Source: Psychrobacter sp. JCM 18902 (lineage in GTDB: Bacteria; Pseudomonadota; Gammaproteobacteria; Pseudomonadales; Moraxellaceae). Taken from it: 64,000 bases of DNA. The number at the start of each line of letters is the position of its first letter. Position 1 is the first letter of the stretch. The notes under the pieces were generated by a model. That model did no database searches and was not told the origin of the DNA. It saw only the letters and a program-made list of their open reading frames with translations. Shown here piece after piece: positions 1 to 64,000 of this stretch. The stretch covers positions 1,054,001 to 1,118,000 of the forward strand of contig NZ_CAJHBK010000001.1 of NCBI RefSeq assembly GCF_904846615.1, read 5' to 3'. Both the position numbers and the translations under genes were made by a program.

Positions 1-1
1 G

Positions 2-334
2 TACTTTGATGCCTATCACGTCTTGCAGTTAGATTGGATGATGGACAACATCGCAACGTTACCACAGCAAGACTACTGGGATCGCCGCGCACGCCATGCG
101 TTGATGAACGAGCTGTCACGTAGCCTACGTCTACTGATGGATGCCATATTATCTAAACCAGATGCAAAGCAAGCGTTTGGTGAATGGCGTTCACGTCACT
201 TGGATCATCTGGAGTCTGTCACCACAGAGATGAGCAAGTTAGATAATCTGCATAGCAATGATGAAAATGGTCAAATTGGTCTTTCAACGTTGTCAGTATT
301 GATGAGTGAGCTAAGCAGTTTGGTAACCAAGTAA
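2..334 (+). CDS. NAD-specific glutamate dehydrogenase, C-terminal end (5' partial)
   Basis: The open frame enters from the window edge and ends at 334, giving about 110 residues of a longer protein. The segment with WMMDNIATLP, a WDRRARHAL stretch and a following helical tail resembles the extreme C-terminus of the large (about 1600-residue) NAD-dependent glutamate dehydrogenases of proteobacteria, which deaminate glutamate to 2-oxoglutarate. No catalytic residues fall in this piece, so the call rests on tail similarity only. The first methionine-like codon at 23 is internal, not a start. A strong hairpin follows the stop. Confidence 0.6.
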   Translation, partial: YFDAYHVLQLDWMMDNIATLPQQDYWDRRARHALMNELSRSLRLLMDAILSKPDAKQAFGEWRSRHLDHLESVTTEMSKLDNLHSNDENGQIGLSTLSVLMSELSSLVTK

Positions 335-384
335 CTAAACTAAGCAACTAATCATTCAATAAACAACAAGATAAAGATCTTTTC

Positions 385-421
385 AAAAAAACCACCGTTA
401 ATTAATAACGGTGGTTTTTTA
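385..421. terminator. Bidirectional rho-independent terminator
   Basis: A perfect 10-bp stem (ACCACCGTTA with TAACGGTGGT) is flanked by A and T runs. It lies between the convergent ends of the glutamate dehydrogenase and sbcC and can serve both strands. Confidence 0.85.
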
Positions 422-498
422 TTGTCTGGCTAAGCGTAATAAGCGTAAAAAGTAATCAACGGCGTGATGCATGCTCGACTCTTGATGACCGCTTTAAA

Positions 499-3400
499 TT
501 ACGAGGCTTTTTCATTAGTAATATTGACCACTCGGCGACAGCCTTGGCCACTGATTTGACTGAAACCACCCGAGATTTTTTCAACCTTGATTTGAGTCAA
601 GATGCGATCTTTTAAAGCCTGTACGTGAGAGATAATACCAATAAGCTTACCTTCTTGTTGTAAGCTCGTTAAGGTATCGAGCGCAATATCAAGCGACTCT
701 TCATCAAGCGTACCAAACCCTTCATCCAAAAACAGTGAATCCACGCGAATGTTGTGACTCGCCATCTGCGATAGCCCAAGGGCGAGCGCCAAGCTGATAA
801 TAAATCCTTCGCCGCCCGATAGGTTTTTGGTACTGCGAATATCACCGCCTTGATAGTTATCAATCACATTAAGCTCAAGCGGATTACTGTCATCATGAAT
901 GAGCAAATAGCGGTCACTCATTTTTTGCAGTTGCGTATTGGCATGGCTAATCATGACCTCAAACGTTAAGCCTTGGGCAAAGGTACGATATTTTTTGCCA
1001 TCAGCAGAACCAATTAACGTATGTAGCTGCTGCCAAACTTGTAGCTTTTGTTTTTGTTCATCGATTGCAATCAGCTGTGTCGCCTGTTGCCCTTTTTGGC
1101 TGTCGTTATCCTTAAGCTTTTGGTCAATCGCGCCGATTTTTTGACTTAACTCATCGATATCCGTCTGTATTTGATGATGCTTGCCAGCAAGTGTTTCTCG
1201 GTCTTCATCTGTCATAGGTGTGGCAAATTTTTGCTCTAATGCTTGCTGGGTACTATTTAAATGCAACTTAGCCTGTTGTAGGGTATTATCAATCGCTAGT
1301 TTACGTATATGTAATGCCTCACGCTCTTCTTTAGGCAGACGCGCACTCAAAAAATCTGCTTCATCGGCGAACTTTGACTCTGCGAGTAAGTTAGTAAAAA
1401 TACTGTCCTGTGTATTTACGGTAGTAGTCGCCAACTGTCGCTCTTTGGCTAGCTGTTGCTCTCTGAGCTTTAATTGTTCTAAAGATTGCAGTACAGAATC
1501 TAGCTGTCTTTGCGCTATGATTTGTTTGGCTTTAGCCTCATCAGCAGCGCTGCGTAACTGGTTTTCTTCATAATCTGTATCTTTATCTGCGAATAGCGCT
1601 TTTCTAGCTTTCTTTAATTGTTCGATATCATCAGTTTTATTATCAATTAATGTCTCTAATTCATTGAGTGCTGTCTCATTATTGGCGAGCTGTGCTTGCT
1701 TACTCTCAATATTCGCAGTCAGGCTGCTCAGCGTATTGGTGAGTTGCTGTTGGCAGCTACTTTGCTCATGATGATATTGCTTTAACTGCTTCAAAGCATG
1801 ACGTTGTGCCCGCAATTGGTCAATATGCTCATCATAATTTGCGCTTGCTAATACTGTTTGCTTATGAGTACTTTCAATGAGTTGCTGCAGTGCGCCTTGA
1901 ACGTCAGTCGCTTTGAGCGCTATCGTTAAATGCTTCTCGTATTTAGCCGTTGGGTACTTACTCACCAAAGATGAAATATTGGTCATTATGGGTATGAGTT
2001 CAGAAAAATTAGTGGCAATCTTATCTTCGACACTTTCAATTTTTTGAGCATTTAGCTTGATATCAGTCGTCAGATTATTAATGTCGCGACTAAGTAGCTG
2101 TTGCTGCTGTTCATCGGCTTCGATGGCAATACTGAGCGTTGCAGCACTTTCAGCTAGGTTGTCATATTTGACGACTATCGTTTTAAGAGACTGTTTATGC
2201 TCAGTCAGTTTGTGTTTGATGATGCTTAATAAGGATAAGCCCTGATCAATATGAATATCAGTATCGTTGTTAATCTGCGCAAGTGGATCGATAATTGCCA
2301 CAGTCGATTCCGAATAACTATTTTCAGTGTTAAATAGCGAGGAAAGGTTAGACTGAATATCAGCGTGTAAAATTTTAGATTGCTGCTGCAAGGGCGCTAA
2401 CTGCTGCTGTTGATTATTGATGGCTTCTTTTTTGGTGGCATGGTCGATATGATGTTTAGATAAGATCTGCTCAAGATTATCAATAGCGATCTCTAATTCA
2501 GCTATGTGCTGCTGAGTTAATTGCGCCTTAGTCTGTTTTATTGTGGACGACTGGTTTTGGTCGTCATTGGCGTCGGTATTATTATTTTTGCTACTAGGGT
2601 CTAATAACGGATGCTGTTTACCATAAGGATGCTCATGTGCGCCGCAAAGCGGGCAGGGCGACCCATCCTCTAGCTCTACTATATAATCTTCAAGCTTAGC
2701 GACCTTTTGTAGTAGATGTAGATGCTCTTGTTTCTCTTGCCTCTTGAGCTTAGCCTCTTCAATATTTATCTTGTGACTGTCAATCAAACCTTCTAAAGTC
2801 TTAAGCTCTTGATTCAGTTTGGGTAACGTTGCATTGATGTCTTTAATTTGGTTGGTACGCTCAGACAGCTGTTCTAGCTTACTATGGGCTTGCGCAATCT
2901 GAGTGCTTATTTGATCGATTTGCTCTTGCTCGCTACGCATATTAGCAATGGGCTGGTTTTGAATGAGTGTGGCTTGCTGCTGTTGTACGCTGGCAAATTG
3001 CTCGCGCTGCTGCGTTATCAATAATTTCTCTGCACCTTGCTGCTTATATAACTTATCAAAATCAGTCTGTAGCATGCGGGCTTGATTACTATAAGCAAGT
3101 TTATCCGCTGTTAGATTGGCATTATCTTCCAACAGCGCCATTAATTGGCGACAGCTGTTATCGAAGGTCACCATATCTGTATCGAGATCGTTTAGCTCTT
3201 GGTAATCGCGAAAGTACTTTTCTACATTGCTAAGCTGAGTCTGAGTCTTTTGCTCTGTTTGTTTGTAGTCAGCTATATCTTGACCTAATTGTTGAGTGTT
3301 ACTAACTAATACCTCTTTACGCTGATTATCGCTCGCTAAAGAATAAGAGTGCTGTTTTATCTCAGTATTCAACTCACGCGTCTTTTTGATAATAGGCAAA

Positions 3401-4452
3401 GTAGCATGTAGGCTATCTGTGGCTTGCTTTGCAATGGTATTGATAGAGTTTAAATGGGTATTGGCGTGTGCCAGCGCTTCTTGCTGAGTTGGAATCTTAT
3501 TAAGCAAATCTTGCTGCTCAACCTCTAACTGCTTAACCAAATTTCGGCTGTAGCTAAGCTCACGGAAATAGCTATCAATCTCTAAAGCCTTATTAGCGCC
3601 ATCTAAACACTGCGCTTCTGGAATAAAGGTTTGCTGCGTATGCTGTGCCGCTAAAAAATCGGTCTGATAGGTCGAGAGATTTTGCTGTAGCTGCTGAACG
3701 CTATCCAGCCATTGTAACTGTTCACTCAGGGTTTTAAAGGTTTGGCGCTGTGCGCTCTGCTGTTGGTTAAAGCGCTCTAAATCTGCTACCAGTAGTTTTT
3801 CGTCTTCAATATTTAATAACGACAAGCTATTCACGCCTGCCTGTAGTTTGTCAAGCGCTTCTTCCTCAAAGCGTTTCTTTTCATGAACGTTTAACGATAT
3901 TTTGGCATAAATAGCAGTACCCGTTATTTTCTCTAAAATCGCGGCTCTATCGCCGATATCAGACTTTAAAAACGCGGCAAAACTGCCCTGTGCGAGCATG
4001 ATGGAGCGAGTAAATTGATTGAAATCCATGCCGATGAGGTTTTGTATATAGGCAGAAGTTTTGGACTTCTTCTCTTCTAAAATCTTGCCGGTCTGCACCT
4101 CACTAATCTCATGCTTAATTGGTAATAAATTGCCCTTGGCTTTTTTGTGGGCACGATGTTGATACCAGTAGCATTGATAACGCTTGGAATCAATCTCTAT
4201 AATGACTTCTGCTGAGCATTCACCTGTACCTTGAGTCATGATCTCATTCGTTGAACCAGTGATATCACCCAATCTCGGCGTTTGGCTATAGAGTGCTAAG
4301 CAAATCGCATCCAATATGGTCGTCTTGCCAGCCCCCGTTTGCCCAGTAATGGCAAAAATACCTTCGTTAAGAAAAGCGGGATCACTAAAGTCAATGTGCC
4401 ATTCGCCTTTTAAGGAGTTGAGGTTTTTAAGTCTTAGTTCTATTAGGCGCAT
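499..4452 (-). CDS. sbcC: Exonuclease SbcCD, subunit C (SMC-like ATPase)
   Basis: The product is the large subunit of the SbcCD (Mre11-Rad50-type) nuclease, which opens and trims hairpins and blocked DNA ends. The 1317-residue protein has the family layout: an N-terminal Walker A motif GQTGAGKTT (residues 37-45), a very long Q-rich coiled coil, a central zinc hook CPLCG near residue 600, a second coiled coil, and a C-terminal ABC signature (LSGGEG, near 1212) followed by Walker B (SLFLDEGFGTLD, near 1244). It is somewhat longer than the E. coli protein (about 1050), mainly in the coils. sbcD lies 104 bases upstream on the same strand, so the two are probably co-transcribed. The start codon lies just before the conserved MRLIELRLKNLNSLKG. 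Confidence 0.96.
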   Translation of the reverse strand: MRLIELRLKNLNSLKGEWHIDFSDPAFLNEGIFAITGQTGAGKTTILDAICLALYSQTPRLGDITGSTNEIMTQGTGECSAEVIIEIDSKRYQCYWYQHRAHKKAKGNLLPIKHEISEVQTGKILEEKKSKTSAYIQNLIGMDFNQFTRSIMLAQGSFAAFLKSDIGDRAAILEKITGTAIYAKISLNVHEKKRFEEEALDKLQAGVNSLSLLNIEDEKLLVADLERFNQQQSAQRQTFKTLSEQLQWLDSVQQLQQNLSTYQTDFLAAQHTQQTFIPEAQCLDGANKALEIDSYFRELSYSRNLVKQLEVEQQDLLNKIPTQQEALAHANTHLNSINTIAKQATDSLHATLPIIKKTRELNTEIKQHSYSLASDNQRKEVLVSNTQQLGQDIADYKQTEQKTQTQLSNVEKYFRDYQELNDLDTDMVTFDNSCRQLMALLEDNANLTADKLAYSNQARMLQTDFDKLYKQQGAEKLLITQQREQFASVQQQQATLIQNQPIANMRSEQEQIDQISTQIAQAHSKLEQLSERTNQIKDINATLPKLNQELKTLEGLIDSHKINIEEAKLKRQEKQEHLHLLQKVAKLEDYIVELEDGSPCPLCGAHEHPYGKQHPLLDPSSKNNNTDANDDQNQSSTIKQTKAQLTQQHIAELEIAIDNLEQILSKHHIDHATKKEAINNQQQQLAPLQQQSKILHADIQSNLSSLFNTENSYSESTVAIIDPLAQINNDTDIHIDQGLSLLSIIKHKLTEHKQSLKTIVVKYDNLAESAATLSIAIEADEQQQQLLSRDINNLTTDIKLNAQKIESVEDKIATNFSELIPIMTNISSLVSKYPTAKYEKHLTIALKATDVQGALQQLIESTHKQTVLASANYDEHIDQLRAQRHALKQLKQYHHEQSSCQQQLTNTLSSLTANIESKQAQLANNETALNELETLIDNKTDDIEQLKKARKALFADKDTDYEENQLRSAADEAKAKQIIAQRQLDSVLQSLEQLKLREQQLAKERQLATTTVNTQDSIFTNLLAESKFADEADFLSARLPKEEREALHIRKLAIDNTLQQAKLHLNSTQQALEQKFATPMTDEDRETLAGKHHQIQTDIDELSQKIGAIDQKLKDNDSQKGQQATQLIAIDEQKQKLQVWQQLHTLIGSADGKKYRTFAQGLTFEVMISHANTQLQKMSDRYLLIHDDSNPLELNVIDNYQGGDIRSTKNLSGGEGFIISLALALGLSQMASHNIRVDSLFLDEGFGTLDEESLDIALDTLTSLQQEGKLIGIISHVQALKDRILTQIKVEKISGGFSQISGQGCRRVVNITNEKAS

Positions 4453-4556
4453 GGCAGGGTCTTATTTTTTATAGGTAGTAATAAAAAGGGCAATAATGAG
4501 AAATGAAGCTATTATTCTAGCTAGCTTCGATCAACAGCGTTTATGATTACATAATG

Positions 4557-6119
4557 CTATTCAGCTTGAGTATCTTCATGACGTAAGTTATAAACGATTT
4601 GATCATAGGCGTCACGCAAAGATGATTTTTGCTCATCAGGAATATCATGAGCAATCAAGCAACGCTCGAATACTTCTTGCTCATTTAAATCTTGTAGCGT
4701 CTCAGAGATCTGTTGTTGATTTAGTACTTTATTATAGGTACGAGTGTTTTTGATTTTTAACACCTCGCACGGCAAATTATCTACCATCGTTTGGATGTGC
4801 TCACGTAACTCGCTGATAATCTCCTCACCCGTATAAATAATTTCGAGCCATACAGACTCTGTTGCATCAAGAGATTGAATGACTTTATCTATAGCCTGAT
4901 TAAGGCACTCCAAATCACCTGAAACTTGTGCTAACTTTTGAAATTTTGGAATAGGGAGGGAGATTACCTGCATCTGCGTCAAATTATCGCGATGCAATAT
5001 TTTGTTGGGAGTATCGAGACTGTTAGTCATTGATTGGTTGTTTTGATCCCGTTGATCAGGGATGTTTTCTGTAGCAGCAGTTTTGGTCACCTCATTATTT
5101 TCTGATTGCTCGTCAAAACCAAACAAGTCATCCATAAATTCCGTCGTCTGACTGGCTGCTTTCTTAGCAGATTTTTCAATCGGGGTAACGGTATTGGTCA
5201 GCTGAGGAATACTGCTTTCAATTGTATTGTTTGAGGCTGACTTTTGACTGCTAATGTCATTTGCTACTGCACCAAACTGTACCAGTAATACTTGCTTTTG
5301 TTGCTTAGCCTCACCAAATCCCATCGCGATTGGCGAGCCTGAATAGCGAATGCTCTCACGACCACCGACACGCTGTGGCACGTGCAAATGTCCAAGTGCA
5401 ACGTAGTCAAAACTTTCATCGAACATGTCAGCAGAAATCTTACCGAGTGAGCCGACATAAAGCTCACGTACACCATCGTCTTCAGTAGTGGTGCCACCGG
5501 CTGCAAATAGATGCCCTGTAGCAATGATGGGAATGTGACGCTGGTATACTTCAACTAATTTAGCTTTCTTCGCTTTGGCAATGCTAGCCACTTCATCGTA
5601 ATGAGCACGAATGCCTTTAATGACATTGGCATCTTTGCTATCAGCCGACTCGCCAGCACCACTACTACGGACATCACGATCACGCAAATAGGGGACAGCC
5701 GCAATAATACAATGCGGGTTTCCATTTGTATCGTCTAACACCAATACTTCATCGTTTAAGTCTTCACAAGCGGTACCGATAACATGGACGTTTAAAAACT
5801 TGAGTACATTGCTTGGGGCATCCAAAAATGTCGGTGAATCGTGGTTACCTGCGACGATGACGACATGTTGACAGCATGATTTTGAAACTTTTCCTAAAAA
5901 TTCATAATATAGCGCTTGAGCTCTATTACTTGGGGTCATGGTGTCAAAAATATCACCAGCCACGATTAATATATCCACTTTCTGCAGGCTAATGGTGTCT
6001 TGCACCCAACCTAAAAACGACTCAAATTCGTCATAACGCATTCGCCCATAAAGCCTGCGCCCCAAATGCCAGTCGGAAGTATGGAGGATAGTGAGAGGTT
6101 TGGTAGTAGATACAGGCAT
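4557..6119 (-). CDS. sbcD: Exonuclease SbcCD, subunit D (nuclease)
   Basis: The product is the Mre11-type metallophosphoesterase subunit of SbcCD. The phosphoesterase motifs are clear: HTSDWHLG (residues 13-20), GDIFD (about 55), GNHDS (about 93) and GHLHVP later on. At 520 residues it is longer than the usual 400 or so. The excess is a low-complexity S/T/N/Q-rich insert at roughly residues 285-375, between the phosphoesterase core and the C-terminal capping domain, ending near LTQMQVISLPIPKF. The motifs lie outside the insert, so the enzyme is probably functional. The gene is first in an sbcD-sbcC transcription unit. Confidence 0.95.
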   Translation of the reverse strand: MPVSTTKPLTILHTSDWHLGRRLYGRMRYDEFESFLGWVQDTISLQKVDILIVAGDIFDTMTPSNRAQALYYEFLGKVSKSCCQHVVIVAGNHDSPTFLDAPSNVLKFLNVHVIGTACEDLNDEVLVLDDTNGNPHCIIAAVPYLRDRDVRSSGAGESADSKDANVIKGIRAHYDEVASIAKAKKAKLVEVYQRHIPIIATGHLFAAGGTTTEDDGVRELYVGSLGKISADMFDESFDYVALGHLHVPQRVGGRESIRYSGSPIAMGFGEAKQQKQVLLVQFGAVANDISSQKSASNNTIESSIPQLTNTVTPIEKSAKKAASQTTEFMDDLFGFDEQSENNEVTKTAATENIPDQRDQNNQSMTNSLDTPNKILHRDNLTQMQVISLPIPKFQKLAQVSGDLECLNQAIDKVIQSLDATESVWLEIIYTGEEIISELREHIQTMVDNLPCEVLKIKNTRTYNKVLNQQQISETLQDLNEQEVFERCLIAHDIPDEQKSSLRDAYDQIVYNLRHEDTQAE

Positions 6120-6391
6120 AATTGAGTTTCATGATGGATAAAAGACATCGATTATTCTAGCAAGAATTGGTGCGATTTGCTTTGCTATAAACTTACCAGT
6201 AAAGCAAAGTAGATACGAATGGGTAGTGACATTTAGCCGTAAATGAAACGATGATCGTTTATTAAAAATAATGGCTATTTAAAAAGGCTGATTAATAAAG
6301 CGCGTTGTTAATAGTATTAAGTAACAAATAAATGGTACTAGAAAAGGTCCATATTTAGTAACATCCAAGCCATTATTAATAAGGGTATGTT

Positions 6392-7057
6392 ATGTCGTTT
6401 ATCAGATTATGTACATTGGCTGTAATTGCCACTTCCTCTTTGGCTGCTTGTAGCAGTTATGAGCAAGCAAATATGAATAATAAAACCAGTGTGAGTCAAA
6501 TAAAAGATAGCACCGCGTTTTTCCATTCGATCAAACCGAGTCATTCTGACGCAATCATTGGTCAAGTGATTGACGTCATCTCTCAAGACAGAGAGCAGCA
6601 AAAAGTCACTATCGTCGCTCAGGATGGACAGACGTATACCGCAGAAATCAGTAAAGCCAACTTTGCTCAGAAAAACGCCCATCAAATGCAGAAATTAACC
6701 ATAGGCGATTATGTTGAAGTGATGGGAGAGCAATCGACATCACAATCAAAGATAGATAGTAAGCGCCACATTACTGTCCATGAGATGCCTTATATTTTGC
6801 GTAAAATTATCATCGCTGACCATCAAGTAGACTGTGTCGGTGTTGCGCCGCAATCATGCTTACTGACTAAGCCTGCTGAACAAGCTAACGCCGACTGGGA
6901 GTATCGATATAGTGGTATAGAAGGTTTTGATTTTGAACCTAATTATGAATACACTTTGCTCATCAAGAATACACCGATTAGCAATCCGCCTGCTGATGCA
7001 TCATCAATTCATAGCACGCTAATAAAAGTCATTGAGAAACGAAAGACCAAATCTTAA
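6392..7057 (+). CDS. Putative lipoprotein of unknown function
   Basis: The 221-residue product starts with a short signal peptide and a lipobox LAAC, with Cys20 as the predicted lipidation site, so it should be anchored in a membrane facing the periplasm. The middle has beta-rich stretches (IIGQVIDVISQDREQ, GDYVEVMG) that recall small barrel-like folds, but no family was recognised. It stands alone between the divergent sbcDC operon and the convergent cysG gene and has its own terminator. The start ATG follows AATAAGGGTATGTT, a usable ribosome-binding site. Confidence 0.75.
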   Translation: MSFIRLCTLAVIATSSLAACSSYEQANMNNKTSVSQIKDSTAFFHSIKPSHSDAIIGQVIDVISQDREQQKVTIVAQDGQTYTAEISKANFAQKNAHQMQKLTIGDYVEVMGEQSTSQSKIDSKRHITVHEMPYILRKIIIADHQVDCVGVAPQSCLLTKPAEQANADWEYRYSGIEGFDFEPNYEYTLLIKNTPISNPPADASSIHSTLIKVIEKRKTKS

Positions 7058-7102
7058 TTGTTAAAAATGAATAGCTCATAAAAGATCAATAGCGTGATAC
7101 TC

Positions 7103-7134
7103 AAAAGCCCTGCTAATCTACTGGCAGGGCTTTT
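7103..7134. terminator. Bidirectional rho-independent terminator
   Basis: A stem of AAAAGCCCTG and CAGGGCTTTT with a 12-base loop lies between the convergent lipoprotein gene and cysG, with T and A runs on the two sides. Confidence 0.85.
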
Positions 7135-7154
7135 TAGAAATTGAAAATCATACT

Positions 7155-8759
7155 TCAACCAATCACTAACTGCTCCAAACCATCATCAGCCGTTGCTAAA
7201 TTGGCCACCATTGATAACGCATGGGCTTGCTGGCTGGTATGATCTGCCTTTGGTGTAGCCGCTGTGCCACCACGTAGCCAGTTACTAGCTGTGGTGTCAC
7301 TATTGTTGTTGTTCTGCTGATTTTGCAAATTATACCAAGCCAAATCATGATGGAGTGCGACCACGTCTCCCATAATGAGCAAAGCTGGCGTGGGTAGCTG
7401 GTTTTTTTCTTGCAACTCAACGATGTCGGCAAGCGTTCCCGTTAATACCTGCTGATTGGGCATACTGGCATTGGAGACTATAGCAATCGGGGTATCACTA
7501 CTGCGCCCTGCATCAATCAAGCCTGTCGTCAAACGCGCCAGCGAATGCAACCCCATATAAAATACGACTGTTTCATCCGTATTCAAAAAGCTCTTAAAGT
7601 TATTATTGGGCGCGCCAGCCTTTAAAAATCCAGTGACAAAACGTACCGACTGCGAATGGTCACGGTGAGTCAGCGGAATGCCAGCATAGCTTGCGGCGGC
7701 ATTGGCAGCGGTAATACCAGGTACGACTTGATACGGGATACTGTGCGCACGCAAACTCTCAATTTCTTCGCCACCACGGCCAAAGATGAAGGGATCACCG
7801 CCCTTTAAACGCACCACACGGCGACCTTCTTTAGCGCTATTGACCAACAATTCATTAATGCCCAATTGCGCCACAGCATGATTGCTGCGTTTTTTGCCAA
7901 CAAATACTTTATCAGCATCACGGCGGCATAAATCCAATACTTGCGGTGAGACGAGCGCATCATAGTAGACGATATCCGCTTGTTGCATCAAACGCAGCGC
8001 TTTAAAAGTGAGCAGCTCTGGGTCACCTGGGCCTGCACCAACGATATAGACTTCGCCTACATTATTTTGTAGGGTTTGAGGTTCTGTGGATATATCATTC
8101 TCTGTATGTTTTTCAGTGATAATTGATGCTGTTTTATCTAAATCGGCTTGTAATTGTGCCGACGCTTCAGCTTCATTACCAGCAAACATCAGCTGACTGA
8201 CTGGACCTTCAAATGTCTTTTCCCAAAACTGCCTGCGTCCTGTCAGCGTAGGTATTTTAGTTTTCACTTCGCTACGAAAATCGCCAGCAAGCTTTGCCAA
8301 TTTACCATAGCCTTGTGGAATCAAGGTTTCGAGGCGAGCGCGTAATAGACGTGCCAACACTGGCGCTTTGCCGTTTGACGATATGCCAATCACGATTGGA
8401 TTGCGATCAACAATCGCAGGGAAGATAAAATCGCATAAATGCGGCGTATCGACGACGTTTACAGGGATATTTAATGCCGTCGCATCGGCATGTACTTGAT
8501 GATTCAGTGTTTCATCGTCAGTGGCAGCAATGATGACGCGTGCGCCTGTCATATAAGTTTTATTATAATTTTCATAAATCAGTTGGTGCTTGCTATCACT
8601 GAGCAAGGCTTGTAGTTCAACACAGATATTTGGCGCAAGAACAGTGATGCACGCGCCAGCACGGCTGAGCAAATCTGCTTTACGTAGCGCCACATCACCG
8701 CCGCCAACAATGAGTACTTTACGGTCTTCTAATTTAAAAAATAATGGAAAGGTGTTCAT
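7155..8759 (-). CDS. cysG: Siroheme synthase (multifunctional CysG)
   Basis: The protein makes siroheme from uroporphyrinogen III by methylation, precorrin-2 dehydrogenation and iron insertion. The N-terminal half has the NAD-binding dehydrogenase/chelatase start (FPLFFKLEDRKVLIVGGGDVAL). The C-terminal half is the SAM-dependent uroporphyrinogen methyltransferase, with VGAGPGDPELLT, RLKGGDPFIFGRGGEE and VPGITAANAAASYAGIPLTHR. The length is 534 residues against about 457 in E. coli. The extra lies in an acidic linker between the domains (about residues 205-235) and a Q/N-rich tail of about 60 residues. Siroheme is the cofactor of CysI, encoded nearby, so the gene fits the sulfur assimilation cluster. 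Confidence 0.96.
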   Translation of the reverse strand: MNTFPLFFKLEDRKVLIVGGGDVALRKADLLSRAGACITVLAPNICVELQALLSDSKHQLIYENYNKTYMTGARVIIAATDDETLNHQVHADATALNIPVNVVDTPHLCDFIFPAIVDRNPIVIGISSNGKAPVLARLLRARLETLIPQGYGKLAKLAGDFRSEVKTKIPTLTGRRQFWEKTFEGPVSQLMFAGNEAEASAQLQADLDKTASIITEKHTENDISTEPQTLQNNVGEVYIVGAGPGDPELLTFKALRLMQQADIVYYDALVSPQVLDLCRRDADKVFVGKKRSNHAVAQLGINELLVNSAKEGRRVVRLKGGDPFIFGRGGEEIESLRAHSIPYQVVPGITAANAAASYAGIPLTHRDHSQSVRFVTGFLKAGAPNNNFKSFLNTDETVVFYMGLHSLARLTTGLIDAGRSSDTPIAIVSNASMPNQQVLTGTLADIVELQEKNQLPTPALLIMGDVVALHHDLAWYNLQNQQNNNNSDTTASNWLRGGTAATPKADHTSQQAHALSMVANLATADDGLEQLVIG

Positions 8760-8926
8760 AGGATTACCTGTAATTCATTCAATGTAAGGTATGTCGCTAT
8801 TATGAGGTATCACAGGCATACGCTCACGTAGCGAATTGGCATTAGCATATTCGTTTTTGTCATGTTGGTGATGGTTTTTGGTGGGATGTGGAATAGGTGA
8901 GGAGAGATGAAATGCAGAACTAGAAA

Positions 8927-8956
8927 AGCCACAGGCTTACGTCAAAGCTTGTGGCT
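8927..8956 (-). terminator. Terminator-like hairpin after the acyltransferase gene
   Basis: Inverted arms AGCCACAGGCTT and AAGCTTGTGGCT (near perfect) lie in the 260-base gap between the acyltransferase end and the cysG start. On the minus strand the stem is followed by TTTTCTAG, as expected for a terminator of the upstream gene. Confidence 0.6.
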
Positions 8957-9019
8957 GTCATGTAGATTAGATTTTTGCATTAGATATTAGCAATAACGAG
9001 ATTTGACAACGTACAAAAT

Positions 9020-9970
9020 CTACTCAAATTCACTCAGCATCTTAGTCATACGGGCATCTTTTTGTTGCCAGATATCCTCTAACCAATCAAACATCATTTT
9101 TTTAGTGGTTTCATCACGGTCATAGCCGCCGTCCATGATGGCAGCAAATAATTCGTCTGGTATCTTTAAGCGAGTCACATCGACGCCCAAACGGCGAATA
9201 TTACCTTTCCATAAATCATCATAGTCAGGCGCGCCGTCTGGGTAGACAATGGTCACGTCCAAGATAGAATCCAACTCATTGCCTAACGCATTAATTGCTA
9301 ATGACAAACCGCCAGCCCGTGGTTTTAACAAATGCTGATAAGGGGATTTTTGTTGGTCATGTTTTTCTTTAGTAAAGCGCGTGCCTTCCAAATAGTTTAA
9401 TAGGGCGAAAGGTTTGTCCTTTAATTGACGACAAGCACGCTTAGCCTCAAGCAGGTTTTGTTTTTTAAGCTCTGGATTTTTGGCCATCGCTTTGGCAGAA
9501 AAGCGCTTCATCATCGGAAAGTCTAAGAAATAAAAGGCTTGACCGATAACAGGAATATAAATCAGATTAAACTTGGTAAAAAACCGTGTCAGAGGCAGCG
9601 TATCTTGGCTGATATATTGCACAATGCTGGTATCAACCCATGATTGATGGTTGCTTACCAATAGATACTGCTTGTCTTCGCTCAGGTCGTCAGGCAGGTT
9701 AATGCGCCAGTCTTTGTGAGGTAGCGCATGATCAATGACGGCGTTATTACTATTAATCCAGTATTTGGTAATCGCAATCAGCGCATCATCCGCAGCTTTC
9801 GCTCCTGTCAATACTTTTGCCGCTCCCAAAGTCCAGATGGGCAGACCCACCATCGCACTATTGGCAGTAAGAACACTCGTACCAGTTAAAAAAGAGGCAG
9901 TCTTGCCTACCGCTGGTAGCTTATCGTGCAGTTTTTCATAGAGTGAATCGATTTTTTTTATAAAAGACAT
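9020..9970 (-). CDS. Putative 1-acyl-sn-glycerol-3-phosphate acyltransferase (PlsC/YihG-like)
   Basis: The product carries the acyltransferase HX4D motif in NHQSWVDTS and the substrate-binding EGTRF motif, the signature of the PlsC/LPLAT superfamily that acylates lysophosphatidic acid or related lysolipids at the inner membrane. A hydrophobic segment near the N-terminus (about residues 20-50 of this start) fits membrane association. The overall plan, including a C-terminal DDLWKGNIRRLGVDV stretch, resembles E. coli YihG. The start is uncertain. The ATG at 9970 (MSFIKKID) is preferred because the frame beginning at 10039 adds an atypical leader, but neither start has a strong ribosome-binding site. 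The exact substrate cannot be read from sequence. Confidence 0.85.
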   Translation of the reverse strand: MSFIKKIDSLYEKLHDKLPAVGKTASFLTGTSVLTANSAMVGLPIWTLGAAKVLTGAKAADDALIAITKYWINSNNAVIDHALPHKDWRINLPDDLSEDKQYLLVSNHQSWVDTSIVQYISQDTLPLTRFFTKFNLIYIPVIGQAFYFLDFPMMKRFSAKAMAKNPELKKQNLLEAKRACRQLKDKPFALLNYLEGTRFTKEKHDQQKSPYQHLLKPRAGGLSLAINALGNELDSILDVTIVYPDGAPDYDDLWKGNIRRLGVDVTRLKIPDELFAAIMDGGYDRDETTKKMMFDWLEDIWQQKDARMTKMLSEFE

Positions 9971-10191
9971 AATAAATATCCATATTGATGAGCGCGAGTG
10001 CCTATAAGGAAATAAAAAAAGATGAGTAACTTTGTCCATGATACGGCTTTATAGCGTCGGTTTAATGCCGAGCAGCCACTGAGGCAAGCCATAGAATACC
10101 GCAATGTTAGACAATAAAACGTTCAAGAAACGTTAATTATTTAAACGCTGACTTCTTTATACAGATAGAGATATTCAAAAGTAATAGAAAA

Positions 10192-10221
10192 TTGTCTATT
10201 AAGCGAACTATTTGCTATAGT
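10192..10221 (+). promoter_or_regulatory. Candidate sigma70 promoter for the DUF817 gene
   Basis: TTGTCT and TATAGT are separated by 18 bases, pointing toward the DUF817 gene. The region 10040-10360 otherwise holds only the small reading frame listed next. Confidence 0.4.
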
Positions 10222-10275
10222 TTGGCGGCCTCTAATGAATACTTTATATAATAAGCTATTGTGAGGAATAGGAGT

Positions 10276-10326
10276 ATGTATGTCATGGTTCACCATAGCG
10301 TATTAAGCGAGCTGTTAAAGCAATAA
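10276..10326 (+). CDS. Possible 16-residue leader reading frame
   Basis: An ATG with a strong GGAATAGGAG element just upstream opens a 16-codon frame (MYVMVHHSVLSELLKQ) ending 34 bases before the DUF817 start. The spacing to the first ATG is very short, and a third ATG in the same frame at 10285 fits better. It may be a translated leader or chance; no conservation evidence is available. Confidence 0.25.
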   Translation: MYVMVHHSVLSELLKQ

Positions 10327-10360
10327 ACGGTAGTCAATATGATTGTAGTGCTAATCTAAG

Positions 10361-11077
10361 GTGTTGAAAATTATTCCGCGTGGCGCCGCGCTGAGTTTAG
10401 CGTCTGCTTTGTTTGGCATACTTTTATTATTGGCTTTTGTACTGACTCATCAAATAAGTTGGTCAATTTCTGGTATCTATCGCTATGATCTGTTGTTGGC
10501 TTATGCTTTGATTATTCAAGTCTTTTTGGTTTATTTCAAATTAGAAACGCCGCGTGAGGTATGGGTCATTGCTATTTTTCATATCATGGCCATGGCAATG
10601 GAGTTGTTTTTAACCCATCCCAAAATTGGTTCTTGGTACTATCCTGAACCAGCAATTTTTAGAATTGCCACTGTGCCACTTTTTGCCGGTTTTATGTATT
10701 CGGCCGTAGGTAGTTTTTTAGCGCGTGGCTTAAGATTGTTTAATGCCTCTTTTACCGACTTGCCACGTTTACTATGGGTGAGTGTATTGGTTATTTTTTC
10801 TTATGCCAACTTCTTCACTAAGTTTTTTGTCCCTGATATTCGCAATATATTGTTCATCGCTTCAGTAGTTTTATTTTGGAAAACCAGAGTATTTTTTCAA
10901 ATCCATCACAAAAATAATCTTCAATTGCGTGATACCAAGCAATATCAATGTCCATTTTTACCATTACTGTTGTTCCTCGCTTTTTTGGTTTGGTTGGCAG
11001 AAAATATTGCTACTTTTACCAATATTTGGCGTTATCCGTCACAAGCGAATGTATGGCATATGGTAGGTTGGGGGTAG
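10361..11077 (+). CDS. DUF817 family integral membrane protein, apparently C-terminally shortened
   Basis: The 238-residue product is very hydrophobic with about seven predicted membrane segments and contains DUF817 hallmark strings: LETPREVWVIAIFHI, AMELFLTHPKIGSWYYPEPA and PLFAGFMYSAVGSFLARGLRLF. The family function is unknown. Members usually run on after the final W-Y-P motif into one more hydrophobic stretch. Here the frame stops soon after IWRYPSQANVWHMVGWG, so the last helix seems to be missing. This could be a natural short form, a frameshift at the GGTTGGGGG run or early decay. The start is GTG (10361), or the adjacent TTG at 10364. Confidence 0.8.
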   Translation: MLKIIPRGAALSLASALFGILLLLAFVLTHQISWSISGIYRYDLLLAYALIIQVFLVYFKLETPREVWVIAIFHIMAMAMELFLTHPKIGSWYYPEPAIFRIATVPLFAGFMYSAVGSFLARGLRLFNASFTDLPRLLWVSVLVIFSYANFFTKFFVPDIRNILFIASVVLFWKTRVFFQIHHKNNLQLRDTKQYQCPFLPLLLFLAFLVWLAENIATFTNIWRYPSQANVWHMVGWG

Positions 11078-11135
11078 CGCTTGAATGATATATTCAAATT
11101 TTGTGGGACTGAATATTGAATCTACTATGACAATA

Positions 11136-11167
11136 AAAAACACCTCTTATATCTAAGAAGTGTTTTT
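11136..11167. terminator. Bidirectional terminator between DUF817 gene and cysH
   Basis: Arms AAAAACACCTCTT and AAGAAGTGTTTTT have one mismatch and A/T runs at both ends, placed between convergent genes. Confidence 0.75.
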
Positions 11168-11187
11168 ATCGTAAAACTACGAAATAC

Positions 11188-11826
11188 CTAAAGCTGCGTA
11201 TGTAAACCACACTCACGGCTTTCTTCTACTTTCGTTGGATCAAAGTAATCAAATTCATTTGGTAGATTATGCTCTTCGAGATAAACATCTAAATCAGCGT
11301 CAGTGTTTTCAAACAATGGCGCTACTTTCAATACACCATCTTTTGACAAGCTAAGCACATCAAGACCTTGGCGGAATTCGGTTTGATCTTTACGAATGGC
11401 ATTAAACCAAACATCTGGCTTTAGCTCATCTAGCGCACGGCGGAATGGCTCCAGTTTTACTTGGTCAGTGAATTCATCATGCTGTGGGTTGTCGATACCT
11501 GGGATACCGTTCATGGTCGCGTCACGATACGCTGCCGTTTGCTTAGGAATATAGGTGATGACGTTTAAATTTAAATCACGGATGACTTTATTGGCAAATT
11601 GATAAGTGGCATTAGTATTGTAGCCTGAGTCTACCCACAATACCGTGATGTCAGGGCGCTGTTTGGCAACCAAATGCAGAATCGCTGACTCGTATGGGCG
11701 GAAGTTAGTCGTGATGATTGGGTTTTTCGCTTGGCTTAATGCCCACTCAACGATTTGCTCAGGCGACTTGCCTTGCAATGCTTGGTTGGCTTGGTCAAGA
11801 TCTAGGTTCGGATGTAATTGGCTCAT
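11188..11826 (-). CDS. cysH: Phosphoadenosine/adenosine phosphosulfate reductase (CysH family)
   Basis: The enzyme reduces activated sulfate (PAPS or APS) to sulfite with thioredoxin or glutaredoxin. Family features include the P-loop-like PITTNFRPYESAILHLV, VLWVDSGYNTNATYQFA, WFNAIRKDQTEFRQ and the C-terminal catalytic ECGLH. At 212 residues it is short (E. coli 244). The only cysteine is the one in ECGLH, so the four-cysteine iron-sulfur motif of typical bacterial APS reductases is absent. By family rules that points to PAPS, yet no APS kinase (cysC) is seen in this window. A ribosome-binding site GGAAGG precedes the ATG. It is the last gene of the minus-strand cysI, DUF934, cysH group. Confidence 0.93.
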   Translation of the reverse strand: MSQLHPNLDLDQANQALQGKSPEQIVEWALSQAKNPIITTNFRPYESAILHLVAKQRPDITVLWVDSGYNTNATYQFANKVIRDLNLNVITYIPKQTAAYRDATMNGIPGIDNPQHDEFTDQVKLEPFRRALDELKPDVWFNAIRKDQTEFRQGLDVLSLSKDGVLKVAPLFENTDADLDVYLEEHNLPNEFDYFDPTKVEESRECGLHTQL

Positions 11827-11896
11827 AATACCTTCCTTAATGATTGTTAATATAAAAGTGTCGATTAAAAATTAAAATTTATGGTCAGTGTTAAAA

Positions 11897-12517
11897 CTAG
11901 GCGATTAAGGGTTCTGACGGTTTAGCAAACATCGGTAAATCCGAAGCACTTTGTCCATCATAACTACTGGCAAGGGCAGTAAATGCTTGCTCAATACCGA
12001 ATTTAGAGTCTGGCTGCATGTCATGCTCGCTCAATACAAAGCTATCAACGCCCATGCGCAGTAGATACGCGATTTGATCACGGCCAAACGCGCCAGCCAC
12101 CCGAATCTCACCTTGGTAGCCAATTTGGCGTAGGGTACGTGCAAAGCTAAAGTTGCGACCATCAGCGAATTTAGGTACATCAATCACGATAAGCGCCTGC
12201 GTTGATAAGAATTCACTAATACCTTCTAACGCATCAGCATCGGTGTCAGCCGTCACCCACAATCCAAGTCGACTGCTATGCTGAACGATCAGCTCATAAA
12301 CCTCTTTGATCAGACCACCGACCTGCGCGCCTGATTCGTCTAATAGATCAGCGAGCGGTACAATCACATCGGGCTTTTCTTGTCTTTGTAGCAGCTCAAG
12401 CAAAGTGATGTTTGTTGATACAATACTCTCTGGTAGCGCGTCCGTAGTGAGCACATGCCATGTATCTTGGCTGCCGATATCTACGCCATGACTGTCCAAA
12501 ATATGGTGATTAGCCAT
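11897..12517 (-). CDS. DUF934 protein linked to sulfite reductase
   Basis: The 206-residue product belongs to the DUF934 family that regularly follows cysI in pseudomonads and relatives. Its role is unproven, but the constant linkage suggests an accessory role in sulfite reduction. Visible features are DVIVPLADLLDESG, an IVIDVPKFADGRNFSFARTLR stretch and FGRDQIAYLLRMGVDSFVL. The start at 12517 (MANHHILDSHG) is chosen because AAGGAGAAGG lies right before it. The longer frame from 12598 would run deep into cysI. The start overlaps the cysI stop by eight bases, indicating translational coupling. Confidence 0.88.
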   Translation of the reverse strand: MANHHILDSHGVDIGSQDTWHVLTTDALPESIVSTNITLLELLQRQEKPDVIVPLADLLDESGAQVGGLIKEVYELIVQHSSRLGLWVTADTDADALEGISEFLSTQALIVIDVPKFADGRNFSFARTLRQIGYQGEIRVAGAFGRDQIAYLLRMGVDSFVLSEHDMQPDSKFGIEQAFTALASSYDGQSASDLPMFAKPSEPLIA

Positions 12518-14201
12518 AGACCTTCTCCTTAAATGGATCAATACCAACGCGCTCAACCAATTGACCAAAGCTTTCGACATCATTGTCGGTGCTGGCACGC
12601 AAGTCTACATAGACATCGACGATCTGCTGTATGGTATTGGCAACCTCAAGAGCAGGGACAGATTTACCTAATATTTTGCCAAGTTTGGCATCGTCACTGG
12701 AATTGCCGCCAATGCTGATCTGATACCAATGCTCACCTTTTTTATCGACGCCCAAGATACCAATATCGCCTGTATGATGGTGCGCACACGCATTGATACA
12801 GCCAGACATGTTTAAGCGAATCTCACCCAAATCATACAGATAGTCTAGATCATCGAACTGTTTTTCGATTTGTTCAGCGATGTTGTGTGTCGTCGCATTA
12901 GCAAGCGAGCAGTAGTCCCAACCTGGGCAGACAATCATATCTGTTAGGGTATTAATATTAGCGCGTGCTAAATGCAACTCTGCTAGCTGCTGCCACAACT
13001 CATAAAGGTTATTGGTTTGCACATCAGCGAATACCAAATTCTGCTGATAAGTACCACGCAGTTCACCAAAGCTGTATTTGTCAGACAGATCAGCCAGTGC
13101 ATCCATCTGCGACTCGCTGACATCACCAGAGGGCACATATTTGCCATCGACCAAGCCTGCTTTGAGCGAAATCACAACCGCACGATAACCAGCGACTTTA
13201 TGCGCCACCGTGTTTTGGTTGTACCAATTGGCAAAGTCTTTATCAGCGTTTAATTGCTGCTGTAAGTCCGACTGTACCTGTAGCGCATCAAACGACACAT
13301 AGTCAGGCTCACTAAAAAAGCTGCTCGCCGTCGCAAAGTTCTCATCAGTTAAGGTAAGCGAACCATCTTTGGTGTGGGCTTCCCACTCAGCATTGACCAG
13401 TTTGGCAAAGGCAGGGCCGCCCATGCTCTCGACCAAAATCTTGATACGTGATCGGTATTTACTGCCTTTATCACGGCGACCATGCAAGTTATAGACACGT
13501 AAGATGGCATCTAAATAGCTAAGCAGATGCTGACGCGGCAAGAACTTATTGATGACTTTACCAAGGACAGGAATACGCCCAAGACCGCCACCGACCAATA
13601 CTTCAAAGCCAATTTCACCTTCATCGTTGGTTTTGATATGCAGACCCACATCGTGTACTTGGGTTGCCGCGCGGTCATCATTGGTCCCGATGACAGCAAT
13701 CTTAAATTTACGTGGTAAAAAAGCAAACTCAGGATGGAAGGTTGACCACTGACGGATAATCTCACAATAGGGACGTGGATCAGCGATTTCTTCTTTATGA
13801 ATACCAGCATAGGGATCGGTGGTTGTGTTACGAATACAGTTGCCCGAGGTTTGGATTGAGTGCATCTGTACTGATGCCAGCTCTGCCAAAATATCTGGCA
13901 CGTCTTCTAGCTTTGGCCAATTCAGCTGGATATTGGTACGGGTCGTGAAGTGCCCATAACCTTTGTCATATTTACGAGTGATTTCAGCCAATTTTCGCAA
14001 TTGGTAGCTGGCAAGTAGCCCGTAAGGAATAGCGATACGCAACATCGGGGCATAACGCTGAATATAAAGGCCATTTTGTAATCGCAGCGGCAAAAATTGC
14101 TCTTCTGGCAGCTCACCTGCCAAAAACCGTTCGGTCTGGTCGCGAAACTGAGCGACTCGTTCTTCTACCAAGGTTTGGTCAGCGTAATTATATTGATACA
14201 T
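12510..14201 (-). CDS. cysI: Sulfite reductase hemoprotein (CysI-type, siroheme and 4Fe-4S)
   Basis: This assimilatory enzyme reduces sulfite to sulfide by six electrons. The 563-residue protein has both nitrite/sulfite reductase ferredoxin-like half domains and the cysteine ligands of the coupled 4Fe-4S/siroheme centre: CPGWDYC (with SLANATTHN after it) and NMSGCINACAHHH. No cysJ flavoprotein is encoded nearby, so the electron donor may be ferredoxin or a flavoprotein elsewhere. It is the first gene of a minus-strand unit with the DUF934 gene and cysH, divergent from sat across a 242-base gap that should hold both promoters. Confidence 0.95.
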   Translation of the reverse strand: MYQYNYADQTLVEERVAQFRDQTERFLAGELPEEQFLPLRLQNGLYIQRYAPMLRIAIPYGLLASYQLRKLAEITRKYDKGYGHFTTRTNIQLNWPKLEDVPDILAELASVQMHSIQTSGNCIRNTTTDPYAGIHKEEIADPRPYCEIIRQWSTFHPEFAFLPRKFKIAVIGTNDDRAATQVHDVGLHIKTNDEGEIGFEVLVGGGLGRIPVLGKVINKFLPRQHLLSYLDAILRVYNLHGRRDKGSKYRSRIKILVESMGGPAFAKLVNAEWEAHTKDGSLTLTDENFATASSFFSEPDYVSFDALQVQSDLQQQLNADKDFANWYNQNTVAHKVAGYRAVVISLKAGLVDGKYVPSGDVSESQMDALADLSDKYSFGELRGTYQQNLVFADVQTNNLYELWQQLAELHLARANINTLTDMIVCPGWDYCSLANATTHNIAEQIEKQFDDLDYLYDLGEIRLNMSGCINACAHHHTGDIGILGVDKKGEHWYQISIGGNSSDDAKLGKILGKSVPALEVANTIQQIVDVYVDLRASTDNDVESFGQLVERVGIDPFKEKVYG

Positions 14202-14443
14202 GACGTAATCTCAATTTTGTTTTTAGTCTTAAAAGCAGTGACGAAAATGATTTGCGTGTGTAATCGGTCTTATTGCCAGTCGCAAGGTAAACCATTCAGA
14301 GTCACATCATATAAGCTTGCGTCTATAAACATAAATTCCTTTAAGACATATGTATATCCAAACACAGCATAAATTTTCATAACGAAAGTTAGGTAGCCTA
14401 TGCTTATCAAATTTATCACTACCCATAAAGGTTATAAATCAAT

Positions 14444-15694
14444 ATGACATCTATCACCTCTAAGCAACCATCAAAACTTGTTCCGCCGCATGGCAGCACT
14501 GAGCTTAAGCCATTACTATTACAAGGTGAGGCGCGCGCTCAAGCATTGAAACTTGCCAGCACATTGCCGACCATTACTTTAAGCTCACGTGAGCGCGGCG
14601 ATTTAATCATGTTCGGTATTGGTGGCTTTACGCCATTGCATGGCTTTATGAATCAAGCAGACTGGCAGGGTGTGGTTGATGATATGCATTTGCAAAGTGG
14701 TGAAAGTGCGGGTCTGTTTTGGCCAATTCCCATCACCTTGTCTGCACCAAAAGCGACTGCAGATAGTTTGAGTCAAGGCGATAAAGTAGCATTGGTCGCA
14801 AAAGATGGCGAAATCATGGGTATCTTGACGGTAGAAGAAACCTATACCATCGATAAAGCGCATGAGTGTCAGCAAGTATTCACCACAACAGACCCAGAAC
14901 ATCCAGGCGTACAACAAGTTTTAGAGCAAGGCGAAGTCAATATTGCAGGTAGTGTCGAGGTATTGAGCGAAGGCGAGTTCCCAACGTTATATCCAGAAAT
15001 CTACAAAACGCCAGCAGAAACGCGCGCAATCTTGGATGCTAAGGGCTGGAAAACGGTTGCCGCTTTCCAAACACGTAATCCAATGCACCGCTCACATGAG
15101 TATTTGGCAAAAATTGCAATTGAGATCTGTGACGGTGTATTGATTCATTCATTGCTAGGGGCATTGAAACCTGGTGATATCCCAGCCGACGTCCGTCAAG
15201 AAGCCATTAAAACGCTAATTGATAACTACTTTAGACAAGATACGGTTATTCAAGCGGGTTATCCGCTAGATATGCGTTATGCTGGTCCACGTGAAGCACT
15301 ACTGCATGCGGTATTCCGTCAAAACTACGGCTGTAGTCATCTAATCGTTGGTCGTGACCATGCTGGTGTCGGCGATTATTATGGGGCATTTGATGCACAA
15401 ACGATTTTTGAACAGGTTGGTAAAGATGATCTTATCACCCAACCACTAAAAATTGGCTGGACGTTCTGGTGTAATGCTTGTAATGCTATGGCTTCCGACA
15501 AAACTTGCCCGCATGAAGCGTCTGAACACGTTAAAGTATCAGGTACCAAGCTGCGTAAAGCGCTATCAGAAGATGAAGTGGTGCCAGAGAACTTTAGCCG
15601 TCCAGAAGTACTACAAATTTTGCGTGATTATTATGCTGGTATCGCAAGAGAGGAACGTGCTGAAGTGAAATTAGTCGGTGCCTCTGCGGTGTGA
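14444..15694 (+). CDS. sat: Sulfate adenylyltransferase (ATP sulfurylase, single-chain Sat type)
   Basis: The enzyme activates sulfate with ATP to form APS. The 416-residue product is the homo-oligomeric Sat type rather than the CysD/CysN pair. It has the nucleotide-binding [13 protein letters not shown] motif, [13 protein letters not shown], an N-terminal PUA-like domain and a late [11 protein letters not shown]. No APS kinase domain is fused to it; the protein ends soon after [20 protein letters not shown]. It is divergent from cysI and closed by a strong terminator, which fits co-regulation with the reductive genes. Confidence 0.96.
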
Positions 15695-15724
15695 ACCAAG
15701 ATTATCAGCATAAAAATAAGTATC

Positions 15725-15763
15725 AAAAAAGGTGTCAGACTTATCGTCTGACACCTTTTTTTT
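15725..15763. terminator. Strong rho-independent terminator after sat
   Basis: A perfect stem, GGTGTCAGAC with GTCTGACACC, extended by A and T runs, lies between convergent sat and the following lipoprotein gene. Confidence 0.9.
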
Positions 15764-15810
15764 GATAATGGTTTTCAACGCCTGTTACTTAAGCTAGCGT
15801 TCGTTATCTA

Positions 15811-16323
15811 TTAAATCTCTAAATCTGTTGTCAGCTTTTGATACTCACCAACCAATGTGCCACCGCCAGAGCAGAAGTAGTTAAGCGCGTATTTATCTTG
15901 ACTATCAATAGTCAGTTTATCGTCCTTAAATTGAAAGAATGCCGTACTGTCATTGACTTTGCTTTGGAAAATAATGCCGTGCGCGTCATCTTGACCCATT
16001 AATGTCGCCTTGCCATCAAACTGGCAACTGGGCTTTTTAATATCGCTACGGGCGCGAACCTTTATGTTGATTTGCTGATCACTCTCTGCCCGTACCATGA
16101 CGCCAACCCAATCATAGCCTTGCGCGCGCTTTTCATAACCTTCATCAGCATAATCTCCAACGACTGCTTGCACAGCTGGCATGACATCGGCTATCGGTTG
16201 TTTTATGGCTTGGTGATTCACGCTAGGTGTCACGTTATTACAGCCACTTAAGGCAAACAGAGCCGCCGATGTGGTGAAAAATACCGAAAAAAAGCGTGAG
16301 TGACGAGGTGGAGACATGATCAT
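15811..16323 (-). CDS. Putative lipoprotein of unknown function
   Basis: The 170-residue product has a signal peptide with lipobox LSGC (Cys28). The rest is a small, mostly polar domain with paired segments (IKVRARSDIKKPSCQFDGKATLMG, STAFFQFKDDKLTIDSQDKYAL) that may form a beta-sheet fold. A cysteine pair (in KPSCQ and NYFCSGG) could form a disulfide in the periplasm. No family was recognised. The start at 16323 is supported by AAAGG seven bases upstream. It sits between the sulfate activation and sulfate uptake genes, but nothing ties it to sulfur. Confidence 0.7.
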   Translation of the reverse strand: MIMSPPRHSRFFSVFFTTSAALFALSGCNNVTPSVNHQAIKQPIADVMPAVQAVVGDYADEGYEKRAQGYDWVGVMVRAESDQQINIKVRARSDIKKPSCQFDGKATLMGQDDAHGIIFQSKVNDSTAFFQFKDDKLTIDSQDKYALNYFCSGGGTLVGEYQKLTTDLEI

Positions 16324-16707
16324 TTAAGTACCTTTGATAAAGGAGTGATTAAGAGGAATGGTCGTTATCTAAACGCAACGCCTAACAGCGTGGCTGTAAG
16401 GATATTAGAGATAGTATCGTTTACATAAAGGCTCGTCTATATAGTAAGCAATACCATTACTTACTCAAAAGTGTCTGCTCATCACTATAGCGCAAAATAC
16501 TTAGAAAAAATAAGCCTTGTAAAATAATTAATAAAATGACTTATGCCAAGTTAACCACTCGATAAGCGCATTTGTCACTAAGCATTTGACTCTCATGCTG
16601 TTAGCATATTTCTCATTATCCATAGAACCGCATCCAAAGAATTATGAGCATTAATAAGATTGTTAATGCTGTGGAAAACGCTTCTATCAACATTATCGAG
16701 AGCACCC
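16324..16707 (+). promoter_or_regulatory. sbp: Upstream region of the first sulfate-binding protein gene
   Basis: This AT-rich 384-base gap carries no clear gene. It includes CTGTTAGCATATT at 16598-16610, which recurs almost exactly (CTGTTAGCATACTT) at 18071-18084 upstream of the second sbp copy. The motif may be a shared promoter or regulator element, or a relic of the gene duplication. Confidence 0.35.
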
Positions 16708-17865
16708 ATGCAACCAGATAACAAAAGTATTCAGCAAATATCTCAAAAGCATCATTTTGCTAACCTCCATACACTTATTAAGGATAAAGAGACGCCAACG
16801 CCGCTCGCCAATATCAGTGTTAAAGTTGGTAGCGTACTAGCCTTTGCCATGCTAATGACAGGCTGTAATCCTACCGAAGCCACTCAACAAGACGGCTCGA
16901 ACGCAACGGGTGATGCAAAAAATATCAGTTTATTAAATGTCTCTTATGATGTATCACGCGATTTTTATAAAGATTATAACGCTTTATTTAGCGCAGATTA
17001 TCAACAAAAGCATTCAGACGGTCAGGTCAATATCAACCAATCACATGGTGGCTCAAGCAAACAAGCATTGTCGGTTGCCAATGGTCTGCAAGCAGATGTA
17101 GTCACTTTAAACCAAGAAAGTGATATGAATCTGTTGGTTGAAAAAGGCTTGGTTGCTTCTGATTGGCAGCAAGCATTCCCGAACAATGCGGTGCCTTATA
17201 CCAGTACCATGGTGCTATTGGTACGCGATGGCAACCCCAAAAACATCAAAGACTGGTCAGACTTGGCGCGTAATGATATCGACGTGGTGATACCAAACCC
17301 GAAAACCAGTGGCACCGCGCGTTATGCGTTTTTGGGTGCTTATGGTTACGGATTACATCAATTTAAAGAAACGGTGCAAAGTCCTGCCAAAACGGATGAT
17401 TTTATCAAAAAACTACTGGCAAACGTGGTCACTTATGATAATGGCGCACGCGCCGCAACGACCAGCTTTACTCAGCGCGGGCTGGGCGATGTGCTCATCA
17501 CGACCGAAAATGAAGCGCATTTAGCCGCCAAGCAATTTGCCAAAGGACAGGTCAATATCGTTTATCCCAGTTATTCTATTGTGATTGCTAACCCAGTGGC
17601 GGTCGTAACAGCCGTTACTGACAAGGGCGGCAAGACGGCAGCGGCGAATGCTTACCTAAAAGGCTTATGGGACACTCCAGCACAAGAGCTCATGGCACAG
17701 ATGTATATGCGTCCCAGTAACCCACAAGTGCTGGCAGCTCACAAAGCAACCTTGCCTGATATTGAGACTTTTGAGCCAGTAGCAGTATTTGGTTCTTGGG
17801 AGCAGATTATGGACACTTTCTTTGTCGATGGTGGGCGTTTCGATCAGCTAGCAAGAGTGAAGTAG
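16708..17865 (+). CDS. sbp: Sulfate ABC transporter, substrate-binding lipoprotein (copy 1)
   Basis: A periplasmic sulfate-binding protein of the Sbp/CysP family that delivers sulfate to CysTWA. Conserved stretches are LLNVSYDVSRDFYKDYN, QSHGGSSKQALSVANGLQADV, GTARYAFLGAYGYG and VVIPNPKTSG. It carries a lipobox LMTGC at about residue 53, after an unusually long polar N-region. The start is uncertain: the ATG at 16708 has a weak GAGAG, while the frame can extend to a TTG at 16660. It is followed by a second, closely similar copy. Confidence 0.9.
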   Translation: MQPDNKSIQQISQKHHFANLHTLIKDKETPTPLANISVKVGSVLAFAMLMTGCNPTEATQQDGSNATGDAKNISLLNVSYDVSRDFYKDYNALFSADYQQKHSDGQVNINQSHGGSSKQALSVANGLQADVVTLNQESDMNLLVEKGLVASDWQQAFPNNAVPYTSTMVLLVRDGNPKNIKDWSDLARNDIDVVIPNPKTSGTARYAFLGAYGYGLHQFKETVQSPAKTDDFIKKLLANVVTYDNGARAATTSFTQRGLGDVLITTENEAHLAAKQFAKGQVNIVYPSYSIVIANPVAVVTAVTDKGGKTAAANAYLKGLWDTPAQELMAQMYMRPSNPQVLAAHKATLPDIETFEPVAVFGSWEQIMDTFFVDGGRFDQLARVK

Positions 17866-18070
17866 GGGGTCATTTTTCAAGAGATTGTCAATGGGCTGAT
17901 ACATGCTCAAAGTGCTCAATTTGTATGAGCCAGAGCGGGTAGTTAGTAGGGTGTCAGCGTTATGTATTAACGATATTATTTAAGTGATTGATAACCTTGT
18001 ATTTATACCTTTGTTATTCCATTTTGGCAATAACATACGCATATTCATCATTAAACATAATAACATGGCA

Positions 18071-18084
18071 CTGTTAGCATACTT
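18071..18084 (+). promoter_or_regulatory. Motif shared by both sbp upstream regions
   Basis: CTGTTAGCATACTT lies 32 bases before the second sbp start and matches 16598-16610 before the first copy. Its function is unknown. Confidence 0.3.
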
Positions 18085-18115
18085 GCATTACTTAACAGAT
18101 ACCTTTGAGGGATTT

Positions 18116-19213
18116 ATGACATACGCTTTGCAATATCAACAAAAAAGTAAAAAACGTCACGTCTTGAGCATTGCAGGCGTTGCATTAACCTTGGGGCTGG
18201 CTGGCTGTAGCAATAGCGAGACAGAGACGACTACTGCTAATGCAGATGGCACAGCAGCCGCTGAGGGTCAAAATATTGAGCTGCTGAACGTCTCTTATGA
18301 TGTGGCACGTGACTTTTATAAAGACTACAACCCATTATTCGTTGAGCATTATAAAGCTGAAAATCCAAACAGCAATGTTCTAATCAAGCAGTCACATGGT
18401 GGCTCAAGCAAACAAGCGCTGTCAGTTGCCAATGGTCTGCAAGCAGATGTTGCTACCATGAACCAAGGTTCTGATATTGAGCTGCTTGAGAAAAAGGGTT
18501 TGGTTGAGTCAGATTGGGAAAGCAAATTCCCAGACAATGCCGTCCCTTTTACCAGTACCATCGTATTCTTAGTCCGGAAAGACAATCCAAAAGGCATCAA
18601 TGACTGGGAAGATTTGACCAAAGAAGGCGTTGAGATCGTCATGGCCAATCCAAAAGTGACGGGTAATGGTCGTTATGCGTTCTTGGGCGCTTATGGTTAT
18701 GGCTTACATGCTTTTGATAAAAACGAGACCAATGCCAAAAACTACGTGAAAGACATGCTCAAAAACGTCAAAGTTTATGAGAATGGCGGGCGCGCCGCGA
18801 CCACTACTTTCGTTCAACGTGGTATCGGTGATGTCCTAGTGACTTTTGAAAATGAAGCCAACTTGGCAGCGACTGATTTCGGTGCGGGTAAAGTAGACAT
18901 CGTTTATCCTAAATACTCTATTAAATCAGAAAGCCCTGTTGCGATTGTCAAGTCAGTGACAGATAAAAAAGGCACAACGGATGCCGCAAAAGCTTATCTT
19001 GACTACTTATGGAGCGAACCTGCTCAGCAATTGGCCGCGAATCTATACTTGCGTCCTAGCGTAAAAAGCGTCCTTGATAAAAATGGTGATAAATTACCAC
19101 CAATCGAAACATTCCGTCCAAATGATACCTTTGGTACGTGGGATGAGATTATGGGTACTTACTTCAGTGATGGCGGTGTATTCGACCAGCTCGCCATTAA
19201 CGCCCCGCAGTAA
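18116..19213 (+). CDS. sbp: Sulfate ABC transporter, substrate-binding lipoprotein (copy 2)
   Basis: This is a second sulfate-binding protein of 365 residues, paralogous to the upstream copy and sharing the same motifs (LLNVSYDVARDFYKDYN, QSHGGSSKQALSVANGLQADV, NGRYAFLGAYGYG). The start at 18116 is chosen because GAGGGA lies just upstream and it gives a normal signal peptide with lipobox LAGC (Cys31). The frame itself extends back to 17984. Being the proximal copy with a clean signal sequence, it may be the main partner of CysTWA. Both copies are predicted lipoproteins, unlike the soluble Sbp of enterobacteria. Confidence 0.93.
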   Translation: MTYALQYQQKSKKRHVLSIAGVALTLGLAGCSNSETETTTANADGTAAAEGQNIELLNVSYDVARDFYKDYNPLFVEHYKAENPNSNVLIKQSHGGSSKQALSVANGLQADVATMNQGSDIELLEKKGLVESDWESKFPDNAVPFTSTIVFLVRKDNPKGINDWEDLTKEGVEIVMANPKVTGNGRYAFLGAYGYGLHAFDKNETNAKNYVKDMLKNVKVYENGGRAATTTFVQRGIGDVLVTFENEANLAATDFGAGKVDIVYPKYSIKSESPVAIVKSVTDKKGTTDAAKAYLDYLWSEPAQQLAANLYLRPSVKSVLDKNGDKLPPIETFRPNDTFGTWDEIMGTYFSDGGVFDQLAINAPQ

Positions 19214-19273
19214 TCACTTGCTAAGTGCATGAGAGAAGCTACTGCGCTAGCAAATGTAGTCATGCAGAATCTT

Positions 19274-19308
19274 ATAAAGGACATGGTCATATACGCTATG
19301 TCCTTTAT
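19274..19308 (+). terminator. Intercistronic hairpin between sbp and cysT
   Basis: Perfect 11-bp arms ATAAAGGACAT and ATGTCCTTTAT enclose a 13-base loop. No U-run follows, so it may be an attenuator or a stabiliser of the abundant binding-protein message rather than a full terminator. Confidence 0.45.
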
Positions 19309-19480
19309 ACCGTAAGCACACTAATAACTACCTGATAGCATGGTTTTATGGACGACATCATCGTTAAATGCTTTCTGTTAAGTGCTCTTTTTAAGTATCA
19401 ATAGTGAAAACCCACGTTAAGCAATAACAATAAATAGTAATCATCGCTAAGTACGATTGGTTAGGCAATAGGACATCATT

Positions 19481-20365
19481 ATGAGTGCAAAAACATCTCC
19501 TGCCAGCAAAGCCCCTGCAAAAAAAGGGTGGTTAACACGTTTGCGCCAACGCAATGTGCTGCCAGGTTTCGGCCTGAGCATGGGTATCACGGTCTTTAGC
19601 TTGTCGCTATTGGTGGTATTACCGTTTGCCATGATGGCCTACACCACGACTCAGATGGGTTGGACTGGATTCTGGGAGACGATTAGTCAGCCGCAAGTCA
19701 CTGCTGCTATCAAGCTAAGCTTATGGATGTCGTTTTTGGCGATGCTGACCAACATGGTGTTTGGCACATTGGTCGCTTGGGTACTCGTACGCTACGAGTT
19801 CTGGGGTAAGTCGTTGATTAATGCGCTAGTTGATTTACCATTTGCATTACCAACGGCGGTCACGGGCATTTCGCTTGCGACCCTTTATGCGCCTAATGGT
19901 TTGATTGGTCAGTGGTTTGATAAATTTGGCATTCAGGTCGCCTTTACACCTATAGGTATTTGGCTCGCATTGGTTGTGGTCAGTTTTCCCTTTATTGTCC
20001 GTGCGGTACAGCCTGTACTCGCTGAGCTATCGGTTGAATTTGAAGAGGCAGCCGCGGTATTGGGCGCCAATCGTTTCACGACGTTTCGCAAAGTAATTTT
20101 GCCAGAGCTTTTGCCCGCTTTACTCATGGGTGCAGGCATGATGTTTGCCCGTGCCACTGGCGAGTACGGTTCGGTTATCTTTATCGCTGGCAATATTCCC
20201 ATGCAATCAGAGATTTTACCGCTCATTATTATTAGTAAACTAGAGCAGTTTGATGTTCAAGGAGCTTCTGCGGTTGCATTATTTATGCTACTGATCTCAT
20301 TTGTGATCTTATTGACCATTAACATTATGCAGTGGAAACTGTCGCGCCGTGTAGGAGCTCGCTAA
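19481..20365 (+). CDS. cysT: Sulfate ABC transporter permease CysT (CysU)
   Basis: One of the two inner-membrane permeases of the sulfate/thiosulfate importer. The 294-residue protein has about six hydrophobic segments and the EAA loop that contacts the ATPase (EEAAAVLGANRFTTFRKVILPELLPALL, about residues 187-214). Other family strings are DLPFALPTAVTGISLATLY and ARATGEYGSVIFIAGN. Its stop overlaps the cysW start (TAATG), so the two are translationally coupled. Confidence 0.95.
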   Translation: MSAKTSPASKAPAKKGWLTRLRQRNVLPGFGLSMGITVFSLSLLVVLPFAMMAYTTTQMGWTGFWETISQPQVTAAIKLSLWMSFLAMLTNMVFGTLVAWVLVRYEFWGKSLINALVDLPFALPTAVTGISLATLYAPNGLIGQWFDKFGIQVAFTPIGIWLALVVVSFPFIVRAVQPVLAELSVEFEEAAAVLGANRFTTFRKVILPELLPALLMGAGMMFARATGEYGSVIFIAGNIPMQSEILPLIIISKLEQFDVQGASAVALFMLLISFVILLTINIMQWKLSRRVGAR

Positions 20366-21303
20366 TGCAAATATCTAATAGCTACGACTACCAGAGCAAC
20401 GCAGCGACTAAAGATACGCCATGGATACGCCTTACCTTTATCGTCATCGCAGTGCTATTTATGGTCATCATGTTGGTCATTCCTTTACTGGCTGTGTTCT
20501 ATGAAGCTTTTAAAGGTGGCTGGCAGTTGTATATTGCCTCGCTGGTTGATCCAGAAGCCCTGCAAGCCATTAAGCTGACATTAATTACCGCGGCTATCGT
20601 CTTGCCGATTAATATGGTAATGGGTATCGCAATCGCATGGTTAGTGACGCGCTATCAGTTTAAAGGTAAGCAGCTGGTCACCACTTTGCTTGATCTGCCA
20701 TTTTCAGTATCACCCGTCGTTGCAGGTTTGATGTTTGTTTTGCTATTCGGACTCAATTCCACCATTGGCGGCTGGCTTGAAAGCATGGGATTCCAAGTTA
20801 TTTATGCGGTTCCAGGTATCGTATTGGCAACGCTGTTTGTTACTTTTCCTTTTGTAGCACGTGAGCTGATACCGCTGATGCAGACGCAAGGCGACTCTGA
20901 AGAGCAAGCGGCATTGACCTTGGGCGCAACTGGTTGGCAGACGTTTTGGCATGTGACATTACCCAATATCAAATGGGCACTACTCTATGGTTTGATTTTG
21001 ACCAATGCGCGGGCAATGGGTGAGTTTGGGGCGGTGAGTGTGGTATCTGGTCATATTCGCGGCGAGACCAATACCATGCCACTACTGGTTGAGATTGCTT
21101 ACAATGATTATAACTTTACCGCCGCTTTTGCCTTATCAAGCCTACTTGCAGCGCTGGCGCTCGTGACGTTGCTTATTCAACAAGTCATGACTAAGCTACA
21201 AGAGCGCAAATTTGCCAAGTCCGAACGGCTGGCAAGTGTGCCTGAGTTACTGGTAAATACCAACGCTACTAAGGCTACCAATACTATAATTTCAGATAAG
21301 TGA
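20365..21303 (+). CDS. cysW: Sulfate ABC transporter permease CysW
   Basis: The second permease of the sulfate importer, 312 residues. It has the EAA motif EEQAALTLGATGWQTFWHVTLPN, LDLPFSVSPVVAGLMFVLLFG and ARAMGEFGAVSVVSGHIRGET. The start is the ATG overlapping the cysT stop, with TAGGAG ten bases upstream. An earlier in-frame start at 20332 would lie inside cysT and lacks such a site. The C-terminus carries a polar tail after the last helix. Confidence 0.95.
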   Translation: MQISNSYDYQSNAATKDTPWIRLTFIVIAVLFMVIMLVIPLLAVFYEAFKGGWQLYIASLVDPEALQAIKLTLITAAIVLPINMVMGIAIAWLVTRYQFKGKQLVTTLLDLPFSVSPVVAGLMFVLLFGLNSTIGGWLESMGFQVIYAVPGIVLATLFVTFPFVARELIPLMQTQGDSEEQAALTLGATGWQTFWHVTLPNIKWALLYGLILTNARAMGEFGAVSVVSGHIRGETNTMPLLVEIAYNDYNFTAAFALSSLLAALALVTLLIQQVMTKLQERKFAKSERLASVPELLVNTNATKATNTIISDK

Positions 21304-21422
21304 TAAGCAAAACTATCTACACTTGGTCTGCACAAGGACTGGCATTAGATTTAATTTAATAATGTAAATGCGGTAACCAAAAAATCTGCCACGATACCAA
21401 AGATATAATAAGAGGACCCATT

Positions 21423-22145
21423 ATGAGCATCGAGATTCGCAACGTTAATAAAAAATTCGGTCAGTTTACCGCCTTAGATAATATCAATATCACCGTGCCG
21501 ACTGGCAAGCTGACCACTTTGCTGGGACCATCAGGCTGTGGCAAAACGACGTTGCTACGCATTATCGCCGGCTTAGAGTATGCTGACTCAGGGCAGATAT
21601 TGTTTGATGAGATGGATGTGACCAATACGCCAGTACAAAAGCGCCATATTGGCTTTATGTTTCAGCATTACGCATTGTTTCGTCATAAAAATATCGCCGA
21701 TAATGTCGCCTTTGGACTGACCTTGTTACCAAAGAATGAGCGACCGAGTAAGGCAGATATCAATAAGCGCGTTGCCGAGCTATTAGACTTGGTGCAGTTA
21801 CCACAAGTTGCCAATGCTTATCCGCATCAATTATCAGGCGGTCAGCGTCAACGGATTGCGCTGGCACGCGCCTTAGCAGTGAAGCCAAAATTATTGTTGC
21901 TCGATGAGCCTTTTGGTGCACTCGATGCCAAGGTACGTAAAGAGCTGCGCACGTGGTTAAAGAACATCCACCATGAGCTTGGTATTACCAGTATCATGGT
22001 CACTCACGATCAAGAAGAAGCCCGCGCCATCTCAGATGAGATCGTGGTCATGAATCAAGGGCGGGTAGAGCAGGTAGGCACATCGGAGGAGCTGATACAC
22101 CAGCCAGCCAATGCGTTTATCAGTGATTTTTTAGATTTGGCATAG
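21423..22145 (+). CDS. cysA: Sulfate ABC transporter ATP-binding protein CysA, short form
   Basis: This ATPase powers sulfate import. It has Walker [10 protein letters not shown] (residues 35-43), signature [15 protein letters not shown], Walker [17 protein letters not shown] and the switch histidine in MVTHDQEEA. The protein ends at residue 240, right after FISDFLDLA, so the C-terminal regulatory (TOBE-like) domain present in typical 350-residue CysA proteins is absent. The stop is followed directly by a strong terminator, and no continuation in another frame was noticed, so the short form appears to be the real product. Confidence 0.92.
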
Positions 22146-22173
22146 TGAAATTTGGTGCAGTTTTTCTATTATC

Positions 22174-22218
22174 ACCCATAAAAAAAGACCTATTTATTGT
22201 AGGTCTTTTTTTATGGGT
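22174..22218. terminator. Strong terminator after cysA
   Basis: A long stem pairs ACCCATAAAAAAAGACCTA with TAGGTCTTTTTTTATGGGT around a short loop. It closes the sulfate uptake operon and faces the end of the minus-strand ArsR gene. Confidence 0.9.
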
Positions 22219-22294
22219 TAAAGCAGGTCTCAATTTCATTTGGTATCTAGCATTATTGAGATCAAATGTTGATAGCAATAATGCTAGATAGTCA

Positions 22295-22624
22295 TCATAT
22301 CTCAGCAGGCTTGGACATATCGAGGTCTTTGCTAGATATTTGCTTATAAGTAATATCCAAAATCTCTTGGCACCATTCTGGCAAGTCGTCAGCGACTTCA
22401 TACCACATCCACGTACCGTCGCGAACACAGCTTAAAATACCGAGTTTCTTTAAATGGTTCAAATGACGCGATATCGTTGGCTGTGGTTGATCTAGTATTT
22501 CTACCAACTCACCAACACAGCGCGATTCTTTGTTAAATAGAATTTGAAATATTTTTAAGCGCGTCGGGTCAGATAAGACTTTAAATAACTCGATAGGTCG
22601 TATCGTAAAATTATTATCAGACAT
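22295..22624 (-). CDS. ArsR-family winged-helix transcriptional regulator
   Basis: The 109-residue product is a small winged-helix protein: ELFKVLSDPTRLKIFQILF, then ESRCVGELVEILDQPQPTISRHLNHLKKLGIL as the helix-turn-helix. The cysteine in SRCVGELVEIL sits where metal-sensing ArsR/SmtB proteins carry their CxC site, but only one cysteine is present there, so the effector is unclear. The start at 22624 (MSDNNF) is preferred over the frame opening at 22741, which adds an unlikely 39-residue leader. It is divergent from bfd across a region with a Fur box. Confidence 0.85.
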   Translation of the reverse strand: MSDNNFTIRPIELFKVLSDPTRLKIFQILFNKESRCVGELVEILDQPQPTISRHLNHLKKLGILSCVRDGTWMWYEVADDLPEWCQEILDITYKQISSKDLDMSKPAEI

Positions 22625-22847
22625 AGAACAATTCCAATTGGGCTTTGTTAATAGGGGTTCAATATAACAGCAGTTATCTACAAAATCGATTAAAAAATGG
22701 GCTAAATTACAGTTCGTCGTTAATTTACTACCTTTCATCATATTCGGTTACACGCACGCTTATATTCACTTACATCAATTAACTGTGTGCAATATAACTC
22801 TACTTTGATGACTGTACTTTTATACCAATAATATATCAAATGCTATT

Positions 22848-22866
22848 GCAAATGATAATAGTTATC
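22848..22866. promoter_or_regulatory. Candidate Fur box upstream of bfd
   Basis: GCAAATGATAATAGTTATC matches the 19-bp Fur consensus at about 15 positions. It lies between the ArsR gene and bfd, a gene commonly repressed by Fur with iron. Confidence 0.6.
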
Positions 22867-23002
22867 GTTATTATACATCAAGCCATAAAAATGACCGTGA
22901 ATATCAAGACAAACACTCTACTCACCATTTTTATCATCAATGCACTAAATTTATGAGCAATAAAAGCAGTTACCGAATAGCGGTATTCAGAGGAGCCAGA
23001 CC

Positions 23003-23194
23003 ATGTACGTATGCATCTGTAATGACGTGAAAGAAAAGCAAATCAAAGCAGCCATTGCTTCAGGTATCGATACCCTTGACGGTCTAAAAGATACCCTCGA
23101 TGTTGCGACTTGCTGTGGCTGCTGCGAACCGATGGTTAACGATTACTTAGATGAGCATCATGCTAGACTCGATGTCTTGGCTTACGCTGTTTAA
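23003..23194 (+). CDS. bfd: Bacterioferritin-associated ferredoxin
   Basis: A 63-residue 2Fe-2S protein that reduces ferric iron in bacterioferritin so it can be released. The ligand pattern is present: CIC near the N-terminus (MYVCICNDV) and a CCGCC cluster about 33 residues later. AGAGGAGCC precedes the ATG. The Fur box upstream and the two bacterioferritin genes downstream fit iron mobilisation under starvation. Confidence 0.93.
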   Translation: MYVCICNDVKEKQIKAAIASGIDTLDGLKDTLDVATCCGCCEPMVNDYLDEHHARLDVLAYAV

Positions 23195-23630
23195 ACGTTA
23201 TCAAACCAGAGATTTACTACCCAGCTGTTCATCACCTCATTACACCAATATCACTAGTACGCCTCGATACCACATACATTCAATATTCCGCACTTATCCT
23301 TTGGTCATTATACATAAAGGGTAAGTTGCGAGCGTCCATATAACTTTACCTATACACCTACTTCAATGATATTGAGCATCATTAGCAGCCATTGTTGCGA
23401 TAAACCAGTGGTTACTAAAGCTAGCTAATTATGATTCTCAATTAGCATCTTATTCTTAGTTCATAACATTACAAGCTGTATAGAGCCTATATGCTACTAT
23501 ATCTGTCTCACGTTGTAAGACGTTTTGTTGATTTTGATCTTTACTGATCAGTTTACCAATAGTACTATCCTTATATGGGTAATTATGAATGTACGGTGAT
23601 CTGTAAAATATAAATAGGGGAGTATAGGTT
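23195..23630. other. Intergenic region between bfd and bfr
   Basis: No gene is seen in these 436 bases. ATGATTCTCAATTA near 23431 is only a weak Fur-like match. The region likely holds the bacterioferritin promoter, which I cannot place with confidence. Confidence 0.4.
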
Positions 23631-24119
23631 ATGATAGGTAGCCCAAAAGTCATTGATTATTTGAATTTTTTGTTAGGCGGTGAGCTTGCTGCCCGTGACC
23701 AGTATTTTATTCACTCAGAAATGTATGCTGAGTGGCATTATGGCAAATTGTACGACCGTATCCATCATGAGATGGCAGATGAGACGCTACATGCCCAATC
23801 TATTATTCGCCGTATCCTAATGCTGAGCGGCACGCCGAAAATGACGGTCAATGCCATCAATATCGGCGCGACAGTTCCTGAAATGCTGCAACTTGACCTT
23901 GAGCTAGAGTATCAAGTACAACAGCACTTAAAAGACGGTATTGCTCTCTGTGAAGCAGAGCGCGATTATGTCACGCGTGAGATGTTGGTAGAACAGCTAA
24001 AAGACACTGAAGAAGATCATGCGCATTGGCTTGAGCAACAGTTGCGCTTAATTGAGATGATCAGTCTGCCCAATTATCTACAAAGCCAAATGGCTGAAGT
24101 CACTCCCAATCTTGTTTAA
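23631..24119 (+). CDS. bfr: Bacterioferritin subunit, ferroxidase type without the heme methionine
   Basis: A 162-residue ferritin-like four-helix protein of the bacterioferritin family. With E. coli numbering, the ferroxidase ligands Glu18, Glu51, His54, Glu127 and His130 are all present. The residue normally ligating heme, Met52, is Thr (sequence ADETLH). This chain should therefore oxidise iron but not bind heme. The next gene encodes a chain with the opposite pattern, suggesting mixed shells as described for paired bacterioferritins in Neisseria and Pseudomonas. The start is supported by GGGGAG upstream. Confidence 0.93.
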   Translation: MIGSPKVIDYLNFLLGGELAARDQYFIHSEMYAEWHYGKLYDRIHHEMADETLHAQSIIRRILMLSGTPKMTVNAINIGATVPEMLQLDLELEYQVQQHLKDGIALCEAERDYVTREMLVEQLKDTEEDHAHWLEQQLRLIEMISLPNYLQSQMAEVTPNLV

Positions 24120-24186
24120 TGTCACGAAGATATGAACAATAACCATAGTATTTAGCATAAATAACGGCATGAAAGGGAGAGAGATA

Positions 24187-24666
24187 ATGAAAGGGGATAA
24201 AGAGGTTATTCGCGCTTTAAATAAAGTGCTCGGACAGTCATTGATTGCCATCAACCAGTACTTTTTACATGCGCGCATTGCGCGCCATTGGGGATTAGAA
24301 GCCCTTAATGAAAGTTTCTACAAACAATCCATCGCTGAGATGAAATGGTCTGATGAGCTGATTGCCCGGATTTTATTGCTAGGCGGTTTACCAAATTTGC
24401 AAGATTACGGCAAGATGTTCATCGGTGAAGATGTGCCAGAGATTATCGAATGCAATTTGCGCCTAGAAAAACAAAAATTCGAGATCATTACCGATGCCAT
24501 TACTCTATGTGAAACAAAGTCTGACTATGTGTCACGCCAGCTATTGGTGACGCTAAAAGATGGTAATGAAGAGTATCAAGACTGGTTAGAGACTCAAGAA
24601 GACTTGATCGAAAGCATTGGGGTTGAGCGCTATATCCAATCACAAATGGATGATGACGCGCCTTAA
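24187..24666 (+). CDS. bfr: Bacterioferritin subunit, heme-binding type lacking ferroxidase ligands
   Basis: The partner bacterioferritin chain, 159 residues from the start MKGDKEV (strong GGGAGAGAG upstream; a frame six codons longer exists). The heme ligand Met52 is retained (AEMKW). The ferroxidase residues are changed: Glu18 to Ser (GQSLIA), His54 to Trp, Glu127 to Asn and His130 to Tyr by alignment with E. coli Bfr. It should bind heme and pass electrons for iron release but not oxidise iron itself. It is co-transcribed with the upstream chain, 67 bases apart. Confidence 0.92.
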   Translation: MKGDKEVIRALNKVLGQSLIAINQYFLHARIARHWGLEALNESFYKQSIAEMKWSDELIARILLLGGLPNLQDYGKMFIGEDVPEIIECNLRLEKQKFEIITDAITLCETKSDYVSRQLLVTLKDGNEEYQDWLETQEDLIESIGVERYIQSQMDDDAP

Positions 24667-24703
24667 TGGTTCATTGTTGATGCAATGAACCGTACTATGC
24701 TCT

Positions 24704-24755
24704 AAAAATGCCAGCGTGTCGTGTGGTTTATAATCACTCACAGGCTGGCATTTTT
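24704..24755. terminator. Terminator after the bacterioferritin genes
   Basis: Perfect 12-bp arms AAAAATGCCAGC and GCTGGCATTTTT enclose a 28-base loop that itself can pair (GTG with CAC). It lies between convergent genes. Confidence 0.7.
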
Positions 24756-24857
24756 ATGTCTCATATTTGACAACACGTGCTATCTGCACTGCTGACAAAA
24801 CCAACGCTTAATCAATATTTTTTCAAATTCTTTATTCAAAATTCAAATATCAGCGGC

Positions 24858-26234
24858 TCAGTATAAGCCGCGCCCATCTTCAGGCTTAAGTCGTAAGAAG
24901 TACAGCCCCGAGAGAATGGTCAAGACCCCAAGTATCCAATAGGTGGTTTGAAACGCTGTCAGCGTATCCATTTGTAGGCGTTCACGTAACAGCGTCAGTA
25001 CCGCTGCCCCAAAAGCAATACCGAAACTAATCGCTAACTGCTGATTGACCGCCATCAAGCTATTGCCACTACTGGTTTGAGCACCTTGCAAATCACCGAT
25101 AGTAATCGTATTCATCGCGCTGAATTGCATAGAATTACAAGCGCCCATTATGGTCAAAATAGGGATAAACCATAACCACTGTGAGGCATCGGTAAACTGT
25201 GCCAACACAATGATGAGCGTGCCCATCAAAAACGTGTTGAAGACCAGCACTTTGCGATAAGTATGACGCTGAATAATTTTACTGACCCAGGGTTTAATCC
25301 CGATAGCACCGACCGCGATGGGCGCGAGGAGCCAACCTGCCTGCGACGGTGAATACTCAAACACCACTTGCAGCAACAGCGGCAGCAAAAACGGTACGGC
25401 GCTGATGCCTAATCTGGTAAATAAGTTACCAGTGATGCCAATACGAAAGGTGCGAATGTCAAACAAACTCAAGGGGAACAACGGTGCTTGACGACGCTTG
25501 GCGTGCCAGATATAAGCGCCTATCAATAAACTGGCCACCAAACTCAGCAGCAACCCATAAAATCCTCGACCAGTCTGTGAGCCGAACTCTACAGCAAGCG
25601 TAAACCCACAAGCCGCTGCCGCAAACAATAAAAATCCTGTCCAATCAAGCCGCTTGGTATCCTCAAATAAGGCAGGGACCAGTTTTTTGCCCATGATAAA
25701 GCCAAAAATACCCATCGGTATATTGATCAAAAATATCCAATGCCAACTGGTATATTGTACGATATAGCCACCTAAGACCGGTCCTACTAGCGGTGCTACC
25801 AAAGCAGGAATTACCGCAAAGTTCATAACGGTCAGCAGCTTATTGCGTGGGTAGGATTTGACCAAAATTAAGCGAGCCACAGGCGTCATCATTGCCCCGC
25901 CAATACCTTGTATAACCCGTGAACCAATCAAAAAATCCAACGTTGGTGACGCAGCACATAGCAGTGAGCCAATACAAAAGATAATAATCGCTGCCAAAAA
26001 CACTCGGCGCGTGCCGTATTTATCCGCCAAAAAACCACTGATGGGAATAAATATGGCCAAAGTTAGCGCATAGCTAATCACCGCCCACTGCATTTTTAAT
26101 GGAGACTCACCCAGCGCCTGTGCCATCTGCGGTAATGAGGTATTTAATATAGTGGCATCCAAAATTTGCATAAATAGCGCCACCGCTAGCACATAGGGCA
26201 AGTATTTATCTTGTGTCGGGGTTAGCGTTACCAT
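24858..26234 (-). CDS. MFS multidrug transporter, DHA2 (EmrB/QacA, MdtD-like)
   Basis: A 458-residue proton-coupled exporter of the major facilitator superfamily, DHA2 branch. Features are the TM1 motif LDATILNTSLPQMAQALGES, motif A GFLADKYGTRRVF, the antiporter motif C region (ALVAPLVGPVLGGYI) and WHWIFLINIPMGI. The length and these motifs are closest to E. coli MdtD. Substrates cannot be read from sequence. It stands alone, with no membrane-fusion partner beside it. Confidence 0.9.
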   Translation of the reverse strand: MVTLTPTQDKYLPYVLAVALFMQILDATILNTSLPQMAQALGESPLKMQWAVISYALTLAIFIPISGFLADKYGTRRVFLAAIIIFCIGSLLCAASPTLDFLIGSRVIQGIGGAMMTPVARLILVKSYPRNKLLTVMNFAVIPALVAPLVGPVLGGYIVQYTSWHWIFLINIPMGIFGFIMGKKLVPALFEDTKRLDWTGFLLFAAAACGFTLAVEFGSQTGRGFYGLLLSLVASLLIGAYIWHAKRRQAPLFPLSLFDIRTFRIGITGNLFTRLGISAVPFLLPLLLQVVFEYSPSQAGWLLAPIAVGAIGIKPWVSKIIQRHTYRKVLVFNTFLMGTLIIVLAQFTDASQWLWFIPILTIMGACNSMQFSAMNTITIGDLQGAQTSSGNSLMAVNQQLAISFGIAFGAAVLTLLRERLQMDTLTAFQTTYWILGVLTILSGLYFLRLKPEDGRGLY

Positions 26235-26487
26235 GTAAATCTCATTAGATATCCCATCATAAAATGAACAAAATAGTCTATTGACGACTAATTCGCTATA
26301 CCAACCGAGTAGTATAAGAAAGACTCAATCATAATAAAAGGGAATCAAAGTAACGGCTGGCGGTTGAGGTTATAGAATTCTGTGTTTAGAGGTAATAATA
26401 TTAATACTGCTTACAAGAGAGGACTTTAATATCAGGGTTGGTTATCGTTATAGTAAACCCTCGCTAACGACTTAAGCCAATAAATAA

Positions 26488-26534
26488 GCAGTATAGTCAA
26501 TCTCATATGATTGAGATGAGATTGACTATACTGC
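26488..26534. repeat. Perfect 19-bp inverted repeat, palindromic element
   Basis: Arms GCAGTATAGTCAATCTCAT and ATGAGATTGACTATACTGC are perfectly complementary around a 9-base loop. It lies 56 bases before the yghU-like gene. The loop plus right arm recurs in imperfect form at 27759-27790. It has no T-run, so it is not an ordinary terminator. It may be a small dispersed palindromic repeat or an operator. The rest of the gap 26235-26589 shows nothing else. Confidence 0.7.
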
Positions 26535-26589
26535 CGAAGATATAACTAGAAGCATCAACAACATGATAAAGATAAATTAAGGATATATT

Positions 26590-27444
26590 ATGAGTCAGGA
26601 AAATAACAAAGCTTGCAATCATACTGATGGGCAAAACGATAAATATGTTCCGCCAAAGGTTTGGACGCAGGACAAAGAAAACGGTGGTAAGTTTGCCAGT
26701 ATCAATCGTCCAACAGCGGGTGCGCGCTATGAGAAAGCGCTGCCAGTAGGCGATGCGCCATTACAGCTGTATTCATTGAATACGCCAAATGGCGTCAAGG
26801 TTAATATCCTGTTAGAAGAGCTTGCCGAGATTGGTGTTAAAGGTGCTGAATATGATGCCTATAAAATTGATATCTCTCAAGGAGAGCAGTTTGGTTCTGG
26901 CTTTGTAGCAATAAACCCTAACTCAAAAATTCCAGCCTTGGTTGATCATTCTGCCGATATAGCTGGCGAGCCGATAGCACTTTTTGAGTCTGGTGCTATC
27001 TTGATGTATCTGGCAGAAAAATTTGACCAATTTATGCCTTTATCACTTGGCAAAGCACGGGCAGAGTGTTTGTCTTGGGTCATGTGGCAGATGGGCAGTG
27101 CGCCGTTCTTAGGTGGCGGCTTCGGACATTTTTATGCTTATGCGCCTGAACCGCTAGAGTACCCGATCAACCGCTATACCATGGAAACCAAACGCCAGCT
27201 CGATGTGTTGGATACCCATCTAAAAGACAGCACATATATGTGTGGCAACAACGAAGCCGATTATAATATTGCAGATATGATTATTTGGGCATGGTATGGA
27301 CAATTGGTGCTTGGAAAGCTTTATGACGCCGCCGAGTTTCTACAAGTTGATGACTACAAGCATGTGAAGCGCTGGGCACAGGCAATTGCTGAACGTCCAG
27401 CCGTTAAGCGTGCCGTAGACCTGTCATTAAAGCCTATTGACTAA
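26590..27444 (+). CDS. yghU: Glutathione S-transferase family protein, YghU type
   Basis: A 284-residue GST of the Nu class, to which E. coli YghU belongs and which has glutathione-disulfide reductase activity. Matching strings are YVPPKVWTQDKENGG, LPVGDAPLQLYSLNTPNGVKV, VAINPNSKIPALVDH, SAPFLGGGFGHFYAYAP and YKHVKRWAQAIAERPAVKR. The N-terminal thioredoxin-like and C-terminal helical domains are both complete. The N-terminal 18 or so residues are an extra polar leader. The gene is monocistronic with a strong terminator. Confidence 0.93.
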   Translation: MSQENNKACNHTDGQNDKYVPPKVWTQDKENGGKFASINRPTAGARYEKALPVGDAPLQLYSLNTPNGVKVNILLEELAEIGVKGAEYDAYKIDISQGEQFGSGFVAINPNSKIPALVDHSADIAGEPIALFESGAILMYLAEKFDQFMPLSLGKARAECLSWVMWQMGSAPFLGGGFGHFYAYAPEPLEYPINRYTMETKRQLDVLDTHLKDSTYMCGNNEADYNIADMIIWAWYGQLVLGKLYDAAEFLQVDDYKHVKRWAQAIAERPAVKRAVDLSLKPID

Positions 27445-27467
27445 ACCTATCGATAACAGACGCATTA

Positions 27468-27514
27468 ATAAAATCAAGGCTGATAGGCTATTTGCTTATC
27501 AGCCTTGATTTTAT
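27468..27514 (+). terminator. Strong terminator after the yghU-like gene
   Basis: Perfect 18-bp arms ATAAAATCAAGGCTGATA and TATCAGCCTTGATTTTAT lie 24 bases after the stop. Confidence 0.85.
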
Positions 27515-27758
27515 CCGACATCTTGCTATTCTATATTCATATATGGTTATATTAAAATAGAGATATACTTACCTGTTTACACAATGATACATTAGTACAA
27601 CAGATAGAAACCTTAGTACGTTAAGATAGCTTGAGTACCTCAAGCAGATAATACCTTAATAAGTTGATATTTATAGTGCTTATTTGATTGGTTTAATATT
27701 ATTGGGATACCAGCAAGGCGAATAAAGCCACTTATTATATACTGAATAAATCAGACAA

Positions 27759-27790
27759 CATATCTGATTGAAATAAGATTGACTATATTG
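27759..27790. repeat. Imperfect half copy of the 26488 palindromic element
   Basis: CATATCTGATTGAAATAAGATTGACTATATTG resembles the loop and right arm at 26504-26532 with a few changes. The left arm is missing. Confidence 0.45.
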
Positions 27791-27992
27791 ATGGATAACG
27801 ATTATGAAGGATGATAACCGTAAACGGATCAACTTCTCACGACAGGCGATGGCTAGCGAATTAAAAGTTATCAATACCAAACTCAGCGCCATTTATAATG
27901 ATCAACAGATAGATGCTGATCGATACTCAATATTGCAATACAAAGCCAACTTAACCACCCATCCTAAAAAAATAAAAAAGATACTCTTATTG

Positions 27993-29075
27993 ATGATAAA
28001 AAATAAAATGCGATTACCTATGTTTGCTGCTATCAGCGCAGCTTTATTTAGTACAGCGACGATGGCCAGCAATGGCGTTGAATTTACCAATCAAGACTGG
28101 CAGGTAGTCTGCGACAATACCCGTACGTGCCGGCTGGCAGGCTATCAAGCAGAAAACAATAGCGAATTTCCTATATCGGTATTGCTCATACGCCGTGCAG
28201 GCGCAAATGCTGGTGTGGATGGCAAGGTAAAGCTGGGCGGTGCTAAAGAAAGCTCATCTAAAGCCTTGATGCAACTTGGCAATCGTCATCGTATATCATT
28301 GTTCATCAATGGTAGAGACTATGGCGAAACCAAGCCGTTTTCAACTGCAGCAGGTAATGCTGATCTGACCCCAACACAAGTCACAGCGCTACTAGAGGCA
28401 CTGACTAAGTCAAGCAAAATTGAGCTAGTGCTACGTAACTCACGCTGGCAACTGTCTGATAAAGGGGCTAGCGCCGTCATGCTCAAAGCAGATGAAGCCC
28501 AAGGTCGAGTAGGGACGTCATCTGCCTTTATCAATACTGATGGTGCCGCCAAATCAAATAGCACTGTATTGTCACCCAAGTCCGCACCAAAACTTCGCTT
28601 TGTGGCGCCCAATCCGAAAGCCGTCGCTAGTAACAATAGAAAGTTTGTGATGAAATCGTCGCAGCTAGCGGCGCTGATGAAGAGTACAATGAAAGATGCG
28701 GATAGCGACTGTCCCAATCTATCAGACAAATCACCATGGCGTGTGAGCCGACTGAATAGCTCACAGCTCTTGGCACAACACGATTGCTGGACAGGTGCTT
28801 ATAATACTGGTGCAGGTATCTGGGTCATCAATGACAGTAAACCTTATAAACCGACATTGGTAACCACCAACGCCACTGGCTATGATAAGGGTAAAATCAC
28901 TTCCGTACAAAAAGGTCGCGGCATCGGTGATTGTTTAACCAAGACTGATTGGGTATGGACAGGTAAGGCATTTGAAAAAAGTCATGAAAGTACCACAGGG
29001 CTTTGCCGTATGATTGAAGCGGGCGGTGCGTGGCAGCTGCCGACGTATGTCACCGAAGTTAAAATGGTGCGATAG
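27993..29075 (+). CDS. DUF1176 family exported protein
   Basis: A secreted or periplasmic protein of the DUF1176 family, function unknown. From the chosen start (MIKNKMRLPMFAAIS) it has a normal signal peptide ending near ATMASNGVEF. Family features include FTNQDWQVVCDNTRTCRLAGYQ near the mature N-terminus and a C-terminal WVWTGKAFEKSHESTTGLCRMI. Cysteines are paired along the chain, suggesting disulfides. The open frame extends back to 27804, but that would put 63 polar residues in front of the signal peptide, so the internal start is preferred. The adjacent ATG at 28008 is also possible. Confidence 0.82.
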   Translation: MIKNKMRLPMFAAISAALFSTATMASNGVEFTNQDWQVVCDNTRTCRLAGYQAENNSEFPISVLLIRRAGANAGVDGKVKLGGAKESSSKALMQLGNRHRISLFINGRDYGETKPFSTAAGNADLTPTQVTALLEALTKSSKIELVLRNSRWQLSDKGASAVMLKADEAQGRVGTSSAFINTDGAAKSNSTVLSPKSAPKLRFVAPNPKAVASNNRKFVMKSSQLAALMKSTMKDADSDCPNLSDKSPWRVSRLNSSQLLAQHDCWTGAYNTGAGIWVINDSKPYKPTLVTTNATGYDKGKITSVQKGRGIGDCLTKTDWVWTGKAFEKSHESTTGLCRMIEAGGAWQLPTYVTEVKMVR

Positions 29076-29192
29076 CCGCCAATAATACTGCTGATTGTCT
29101 TATTACTCAGCATATTGAACGCGTACATCTATAAGCCAATTTGTTTTATTTACCGAGAAATTTAATAAATAGCTACATATAATATTTTATTG

Positions 29193-29658
29193 TGCTATAC
29201 TGCGTCGCCACGTTAGCTTAGGCTTTCGTGAATTATGAGATTGATAACATCGCCTGCGATTTTGGGTCTAGGATGACCATAAGTAATTGTTGCCGATGAT
29301 TTTGTGTACTTAAATAACCTGTAATGAAAATAGCAGTTATTTTTGACTCATATCTTATCTACCGAACCATAAATGTGGTTTAAATTGGTTGTTATTCGCG
29401 ATTATTTGCTTTGGACAAAGCATTAATAATACGCTGATATCAAACAAGGATGAGACACTCGGCACTACCACCAAAATACGTCAGACAGCACGAACGCATT
29501 TATTGTAGAGGCTCTAAGCTTTATTGGCTTGGCTTCTGATTATCGACACTTACATGTGGTCCGGTAATTCTTTAATAAAGGCAGCGTGGTGAACGGTTAT
29601 CAGTGGTATGCATCAAGCTTGCTGAATTTACAGCAACTTATACTTACCAAGGATTCTC
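29193..29658 (+). promoter_or_regulatory. Promoter and long untranslated leader of the DEAD-box helicase gene
   Basis: The 583-base gap has an extended -10 element TGCTATACT at 29193-29201. Transcription from there would leave a leader of about 450 bases with no convincing gene. Long structured leaders are typical of cold-shock genes such as cspA and csdA/deaD, so temperature control is a reasonable inference. Confidence 0.4.
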
Positions 29659-31323
29659 ATGACTGATATTTTATCTGCAATCGCCGCTGAAAACGGCATC
29701 ATCGAAAACACTGACACTCCAAATACTGATACTAATAATCAAGCGGCTACTACTGACGCGACTGATGAAGATCAAATTACCTTTGCTGAACTAGACATTG
29801 CCAAGCCGATTTTGACCGCGCTTGATCGCAGTGGTTATACCAATCCAACACCTATTCAAGCACAAGCCATTCCTTTTGCACTAGCGGGCCGCGACTTACT
29901 ATTGTCTGCGCAAACCGGTAGTGGTAAAACAGCGGCATTCGTTATCCCTGTACTTGACCGTTTAAGCCGTGCCACTAGCTTTGACAAACTAACTAAAGCC
30001 CTTATCTTAACGCCAACGCGTGAACTTGCTCAGCAAGTACATGATAGTGTACGTACTTATTCTAAAGACATGCGTGGCCTATTCTGCGTACCTTTAGTTG
30101 GCGGCGCACCATACAACGGTCAGATCACTGCGTTGAAAAAAGGCGTTCAAGTTATCGTTGCGACCCCAGGTCGTCTACTTGACCATATCAATGCTGGTCG
30201 TGTTGATTTATCAAGCCTAGAAATTTTGGTACTTGATGAAGCTGACCGTATGCTAGACATGGGCTTTGCTGATGACATCAGTGATATCCTTCGTGCCGCA
30301 CCAATTGATCGTCAAACGATTATGTGTTCTGCAACTTGGGATGGCCCAGTAGGTAAAATCGCTGCCAGCTTCACTAAGAACCCTGAGCGTGTATCAATCA
30401 AAGTAGAATCTGCACACATCGAAGAAAAAGTGTACTACTGTGATGATTTTGATCATAAAAACCGTTTACTTGACAAAATCGTTTGTCAGCAAGATATGGA
30501 ACAGATCATTATCTTTGCTGCTACCAAACGTAGCACTGAAAAACTGGCCAAACAGCTACAAGAAGCGGGTCATAAAGCCAGCTTCCTACATGGTGATTTG
30601 CCACAAAGCAAGCGTAACCGTATCGTTCAAGACTTGCGTAATGGTAAAGTTAAAATCTTAGTAGCGACTGACGTTGCTGCTCGTGGTCTAGATATTCCAG
30701 CAATATCGCACGTTATTAACTATGACTTGCCACGCCAAACTGAAGATTACGTCCATCGTATCGGTCGTTGTGGTCGTGCTGGTCGTACTGGTATCGCTAT
30801 CAGCTTATGTAGCATGGATGATCGTCCACAGCTAAACGCTATCAACCGTTATTTAGATCGCAAAATGGAAGTATGTATCATCGAAGGCATGGAGCCTAAG
30901 AAGACTTATGTACCTAGCGAAAATAAAGGTAATGGTCGTGGTCGCGGTCGTGGTCGTTCAAACGGCGGTGGTAATGGTCAAGGCCGTGGTCGCGCGGGTG
31001 GTGGTTATCAAGGTAATCCTGCTAATGCTCGTGGTCGCTCAAGCGACAGCTCATCAACTGGTCAACGCGCTAGCAATGACAGCGGTTATCAAGGTAAGCC
31101 ACGTGACACGTCAGGCAAGCCAAATGAGCGTTCAGGTGGCAAGCCGTATCAAGGCAAGCGCACTGGTGCTCCTAGCCGCGGCGATAGCACTGGCGTTCCA
31201 CGTGGTGAGCGTGCTGCAACAGGTCGTGGTCGTCCAAGTGGCAGCCAAGGTCGCCCAGCAGGTCGTTCTGACAGCCGTGGTCAAGGTCGTCCAAACGGCG
31301 GCAACCGTGGTAACAACTCGTAA
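29659..31323 (+). CDS. DEAD-box ATP-dependent RNA helicase with RGG-rich tail
   Basis: A 554-residue RNA helicase with all core motifs: Q motif (NPTPIQAQAIP), Walker A AQTGSGKT, PTRELAQQ, DEAD box VLDEADRML, SAT (CSATWDG), ATDVAARGLDIP and HRIGRCGRAGRTG, where the usual Thr is Cys. After about residue 415 the tail is a long G/R/S/N-rich RNA-binding region with GRGRGRGR and repeated YQGKP/YQGN units. The body resembles RhlE/CsdA-type helicases that remodel rRNA and mRNA at low temperature. A strong AAGGA precedes the start. The tail is encoded by GGTCGT-type repeats. Confidence 0.94.
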   Translation: MTDILSAIAAENGIIENTDTPNTDTNNQAATTDATDEDQITFAELDIAKPILTALDRSGYTNPTPIQAQAIPFALAGRDLLLSAQTGSGKTAAFVIPVLDRLSRATSFDKLTKALILTPTRELAQQVHDSVRTYSKDMRGLFCVPLVGGAPYNGQITALKKGVQVIVATPGRLLDHINAGRVDLSSLEILVLDEADRMLDMGFADDISDILRAAPIDRQTIMCSATWDGPVGKIAASFTKNPERVSIKVESAHIEEKVYYCDDFDHKNRLLDKIVCQQDMEQIIIFAATKRSTEKLAKQLQEAGHKASFLHGDLPQSKRNRIVQDLRNGKVKILVATDVAARGLDIPAISHVINYDLPRQTEDYVHRIGRCGRAGRTGIAISLCSMDDRPQLNAINRYLDRKMEVCIIEGMEPKKTYVPSENKGNGRGRGRGRSNGGGNGQGRGRAGGGYQGNPANARGRSSDSSSTGQRASNDSGYQGKPRDTSGKPNERSGGKPYQGKRTGAPSRGDSTGVPRGERAATGRGRPSGSQGRPAGRSDSRGQGRPNGGNRGNNS

Positions 31324-31380
31324 TACTGTTATATTTGGTGATTAAAGTTATTAATTGCTTGATCGCCTAAAGATAGCACT

Positions 31381-31413
31381 AAAAAAGCCAGATACTTGTT
31401 ATCTGGCTTTTTT
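31381..31413 (+). terminator. Terminator after the helicase gene
   Basis: Perfect stem AAAAAAGCCAGAT and ATCTGGCTTTTTT around a 7-base loop. Confidence 0.9.
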
Positions 31414-31499
31414 GTGTTTATTCGATCGCTGCTTGCGCGTTTTTTTCGCCTTGTCTATACTAACAAGCTTTTATTCATCGTGTGCTGCGGAGCTATTTG

Positions 31500-32744
31500 A
31501 TGCCCGATATTTCTCATTTAACCATTGATAGCCTGCCATTGGCTTTTGGCATCATTATGACCATTATCGGTTTGGTTTTTTATACCCAAGGATTACCCGG
31601 TAAATTCTGGCAGCGCTTTTATGCGGTATTGCCGGGTATTGTGCTGTGCTGCTTTATACCTGCAACGCTTAATAGTTTAGGCGTCTTCGCTGACGGTATC
31701 GGCTCACAGATTTATGGCTTTACTGCCACTTATCTGTTGCCAGCAAGTTTGCTGTTAATGACCTTGTCGATGGATGTACCAAAGATATTGGGGCTAGGCT
31801 GGAAAGCCATCGCCATGTTTTTCGCCGCCAGTATCGCGATTATTATTAGTGGTCCAATAAGCTTAGGTGTCGCTAAATGGGTATCGCCTGAAATGTTTAC
31901 CGATGACACGCTATGGCGCGGGTTTTCGGCGGTGGCGGGTAGTTGGATCGGCGGCGCGGCAAACCAAGCGGCGATGAAGGAGCTATTTGGCGTCAGTGAT
32001 GATTTATTTGGAATGATGATTTTGGTCGATACCACCAATGCTTCATTATGGTTATTGGCTATCTTGGTATTGGCGAAGCATAGCGATAAGATAGATCGGC
32101 TATTGAGGGCAGACACCAGTAGTATTGAGAAAGTGATTAAGGCGGTTGAGAGTTATGAGCGTGACAATGCTCGTCCAGCCACTTTAAATGACTTGATGGT
32201 GATGTTTGGCTTATGCTTTGCTATGGTGGGTGTCGCACACTTTATTGGTGGTCAAATTGCAGGGTTTTTTGCGCCCTATAGCTGGGCAGTACAATACAGC
32301 TTTGCCAGCTCGTTCTTTTGGATGGTTGTGATTATAACCTTGATAGGGGTAATTTTTTCCTTTACCAAGATACGTCGCCTTGATCATGTGGGCGCTTCCA
32401 AAATTGGTACGGTATTCATCTTCATCTTGATTGCTGCTATTGGTATGCAAATCAATCTTGCGGGTATCGTTTCGCAATGGCGACTGCTCCTTATTGGTTT
32501 ATTATGGATGAGCATTCACGTTGTCATTATCTTTGCTGTGGCTAGGATAATTCGTGCGCCGTTTTTCTTTTTGGCAGTCGGATCCAATGCCAATACTGGC
32601 GGTGCCTCATCAGCACCCATTGTCGCAACGGCATTTCACCCATCACTCGCGCCAGTTGGGGTGTTTTTGGGTATTCTCGGTTATGCGGTAGGTACTTTCG
32701 GTGGCTATATTAGTACCCAATTGATGCGCTTGGTAGTAGGGTGA
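31500..32744 (+). CDS. DUF819 family membrane protein
   Basis: The 414-residue product is a polytopic membrane protein of about ten to twelve segments, in the DUF819 (YjcL-like) family. Hallmarks are WRGFSAVAGSWIGGAANQAAMKE in the first half and VGSNANTGGASSAPIVATAF in the second, a pseudo-repeat typical of transporters. The substrate is unknown. The start at 31500 (MPDISHL) is chosen because CGGAGC lies eight bases upstream; a GTG at 31482 is the longer alternative. Confidence 0.87.
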   Translation: MPDISHLTIDSLPLAFGIIMTIIGLVFYTQGLPGKFWQRFYAVLPGIVLCCFIPATLNSLGVFADGIGSQIYGFTATYLLPASLLLMTLSMDVPKILGLGWKAIAMFFAASIAIIISGPISLGVAKWVSPEMFTDDTLWRGFSAVAGSWIGGAANQAAMKELFGVSDDLFGMMILVDTTNASLWLLAILVLAKHSDKIDRLLRADTSSIEKVIKAVESYERDNARPATLNDLMVMFGLCFAMVGVAHFIGGQIAGFFAPYSWAVQYSFASSFFWMVVIITLIGVIFSFTKIRRLDHVGASKIGTVFIFILIAAIGMQINLAGIVSQWRLLLIGLLWMSIHVVIIFAVARIIRAPFFFLAVGSNANTGGASSAPIVATAFHPSLAPVGVFLGILGYAVGTFGGYISTQLMRLVVG

Positions 32745-32929
32745 GCTCGAATATAATGCTCAGCATTGGTAACGCTAGACGCTTCTGTAGTAACGCTAAC
32801 TAGTCTGCGCTGTTAATCGCTATAATATTCATATGAGTCGGACTGGTTAGTATTGGTTGATAAACAGCTATGTTGACCCATCATATCTCTACAGAGAGAA
32901 AAACTTTCAATTTATGCCAATTTAATAAC

Positions 32930-32957
32930 AAAAAGCCGACTTCACCGTCGGCTTTTT
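32930..32957 (+). terminator. Terminator after the DUF819 gene
   Basis: Perfect stem AAAAAGCCGAC and GTCGGCTTTTT with a 6-base loop. Confidence 0.88.
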
Positions 32958-33043
32958 ACTTGTAGTATCAATACATACCAAATTGAGCAAACATTCAAAT
33001 TTGATATTAAATATTTTTAACTCAAAACTATAAGTATGAAAAA

Positions 33044-33592
33044 ATGCAAGCAAACTACAACCCAAAAATCATTGCTGGTGCAACATTCCCCAATATAGAA
33101 GTACCCACTTATAATGGTGACATGACGCTATTGGGCAAGCCCGAAAATGGTCATGACTGGAAAATGGTGGTTGTTTACCGAGGTCAACACTGTCCCATTT
33201 GCACCAAATACCTCAATCAGTTAGAAACATTAAAATCAGCATTTAATGAAACGGGTGTCGACGTCATCGCTGTTTCAGGTGACAGCAAAGAGCAGGTAGC
33301 AAGTCATTTGGAAAAAATAAATGTAAGCTTTCCTATCGCCTATGATCTGACCGTTGAACAAATGAAAATGCTGGGTCTTTATATCTCCAACCCACGTTCA
33401 GAGAAAGAAACCGATCATCCATTTGCAGAGCCCGGCTTGTTTGTTATCAATACAGAAGGGAAGATTCAGATTGTAGATATCTCCAATGCTCCTTTTACTA
33501 GACCTGAGCTGGAAGCCTTGGCAAATGGTCTGGCCTTTATCAGAAATCCAGAAAACAACTATCCTATTCGTGGTACACACGATTATGCTTAA
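33044..33592 (+). CDS. Peroxiredoxin-like protein (AhpC/TSA family)
   Basis: A 182-residue thioredoxin-fold protein. The active-site region is VVVYRGQHCPICTKYLNQLE, with Cys50 and Cys53 in a CPIC motif, followed by VIAVSGDSKEQV and DHPFAEPGLFVINTEG. The CxxC layout is more like a thioredoxin-type or PrxQ-like reductase than a typical AhpC. It probably reduces peroxides or disulfides in the cytoplasm, since no signal peptide is seen. No clear ribosome-binding site precedes the ATG. It is a single gene with its own terminator. Confidence 0.88.
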   Translation: MQANYNPKIIAGATFPNIEVPTYNGDMTLLGKPENGHDWKMVVVYRGQHCPICTKYLNQLETLKSAFNETGVDVIAVSGDSKEQVASHLEKINVSFPIAYDLTVEQMKMLGLYISNPRSEKETDHPFAEPGLFVINTEGKIQIVDISNAPFTRPELEALANGLAFIRNPENNYPIRGTHDYA

Positions 33593-33706
33593 GACTGTAT
33601 TATTGACGACGGCATTTTTTCTTGATGTCAGACATTTAATACGCTTAAGTGTGGCTGTAAACTCAAAACTAAACTAATAAATAGTCAAAGACGTAAATTC
33701 ATAGGG

Positions 33707-33738
33707 CAGTGCATCATAACCGATGCATTGTCTTTTTT
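33707..33738 (+). terminator. Terminator-like hairpin after the peroxiredoxin gene
   Basis: CAGTGCATC pairs with GATGCATTG (one G-T pair) followed by TCTTTTTT. Confidence 0.65.
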
Positions 33739-34010
33739 ATTGCAAACGCTCTTTATTGTTAACATTCTCTCCAAAAGCTGAAATCACAAGACTTATTCAT
33801 ACAGGTGTGCACTCACAGTCAAAAACTCTGCACTGTCAGTCAATCTATTTGCTAACAACCTCGCTATAGTAAAAAAGCTTCGTCATTAGGATGGATGACA
33901 GCCATATAAAGAATGAGTGTAATTGTTAAGTATTGACGGCCACATTGGGCGCTATATTTTACAGAGCCACTCATATCTTCTGATATAAATTTCTAGACAG
34001 GGAGTCTCAC
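33739..34010 (+). other. Upstream region of hyuB
   Basis: No gene is seen. Candidate promoter pieces (TTGACG near 33932, TATATT downstream) are too closely spaced to be called. Confidence 0.3.
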
Positions 34011-35774
34011 ATGAGCAACGCTCACACTTCAATTGATCCTATTACCTTGTCCGTCGTACGTGGTGCCTTAGAAACGGCGCAGCGTGAGATGACGACAACC
34101 TTAGAAAAAACCGCACGCTCTAGTGTCTTTAACTTAGCTCACGATTATAGCAATGCTTTGTTTGATCATTTGCCTGAGATGATTTTACAGGGTCAGGATA
34201 TTCCTATTCATCTAGGCTCGCTCATGCCAGCCATGAAAGCCGTTGCCGAATATTATGGTGATGACATTCATGAAGGAGACGTTATTTATCACAACGATCC
34301 CGTGATGATGGGCAGTCATATCCTAGATTGCTGTATGTATAAGCCAGTGTTTTATAAAGGTGAGTTGGTATTTTGGACAGTATGCAAAGGTCACGTCACT
34401 GATATCGGTGGTCCAGTACCGGCAGGATATAATCCAGACGCTAAAGAGATATACGCCGAAGGGTTGCGCATTCCGCCTATCAAAATATGGGAAAAAGGCG
34501 TTAGACGTCGTGATGTCATTAACTTAATTCATAGCAACATGCGCTCTCGTCGTAACCAAGAAGGCGATCTCAATGCTCAGTATGGTGCGTGTGCAGTCGG
34601 TGAGCGTAACATGATTGCGCTATTAGACAAGTATGGCGTAGAGACCGTCCGAGCAGCGATTGAAGAGCTGAAGAATATGGCTGATACCCATATGCGCTCA
34701 TTAATTTCATCTATTCCAGATGGCCAGTATCATGGTGAAGCGGTATTAGAAGATTCAGGTCATGGTTTGGGTGATTTGACCATTAGCGCTGATATTGAGA
34801 TTAAAAATAGCGATGTACATATCAAGATTACCAGTCCACCGCAAGTACCTTACTTCATTAACTCCTATGCAGGCAATTCGATGTCTGGTGTTCTCCTAGG
34901 GCTGATGATGTTTGCCCAAGTAGACCCACCGTACAACGAAGGTTTATACCGCTGTGTCACGGTAGACTTGGGCGAGCATGGCACACTATGTAATGCCAAA
35001 GAACCTGCCCCTCATGTGAATTGTACTACCACACCGATGGAAACCTTAACGGATGCCGTGCGTATGGCATTTGAAGATGCCGCGCCAGATCGTGTGATTG
35101 CTTCTTGGGGTCATGCCTCTGGTATCAACATCTCAGGTATTGACCCAAAAACAGGGGAACAGTACGTCACTATGATTCTAGCTTCGATTATCTCTGGTGC
35201 TGGCGCGACTCAGCAGATGGACGGCTGGCATGCTTGCGGTCCTTTATGCTGCTTTGGTGCACTAAGCTCCGGTGATATCGAGCTACTAGAGTATCAATAT
35301 CCTATTTTGATTCATAAATATGGATTGGCAGAAGACAGTGGCGGTGCTGGTGAGTATCGTGGCGGCTGCGGCACGGTATGGGAAGTTGAACCGTTGGGTC
35401 ATGAGATGACGGTAGTTGCCTTTGGTGAAGGCCGTGAGCATCCGACGATGGGTGCCGCTGGTGCGGAGCAAATCTCACCTGAACTGAAGCTAGGTCGCTT
35501 GGAGATTATTCATAAGGATGGCGTCACTGATCTTCATAAGAAAAACATAATGACTGAAATACAACCAGGTGACCGTGCGCGTAATACCAACCCTGGTGGT
35601 GGCGGCTACGGCATCTCGTTTGCACGGTCGGTACCCGCAGTGTTAAAAGACGTCGAAGAAAGAGTGATATCAGTGGCAGCAGCTAAGACTGAGTATGGTG
35701 TGGTTATTGACCCACAAACGCTGGCGGTCAATGAAGCAGAGACGAATGCTTTACGTCGTAAGCTGACGGCATAA
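34011..35774 (+). CDS. hyuB: Hydantoinase B/oxoprolinase family protein (HyuB)
   Basis: A 587-residue protein of the HyuB family, the partner of HyuA in ATP-dependent opening of cyclic amides such as hydantoins or 5-oxoproline, or carboxylation in related enzymes. It has the family N-terminus (IDPITLSVVRGALETAQREM), the metal-site region YHNDPVMMGSHILDCCMYKPV and GHVTDIGGPVPAG, and the C-terminal NPGGGGYG. It is shorter than acetone carboxylase alpha chains. CAGGGAG precedes the start. It is followed by hyuA after 49 bases, a clear two-gene operon, with an AraC regulator downstream. The actual substrate is not evident. Confidence 0.9.
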   Translation: MSNAHTSIDPITLSVVRGALETAQREMTTTLEKTARSSVFNLAHDYSNALFDHLPEMILQGQDIPIHLGSLMPAMKAVAEYYGDDIHEGDVIYHNDPVMMGSHILDCCMYKPVFYKGELVFWTVCKGHVTDIGGPVPAGYNPDAKEIYAEGLRIPPIKIWEKGVRRRDVINLIHSNMRSRRNQEGDLNAQYGACAVGERNMIALLDKYGVETVRAAIEELKNMADTHMRSLISSIPDGQYHGEAVLEDSGHGLGDLTISADIEIKNSDVHIKITSPPQVPYFINSYAGNSMSGVLLGLMMFAQVDPPYNEGLYRCVTVDLGEHGTLCNAKEPAPHVNCTTTPMETLTDAVRMAFEDAAPDRVIASWGHASGINISGIDPKTGEQYVTMILASIISGAGATQQMDGWHACGPLCCFGALSSGDIELLEYQYPILIHKYGLAEDSGGAGEYRGGCGTVWEVEPLGHEMTVVAFGEGREHPTMGAAGAEQISPELKLGRLEIIHKDGVTDLHKKNIMTEIQPGDRARNTNPGGGGYGISFARSVPAVLKDVEERVISVAAAKTEYGVVIDPQTLAVNEAETNALRRKLTA

Positions 35775-35823
35775 AACCCAAAACTAACTGATGATATTAA
35801 ATAATTTGAGTTAAGGATGACTT

Positions 35824-37905
35824 ATGAAAAATGATTTCCGTATTGGAGTCGATGCTGGTGGGACGTTCACTGACTTTGTTCTGGCCGAAAGAAGTGGCCA
35901 TGTACATCTATTCAAAGCACCTTCTACTCCCGAAGATGGCACTTTAGCTATTGCCAATGGTCTACAGCAAATAGCCACGCAGTTTGACCGTCCTATTGAA
36001 GAGATTATTCAAGCATGCGACCTATGTATCAATGGTACGACCGTTGCACTAAACGCTCTGATTCAGATGAAAGGGGTGAAGGTCGGACTATTATGTACGG
36101 CAGGTCATGAGGACAGTATCGAGATACGTTTAGGGCATAAAGAAGAAGGGCACCGCTATGATGCCAGCTATCCGCCAGCACCGCAAATCGCCACCCGTGA
36201 TCGTCGCTTTCCTATTCGGGGTCGTATTTTAGCTGATGGTACTGAACACGAGCCGCTAAATGAGCAAGACGTGCTCGATGCAATCAGAGCACTTAAGGAA
36301 AAAGACGTTCAAGCAATTGCTATCTCTTTCGTCTGGTCTATTCGTAATACTCAGCATGAGCAGCGTGCCAAAGAGCTGGTTGAGCAGTATATGCCAGGGG
36401 TATTCGTTTGCTGTGGCAGTGATGTCTACCCGCAGATCAAAGAATATACTCGCACCTCAACGACCCTAGTAAATGCTTATTTAAGCCCAGTAATGGCTTC
36501 TTATGTCCATAAAATTGACGACTACTTTAAGGCGTTAGGCGCTGAGCAGCCAGTACGTTACTTCCAGTCGAATGGTGGGCTTGCTGTCGGTAGCATCATG
36601 CGAGAGCGTGCAGTAAATGCCATTAACTCGGGGCCAGCATCTGCACCACAAGCGGGTCTGTATATTGCCAGTCCTTTTGGGATTGACGATATTATCACGG
36701 TCGACATGGGCGGTACTTCTTTTGACATCACCATGGCGAAGGCAGGCAGAACCAGCCTCAACCGCGATATTGATTTCTTACGTAATCGTATTGGCGTACC
36801 TATGATTCATGTAGAGACATTAGGGGCGGGCGGTGGCTCTATTGGGCATGTTAATACCTTTGGTATGCTAGAGGTTGGCCCTCAGAGTGCTGGCGCGACG
36901 CCTGGACCGGCATGTTATGGTAAAGGTGGTGACTTGCCAACCGTCACAGATGCAAACTTAGTATTGGGCTATCTACAGCCGAATGCGGTATTAGGCGGTA
37001 GTGTGACCTTAGACAAAGACAAAGCCGTACAAGCGGTGCAAACACACATCGCTGATCCGCTAAACATCGAGTTAGATCACGCCGCATTTGGTATCAGTGC
37101 TATCGTTAACCAAAACATGTCTAATGCCATTCGTCGTATTACTATCGAGAAAGGCTATGATCCTCGGGATTTTGCGCTAGTATGCGCAGGCGGCGCAGCT
37201 GGCATGCATATTATTGCTCTGGCTGAAGAGATGGGGATTGGGACTATTTTAATACCGAAAATCGCATCTTGTCTCTGTGCTTTTGGTCAAATTATCTCTG
37301 ATATCAAGTATAACTACTTAGCGACACAGATGATGATTCTAGCGCGAGATGTAGAGTTGCAATCACTCAATGCCAAGCTACAAGAACTTGAAGAGCAGGG
37401 TGTACAAAAGCTGCTAGAAGATGGCTTTACAGATAAAGATATCAGCATCGAACGTACCATGGAGATGCGCTATGTTGGTCAGGTGCATGAATGTAACGTG
37501 CTTATACCGAATGGTAAGCTCGATGCTGAAAGTGTTAGCACCATCTTAGAGTTGTTCCATCATCGCCATCGTGAGCTTTATACTTATGATGAGCGTGATA
37601 GTCACGTCGAGCTGGTCAACATTGAGGTATCGGTAATTGGTAAAATCAGTAAGCCAAAACTACCGAGCCTTATACCGCAGCAAGGGGATATCAGTAATGC
37701 TAAAACGGGTAGCCGTGAGATGCTGTTTGATCAGTCCTATGACTGGATTGATACGCCTATCTATGACGGTGAGAAATTCGGTGCTGGTGCTATAGTCACA
37801 GGTCCTGCGCTCATTCAAGAGCCAACCACTACCGTGGTCATTAAAAATGGCTGGCAAGCAGAGCTGCATGAGACTGGAACCTATAAGCTGACTCGAGCAG
37901 CATAA
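35824..37905 (+). CDS. hyuA: Hydantoinase A/oxoprolinase family protein (HyuA)
   Basis: A 693-residue ATP-binding partner of HyuB. The N-terminus has the actin-like phosphate-binding motif IGVDAGGTFTDFVLAE, a second one in ITVDMGGTSFDITMA, and the family strings NGTTVALNALIQ and GPACYGKGGDLPTVTDANLVLGYL. Hyu-type proteins use ATP to activate the cyclic amide. AAGGATGACTT precedes the ATG. It is translated just after hyuB and ends before a strong terminator. Confidence 0.91.
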   Translation: MKNDFRIGVDAGGTFTDFVLAERSGHVHLFKAPSTPEDGTLAIANGLQQIATQFDRPIEEIIQACDLCINGTTVALNALIQMKGVKVGLLCTAGHEDSIEIRLGHKEEGHRYDASYPPAPQIATRDRRFPIRGRILADGTEHEPLNEQDVLDAIRALKEKDVQAIAISFVWSIRNTQHEQRAKELVEQYMPGVFVCCGSDVYPQIKEYTRTSTTLVNAYLSPVMASYVHKIDDYFKALGAEQPVRYFQSNGGLAVGSIMRERAVNAINSGPASAPQAGLYIASPFGIDDIITVDMGGTSFDITMAKAGRTSLNRDIDFLRNRIGVPMIHVETLGAGGGSIGHVNTFGMLEVGPQSAGATPGPACYGKGGDLPTVTDANLVLGYLQPNAVLGGSVTLDKDKAVQAVQTHIADPLNIELDHAAFGISAIVNQNMSNAIRRITIEKGYDPRDFALVCAGGAAGMHIIALAEEMGIGTILIPKIASCLCAFGQIISDIKYNYLATQMMILARDVELQSLNAKLQELEEQGVQKLLEDGFTDKDISIERTMEMRYVGQVHECNVLIPNGKLDAESVSTILELFHHRHRELYTYDERDSHVELVNIEVSVIGKISKPKLPSLIPQQGDISNAKTGSREMLFDQSYDWIDTPIYDGEKFGAGAIVTGPALIQEPTTTVVIKNGWQAELHETGTYKLTRAA

Positions 37906-37945
37906 AGCAAGTCTATAAAAGCAGGTTATAAAGAAAAATCAACTC

Positions 37946-37986
37946 AAGGCTTTAGGCATTAAAGAGCACTTAATGCCTAAAGCCTT
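37946..37986 (+). terminator. Strong terminator after hyuA
   Basis: Perfect 16-bp arms AAGGCTTTAGGCATTA and TAATGCCTAAAGCCTT followed by a T run. Confidence 0.9.
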
Positions 37987-38073
37987 TTTTATTTTATGAT
38001 ATAAAAGAGGATTATTGATGAATAACTGATAGGATATCAGTACAGTTGTATACCATATATTGAGTGTTCAAGG

Positions 38074-39162
38074 ATGAATGCAAATCAGAAGCCAGACCAT
38101 TATCAAAATACCTCTCATCAAACCTTACAGTTGCAGGCAGGTCAGACAAACGATACCTCTGCACATGATTTGTCAATGAATAAAAATCTTCTAAGCCCCT
38201 CAGGGTTAGAGATGCCAGCAACGGATAGCATACAAACCTTAGGTGCCTTTGACTGGAAACATACCATCAACGAGACTTATTTTGATCTTGATGTTAGTTT
38301 TCGGCAACCGAATAAGTTTTCTGGTTTTTTGCAACATGCTAAGCTTCTAGAGATAGGTGTTTCGCACTATCATGCTAATACTGTGCACTATAATCGCGGC
38401 AGACAGAGCTCTGGCTATATTGATGACAGTATTTTAATTACTTTTCCTATGACAGGCGACGTCCGTTTTACCCAAAAAGGACGGCAGCTGACCTCTAAAC
38501 CCGGTCAATTCTTTATTGAACTGTCCAGCTTACCTTATGAGTTTTATCATCTGCATGAAGCATCATTGTATGTGATTAAAGTGCCTTTAGCGCTACTAAC
38601 CCCGCAAATGGGTACTATAGAGCGGCAGTTTGCCCGCAGTCTATCTATTGATGAAGGGGCAGGCAGGTTACTGGTATTTCAAATTGGTCAAATACTGGCG
38701 CTTATTCATAACAATCATCTGGGTGATTTAGAGATAAAAATATTAGAGCAGCAGCTGCTTAACCTTATTGTATTGACATTGATCGCCCCGAAAGAGGTGA
38801 TGATGAGTACCAGCTCGTCCATACAATCGGTGCACTTAAAGCGGATAGAACACTATGTAAGTCTAAACTTAGCAAGCTCTGACCTTAATCCTAAGACCGT
38901 CGCTGCTGCTTGTCATATCTCTGCCAGATACTTACACAAGCTGTTTTCCGATCTACCTTATACTTTTTCAGACTGGGTCAAGGAATTGCGTTTAAAGCAG
39001 GCCAATCATATTTTAAAAACCAAAAGCTATGTGACCATCTATGAAGTGTCGCATAGGGTCGGTTATGGCGACCAAGGTTACTTTTCACGCATTTATAAGC
39101 AGCATTTTGGTTATACGCCGCGGGATACTCCAGGCACAGGCACAGGCACAGGCACAGGATAG
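38074..39162 (+). CDS. AraC-family transcriptional regulator
   Basis: A 362-residue regulator with an N-terminal AraC-binding-like (cupin-type) sensor domain (SILITFPMTGDVRFTQKGRQLTSKPGQF) and a C-terminal two-helix-turn-helix AraC domain (NPKTVAAACHISARYLHKLFS, YEVSHRVGYGDQGYFSRIYKQHFGYTPR). It follows hyuBA on the same strand and is a natural candidate to regulate it. The C-terminus ends in a run of alternating Gly and Thr encoded by a hexanucleotide repeat, outside the DNA-binding fold. The true start is uncertain: the first ATG lies right next to AAGG. Confidence 0.88.
   Translation: MNANQKPDHYQNTSHQTLQLQAGQTNDTSAHDLSMNKNLLSPSGLEMPATDSIQTLGAFDWKHTINETYFDLDVSFRQPNKFSGFLQHAKLLEIGVSHYHANTVHYNRGRQSSGYIDDSILITFPMTGDVRFTQKGRQLTSKPGQFFIELSSLPYEFYHLHEASLYVIKVPLALLTPQMGTIERQFARSLSIDEGAGRLLVFQIGQILALIHNNHLGDLEIKILEQQLLNLIVLTLIAPKEVMMSTSSSIQSVHLKRIEHYVSLNLASSDLNPKTVAAACHISARYLHKLFSDLPYTFSDWVKELRLKQANHILKTKSYVTIYEVSHRVGYGDQGYFSRIYKQHFGYTPRDTPGTGTGTGTG
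39131..39158 (+). repeat. Hexanucleotide tandem repeat at the end of the AraC gene
   Basis: The unit CAGGCA is repeated 4.7 times and encodes alternating Gly-Thr residues immediately before the stop codon. Copy changes would lengthen or shorten the tail without a frameshift. Confidence 0.85.
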
Positions 39163-39249
39163 TCATTGTTATGTACTCTGTTATGCAGTCGCTGTATGAT
39201 TTATACATTGAGCATTAGCGCATATATTTATATTTAAGGAAAAACTAAG

Positions 39250-40260
39250 ATGACTGGTGCTACGAATGATAAAACAGCAAAAGTAGAGATATATGAAAGC
39301 GCTGATGGGAAGGCGCAGATAGAGATACGCTTAGAACACGACACACTATGGCTCTCACAAGCCCAATTGGCGACGCTGTTTGAAAAAGACTCGGATACCA
39401 TAGGATTACATCTAAAAAATATTTATAAAGAAGGTGAGTTAGACCCAGAAGCAACTACCGAGCAATCCTCGGTAGTTCGTCAAGAGGGGAATCGGCAGGT
39501 TCGACGTAACATTCGCTTTTACAATCTAGATGCTATTATTTCTGTGGGTTATCGGGTTAATTCTAAAAAAGGTACTCAGTTCCGTATATGGGCAACGCAG
39601 CGCTTACGTGAATACTTGGTTCAAGGTTATACACTCAATCAAGAGCGCTTTGATAAAAACTCAAGCGAGCTACAACAAGCTTTAAATTTAATTCGAAAAA
39701 CCGCGCAAAGTCCCGAACTTAACACCGATGAAGGACGCGGCTTGGTTGAAATTATCAGCCGTTATACACAGACATTCTTATGGTTACAGCGTTATGATGA
39801 AGGCTTGCTTGATAATCCCGCAGGGGAGGATGGCGGTATCTTACCCAGTCCGACTGAGGCGATGGCAGCGCTGACGGATTTAAAATTGCAGCTGATAAAT
39901 AGAGGCGAGGCGACTGAGCTATTTGCTAAGCCTCGTGGTAATGGTTTGGACAGCGTACTGGGTAATTTACAGCAAACGGTGTTTGGTGAGCCTGCATATC
40001 CGACCATCGAGAGTAAAGCCGCGCATCTGCTATATTTCATGGTCAAAAATCATCCTTTTACCGATGGTAATAAACGCAGCGGTGCTTTTTTATTCGTGGA
40101 TTTTCTGCATCGTAATAATCGACTGCTCAATGATAAAGGTGAGATGGTTATTAATAATACGGGGCTTGCTGCATTGACCTTGTTGGTTGCCGAGTCTGAT
40201 CCCAACCAAAAAGAAACCTTGATTAAGCTGATTATGAATATGCTGTCATTAGAGGGTTGA
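39250..40260 (+). CDS. RhuM-family protein fused to a Fic/DOC domain
   Basis: The 336-residue product has two parts. The N-terminal half is RhuM-like (IEIRLEHDTLWLSQAQLATLFEKDSDTI, RFYNLDAIISVGYRVNSKKGTQFRIWATQRL), a domain also seen in virulence-island and phage proteins. The C-terminal part is a Fic/DOC domain with the catalytic motif HPFTDGNKR at residues 268-276. Fic proteins transfer AMP or phosphate groups to target proteins and can act as toxins. No antitoxin or inhibitory helix was recognised in or beside the gene. AAGGAAAAACTAAG precedes the ATG. It is followed by mtfA after 96 bases. Confidence 0.88.
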   Translation: MTGATNDKTAKVEIYESADGKAQIEIRLEHDTLWLSQAQLATLFEKDSDTIGLHLKNIYKEGELDPEATTEQSSVVRQEGNRQVRRNIRFYNLDAIISVGYRVNSKKGTQFRIWATQRLREYLVQGYTLNQERFDKNSSELQQALNLIRKTAQSPELNTDEGRGLVEIISRYTQTFLWLQRYDEGLLDNPAGEDGGILPSPTEAMAALTDLKLQLINRGEATELFAKPRGNGLDSVLGNLQQTVFGEPAYPTIESKAAHLLYFMVKNHPFTDGNKRSGAFLFVDFLHRNNRLLNDKGEMVINNTGLAALTLLVAESDPNQKETLIKLIMNMLSLEG

Positions 40261-40356
40261 TAAACAGGCTTATTGTCAGCATTATTTAACATCATAAAAC
40301 GCATAACGCTAATAATAAAAAGCACAGTCCAACGATAAAATTAAAGGAAATTCAAT

Positions 40357-41100
40357 ATGTTTAGCATGATAAAAGACTGGCGCGAGCAGCGCATACTGGA
40401 CAATAGCGAGTTTACCCATGCTGACTGGCTGCAAGCGGCTCAGCGTATTGTGATACTTGATCGGTTGAACGAAGACGAGCTAACACGCTTGTTTGAGCTG
40501 GCGACGCTGTTTTTGGCGGATAAGTCGATTACTGGCGCGCAGGGTTTCGAGATTACCAATGCGGTGCGGCAATCCATCGCCTTACAAGCTTGCTTACCTA
40601 TCTTAAACCTTAGCCTTGAGTGGTATGCTGGCTGGTCAGCCATTATCATTTATCCTGGTTCCTACAAGAGCGAAACTACCACTGTCGATGAGCTGGGCAT
40701 TGTCCATGAGGGCAGTCAGCACCGTAGCGGCGAAGCATGGCTGCGCGGCCCCGTTATTCTGTCGTGGAAGGATGCCAAACACTCAGGGGAGCGCGATGGT
40801 CACAACGTCGTCATTCATGAGTTTGTACATAAGCTTGATATGTTAAATGGTCGTGCCAACGGCTTTCCACCACTGCAAACCGATATGGATCCTGCGCGCT
40901 GGACTGAGATTATGACACGAGACTTTGAGGATTTTCAAAGCCATCATAAATCAGGTCTTGATCGTTATGGCGCGACTAATCCAGCGGAGTTTTTTGCGGT
41001 ACTCAGTGAGGTATTTTTTGAGACGCCGCAAAAGCTGATCGATGCTTACCCAGATATTTATGAAATTATGGTGAAATTTTTTCGCCAAACACCACTTTAA
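40357..41100 (+). CDS. mtfA: Zinc metallopeptidase MtfA family (M90)
   Basis: A 247-residue cytosolic zinc peptidase. The HExxH zinc site is HEFVH (residues 154-158) followed by KLDMLNGRANGFPPL, and a downstream Glu is in EFFAVLSEVFFE. In E. coli, MtfA binds the repressor Mlc and so affects glucose PTS expression. Whether that holds here is unknown. AAAGGAAATTCAAT precedes the start. Its terminator follows. Confidence 0.91.
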   Translation: MFSMIKDWREQRILDNSEFTHADWLQAAQRIVILDRLNEDELTRLFELATLFLADKSITGAQGFEITNAVRQSIALQACLPILNLSLEWYAGWSAIIIYPGSYKSETTTVDELGIVHEGSQHRSGEAWLRGPVILSWKDAKHSGERDGHNVVIHEFVHKLDMLNGRANGFPPLQTDMDPARWTEIMTRDFEDFQSHHKSGLDRYGATNPAEFFAVLSEVFFETPQKLIDAYPDIYEIMVKFFRQTPL

Positions 41101-41162
41101 TCAAAATCATTAATAGTCACTATTAATGTTCGATAATGAATATATAGACATGAAAAAGCAAT

Positions 41163-41204
41163 AAAAAAGGGCAGTGCATGGGTTTCATGACACTGCCTTT
41201 TTTT
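41163..41204. terminator. Terminator after mtfA
   Basis: GGCAGTG pairs with CACTGCC, extended by A and T runs with a bulge, between convergent genes. Confidence 0.75.
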
Positions 41205-41249
41205 GGCTTATTTTTCCTTTAAGTCTATGTTTTTATAGATAAAAAATAT

Positions 41250-41915
41250 TTAAGTTGTCCATTGCTCATTCACAATAGCGACCAAATAGCGTTTACCTTC
41301 ATACTCTTCAAACACTAAACGCATGATGCGCCAATCCATACCAGCGTATTCCTCCGAGCCTTTATGATAAAACTCGACAACCTCTGAATTGGGATAAATT
41401 TTCTTTAGGTTATTAATCATATTCCCACTGTGTTGGAACTCATTAATACTGATACTGGCATTGTTAAATTTGCTAGCATCAATCCACGTGTCTAAATATG
41501 TAGGTAGTGGCGTGACGAGTAGATCGCCCGTACCGTCTTTTTCACCCCAAGTAAAACGAATTTTAGACTGTTGCAAATATTGGGCGAATTGTTCACGGCT
41601 AAAGACTTTATCTGTCTCAGGACGCACATAGGCATACATCGAAAAACGGACGCCACGGGTCGGATGAATATCATTGGTAATGCGAGCAAAATCTTTATTC
41701 GCAAGCGCGCGCTGAATACGTAAGGCTTGCTGCTTAAGGGTTTGCTGACTGATATCGGAGACAACGGGCGTTGATGAATGGCCGTTAGATTGATTTGGAG
41801 TGGCTATATTGGATTCAGCAGAAGATTGACAGCCAGTTGCTGCTAGCGCCAAAGCCAATGTGCCGCCAACGGTTAATTTAGATGAACGGTCTTTGAAGGT
41901 AGATAATAGGGTCAT
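41250..41915 (-). CDS. Putative lipoprotein of unknown function
   Basis: The 221-residue product has a signal peptide with lipobox AATGC (Cys29) followed by a short serine-rich linker. The mature part is an alpha/beta domain (FARITNDIHPTRGVRFSMYAYV, EYAGMDWRIMRLVFEEYEG). No named family was recognised. AAGGATGCTTC precedes the ATG. The start lies next to a MITE-like element. Confidence 0.75.
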   Translation of the reverse strand: MTLLSTFKDRSSKLTVGGTLALALAATGCQSSAESNIATPNQSNGHSSTPVVSDISQQTLKQQALRIQRALANKDFARITNDIHPTRGVRFSMYAYVRPETDKVFSREQFAQYLQQSKIRFTWGEKDGTGDLLVTPLPTYLDTWIDASKFNNASISINEFQHSGNMINNLKKIYPNSEVVEFYHKGSEEYAGMDWRIMRLVFEEYEGKRYLVAIVNEQWTT

Positions 41916-42020
41916 GAAGCATCCTTATCGCAGTGGTTAACGAAATATACGTTACTGTGAATATAAATGAGAAAATTTCACAAGATTACTGAGCAAAAAT
42001 TTATTATTTAAAAGTTACTA

Positions 42021-42190
42021 GGGTGTGTCCTTATTCTAAAAATGGTGATAAAAATGAGATAAATTGCCGTCAAACAAGGAAAGTAGCGCAAATAATATCA
42101 AGATATTCATAAGCTATTTAACGATGTTTGGCAAAATTTAGCCATTTTTAGTCCATTTAGATAATAATCGATTGAATTGAGGACACGCCC
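42021..42190. mobile_element. MITE-like element, 170 bp, with terminal inverted repeats
   Basis: The ends are GGGTGTGTCC and GGACACGCCC, extended imperfectly inward, and the element is flanked by TA on both sides, consistent with a two-base target duplication. There is no coding capacity. The end sequence and TA target recall the IS5-family (IS427-like) elements, so this may be a non-autonomous derivative moved by such a transposase. A degenerate copy lies at 55333-55480. Confidence 0.7.
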
Positions 42191-42310
42191 TAAGTAACAG
42201 ATCGTTTTTAGTAGATAAACCGGAATGATACGATAATACAGCAGAGTCATAATATGGTTATGATGTAATGGTTTATAACACTTATATCATTGAAGCTCGT
42301 AGAGAACGCC

Positions 42311-42796
42311 ATGCCAACATATTATTCACTGACGCTGCTAGCTATGGGACTGATAGCAACCAATTCTGCTATAGCTGATATAGCAGAGTCAACTCAGACT
42401 TATGCAGCCATAAAAATAGCGACCATTAGCAACATGTATCAGCAAGACGTCAGCAATCAAGGCATGGATAATCCGGTCGTATTGCAACAGTATGCCGACC
42501 CAGATCTACAAGCCGCGATGCAGATTGAGCAAGACTATTTTGATAGAGAGCAAATATCTTGTCATGTTGATTATGATGTATTGTGGGATTCGCAAGATCC
42601 TGATTATACCCAAGACAAACAGTTTTCGATGACTGACCAAGGATTGGTGCAAGTGAGTTTGGCACATGGCAGCAATGTCTATTATGAGTTGTCATGTAAT
42701 GGTACCGATGACGATGCTAATTGCCGAGTAGCAGATGTGATTTTAGATGAAGATGGCAAGTCTTTGCGCAAGCATTTACTAGAAACCTGTCGCTAG
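42311..42796 (+). CDS. Small exported protein of unknown function
   Basis: A 161-residue product with a signal peptide (MPTYYSLTLLAMGLIATNSAIADIA), then an acidic mature part rich in Asp and Gln (QQYADPDLQAAMQIEQDYFD, NGTDDDANCRVADVILDEDG). Three cysteines in the mature part may form a disulfide. The frame opens at a TTG at 42290, but the ATG at 42311 gives a proper signal peptide. No family was recognised. Confidence 0.65.
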   Translation: MPTYYSLTLLAMGLIATNSAIADIAESTQTYAAIKIATISNMYQQDVSNQGMDNPVVLQQYADPDLQAAMQIEQDYFDREQISCHVDYDVLWDSQDPDYTQDKQFSMTDQGLVQVSLAHGSNVYYELSCNGTDDDANCRVADVILDEDGKSLRKHLLETCR

Positions 42797-42935
42797 TAAA
42801 TGTTGAGTATTATTTTTATTAATATCTAAATATAAAAAGCTATAAACCCTAAATAAGAATCACAGTACCAATCATGAGAGCTTATAAATGGCACTGTATA
42901 AAACTATGAACCTAACTTCTAAAGCCATTGGTTTG

Positions 42936-42963
42936 TTTTCGCATAATGTATATTATGTTAAAT
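42936..42963 (+). other. dif: Chromosome dimer resolution site dif (XerCD)
   Basis: The 28-mer matches the E. coli dif site at 25 positions: the XerC half carries CGCATAA, the centre is TGTATA and the XerD half is TTATGTTAAAT, the last two being exact. Only positions 1, 2 and 4 differ. dif is normally single-copy and sits at the replication terminus, where XerC and XerD resolve dimers with FtsK. No second copy was noticed in the window. Confidence 0.88.
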
Positions 42964-43024
42964 AAACAGTATCTGATAGTAAATTCATGGGGGTTATGTT
43001 ATGCATCATAAACAACTAGTTAGT

Positions 43025-43246
43025 TTAGTTAATAACCGTTTCAAATGTATTGCAATCATCACTATAGTAAACCTTAACTAAATCTTCTTTATCGCTTATC
43101 GAAGCTTTAAAGCTAAACTGTTTGATGAGCTCGCTCTATGTATCACCATCATACTGGCTACATCTGCCAGAATAGCCAATCAGCACTTTATCCAATTCCT
43201 CATTCCTAATCATCACCCAACAGCCAAATTCACTATCATTCAATTG
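43025..43246 (-). pseudogene. Decayed gene fragment with internal stop (copy 1)
   Basis: One minus-strand frame reads SEFGCWVMIRNEELDKVLIG, continues through YDGDT, meets a TAG at 43136-43138, then resumes coherently as SELIKQFSFKASISDKEDL and on to a TAA at 43025. A related but further decayed stretch lies at 45302-45406, on the other side of the recombinase gene. No family is recognised. Confidence 0.45.
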
Positions 43247-43771
43247 TTAGCATCTTAATCATCTGGCTCTTTGGTAAGAATGCTTTTGCAATACGTTAGG
43301 CATATAAAGATATCACTACCTATAGATTATTAGCTTAGCTCAAAAATCATCACTCTTTTGGTTATCTGTTATTTCATATCAGTTCTAATAGCGCAGGTAT
43401 GATCTTACAATGCTCCTACTTAGCCTGTCTGCAAGTCTGGTTTAGATCTACCTTATAGTGGCAAATATCATGACCAACTAAGCTGTAATACTTTTTGCTT
43501 TAAGTTATCAAAAACCCCTTCACTATTCGTAATATAATTCCATCTAAAGCACTGAGTTAACAACCGCCAAATTTGCACAGAACAGTACTATGCCCCTAAT
43601 TTTTATATTCTGTGCACGTACAGGAGCATGGTTTTTATCGAAAATATGTTCAATCAAATGCTAGGCAAAGCATCCATCTTATATTAAATCCAATTATTTG
43701 ACCAAAATAACCAGTAATAACAACCTACAGCTCAATAAACGCATAGCCTACTCCTCCTTCAGTCGTTATAC
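43247..43771. other. Gene-poor stretch before the recombinase
   Basis: No intact gene was found. Short minus-strand frames such as one reading HLIEHIFDKNHAPVRAQ (about 43650-43600) hint at further decayed sequence but could be chance. Confidence 0.35.
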
Positions 43772-43808
43772 TATAATCATCCCCAAGTGAAGGTTGGGGA
43801 TGATTATA
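43772..43808. terminator. Perfect hairpin upstream of the recombinase
   Basis: Perfect 15-bp arms TATAATCATCCCCAA and TTGGGGATGATTATA with a 7-base loop are followed by CTTTTTAA. It is terminator-like although no intact gene precedes it. Confidence 0.55.
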
Positions 43809-44004
43809 CTTTTTAACCTTATATTTAAAGGGTTTTGTAAACTCACTAATGAATAACAGTGTCCATGTTAGTGTCCAATAGCTATCTACGTTTCCCAGAA
43901 GACGCTTTTCAGGATTTATAAAACGTGCGCAAAGATTGCTCTAAATCTAAGTATAGAGATAATAGATTAACATTCACAATTTACCTAGCTTATAAAGCTG
44001 ACGG

Positions 44005-45282
44005 ATGTACATCATGGCTGTCGATAATTTAAATGATATCAATAAACTTGAATGCCGAGATAAAGATTACTCTGTCAGTGTCTCAGGTATCGCGGGTTTA
44101 AGTATTCGTATTTATCCAAATGGTAAAAAGGAATACTACTTACGGTACGCTCATCCCCATATCGATGGTAAGCGCCCTAGAATAATGCTAGGTAAGGTCG
44201 AAGATATCAGTCTATATGAAGCTAAGTATAAAGCAGAAACTATACTTAGCACGGTCGCACAAGGCTCCGACCCTAAAGCCATTCAAAAAAAAGAACAAGT
44301 CAATAAGTATGCTCATCTAAAGAACGCCACATTTGCTGATATTACACAAGTTTGGCGAGACCACAAAACATCAAGTCGTCATCACAGTAAATCCAGAAAG
44401 CGCGCGTTTAGTGAATCGACCCTTAAATTTTGGGATTTATGTCTAGGATATATGTGTCGCGAGATTGGCGACTTAAGAATGAACGATATCACGAGCGAGA
44501 TGATATTAAGTGTGTGTGAGGCGATTCAGAATAATGAAAATCAAGCAACCTTCGTTGGTGCCAGCACTCGGCTTTATACTGAAAAGGTCTTCTCATTTGC
44601 TGTCGCAAGAGGATTATGCGATAGAAATGTAGCTATTGATACACGTGGTGAGCTAGCACCTGCCAGTTCAGGTAACCACTTACCAGCCATCACCAAACCT
44701 GATCAGTTTGCCACTCTCCTAAACGATATGTCCAATTTTAAAGGCGCAAGTAAAATCACATTAGAAGCGATGAATTTACTGCCATATGTCTTTGTGCGTA
44801 GTATCGATTTGCGGTCTATGCGTTGGCAAAATATAGATTGGGATAATAAGCTATGGGAGTTTTCCCCAACAAAAGGCGAAGGTCGTGATGACATGGTATC
44901 GCACTTAGTTGTACCACTAGCCACTCAAGTAATTGAGCGCTTACGAAAAATAAAAGCAATCACAGGTCACAAAGAACATGTATTTGCATCGATACGTGCC
45001 TCAAGCAATCCTTATATTAGTAAAGCAACACTAGTACAAATATTTCATAGGCTTGGCTACAAAGATATTCAATGCGCTCATGGATTTCGAGCATCAGCTA
45101 AAACCTTACTTATGGAGCAACCTGAACTGCGTTATTCAGATATCGTGACCGAGCTGCAATTAGGACATCGAATAAAGGATACGCATGGCGGCGCTTATAA
45201 CCGATTAGATGAAATAGATACTAGGGTACAAATGATGCAAGATTGGGCTGACTATATAGATGAGCTCCGGTGTTCAACGTAA
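44005..45282 (+). CDS. Tyrosine recombinase/integrase (P4-integrase type)
   Basis: A 425-residue site-specific recombinase. The N-terminus is the DUF4102-like arm-binding domain (LSIRIYPNGKKEYYLRYAHP, RIMLGKVEDISLYEAKYKAE), followed by a core-binding domain and the catalytic domain with Arg in RSIDLRSMRW, HGFRASAKTLL (H-x-x-R), LGHRIKD and the final Tyr in GGAYNRLDE. Such integrases usually sit at the edge of genomic islands next to a tRNA. Here no tRNA and no other island genes are visible, so it looks like a solitary remnant. It lies about 1 kb from dif and between two decayed related fragments. Confidence 0.9.
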   Translation: MYIMAVDNLNDINKLECRDKDYSVSVSGIAGLSIRIYPNGKKEYYLRYAHPHIDGKRPRIMLGKVEDISLYEAKYKAETILSTVAQGSDPKAIQKKEQVNKYAHLKNATFADITQVWRDHKTSSRHHSKSRKRAFSESTLKFWDLCLGYMCREIGDLRMNDITSEMILSVCEAIQNNENQATFVGASTRLYTEKVFSFAVARGLCDRNVAIDTRGELAPASSGNHLPAITKPDQFATLLNDMSNFKGASKITLEAMNLLPYVFVRSIDLRSMRWQNIDWDNKLWEFSPTKGEGRDDMVSHLVVPLATQVIERLRKIKAITGHKEHVFASIRASSNPYISKATLVQIFHRLGYKDIQCAHGFRASAKTLLMEQPELRYSDIVTELQLGHRIKDTHGGAYNRLDEIDTRVQMMQDWADYIDELRCST

Positions 45283-45301
45283 TGATTGCTTTAAGTTGAG
45301 G

Positions 45302-45406
45302 TTATCGTTCAACAATAATATGCCTATTACCTTCACAATGCACAATAAGCCCTTTTCATAGCATCTCATTCCCAGTCATCACATAACAACCAAAACACCC
45401 TAACAT
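45302..45406 (-). pseudogene. Decayed gene fragment (copy 2)
   Basis: The minus-strand frame reads MLGCFGCYVMTGNEML, a TGA, then KGLIVHCEGNRHIIVER. It parallels copy 1 (FGCWVMIRNEELDKVLIG), and DNA similarity between the two extends upstream to about 45435 (compare 43193-43265). The gap to lldD holds no other feature. Confidence 0.4.
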
Positions 45407-45543
45407 TCGATTGTTGGTAGCTTAGATATTGGAATTTCTGCAACCTCGCGCTTGTGATCAACGACCAAGCCGACGGCTTCTAAGCTCCGGTATCTTATCT
45501 GCAATAGCTCACTTCTTGTACTGACAAACTCTATAGCCTCGGT

Positions 45544-46686
45544 TTAATTATCCAGTGTTACCAAACAGTCAGAATTAATATCAGCAATCGTTTTGGCACC
45601 AGTCAAGGTCATTGCGACGCGTATTTCTTTATCTAACAGTTCTAACAAATTGCTTACCCCTGCACCGCCATCCGCTGCTAAAGCATAAATAAAGGCGCGC
45701 CCTAGCATGCAAATATCAGCGCCCAAAGCCAACATACGCACAATATCTAAGCCATTGCGTATGCCAGAGTCGGCTAAGATTTTAATCTCTCCTTTAACCG
45801 CATCGGCAATAGGAGGCAGCGCCCGTGCACTGGATAAAACACCGTCCAGCTGTCGCCCACCATGATTGGATACGACTATGCCGTCGGCTCCAAAACGCAC
45901 CGCATCTTTGGCATCTTCTGGATCCAAAATACCTTTGATGACCATAGGTCCATCCCAGTATTCCCGAATCCAATCTAAATCTTTCCAAGAGATAGAGGGA
46001 TCAAAGTTATTACCTAGCCAGCCTATATAGTCTTCCAATCCTGTTGGCTTGCCTAAATAAGTAGAGATATTACCCAGATCGTGCGGACGGCCATTCAGTC
46101 CTACATCCCATGCCCATTGCGGATGCGTCATAGACTGTAAGTAACGGCGCATAGCGGAATTTTTACCGCTCATACCAGAGTGCATATCTCGGTAGCGTGC
46201 GCCTGGCACCGGCATATCCACCGTAAAAACCAAGGTCGAACACCCCGCAGCTTTGGCACGCTCCAGTGCATTTTTCATAAAGCCTCGGTCTCTCAACACA
46301 TAAAGCTGAAACCACATCGGACGGTTGATCTTAGGCACTACTTCCTCAATCGGACAAACCGAAACTGTCGACATGGTAAACGGAATGCCTTTTTGATCGG
46401 CTGCCATAGCGGCCTGCACTTCTCCGCGGCGGGCATACATGCCTGTCAGACCCACGGGTGACAACGCGACAGGCATAGACAGAGTTTCATTAAATAACTG
46501 CGTCTCGAGACTAAGCTGTGACATATCATTCAGTACACGTTGTCTAAGGGCAATTTTTGATAAATCTTCAACATTATGTTTTAAGGTATATTCCTCATAA
46601 GCACCGCCATCTATGTAATGAAATAGAAATGGTGGCAGTCGGCGCTTGGCAGCAGCCCTGTAGTCGTTTGGAGATGAAATAATCAT
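45544..46686 (-). CDS. lldD: L-lactate dehydrogenase, FMN-dependent, quinone-linked
   Basis: Oxidises L-lactate to pyruvate at the inner membrane, passing electrons to quinone. The 380-residue protein is very similar to E. coli Lld[54 protein letters not shown] and the FMN/active-site region [20 protein letters not shown] with the catalytic His, then [11 protein letters not shown]. The start at 46686 (MIISSPNDY) is preferred over the ATG two codons earlier because of spacing from AAGGG. It is the last gene of the lldP-dld-lldD operon, 127 bases after dld. Confidence 0.96.
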
Positions 46687-46813
46687 ACGCATGCCCTTAC
46701 TCTGTTAGATATCTACGTAATATTTTTGAATCTCTAATTATTTATTGATTAGTGCTAAACGATGGATGCAATTGGCTTATTTTTGAAGCGGCAAGCTCAA
46801 CCCACACTCACTA

Positions 46814-48589
46814 TTACACACAGCAAGAGCAATTACGTTTGGTTTTCGACATTTTACCGATGCCGGGATTAAAGCTATTGGTTGGGTCTAGACTTTTATA
46901 GAAATTCTGCAAATCAGGCTCTGCTTCGTATAGATGACCGACATTATGCTCAGCAGGATATTTGGCTCCGCGTGCGCTCAATAGCTCTAACATCATCTTT
47001 TTAACAAGCTTGGCATCACTGCCCTTCTTTAAAATATAATCTTGATGAAACACATAGCAAAAGAAATGTCCGTAATACAGCTTCATCTCTAAGTGCTTTT
47101 CAATTTCTTCAGGCAAGCTTTCAAGCCACTCTAACTCGTTACGTGGTATGGCAATATCCAGCGCTAATATCTCACCGACTTCTTTTTCATGTATGACTTC
47201 ATAGCGTAATGCGGCACCGGCTGCGGCAAAACGATTTAAAAGTGCGCTTTCTGATTCTTCCTGACTACATTCAAAATAGTTACCCGTATCCGACGCATCA
47301 AAAAACGTCTTCAGAAAATCTTGAGCCTCTGCTATACCTTCATCACTCATTTTTATGATGAGGTGATGCTCGTATTGATTGCGGTACTCCATCATGCGCT
47401 TGGGCAAATGCTTTGGAAATAGAGTAGCGATAAACTGCATGACTTTGTCAGTGAAATGCTTTGGCATCCATGACCATTTATGGAACTTTGCGTCCATAGC
47501 GCCTTTGATAGAAAACAATCTAGGTAAGGCATTTGTACCGAGATGCTTAATACTCAGGAACGTGTCCTTGCCATACTTAGCAGATACATCAAATATATCA
47601 CGATGCATATACTCACCCACTTCAGGGATATTGTCGAAGCTTGATAGTATCTGCCTTCTGAGCTGTGCAAGCTCACTCACACTGTTAGTGCCTATGTAGA
47701 AGGTTTGCTCTTTTGCCGCTATTGGATAAGTGTCAAGACGTACTGCAAACACAGCAAGCTTGCCAGCACAGCCACTGGCTTCATACAGTCTGCGCTTGTC
47801 CGCATTAAAGCGACTGGGCGTGCTTGCATCAACATCTTTTACTCGGGCGATGTACTCTCTGTCAGATGCAAGCTTACCAGTGTCAGGTAATTCTTTTTTA
47901 TCAAAATGACCGTTTTGCAAATTTGTTAATATTTCTTCAGGAGTATCACCCAACTCGACGTCTAGATGATTGACTAGCACCAGTTGACCGTGTTCATTTA
48001 TTTGGGCAAACATAGCAAGCTCGGTGTAAGCAGGCCCTCTTTTAACCAGCGCCCCACCAGAGTTATTAGATATACCACCAATAATAGACGCACCTAACGT
48101 CGAGGAACCAATGACGGAGTGAGGCGCTCTATTGACAATATTAAGCTGACTTTGCAACTGATGCAATGTCGCCCCAGGCAAGCTAATCACTTGCTCGTTG
48201 TCATTCACCAAATACAACTGGTTTATGGCAAGCGTATTAATCACCACAACGGGTCTATCGTAGTCATTACCGCTCGGTGTTGATCCTTCAGTCAGGCCTG
48301 TTTTTGCCGCTTGCATAATGATAATACAGTCGCCTTCAACGCACACTTCTAGGCTACGCCAAATGTCCAGCAATGTTTGTGGAAACAAAACCGCTAAGGC
48401 ACTGCCGCCGCCAGAGCGCCACCCCATTCTATAGTGCTCATTTTTCTCTGGATCAGCCTGTACATTACTCGCGCCTAGCAAGTTGGTTAGTTTATCTAGC
48501 ACCTGATCAGGACTGAGCATGCCTTGAGAAGCGTGATTTGACGAAGATATATGACGCTCCTTATTTTGTAATGGTGTGTCATTCATCAT
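46814..48589 (-). CDS. dld: D-lactate dehydrogenase, FAD-dependent, quinone-linked
   Basis: A 591-residue membrane-associated flavoprotein that oxidises D-lactate. It has the FAD-binding PCMH-type domain (LEVCVEGDCIIIMQAAKTGLTEGSTPSG, SVIGSSTLGASIIGGISNNSGGALVKRGPAYTEL) and the Dld membrane-binding C-terminal domain (HNVGHLYEAEPDLQNFYKSLDPTNSFNPGIGKMSK). The tail ends in a Cys-rich NCSCCV. The start overlaps the lldP stop by four bases, indicating coupling. Confidence 0.95.
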   Translation of the reverse strand: MMNDTPLQNKERHISSSNHASQGMLSPDQVLDKLTNLLGASNVQADPEKNEHYRMGWRSGGGSALAVLFPQTLLDIWRSLEVCVEGDCIIIMQAAKTGLTEGSTPSGNDYDRPVVVINTLAINQLYLVNDNEQVISLPGATLHQLQSQLNIVNRAPHSVIGSSTLGASIIGGISNNSGGALVKRGPAYTELAMFAQINEHGQLVLVNHLDVELGDTPEEILTNLQNGHFDKKELPDTGKLASDREYIARVKDVDASTPSRFNADKRRLYEASGCAGKLAVFAVRLDTYPIAAKEQTFYIGTNSVSELAQLRRQILSSFDNIPEVGEYMHRDIFDVSAKYGKDTFLSIKHLGTNALPRLFSIKGAMDAKFHKWSWMPKHFTDKVMQFIATLFPKHLPKRMMEYRNQYEHHLIIKMSDEGIAEAQDFLKTFFDASDTGNYFECSQEESESALLNRFAAAGAALRYEVIHEKEVGEILALDIAIPRNELEWLESLPEEIEKHLEMKLYYGHFFCYVFHQDYILKKGSDAKLVKKMMLELLSARGAKYPAEHNVGHLYEAEPDLQNFYKSLDPTNSFNPGIGKMSKTKRNCSCCV

Positions 48590-50289
48590 GCCAAGGGACC
48601 TTGAAAACCAAAAATGTAAATGGCGGCCATGACGATGATGCCACAGAACAACACATAGTATATGGTGGGTAAAATAGTACGCCTAAGTGTGGCGCCCTCC
48701 ATACCAAGTAAACCCACCGTTGCTGATGCAGCAACTACGTTATGTATGGCAACCATATTACCGGCTGCGGCACCAACCGCTTGCGCCGCGATGATTAGAG
48801 AAGGTGAAATATGTAAGCTCATGGCGGCTTCATATTGGAATTGACTGAACATCATATTAGATACGGTATTAGAGCCGGCGATAAATGCACCTAAAGCACC
48901 GATGGTTGCACTAATCAATGGAAAAATATTACCAAAAGTACCTGAAAACAACTCTGCACTGGCGACTGGCATACTTGCCACATCTGATAAGTTTATGCCT
49001 GAATTAATAAAAATCCTAACCATTGGGATCGTAAAAATAAGTACAAAACCTGCCCCTAATACGGTCTTACCTGATTCTTTAAAGGCATTATTTAGGGCGC
49101 TGACGGGCTTTCTAGTTTGAAAAGCGGCAGCAACCAAAGCACTAATTAGTAACAAGCCGCCTGGTAAGTATAAAGGACTAAAACTGGCACTGATATCTGT
49201 CTCACCTAAAATCGAGGTTAGGTCTACTGCCACACTGTTAAGTAAATACTGAAAGCCTGTAAATACTCTTGAAAACACCAGTAAAAGGGCAACCAGTAAA
49301 TAAGGGAACCATGCCATAAGGGTGGACATCTTCTTATCACTCAAGGTCAGCGTAGTATCTTCTTTACTAACCACTAACTTACCAAGCCATTCACTCGGCC
49401 AGTTTTTTTGCGGTTCAAAATCCCATGTGGTTTTTGGTACCAAAAACCCTCTTTTAGCAGCATTAACAACAATAGTAATACTGACCAAGCCACCGACCAG
49501 TGACGGAAACTCTGGCCCTAAAAAAACACCAGTTATCATATAAGGGATTGTAAATGCCAAGCCTGCAAAAATCGCAAACGGCCAAATCGCAAAGCCTTCC
49601 CGCCAGCTTTTGTTTTTACCAAAGAAGCGAGTGAGCATCATCACCATAAAAAGTGGCATAAACGTACCAATGACACCGTGAATAATGGCGACTTGACTGG
49701 TAATCAGTTGTAAAAATTCGCCCCACTGTACTCCTTCTTGTGCCAGTTGAGCGCTAATGGCAGCTTTATCTAACCCATCATTTACCCCTATCACAATAGG
49801 CGTACCGACCGCACCAAATGATACAGGTGTACTTTGTATCATCATTCCCATCAACACCGCACCCAGCGCCGGAAATCCTACTGCCACCAGCAAAGGCGCT
49901 GCAATAGCGGCAGCTGTACCAAAACCAGAGGCACCCTCAAGAAAGCAGCCAAAGCACCATGCAATAATAATGGCTTGCACACGCCTATCTGGCGATACAT
50001 TAGTAAACCCAGCACGGATAACAGCGATTGCACCAGTATGTTTTAATGTATTCAACAAAAAAATAGCCCCAAAGACTATCCACAATACCGAAACCGTAAT
50101 GACCAAACCCTGAATAATAGATGATGACACTCGGTTAAGCGTCATATCCCATATAAAAATGGCAAGCGCAGCGGTAACCACTAAAATGATTGGCGTTGTT
50201 TTTTTAGCTGACCATTGCAAACCTATCAGAAAAATACCACAGAGAACGATTGGCAGTAATGCCAAAAGCCCATATATTGTTTGATTCAA
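48586..50289 (-). CDS. lldP: L-lactate permease
   Basis: A lactate-proton symporter of the LctP family with about 12 to 14 membrane segments. Conserved strings are CFGCFLEGASGFGTAAAIAAPLLVAVGFPALGAV, STPVSFGAVGTPI, GALGAFIAGSNTVSNMMFSQFQ and AAQAVGAAAGNMVAIHNVVAA. The start chosen is the TTG at 50289 (NQTIYGLLALLP follows) because AAAAGGAT lies seven bases upstream; the frame extends to a TTG at 50328. It is the first gene of the lactate operon. Confidence 0.94.
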   Translation of the reverse strand: MNQTIYGLLALLPIVLCGIFLIGLQWSAKKTTPIILVVTAALAIFIWDMTLNRVSSSIIQGLVITVSVLWIVFGAIFLLNTLKHTGAIAVIRAGFTNVSPDRRVQAIIIAWCFGCFLEGASGFGTAAAIAAPLLVAVGFPALGAVLMGMMIQSTPVSFGAVGTPIVIGVNDGLDKAAISAQLAQEGVQWGEFLQLITSQVAIIHGVIGTFMPLFMVMMLTRFFGKNKSWREGFAIWPFAIFAGLAFTIPYMITGVFLGPEFPSLVGGLVSITIVVNAAKRGFLVPKTTWDFEPQKNWPSEWLGKLVVSKEDTTLTLSDKKMSTLMAWFPYLLVALLLVFSRVFTGFQYLLNSVAVDLTSILGETDISASFSPLYLPGGLLLISALVAAAFQTRKPVSALNNAFKESGKTVLGAGFVLIFTIPMVRIFINSGINLSDVASMPVASAELFSGTFGNIFPLISATIGALGAFIAGSNTVSNMMFSQFQYEAAMSLHISPSLIIAAQAVGAAAGNMVAIHNVVAASATVGLLGMEGATLRRTILPTIYYVLFCGIIVMAAIYIFGFQGPLA

Positions 50290-50501
50290 AATTACATCCT
50301 TTTGATTGTGTGATCTTCCCTGAACCAAGTCATCGAAGCCTTTATTTTAACGAACCCATGATGACTAAGTTGTATTAAATATTCACAAATAGGGATTGCT
50401 TATTTACTAAATCTGTCTTGTAGACAAAGCTGAGCACGACTTGCGACAGTTTATGTCCCAATGTTAAAAATGCCCTGAAATAGTCTACGCCTTGTTAATT
50501 C

Positions 50502-50520
50502 ATTGATATATTGCATCAAT
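50502..50520. promoter_or_regulatory. Candidate LysR-type operator between lldP and its regulator
   Basis: ATTGAT-N7-ATCAAT is a perfect palindrome with the T-N11-A core typical of LysR-type sites, in the divergent promoter region 64 bases before the regulator start. Confidence 0.5.
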
Positions 50521-50542
50521 GGACAATGTTATTTTCCTTTTT

Positions 50543-50551
50543 TGCTATAAT
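50543..50551 (+). promoter_or_regulatory. Extended -10 promoter element of the LysR gene
   Basis: TGCTATAAT lies 33 bases before the GTG start. The -35 is poor, as is common with extended -10 promoters. Confidence 0.5.
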
Positions 50552-50583
50552 TAGAAACACATTACTACAATTGGAGAACAAGT

Positions 50584-51489
50584 GTGACCAAAGCTGACGA
50601 CATGATTTTATTCGTTCAAGTTGTCGAAGAAGGGTCATTCTCTAGAGTCGCTGAAAAATTATCATTGACGAACTCGGTAGTGAGCAAGCGCATTGCGAGA
50701 TTAGAAGAGAACTTAAATACACAACTGCTTTATAGAACCACTAGAAAGTTGAGCTTAACCGATGCAGGCAGGGCGCTTTATAACAAAGCTAAAATTGCTA
50801 AATCCGCCTTTCAAGAAGCTGAAAATGCTGTCACGGGTTACGGCGAAGATATGAAAGGCCATATACGTATAACCATGCCTGTGGTCTCTGCGAATTTCAT
50901 ATTTAGCGAATCTATTGCCGAATTCTGTAAACAACACCCTGAAGTATCAGTAGAGTTACAAATTACCAATCGATTGGTTGACTTGATAGAGGAAGGATTT
51001 GATTTGGCACTAAGGACCGCTGTGCTTGAAGATTCTTCACTCATTGCAAGGCGCCTTATAGATAGCCAGTGGATTATATGCGCGACTCCAGCCTATTTAG
51101 AGCAACATGGTGCGCCTCAAACTCCTGAACAGTTACAAAATCATGAGTGCTTGGTTTATAAGTTTGATAATACGGCTAACAGTACATGGCCGCTATATAT
51201 AGACGGCAAAGAGCAATTAATATCTGTCCCTGGTCGGTTTCATAGCAATCATCTGAGTGCAATTAAACAAGCCGCGCTTAGCGATTTAGGTATCGCTTTT
51301 TTACCACAAGTGTTGATCTATGAGGAGATACAGAAAAATACACTCACGCAGATTTTACAATGTTTTACCAGCAAGAAGCTGGGGCTATATGCGGTTTATC
51401 CTAAGGCCAGACAACCGGATCAAAAGTTAAAACTGCTCGTTGCACATTTACGAGACTCATTACATCAAAAACAGGCTTACTACTACTAA
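50584..51489 (+). CDS. LysR-family regulator, probably of lactate use
   Basis: A 301-residue LysR-type regulator with the N-terminal winged helix-turn-helix (FVQVVEEGSFSRVAEKLSLTNSVVSKRIARLEENL) and a periplasmic-binding-like effector domain. It is divergent from lldP with a LysR-type palindrome in between, so control of the lactate operon is likely by context. In E. coli the equivalent regulator (LldR) is from the GntR family. It starts with GTG, supported by TTGGAGAA. Confidence 0.9.
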   Translation: MTKADDMILFVQVVEEGSFSRVAEKLSLTNSVVSKRIARLEENLNTQLLYRTTRKLSLTDAGRALYNKAKIAKSAFQEAENAVTGYGEDMKGHIRITMPVVSANFIFSESIAEFCKQHPEVSVELQITNRLVDLIEEGFDLALRTAVLEDSSLIARRLIDSQWIICATPAYLEQHGAPQTPEQLQNHECLVYKFDNTANSTWPLYIDGKEQLISVPGRFHSNHLSAIKQAALSDLGIAFLPQVLIYEEIQKNTLTQILQCFTSKKLGLYAVYPKARQPDQKLKLLVAHLRDSLHQKQAYYY

Positions 51490-51510
51490 GTAATAAGCCT
51501 GTTTTTGATG
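51463..51510. terminator. Terminator overlapping the 3' end of the LysR gene
   Basis: Perfect 17-bp arms CATCAAAAACAGGCTTA and TAAGCCTGTTTTTGATG. The left arm lies inside the last codons of the gene. Confidence 0.75.
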
Positions 51511-51598
51511 TATATAAAAAAACTAATAAAGCGGTCTTAAAATTAAAGAGATAGTGAAGAGTTTTTTATGGGCAATAAAAACTGGTCTGATATTATTT

Positions 51599-53980
51599 TT
51601 AATAATCCACAGTGTAGCTCAACCCGTAAGTTGTACCCGATGCAGGCAAACGATTCAAATCGCCATAGGTTATTTGATGATAAACCGTTAGATAATCCTT
51701 ATTGAGTAAGTTATAAATCCCATAGTCTACTCGACCTACCGGCATTTTGACTTGTCCTAATACATCAAGTGTCATATAACCTGTGACTGGTAATGCACTA
51801 GAATCAGGATCTTTTTGTTGATCCTTAAAGGCTTTATTATTACCGCCAATTGCTAATGCTTGTAGACGTACATTGCTGCCTTCATCGAAGTTATATTGTG
51901 TAAATGCCGTGCCTTTAAGGGGTGTCAAGCGTACGGCATCAAGCTCCAACCAATCACCATCTTTATCATACTGACCACGAGTATAGGCAACACTGCCACC
52001 CAATTGCCATTGATCATCAATATCATGGCTGAGCGAACCTTCTATTCCGTAGACGCGCTCATCAGTATCGACCACTTCTACCGTATAGTCATTGGTAAAG
52101 CGTACCGTTTTATCTGATTTATTATAAAAACCGCTCAATCGTGCAGCAGTATTGCCATGCTTGCCCTGCCAGCCCAACTCGTAATTGTCGATTGCGATAG
52201 GTTGTACATTGTCTGAGTTGACGACAAAGCCTGCCCGTACATCACGTAGCGCACGCTGAATGTCAGCAGTGGTAAAGCCTTGTGAAAAATTGGCAAATAC
52301 TTGGTCATTTGGGGTTAATTGATAGCTGGTACCGATATTAAATAGGGTTTTATCGTGGTCTGTATTGCCCTTTTCCACTTGACCAGCCTGATAGTCAATG
52401 CCATAAGCATCGCTGACACCACTGATGCGAGGATCATTAAAATACTCTTCGAGCAATTGCTCATAAATGGGCGTGAAAGTAGCCGTTTCTGCTTTCAATT
52501 TTTGATAGCGCACGCCAGCACTGGTATGCCATTTATCAGTGATATCTATATCGGCATTGACAAAAGCGCCCCATTTATCAATGGTGGTATCTGGTCCACC
52601 ATTATAAGATAGTCCGTTGGTTTGAGCGCTCAAACCATTACTAGCAAGAAACGTGTTTAAGTCTTGCCCTTCATAGGTTTGCTCACTTTTTTCGCGTTCA
52701 AAATCAGCCCCATAGCTAAACAGTGTCTTTTTACCCGCAATTTCACTATCCGTTTGCATAGCGGCACGCAAACCCATCACCTCAATATCTGCTTCTGATT
52801 GAGTGACGAATGTTGCTGCGCTCAACAGCTTACCTAGTGTGTCTTTATCAGTCAGACCATTGGCAGCCCAAACTTCAGCTGCTTGGTCTGCTGCACTTTT
52901 CCCAGAAGGGTAAAAACGGCCTTTTTCGTCTCGATAGTACCCTGTGACGCTCAAATTTGAGCCTGCAATATCATCATTATTATAGTTAAGGTTCACTGAT
53001 GCTTTGGTGGTATAAGGCTCGTTTTCTACATTGGCACCATAAATAGCCTTTAAGGAGGGTTCTGCGCCAAATAATACTGCCAAACCATCACCATAGTCTG
53101 GACCATAGTCAGTATCCTGCTCATCATTATAGTAAGTCATTGCTAAATCAAGACGTTGGCTGTCAGTGAGCTCTATACCCAAGCTACCATTAATACTTAG
53201 CGACTCGGTATCTTGTTGGTCAGTTTGATTGACGTCTGGGCTGATGCGATTATCATGACTATCGAATTTGCCGCCCTTACGATCATAATCCAAATCTAGG
53301 CGACCATAGACTCGCTCACCGCCATAACCTAATGTCTGCCCCACATGATAACCCAATGAATCTGAGTCAACATTACGACTGCTACTGACGCCGACTCTGG
53401 TTTGTCTGATAGAGCCATAACCCACCATAGATTTTGTGACGAGATTAATCAGACCACCAGCCGCGCCAGCCCCATAAATACTGGTCGCACCAGAGAGCAC
53501 CTCTACCCGCTCAAGCTGCGCAGGGTCGATACTGTTTAGCTCGCGTGAAAGGCTGCGTGAGCCACTCAATGGCACACCGTTCAGCAAAAACTGCACGGGA
53601 CGGCCATGCATGGTCGTGCCATAGTTACTGGTTGAGCCGCTGCTTGCCCCCAAACTTGGAATCAGCTGAGCCAATATATCTCCAGTAGTACGATTGCCTG
53701 TCGCCTGCATCTGCAGCTCATTTTCGGTAATTACCTGTGTGACGGCAGGCATCTCACTAATTTTTTGTGCCAAAGCCGTTCCTGTTCTTGCTTTAGCAGT
53801 GACCGTAATGGTATTTAAAGTCACGTTTGGTAACTCACTTGAGGCGGCGTTGACAGCTAAGTCTTCTGAAAGAATCGTATTTGAAGCGATGTCCATAGCA
53901 TTGACATTGTTTTGTGCATATAGTTGCTGGCTGATACAAAGGGTAAGAAAGGATAGAGCAACTTGATGGTGGCGTTTCAT
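51599..53980 (-). CDS. TonB-dependent siderophore receptor, IutA-like
   Basis: An outer-membrane ferric-siderophore receptor. From the start at 53980 it has a signal peptide (MKRHHQVALSFLTLC, cleaved after LYAQ), a plug domain (LAQLIPSLGASSGSTSNYG, LERVEVLSGATSIYGAGAAGG) and a 22-strand barrel ending in SYTVDY. The plug wording is close to IutA, the ferric aerobactin receptor, so a hydroxamate-citrate siderophore is a fair guess. No siderophore synthesis genes are nearby, so it may take up siderophores made by others. A Fur box lies about 90 bases upstream. Confidence 0.92.
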   Translation of the reverse strand: MKRHHQVALSFLTLCISQQLYAQNNVNAMDIASNTILSEDLAVNAASSELPNVTLNTITVTAKARTGTALAQKISEMPAVTQVITENELQMQATGNRTTGDILAQLIPSLGASSGSTSNYGTTMHGRPVQFLLNGVPLSGSRSLSRELNSIDPAQLERVEVLSGATSIYGAGAAGGLINLVTKSMVGYGSIRQTRVGVSSSRNVDSDSLGYHVGQTLGYGGERVYGRLDLDYDRKGGKFDSHDNRISPDVNQTDQQDTESLSINGSLGIELTDSQRLDLAMTYYNDEQDTDYGPDYGDGLAVLFGAEPSLKAIYGANVENEPYTTKASVNLNYNNDDIAGSNLSVTGYYRDEKGRFYPSGKSAADQAAEVWAANGLTDKDTLGKLLSAATFVTQSEADIEVMGLRAAMQTDSEIAGKKTLFSYGADFEREKSEQTYEGQDLNTFLASNGLSAQTNGLSYNGGPDTTIDKWGAFVNADIDITDKWHTSAGVRYQKLKAETATFTPIYEQLLEEYFNDPRISGVSDAYGIDYQAGQVEKGNTDHDKTLFNIGTSYQLTPNDQVFANFSQGFTTADIQRALRDVRAGFVVNSDNVQPIAIDNYELGWQGKHGNTAARLSGFYNKSDKTVRFTNDYTVEVVDTDERVYGIEGSLSHDIDDQWQLGGSVAYTRGQYDKDGDWLELDAVRLTPLKGTAFTQYNFDEGSNVRLQALAIGGNNKAFKDQQKDPDSSALPVTGYMTLDVLGQVKMPVGRVDYGIYNLLNKDYLTVYHQITYGDLNRLPASGTTYGLSYTVDY

Positions 53981-54068
53981 ATTCACTTCACTTAATTGGA
54001 GGATCAAAAAGTGGTAAAAGTTATATTTAGCTAATAATGCTGTGTGTACTAACTTTGTGAACAGTATT

Positions 54069-54087
54069 GTAAATGATAATCATTGTT
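54069..54087. promoter_or_regulatory. Fur box upstream of the TonB receptor
   Basis: GTAAATGATAATCATTGTT contains the perfect core palindrome AATGATAATCATT and matches the Fur consensus at about 15 of 19 positions, in the promoter region of the receptor. Confidence 0.75.
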
Positions 54088-54216
54088 GTTTCTATAATTA
54101 TTTACAATGTTAAAAACCCCTAGTGCTTCCAAAAAATACTGCTCCATCGTCACTCAAGATTCAATATTTAAGCGGTATCCATAACTTAATTGATAGCTCT
54201 CTATATGGCTCAACAC

Positions 54217-54629
54217 TGATATATTGTTCATATCACCGAAGCGCCTGAACAAGGCTTCTTAGAGCATATGATGGCCTTGGTAGAATATAAGGTGCCAAAC
54301 GTACCAGAACGCCAAATGAGATTGAACTGACTATATTGCCGTCCTCTCAAAATGCAAACTCATTGCTATTTTTATTTCAGTGGCTTTGTTAGTTTGCTTA
54401 ATTTCGACAACGATTGGCGTAGTAGTCATGAGCTAGATGCTCAAGCTAAGGTGATTGTGATCTTTGGACGAGCGGTGGAAGCTGCTGGCGACGTCGATGT
54501 ACTATGGATTCAGAACAACAATTACCAGAAGTGGCACGCCGTGGTAGTACGCTACTGCTGGTTGCAGATGGTCAGCAGATATTAAGTGTCATTGAAATTA
54601 AAAATATGGTTAAGTCCACTATCAATTAG
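54217..54629 (+). pseudogene. kdpB: Decayed kdpB (potassium-transporting P-type ATPase B chain)
   Basis: Pieces of KdpB appear in order but in different frames. They are TEAPEQGFLEHMMALVE (KdpB GETFLDRMIALVE region), TPNEIELTIL (family TPNEIALTIL), VALLVCLISTTIG (family LVCLIPTTIG) and GRAVEAAGDVDVL (just before the phosphorylation site DKTGT, which is lost). The last is ARRGSTLLLVADGQQILSVIEIKNMVKS, ending at a TAG at 54629. Frameshifts, stops and large deletions make it nonfunctional. No kdpA, kdpC or kdpDE is nearby. Confidence 0.8.
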
Positions 54630-54664
54630 CATTAACCAAAGTGACTGTTAGCCTATAAACTTGA

Positions 54665-55180
54665 TTATTTTTCCTCACGGTATAAGATATTTTTTGCTTC
54701 TACTCTAAAATCTTCATGACTAATGGCAGGCTCAATGCTAGCTGTATTTAGGTTCACACGTGAGACAGACGCTTCTGCCTCACGATATAAGATATTCTGT
54801 GCTTCCTGTCTAAAATCACCATAACTAATAGCATTCTTGGCTTGAGCATGCTTAGCTTCAACATTAGCCTGATTGTGATTATTTTTAACTTTTGCTAGCT
54901 GTGAACTATCTGCTGCCGTCTCGTTGATTTGATGAGTAGCTACCGTAACAGGTACATGAACACTTACCATGGATGTTTGAGGGATTGTTGAAAAAAAACG
55001 AGCCGACACAAATATAGTCATTAACAACAAGACGCCCACTATGGCAAACCATTTTACATGACTCAGCAAACTGCCTTTTGCTAGCTTTGCTGTGTCGGTT
55101 GCTAATAGAGGCTCGTTATTAGAGTTACTGGATAAGCCAACACTTTCATTGATATCATTTTTATTGTCTGAGATAGTCAT
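54665..55180 (-). CDS. Single-pass membrane protein with two DFRxE-LYRE motifs
   Basis: A 171-residue unrecognised protein: polar acidic N-terminus, one membrane segment (WFAIVGVLLLMTIFVSARFF, about residues 45-64) and a hydrophilic C-terminal part with a repeated motif, AISYGDFRQEAQNILYRE (117-134) and AISHEDFRVEAKNILYRE (152-169). The same motif ends the 318-residue protein encoded upstream on the same strand, so the two are related. The topology suggests an extracytoplasmic C-terminus. The start ATG follows GGTATTGAATT, similar to the sequence before its neighbour. Confidence 0.7.
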   Translation of the reverse strand: MTISDNKNDINESVGLSSNSNNEPLLATDTAKLAKGSLLSHVKWFAIVGVLLLMTIFVSARFFSTIPQTSMVSVHVPVTVATHQINETAADSSQLAKVKNNHNQANVEAKHAQAKNAISYGDFRQEAQNILYREAEASVSRVNLNTASIEPAISHEDFRVEAKNILYREEK

Positions 55181-55332
55181 AATTCAATACCGAGTCAATC
55201 CATGTTATGAACGGCCTATCACCGTATCCTTGATCTCAGGATACGGGCTCTCGGGTATGTTGCAATGATTTTTGGTATGAGCGATAGAATTGACTGATAA
55301 GCGGCTTGAAAGCACTATTATTGTATGGCTAG

Positions 55333-55480
55333 TTGCTGATGAGTAATTTGAGAAATGGTGATAAAAATGAGATGAATTGCAGTCTAATAAGCAAAATAGC
55401 ACAGGTTATCTCAAGGTATTAAGCAGATATTTAACGCTGCTTGGCATAACTCAGTCCATTTGAATTGAGAATATGCCTTA
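55333..55480. mobile_element. Degenerate second copy of the MITE-like element
   Basis: AATGGTGATAAAAATGAGAT, ATTTAACG followed by GCTTGGCA, GTCCATTT and TTGAATTGAG occur in the same order and orientation as in 42021-42190, with internal loss and eroded ends (ATATGCCTTA in place of ACACGCCCTA). It separates the two motif-sharing membrane protein genes. The remaining bases 55181-55332 show nothing recognisable. Confidence 0.6.
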
Positions 55481-55520
55481 GATTGAATGACTAGTTGAAA
55501 TTATGAATGTGCAACAGACC

Positions 55521-56477
55521 CTAATCATTGGTCTCACGATACAAGGTACTTTGGGATTCTTCTCTAAAGTCATCATAAGTGATGGCTGCCTCAGCTGCTG
55601 GCATGGTCGATGGGGCTTCAGTAGTCTCTACCCCATTAGGATTAGTGTCTGGATTTTCAGTGGGGGATTCATCTGGTTGCGACATCACTGTCGATTTGTC
55701 TATCGCGCCTGTATCAGCAGAAGGTTGGTTATCATCGGTTACTACTACTTTGCCAGTGCTAACAGCTGGTGCTGCATCTGTCGTTGTTGTTTTCGTCTCT
55801 GTACTATCAGGTGCCATCGTTTTCGTTGAGGTCGATAGAACGCCGGTGAAAATTAGTGTTGCTACAATAATAGCAATCAATAATGAGCCAAAGATCATGC
55901 CAATAATAAGCGGTTTTTTGCTACTTACTTGCTTTTCCTTTGACTTTACTAATTGTTTAGCAATGGCACTGTCATTTACAGCGTCGTTATTATTAGATAG
56001 TTGTTCGTTTCTAACTTTTTCAGCTGCTAATCTTTCTGAATCTTGACGTTTTAAATCATCAGCATTTGCGCTGTCAGCGATATATAAAGAAGATTTACCA
56101 TTATTTGCATCAGAATCTAAAGAGTTGTCAGTATTAGCTATCGGTGCATGATTTGTCGAAAAACCCTCGTCTTTATCGTCATCAGAAAAATCTACATGAA
56201 TATCTGTGCTCACGCTTTCTTGCTCTAAATTAGCAAATAATTCTAGCTCTGTGGCGCTTAATGGCTCATACGATGAAAGATGATTGGTGTTTTTTAGTGG
56301 TTTTAATGCATTTTCTTTGAAAGTAGCGTTATCCTCATTACTATCGACATTTTCGACACGTGTGATGAAACGCTCGTAGATATTATCTTTACGCATACGC
56401 TTACGTGGCTTAGTATTAGCAATTTTGGCTAAATTTGCCTCTAACTGCGCATTAGGGCTATTTTTTTTGTCGCTCAT
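55521..56477 (-). CDS. Single-pass membrane protein with C-terminal DFRxE-LYRE motif
   Basis: A 318-residue unrecognised protein. A basic, acidic-patterned N-terminal cytoplasmic region (PRKRMRKDNIYERFITRVE, then many Asp/Asn) leads to a membrane segment near residue 200 (PLIIGMIFGSLLIAIIVATLIF). A Thr/Ala/Pro-rich linker follows, and then the C-terminal motif AITYDDFREESQSTLYRE. The motif is shared with both repeats of the next protein downstream. The linker resembles those spanning periplasm or cell wall in membrane-anchored proteins. Function is unknown. Confidence 0.72.
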   Translation of the reverse strand: MSDKKNSPNAQLEANLAKIANTKPRKRMRKDNIYERFITRVENVDSNEDNATFKENALKPLKNTNHLSSYEPLSATELELFANLEQESVSTDIHVDFSDDDKDEGFSTNHAPIANTDNSLDSDANNGKSSLYIADSANADDLKRQDSERLAAEKVRNEQLSNNNDAVNDSAIAKQLVKSKEKQVSSKKPLIIGMIFGSLLIAIIVATLIFTGVLSTSTKTMAPDSTETKTTTTDAAPAVSTGKVVVTDDNQPSADTGAIDKSTVMSQPDESPTENPDTNPNGVETTEAPSTMPAAEAAITYDDFREESQSTLYRETND

Positions 56478-56714
56478 GAAGTAATACCAAACCAGTTTTT
56501 ACCGCGGAAAAGTAGATGACGGCTAGAATTAAGAATAAAGTTTTTATTGTTTGCTAAAGTGTAACACTAACGTTAACAAACAATATAGTAGCTCGCCTCG
56601 TTCGCTTCAAGCATAATTTGTCGCTTGCTGCTCTTATTCGGATAAAATAATCAAAATAGCCAAAAAAATAAGCCACAAGCAACGATGACATCATAAACAA
56701 GTGAGCATAAAGAT

Positions 56715-57728
56715 ATGGATTTAAAACAGCTCAATGCTTTTATTGCTATCGCAGATTCACGGAGCTTTAGTGCCGCAGCGACTAAAACTGGATTGTCACA
56801 ACCAAGCTTGAGTCGTCTGCTTAAACAGCTTGAAACAGATATGGGTGTGGAATTGGTCGATCGCTACCATAGACCGCTACATCTGACCGAAGCTGGTACA
56901 TTCTTTTACGACAAAATCAGCGCCATATTGACAGAGATTGATACCGTCACCAGCATGACGCAGCGGCTATCGACGCCCAGCAGCATGCTGAATATTGGCT
57001 TTGTCCCATCCGTGCTTTATGGATTGCTTCCTGAAATTATTGCCATGCTGAAGCAATCCAGCCCCGATATCGAAGTCAATCTCAAAGACATCAGCTCATA
57101 TCAACAAATAGAGGCGCTCAAATCTGGTGAAATAGACATCGGTTTTGGGCGTTTCCCTCATCAAGATCCATGGATTCAGCAAATACTACTGCGTCATGAG
57201 CGTTATGTCGTTGCCTTACCGAAAGCCCATCCTTTGGCGCATGTAAAGGAGCAACGGTTGATAGACTTAGCAAACAATCGACTGATTCTCTACCATCAAA
57301 CCCATTTACCGATAGCGACTAGCGTAAGATCAACAAGTGCAAAGCTGGATAGTAATACAAAATCCAGACGCACAAGCGCTGAGCAATCCACACTTAGCGC
57401 GCCTATTACGGAGCCGTTGCTACACTTATTCGCACAATACGGTATTTCGCCTTTTATGACTACGACGGTGAGTGACTTGCAAGTAGCGCTAGGATTGGTG
57501 GCGGCTGGCGAAGGCATTACGCTTGTGCCTGCTAGCCTAAAGACTGTGCGTACCGACCAAATCAGTTATCAACGTTTAGTACACGAAAACGTCACCTCCC
57601 CTATTTATCTACATACACTCAAAGATTTCGTTCATCCCAGCATTTCTGATTTACTGAGCGCCACCTATCAGGTATATGAGCAGCGCGGCATCACTTATCG
57701 GCAGCAAAAATTTGTGTCACAGCCTTAA
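56715..57728 (+). CDS. LysR-family transcriptional regulator
   Basis: A 337-residue LysR-type regulator. It has an N-terminal winged helix (MDLKQLNAFIAIADSRSFSA, TKTGLSQPSLSRLLKQLETDMGVELVDR) and an effector domain with LNIGFVPSVLYGLLPEI and GEIDIGFGRFPHQDPWIQQ, resembling the BenM/CatM branch. A polar insert around residues 197-225 (TSAKLDSNTKSRRTSAEQS) is unusual. It precedes the Nramp-like transporter and prp genes on the same strand, but a link to them is only contextual. Confidence 0.88.
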   Translation: MDLKQLNAFIAIADSRSFSAAATKTGLSQPSLSRLLKQLETDMGVELVDRYHRPLHLTEAGTFFYDKISAILTEIDTVTSMTQRLSTPSSMLNIGFVPSVLYGLLPEIIAMLKQSSPDIEVNLKDISSYQQIEALKSGEIDIGFGRFPHQDPWIQQILLRHERYVVALPKAHPLAHVKEQRLIDLANNRLILYHQTHLPIATSVRSTSAKLDSNTKSRRTSAEQSTLSAPITEPLLHLFAQYGISPFMTTTVSDLQVALGLVAAGEGITLVPASLKTVRTDQISYQRLVHENVTSPIYLHTLKDFVHPSISDLLSATYQVYEQRGITYRQQKFVSQP

Positions 57729-58014
57729 ATTATCAGATATTGAATGGATATTGTGTTATAAAGAACCGCTAAAAAATAATCAGCCTTAATGCTTGATATT
57801 AGCAACTGATTATGCTAACTAAAAAGAATGGCAATGCAAACAAATAGTAATAACAACTAGAATAATCATTCTCTTGACTGGCTTCGGTGTGCTAAAGTCG
57901 ATACAAGATGAATCGTTTTATATTTAAGCAGTTTATAAAGCGCTTCTCTCATGATCATTGGCAAGCTGACACAGGTAAGTGATAATTTGCCGTTTTAACC
58001 ATTTAGAGGTATTC

Positions 58015-59313
58015 ATGACCACACAACCACTCAATAACCCACGCACCAACCCAAATGCCACTGACGATACTGCGACCTCGCCGCAAGAAGGCTTTAGCTG
58101 GCGCATCTTTGGTCCCGGTATTTTAATGGCAACCGCTGCTATCGGTGGCTCGCATTTGATTTCATCGACGCAGGCTGGCGCTATATATGGCTGGCAACTG
58201 GCCATTATGATTATTTTAGCCAACGTTTTTAAGTATCCATTTTTTCGCTTTGCAACCGACTATGTCTATGACACTGGCGAGAGTTTGATTGCAGGCTATG
58301 CCAAACGCTCAAAAGTATATCTGTGGGTATATTTTATACTCTCTATCCTATCAGCTGTCATTAGTACGGGTGCGGTCTCGCTCATCGCGGCGGTGATACT
58401 AGGCTTTATGCTACCCGCCTCCCTTGGTCTTTCGACGATGGCGCTGTCATTGATTATCGTGGCGGTCTCTTGGTTCTTTTTGATTGCAGGGCATTATAAA
58501 TTGCTCGATGGTGTGACCAAATGGATTATGATTGCGCTGACGACTGCGACCGTCGCTGCTGTCATCATTGCTGCTGGCAAGCCGACAGTCATGGCTGCTG
58601 ACTTTGTGGCCGCCTCTCCTTGGAATTTAGCAACTTTAGGTTTCATCGTGGCACTCATGGGCTGGATGCCAGCACCGCTTGAGTTTGCCGCCATTACCTC
58701 GATGTGGACATCTGCCAAAGTCAAAGCCGATCACACCACCCATCGCCAAGGTTTGTTAGATTTTAACGTCGGTTATGCCGTCTCAGCAATTTTGGCATTG
58801 TTCTTCTTATCGTTAGGTGTGTTTGTACAGTATGGCTCAGGACAAGAAATTGAGCTGGTCGGTGGCGCTTATATCAATCAGTTGATCAACATGTATACCG
58901 CAACCATCGGTGAATGGTCACGTCTATTGGTCGCTTTCGTCGCCTTTATGTGTATGTTTGGCACGACGATTACCTGTGCAGACGGTTATGGCCGTGCCAA
59001 CGCTGAGTGCTGGCGTCTAATAAAAGGGGAAAGCGAAATCAACAAAAAGCAAATCGCTTTTTGGACGACCTATGCTATCGGTGGTGGGTTGATGATTATC
59101 ACTTTCTTTACTGGACAATTAGGTACTATGCTTAAGTTTGCCATGATATCGGCGTTTGTCTCAGCGCCTATCTTTGGCTGGTTAAATTACTCACTGGTTA
59201 AAAACCATAAAAAACTGTCTTTTGGCATGAATGCACTCTCTATCGCGGGACTCATCTTCTTAACGGGTTTTGCGCTGTTATTTTTAGCCAATCTTGCTGG
59301 ACTATTTGGCTAG
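58015..59313 (+). CDS. Nramp-like transporter lacking canonical metal-binding motifs
   Basis: A 432-residue polytopic protein of the Nramp superfamily, with about 11 membrane segments starting IFGPGILMATAAIGGSHLISSTQAGAIYG. In true Nramp metal transporters, TM1 carries DPGN and TM6 carries MPH. Here these positions read GGSH (residues 44-47) and MPA (218-220), so the known Mn/Fe ligands are missing. It is therefore unlikely to be a standard MntH. The start at 58015 is chosen because AGAGG lies nearby and the frame from 57979 adds 12 unlikely residues. It is followed by the 2-methylcitrate genes. Confidence 0.82.
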   Translation: MTTQPLNNPRTNPNATDDTATSPQEGFSWRIFGPGILMATAAIGGSHLISSTQAGAIYGWQLAIMIILANVFKYPFFRFATDYVYDTGESLIAGYAKRSKVYLWVYFILSILSAVISTGAVSLIAAVILGFMLPASLGLSTMALSLIIVAVSWFFLIAGHYKLLDGVTKWIMIALTTATVAAVIIAAGKPTVMAADFVAASPWNLATLGFIVALMGWMPAPLEFAAITSMWTSAKVKADHTTHRQGLLDFNVGYAVSAILALFFLSLGVFVQYGSGQEIELVGGAYINQLINMYTATIGEWSRLLVAFVAFMCMFGTTITCADGYGRANAECWRLIKGESEINKKQIAFWTTYAIGGGLMIITFFTGQLGTMLKFAMISAFVSAPIFGWLNYSLVKNHKKLSFGMNALSIAGLIFLTGFALLFLANLAGLFG

Positions 59314-59345
59314 GTATCGGTTTTAAAAACATCTATTTATATCAT

Positions 59346-59379
59346 AAAAGCCCTTTTAGCTTAGCTATTAGGGCTTTTT
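59346..59379 (+). terminator. Terminator after the Nramp-like gene
   Basis: AAAAGCCCT pairs with AGGGCTTTT around a 15-base loop. It separates the transporter from the prp genes. Confidence 0.75.
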
Positions 59380-59485
59380 GATAAGCTAAAACCATGAATC
59401 GATAAAAATAAGCGCAACCGCTATTGTAAATAAATGTAAATAATGGGCTATACGTGTCTTTGTGAATTCAGCAATATGAATAATA

Positions 59486-59621
59486 GTTTGAGCAAACCAT
59501 TACTTTATAGATAATGCTATTCATATAGTGAATAATATTAATTTTAATAAACTATTTATTTAAATTATTTAAATAAAGATGCTCAAACAATGCTTTTCAC
59601 TCACTGATTATTGAGTATAAT
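59486..59621 (+). promoter_or_regulatory. Candidate prpB promoter region with palindromes
   Basis: TATAAT at 59616-59621 is a good -10 with a weak -35. Upstream lie an AT-rich near-palindrome (TTTATTTAAAT and ATTTAAATAAA, 59555-59577) and a 9-bp inverted pair GTTTGAGCA (59486) and TGCTCAAAC (59580). Any of these could bind the regulator of the prp genes. Confidence 0.4.
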
Positions 59622-59667
59622 CGAACACAATAACGATAATACTATTTCTCTATGCAAGGACACTCAC

Positions 59668-60558
59668 ATGACTTTATCTTCAGCAGGCGCACGCTTTCGC
59701 AGTGCCCTCACTCAAAAAAATGATAATAACCAGCCACTACAGATTGCAGGTGCTATCAATGCCTATACAGCGATGATGGCGACCCAAGTCGGTCACCAAG
59801 CGTTATATCTCTCTGGTGCTGGTGTGGCAAATGCCTCATTTGGTCTTCCTGATTTGGGTATGACTAGCCTTGATAATGTACTAGAAGATGCACGACGTAT
59901 CACTGACGCAGTTGATACGCCGTTATTAGTAGATATCGACACTGGTTTTGGCGGTGCATTCAACATTGCCCAAACCATCAGAAAAATGGAAAAAGCGGGC
60001 GTGGCAGCGGTACATATCGAAGACCAAGTGGCGCAAAAACGTTGTGGTCATCGCCCAAATAAAGAAATCGTCAGTATTTCAGAAATGGTTGATCGCTTAA
60101 AAGCGGCATTGGACGCAAAAACTGATCCTGATTTTGTGGTCATGGCACGTACGGATGCGCTATCGGTAGAAGGTCTTGATGCTGCTGTCGAGCGCGCTGT
60201 TGCCTTCCAAGAAGCAGGCGCAGACATGATTTTTGCCGAGGCGTTAACCGATATCGAGATGTATCGTAAATTCACCGATGTACTAGATATTCCAGTACTG
60301 GCAAACATGACAGAGTTTGGTCAGACCGACCTTTACACCACTGACCAGCTATATGGCGTGGGTGTCGAGATGGTGCTCTATCCATTATCTGCCTTCCGAG
60401 CGATGAACAAAGCGGCATTAAACGTTTATCAGCATCTATTGACTGATGGCACCCAAGAAAAAGTTGTTGATACCATGCAAACCCGCATGGAGCTGTATGA
60501 TTTCTTAAATTATCATGAGTTTGAGCAGACGCTAGACAAGCTATTTGCTAATAAGTAG
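59668..60558 (+). CDS. prpB: 2-methylisocitrate lyase
   Basis: Cleaves 2-methylisocitrate to pyruvate and succinate in the last step of the 2-methylcitrate cycle of propionate use. The 296-residue protein has the isocitrate lyase superfamily motif KRCGH (in [14 protein letters not shown]), the metal-binding DIDTGFGG and [14 protein letters not shown]. The start [14 protein letters not shown] is supported by AAGGA upstream; the frame extends 19 codons further. It is the first prp gene in the window. Confidence 0.95.
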
Positions 60559-60651
60559 TTAGGCATTCTTCATTGGCAACACTGAAAAGATAGCTCACCT
60601 TTGAGTGTGTTATCTTTTCGAAATCCGTCTTCATTTATTTTTAGGTTATTT

Positions 60652-61305
60652 ATGCCATTTTTTACTGCTAATACTGCTCTTAGAACGTCACTACTGAGCA
60701 GCACGATTGCGGCGCTATTATTCATGACGGGCTGTGATAAAACACCAGAAACCGCCGACGATACGACCAGTGGTGCAAGCACTGCTGAAGTTGATGCTAC
60801 CAAAGAGGCTCCTGCACCTGTCACTCAAGATGATTTGGTCATGACAACGATTACGCTAGATACCGTCGACAGTCTATTGTTCGCACCAGTTATCAATAGT
60901 GGTGCGCTCAGTGCAGAGCAAGTCAGCTGTCTCGAATCACGCGACAAAGACTTGGGTAAAGCCGAAGTCGATCGTTTCTATAAGAGTCAGTTTACCGGTG
61001 CAGAGTTAAAAGAGTTGGATAACTTTTATACGTCAGAGGTAGGGAAAAAGCTGATTACGTTTGGTAATGAGCAACTGCGCGTCATGAATGGTGAAGAGAT
61101 TGCAACGCCAATGGCTGACCCTACTCCAGAAGAGATGACTGAGATTCAGACGTTCATGGAATCACCACTGGGTGTCAAGTACATGAAAATCAATAATGCA
61201 GAAGGCGAAGGCAGCGCAATGGAAGTCTTAAACGGCCCTATCGAAGCGGAGTTTGAGCGCTGTAATGTCGATTTAGATGGTCCACAGCTTGAACAGCCTG
61301 CGTAA
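60652..61305 (+). CDS. Putative lipoprotein inserted in the prp cluster
   Basis: The 217-residue product starts with a signal peptide and lipobox FMTGC (Cys28), then a D/T/A-rich linker. The mature domain (AEVDRFYKSQFTGAELKELDNFYTSEVGKKLITFGNEQL) looks like the helical DUF2059-type fold, with one cysteine at each end that may pair. It sits between prpB and prpC, in the place where these genes are normally adjacent. There is no known role in propionate metabolism. The start at 60652 is preferred for the signal peptide; the frame opens at 60601. Confidence 0.72.
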   Translation: MPFFTANTALRTSLLSSTIAALLFMTGCDKTPETADDTTSGASTAEVDATKEAPAPVTQDDLVMTTITLDTVDSLLFAPVINSGALSAEQVSCLESRDKDLGKAEVDRFYKSQFTGAELKELDNFYTSEVGKKLITFGNEQLRVMNGEEIATPMADPTPEEMTEIQTFMESPLGVKYMKINNAEGEGSAMEVLNGPIEAEFERCNVDLDGPQLEQPA

Positions 61306-61340
61306 CGCTATAGTCAGTCATTAACCAATAAATTTATTAT

Positions 61341-61451
61341 TAGAAACTTAGAAACTTAGAAACTTAGAAACTTAGAAACTTAGAAACTTAGAAACTTAGA
61401 AACTTAGAAACTTAGAAACTTAGAAACTTAGAAACTTAGAAACTTAGAAAC
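61341..61451. repeat. Octanucleotide tandem repeat, 13.9 copies, upstream of prpC
   Basis: The unit TAGAAACT is repeated 13 full times plus seven bases without any interruption. It ends 43 bases before the prpC start codon, between the lipoprotein gene and prpC. Perfect arrays of this kind change copy number by slippage. Here that would alter spacing or leader length rather than a reading frame. Confidence 0.97.
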
Positions 61452-61494
61452 ACCGTTTTTCACCCAAAAAGCTACCCACAAAAGGAATTTTATC

Positions 61495-62634
61495 ATGGCA
61501 GCACAAAACCCATCAACAAAAGTATTGTCAGGCGCAGGTCTACGCGGACAAGTCGCTGGCAAGACCGCTCTATCTACCGTCGGAAAATCAGGCTCTGGTC
61601 TGACGTATCGCGGTTATGACGTGTCAGAGCTGGCAGACAAATGCATCTTTGAAGAAGTCGCTTATCTACTGCTTTATGGCAACTTGCCAAACCAAACTGA
61701 GCTTAATGCTTATCAAGCCAAGCTCAAAAGCTTACGTGGTCTACCACAGTCATTAAAAGACGTGCTTGAGCGTATCCCTGCCGAATCGCATCCAATGGAT
61801 GTATTACGTACAGGTTGCTCTATGCTGGGTAACTTAGAAACCGAAATGAGTTTTGATGAAGAAAACGACCAAGCAGATCGCATGCTTGCGGCATTCCCTT
61901 CTATCATCAACTACTGGTACCGCTTCACTCATGACAACGTGCGTATCGAAACTGAAACGGATGATGCGACGATTGGAGGTCATTTCTTACATTTGCTTAA
62001 AGGTGAAAAACCAAACGAGCTACACACAAAAGTGATGAACGTCTCGCTTATCTTGTACGCAGAGCATGAGTTCAACGCCTCGACCTTTACCGCTCGTGTG
62101 TGTGCTTCTACGCTATCTGATATCCATTCTTGTATCACTGGCGCAATCGGTTCACTACGCGGTCCTCTGCATGGTGGCGCTAATGAGGCGGCGATGGATA
62201 TGATTGAAGGCTTTAGTTCACCTGATGAAGCCGAAGAAGAAATGATGGGTATGCTGGCGCGTAAAGACAAAATTATGGGCTTTGGTCATGCCATCTATAG
62301 CGAATCAGATCCACGTAACGTCGTTATTAAAGGTTGGGCTGAAAAACTGGCAGCAGATGTCGGTGATGAAGTGCTATATCCAGTATCAGTACGCTGTGAA
62401 GAAGTGATGTGGCGTGAGAAAAAACTGTTCTGTAATGCTGACTTTTTCCATGCCTCTGCTTATCACTTCATGGGTATCCCAACCAAGCTGTTCACACCAA
62501 TCTTTGTTTGCTCACGTCTAACAGGTTGGGCCGCACACGTGTTTGAGCAACGTGCTAATAACCGTATCATTCGCCCAAGTGCGGAATATACCGGTGAAGA
62601 ATTGCGTCCAGTACCAGAGATGAGTGCGCGTTAG
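61495..62634 (+). CDS. prpC: 2-methylcitrate synthase
   Basis: Condenses propionyl-CoA with oxaloacetate. The 379-residue protein is of the citrate synthase family: GLTYRGYDVSELADKCIFEEVAYLLLYG, the catalytic-His region SLRGPLHGGANEAAMDMIE, GFGHAIYSESDPR, and the family end with NRIIRPSAEYTGEE. The length and start (GAGLRGQVAGKTAL) are those of PrpC rather than the longer GltA. AAAAGGAATTTTATC precedes the ATG, and the octamer array lies just upstream. Confidence 0.96.
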   Translation: MAAQNPSTKVLSGAGLRGQVAGKTALSTVGKSGSGLTYRGYDVSELADKCIFEEVAYLLLYGNLPNQTELNAYQAKLKSLRGLPQSLKDVLERIPAESHPMDVLRTGCSMLGNLETEMSFDEENDQADRMLAAFPSIINYWYRFTHDNVRIETETDDATIGGHFLHLLKGEKPNELHTKVMNVSLILYAEHEFNASTFTARVCASTLSDIHSCITGAIGSLRGPLHGGANEAAMDMIEGFSSPDEAEEEMMGMLARKDKIMGFGHAIYSESDPRNVVIKGWAEKLAADVGDEVLYPVSVRCEEVMWREKKLFCNADFFHASAYHFMGIPTKLFTPIFVCSRLTGWAAHVFEQRANNRIIRPSAEYTGEELRPVPEMSAR

Positions 62635-62774
62635 GCTTAATTTAATTTAAATTTTAGAAAAGTTTTTCTTATAGCTAAAATGAGCAATTCTGATGTTAGA
62701 AGCTTGTCTTGGCTATTTTTAAGGCTTTTCTAAGTTAATTAGAATACATTTCATACTGATATGAGTTTTAAATA

Positions 62775-63407
62775 ATGAATGACAAGAAAAATTTATCTGT
62801 TGAGCAAGTTTTGGAAGACATAATGAATTTACTTCCACTTCCAGAGGCAGCTAAAGAGTCATCGAATGAGTTTATAAAACTACGAAAAGAAATGATTAAA
62901 GAATCTGATAGGGGATTAGCATTATATGCCACTGCCCATATCGATAATGAGCTTGAAACTATTTTGAAAGATAAGCTTGTTGGAAATGCCAATCATTTGA
63001 ACGATGTTTTTTCTTTCAATGGTCCACTTGGAACATTTTCATCTAAAATTAAATTATCTTATTCTTTAGGTTTGATTAGTAAAATAACAATGAATGATAT
63101 CAATACTTTAAGAAAGATAAGAAATGAATTTGCTCATTCTAACCAGCCGCTTAGCTTTGAATCTGAAAAGATTAGAAACCTATGCGATGGTTTACAACTA
63201 AATGTTCAACCAGAAAATTCATCCTCACGCATTAAATTTATGAATGTAGTATCAGGAATTTCAGGACTTCTATATGGAGCGAATATTAAATTTGAAAAAT
63301 TTGAAGAGTTAGAAAGTATCAATCTAGAAGAAAGAAAGACTGGTTTTGATTCACTCTTAAATTATTCAAAAAACCTGCTACATCCGACGACTGAAAATAA
63401 TCTTTAA
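62775..63407 (+). CDS. MltR-like (mannitol repressor family) protein, AT-rich insertion
   Basis: A 210-residue helical protein. The segment LALYATAHIDNELETILKDKL, then GPLGTFSSKIKLSYSLGLIS and INTLRKIRNEFAHS matches the MltR family, named after the E. coli mannitol operon regulator. Its biochemical role is poorly known, and many members occur as cargo in variable regions. Base composition is visibly lower in GC than the flanking prp genes, and it interrupts the usual prpC-acnD order, both suggesting recent acquisition. A weak inverted pair (TTAGAAAAG at 62654, CTTTTCTAA at 62725) lies in the upstream gap. Confidence 0.8.
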   Translation: MNDKKNLSVEQVLEDIMNLLPLPEAAKESSNEFIKLRKEMIKESDRGLALYATAHIDNELETILKDKLVGNANHLNDVFSFNGPLGTFSSKIKLSYSLGLISKITMNDINTLRKIRNEFAHSNQPLSFESEKIRNLCDGLQLNVQPENSSSRIKFMNVVSGISGLLYGANIKFEKFEELESINLEERKTGFDSLLNYSKNLLHPTTENNL

Positions 63408-63441
63408 AGTATTCCAACCAGCCAACAGCTAAAGGTGACTT

Positions 63442-64000
63442 ATGGACAACGCCCTTGTACAACCGATGAATGAACCCTTTAAAAAGCCATTACCTGGCAC
63501 AGATTTATATTACTTTGATACCCGTGAAGCCATCGAAAACATCGAAGCTGGCGCGTATGACAAGCTACCGTTCTGCTCAAAAGTATTGTGTGAAAACTTG
63601 GTACGCCGCTGCCCACCAGAAGATTTAACCGCAGCGCTTAAGCAACATATCGAAGGCAAGCAAGATTTAGATTTTCCGTGGTACCCTGCTCGCGTCGTTT
63701 GTCATGATATCCTAGGTCAGACTGCGTTTGTTGACTTGGCAGGTCTACGTGACGCCATCGCTGAGCAAGGCGGTGACCCATCAAAAGTGAATCCAATCGT
63801 CCCAACGCAATTGATTGTTGACCATTCACTAGCCGTTGAGCATGCAGGTTTTGAAGAAAACGCCTTTGAGAAAAACCGTGCTATCGAAGAGCGCCGTAAC
63901 GATGACCGTTTTCACTTTATCAACTGGTGTCAGTATGCCTTTGATAACGTCAACGTCGTACCGCCCGGTAACGGCATCATGCACCAAATCAACTTAGAAA
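63442..64000 (+). CDS. acnD: 2-methylcitrate dehydratase, Fe/S-dependent (AcnD), N-terminal part
   Basis: The frame starts at an ATG preceded by AAAGGTGACTT and runs off the window end with 186 codons. The sequence KPLPGTDLYYFDTREAIENIE, SKVLCENLVRRCPPEDL, LDFPWYPARVVCHDILGQTAFVDLAGLRDAIA and VNPIVPTQLIVDHSLAVEHAG is that of AcnD. This aconitase-like enzyme dehydrates 2-methylcitrate and normally works with the isomerase PrpF, expected downstream. It is the third step gene of the propionate pathway here. Confidence 0.95.
   Translation, partial: MDNALVQPMNEPFKKPLPGTDLYYFDTREAIENIEAGAYDKLPFCSKVLCENLVRRCPPEDLTAALKQHIEGKQDLDFPWYPARVVCHDILGQTAFVDLAGLRDAIAEQGGDPSKVNPIVPTQLIVDHSLAVEHAGFEENAFEKNRAIEERRNDDRFHFINWCQYAFDNVNVVPPGNGIMHQINLE

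Follow-up and report, generated by a model that had tools for sequence, protein, structure and literature searches.

The window, as the whole stretch of 64,000 nucleotides analysed here is called, carries a chromosomal dif site on the plus strand at positions 42936-42963 (XerC arm, 42936-42946; centre, 42947-42952; XerD arm, 42953-42963). The 28-mer, TTTTCGCATAATGTATATTATGTTAAAT, is identical to E. coli dif at 25 of 28 positions, the mismatches at bases 1, 2, and 4 all falling within the XerC arm, and its centre TGTATA and XerD arm TTATGTTAAAT are the same as those of E. coli dif. Direct comparison with the E. coli site thereby confirmed the preliminary description, in which 25 matching positions, a full XerD half, and TGTATA had been reported. 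The E. coli dif sequence used here was verified with a 31-mer containing it, which matched 5,174 of 5,426 E. coli genomes. With up to three mismatches allowed, the 28-mer was matched once in the window, not at all in 100 shuffles, and once in the whole genome (5 contigs, 3,309,288 bp), so that the single copy for which the preliminary description proposed a search was found over 3.31 Mb. When the centre was left free, again with up to three mismatches, the sole additional place, also on the main contig (C1), had three mismatches. The dif pattern was present in 104 of 105 Psychrobacter genomes and was found in 86 of 119 genomes drawn across the family. Positions 42936-42963 are thus confirmed as the chromosomal dif of this Psychrobacter, an ordinary dif in itself, on which XerCD presumably act.

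Three further observations were made on dif-like sites. The left flank CC(G/A)TTGGTTTG (42925-42935 of the window) is kept genus-wide beyond the 28-mer. One genome, G178 (77% complete), has two dif matches on separate contigs (C65:2085 and C57:96), with contamination possible. In another genus of the family, locus L095 contains a pair of dif-like sites, separated by 7 kb and pointing the same way (G079:C1:1431975 and 1439005), the extra one ending in A, and looks like an element between two dif copies.

The position of the site was examined on C1 (3,223,788 bp), where dnaA lies at 2,681,695 and dif at 1,096,936, a separation of 49.2% of the circle. GC skew was sampled in 30 stretches in two arms and in one more spanning dnaA; between ori and dif all 15 stretches of 17-20 kb had positive skew, and in the other arm 13 of 15 had negative skew, the exceptions beginning at C1:1,118,001 and 1,195,001. 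Cumulative GC skew within the window peaks at 43,003, 67 bp from the start of dif, and over 221 contiguous kb it peaks 37 kb to the right of dif (1583 versus 1516 at dif). The octamer GGGNAGGG, which we take to be the KOPS motif and which was the sole motif checked for polarity, points toward dif in 19 copies and away in one over 681 kb; the nearest copies are 30-40 kb from dif, and it is absent from the top 30 of an unbiased 8-mer ranking. The genome encodes XerD above the curated cut-off, a protein whose best match is XerC under the NCBI cut-off, and FtsK_gamma (FtsK-gamma); the XerC-like gene lies beside a dapF-like ORF. With dif nearly opposite dnaA, a skew switch, and converging KOPS, the window lies at the replication terminus as had been proposed, and the switch predicted near 42.9 kb was found there in the window, its regional maximum being 37 kb off.

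To the right of the XerD arm, at 42964-43010 (plus strand, with TTCATG at 42984-42989), motifs resemble the left ends of gin-bearing islands and indicate the left end (attL side) of a GInt-type island. Farther along, a P4-type tyrosine recombinase of 425 aa, open throughout and matching Pfam Arm-DNA-bind_3, Phage_int_M, and Phage_integrase, is encoded on the plus strand at 44005-45282. Four elements lie before it on the same strand: a decayed left-end segment (43168-43257), which is the left copy of an imperfect direct repeat of ~100 bp; a hairpin-like block with a sharp left edge, B1 (43567-43635), kept upstream of most of the integrase copies that were compared, whether or not these adjoin dif; a palindrome, ATAATCATCCCCAA...TTGGGGATGATTAT (43773-43807), conserved upstream of the integrase and recurring at tandem-unit ends in G149, which is probably the core site of the integrase; and two direct GTGTCCA repeats (43859-43877), conserved with the integrase and candidates for arm-type sites. 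Repeat comparison placed the right copy of the decayed repeat, 67-69% identical to the left one, at 45321-45430 (plus strand), between the integrase and lldD. Block B1 consists of an inverted repeat around a conserved loop, and its arms differ together in some genomes, e.g. L083 and L173, a pattern as in a structured RNA or DNA hairpin, for which it is a candidate; a search for RNA families around dif gave 3 weak matches, none reaching the gathering score.

In G149 (L162, 3941-11313), the ends of a tandemly repeated 3.69-kb unit fall at the TTATCCCCA palindrome, which lies between dif and the integrase; two ORFs of at least 91 aa, by eye not integrases, were seen in one unit. To the left of the gene neighbouring dif, the window has a short element-like stretch with terminal inverted repeats (42020-42191, AGGGTGTGTCC ... 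GGACACGCCCT), and a RhuM-like protein with a Fic domain is encoded near dif at 39250-40260.

Several other boundaries were tried and rejected. Block B1, whose left edge is sharp, was considered as the island edge, but six junctions sit at dif. The repeat copies at 43168-43257 and 45321-45430 were discarded as an att pair since in many other loci the repeat occurs on the left of the integrase only and since L075 carries the repeat but no integrase. A tRNA-targeted island was discarded as no tRNA was found in the window.

The two sides of dif were compared across the genus. On the left, gene c0 is kept in 21 and gene c3 in 17 of 24 relatives; on the right, gene content varies between these genomes. 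Relatives of the integrase (at least 77% identity, some of them fragments; matches below 77% were left out as paralogues before counting) occur in 63 of 105 genus genomes, its own included, among the matches listed, and none was found outside the genus at E 1e-90 among 299 family genomes. Of 70 listed matches that were placed, 57 are on contigs with dif, 12 are on other contigs, and one is in a genome without a dif match; two genomes (G174 and G193) contributed two matches each. All 57 listed matches on dif contigs are co-directional and on the XerD side; 40 lie 1,042-1,233 bp and 17 lie 2-60 kb from dif. Conservation beside dif is thus limited to the XerC side.

A four-gene operon accompanies the integrase in some relatives. 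In G193, the P4-type integrase beside dif is followed by genes of 426, 525, 781, and 150 aa, overlapping by a few bases, of which the first two match Phage_integrase and the other two have no match in Pfam or NCBIfam; its cargo includes HEC-05-like and Gabija-like genes, and attR lies 48.6 kb from dif. Sibling islands at dif show the characters of GInts, namely a ginABCD operon, cargo, an AT-rich 3′ end, and end repeats, and the last 130 bp of 8 islands have 29-37% GC, below the preceding DNA in 6 of the 8. Judged by gene order and by the features in the published description, the dif-adjacent islands are GInts. The ginC gene was found in 11 of 105 genus genomes, in two of which it is cut by contig ends; all ten copies on dif contigs are on the XerD side, co-directional, and at hand-calculated distances of 3.1-6.3 kb from dif, and the eleventh (G157) is on a different contig near a contig end. 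A P4-type integrase lies between dif and ginA in 8 of the 11 genomes, G157 included, where it is directly upstream of ginA. In G125 and G135, ginA starts ~140 bp from dif by extrapolation, and no P4-type integrase is there among the matches listed. No gin genes were found at dif in 29 loci from the remaining genera of the family (some of these loci share a genome, and 20 have a flank of 1.5 kb only), and a profile searched against 390 genomes from the order matched G066 alone, in a draw whose other genus members are mostly unlisted.

The point of exchange was deduced from the ends of the islands. In 6 of 25 distal integrase units (L139, L142, L149, L151, L154, and L165), likeness to dif-adjacent DNA of other genomes begins exactly at dif base 19; 16 begin near block B1, not at base 19, and the remainder are truncated by the end of a contig, begin at the palindrome, or sit 2 kb away from the dif of their own genome. 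To the left of base 19, a common island end is present in the six units, GAACCTARCTTTAGGTACGCA, which was found in nine loci, with the half-site broken in L144 (G169); a match in L072 with 10 mismatches was left out of this count. About 130 bp of the island end is conserved, including GGTTCATGAACC. At two positions where dif has T, the intact attR junctions carry A (base 18 in 8 of 8, base 21 in 5 of 8), and these bases are therefore island-derived; the block common to island end and dif thereafter is GTTAAA, bases 22-27. At the other junction, all 38 of the 38 distinct loci that lack a TTCAT motif to the right have T at dif base 28, and the 25 loci with the motif have T in 10, C in 11, and G in 4. 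The junction bases at attR and the variable base 28 thus place the exchange inside the XerD arm, and we infer that the strands are exchanged, with their exact cuts, in GTTAAA, outside the XerCD exchange region. In the window, GTTAAA at 42957-42962 (plus strand) would be the predicted 6-nt crossover overlap, by extension from the attR junctions of the sibling islands and of one E. coli genome. Imperfect direct repeats of 10-11 nt flank the sibling islands, TATGTTAAA followed by T, C, or G at attL and TAAGTTAAAY or TATGTTAAAT at attR. A second end type, AAGCAGGCCTCACCTATTTATGTTAAATTGC, holds the full XerD arm and was found in 9 loci with 0-1 mismatches and as a variant in L153. No displaced dif was detected by similarity to the whole 28-mer. 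A 4.26-kb island in G170 has both ends and two ORFs only, neither a recombinase.

In E. coli chromosomes, 340 Gin places were found, and five chromosomal records taken from a spread listing were examined. The gin operon is at dif in all five loci, four of them annotated beside hipA. The distance from dif to the start of ginA is 144-198 bp in L276, L278, L279, and L280, where hipA is annotated on the far side of dif; in L277, an IS interrupts ginA and hipA is unannotated in the stretch, but dif is present together with the left end that follows it in L276. The right junction in NZ_LR881940.1, one of the five loci, is CATAA/GTTAAAT (slash, junction), as in Psychrobacter, and its flanks joined at GTTAAA match other genomes at 301 of 301 bases, an empty site. 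The joined-flank query was covered to at least 80% in 3,328 of 5,426 genomes, and queries spanning dif and ginA reached at least 80% coverage in 98 and 154 of the 5,426, numbers that may include other Xer sites. GInts are placed at several E. coli hotspots in the available text of a defence-island paper (PMC10121019), and not every GInt therefore need target dif.

Plasmids were sampled at 14 loci from 118-209 records with a Gin match. In 11 of the 14, a Xer site with a free centre and the XerD arm TTATGTTAAAY lies upstream of ginA, the site of L286 having a poor XerC arm; L281 and L285 have a transposase gene and no Xer site upstream of ginA, and in L273 the start of ginA is missing. GinA of the plasmid loci that have it is 25-43% identical to that of G193, and one GinA, WP_001459747.1, is annotated both at dif (L278 and L280) and at a plasmid Xer site (L282). 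On the XerC side of the GInt-bearing plasmid Xer site, an ISNCY family transposase gene was seen in 5 of the 14 loci (L272, L274, L275, L282, and L284).

The P4-type integrase at 44005 might itself be the enzyme that targets dif, as its invariable side and its usual distance of 1,042-1,233 bp among the listed matches, and its confinement to the genus in the 299-genome search, could suggest. It has, however, its own core palindrome and arm repeats directly upstream, gin occurs at dif without it among the listed matches of G125 and G135, and in those E. coli and plasmid loci that have a Xer site upstream, ginA begins within a few hundred bp of it, too close to accommodate this integrase; we regard this role as unlikely. 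Since gin sits at dif in G125 and G135, in which no P4-type integrase was found among the listed matches, the gin genes are the likely dif recombinase. Integration of the islands at dif by host XerCD, as IMEX elements, would account for their entry at dif, the rebuilt dif, the XerD half-site left behind, and the absence of a recombinase gene from the 4.26-kb island; CTX phage and GGI use dif in the text of PMC5357621 available to us. The island end, however, has no XerC arm or matching centre such as an IMEX site would show and as the TLC and GGI sites retain in that same text, the A at base 18, and often at base 21, puts the exchange to the right of the XerCD region, and the siblings carry ginABCD; host-driven integration is accordingly rather improbable. 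It had also been suggested that the remnants near dif merely reflect the tolerance of the terminus to insertions, and neutral decay with no special link to dif would fit the variable right side in many genomes; the strict bias in side and direction, the base-exact junctions at dif in relatives, and the conserved left side make it very improbable. That explanation is incomplete, and comparison indicates that the remnants are mostly degraded ends of dif-targeting islands on the XerD side. A plasmid-type Xer site that landed in the chromosome, already thought less likely than dif in the preliminary description, is practically ruled out, even though plasmid Xer sites have the same XerD arm, by the single copy, genus-wide conservation, skew switch, KOPS polarity, and position opposite dnaA, a second, better dif having been sought in the whole genome and not found.

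What we consider by far the best account of the locus is a functional dif that doubles as a GInt attachment site, with exchange in the XerD arm and with remnants of such islands in the window. The left end in the window and the left ends of six gin-bearing islands are 63-79% identical across some 800-900 bp, a large share of which is the integrase module. The window genome contains no ginC, and the element in the window has no ginABCD operon; the 21 kb on the right of dif showed no attR half-site. Since ginC is absent from the genome and no attR half-site was seen, the GInt history of the window rests on the left-end similarity. The window would thus hold at most a GInt relic, consisting of a degraded left end, an intact integrase, and a decayed repeat on each side.

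In the mechanism that we propose, XerC and XerD would bind the two 11-bp arms and, activated by FtsK at the septum, resolve chromosome dimers by recombination in the 6-bp centre, and the same 28 bp would serve as the GInt attachment site. GinA and GinB, with GinC and GinD, would exchange strands in GTTAAA, inside the XerD arm; it is from gene content and junctions that the exchange is attributed to the Gin proteins. The host would retain the left part of dif and the island would supply the terminal part of the site, so that a full dif is rebuilt at the left junction and the displaced right part of dif remains as a XerD half-site. A later island could enter the rebuilt dif and displace the older one outward; such successive entry would leave the XerC side conserved and the XerD side layered. 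In the window, the gin operon and cargo would have been lost, and the degraded left end and the P4-type integrase module, which is often located between dif and ginA, would persist.

The site agrees with the dif/XerCD-FtsK system of E. coli in its 28 bp, 11-6-11 layout, centre, XerD arm, terminus location, KOPS polarity, and the presence of a XerC-like protein, XerD, and FtsK-gamma, and differs in three XerC-arm bases and in the left flank kept in Psychrobacter. As far as the available text of Bardaji et al. (2017, PMC5385486) describes the GInts of the Tn6571 family, the islands share with them the ginABCD order, cargo, AT-rich 3′ end, 10-11-nt imperfect repeats, and 6-nt exchange, staggered cuts of 6 nt having been inferred there for GInts; they differ in their target, here dif or a plasmid Xer site and there an ABC transporter gene and ssb, and the window differs in having no gin genes. 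Insertion at dif that leaves a working dif is shared with the IMEX as described in the literature text at hand (CTX, VGJ, and TLC phages, GGI, and LME-1), but the dif GInts have no XerC arm or matching centre at their end, exchange inside the XerD arm, and carry their own recombinases. The pdif modules of Acinetobacter, in the accessible part of PMC6449649, likewise make Xer sites hubs of gene mobility but are modules with plasmid pdif sites, and that paper detected no pdif among 31 plasmids of Psychrobacter. According to the available portion of PMC2731167, roughly one in four dif sequences adjoins mobility genes, and the accessible portions of PMC8865565 and PMC9765430 were also part of the literature basis. 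The whole word 'dif' is absent from the main text of PMC5385486 and from the text obtained of PMC10214605, the whole words 'dif' and 'hipA' are absent from that of PMC10121019, and the terms sought are absent from PMC12907356. The literature searched, mostly open papers without supplements, contained no report of GInts targeting dif; Table S3 of Bardaji et al. may list such sites under other names.

Beyond the window, it is probable that a widespread GInt lineage is specialised on XerCD sites. By reading the XerD arm common to dif and plasmid Xer sites, one island could move between chromosome and plasmid, always rebuilding a working resolution site, and could pile up layers of cargo, phage defence among them, on the XerD side. 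What is unexpected is that islands equipped with three recombinases of their own seem to land harmlessly at the dimer-resolution site, with the exchange beside and not within the XerCD region. If this is true, it would tell where islands are to be sought in many gammaproteobacteria, account for the one conserved and one layered side of dif, let islands pass between plasmids and chromosomes, and open the poorly understood GInt reaction to tests on a target of 28 known bp.
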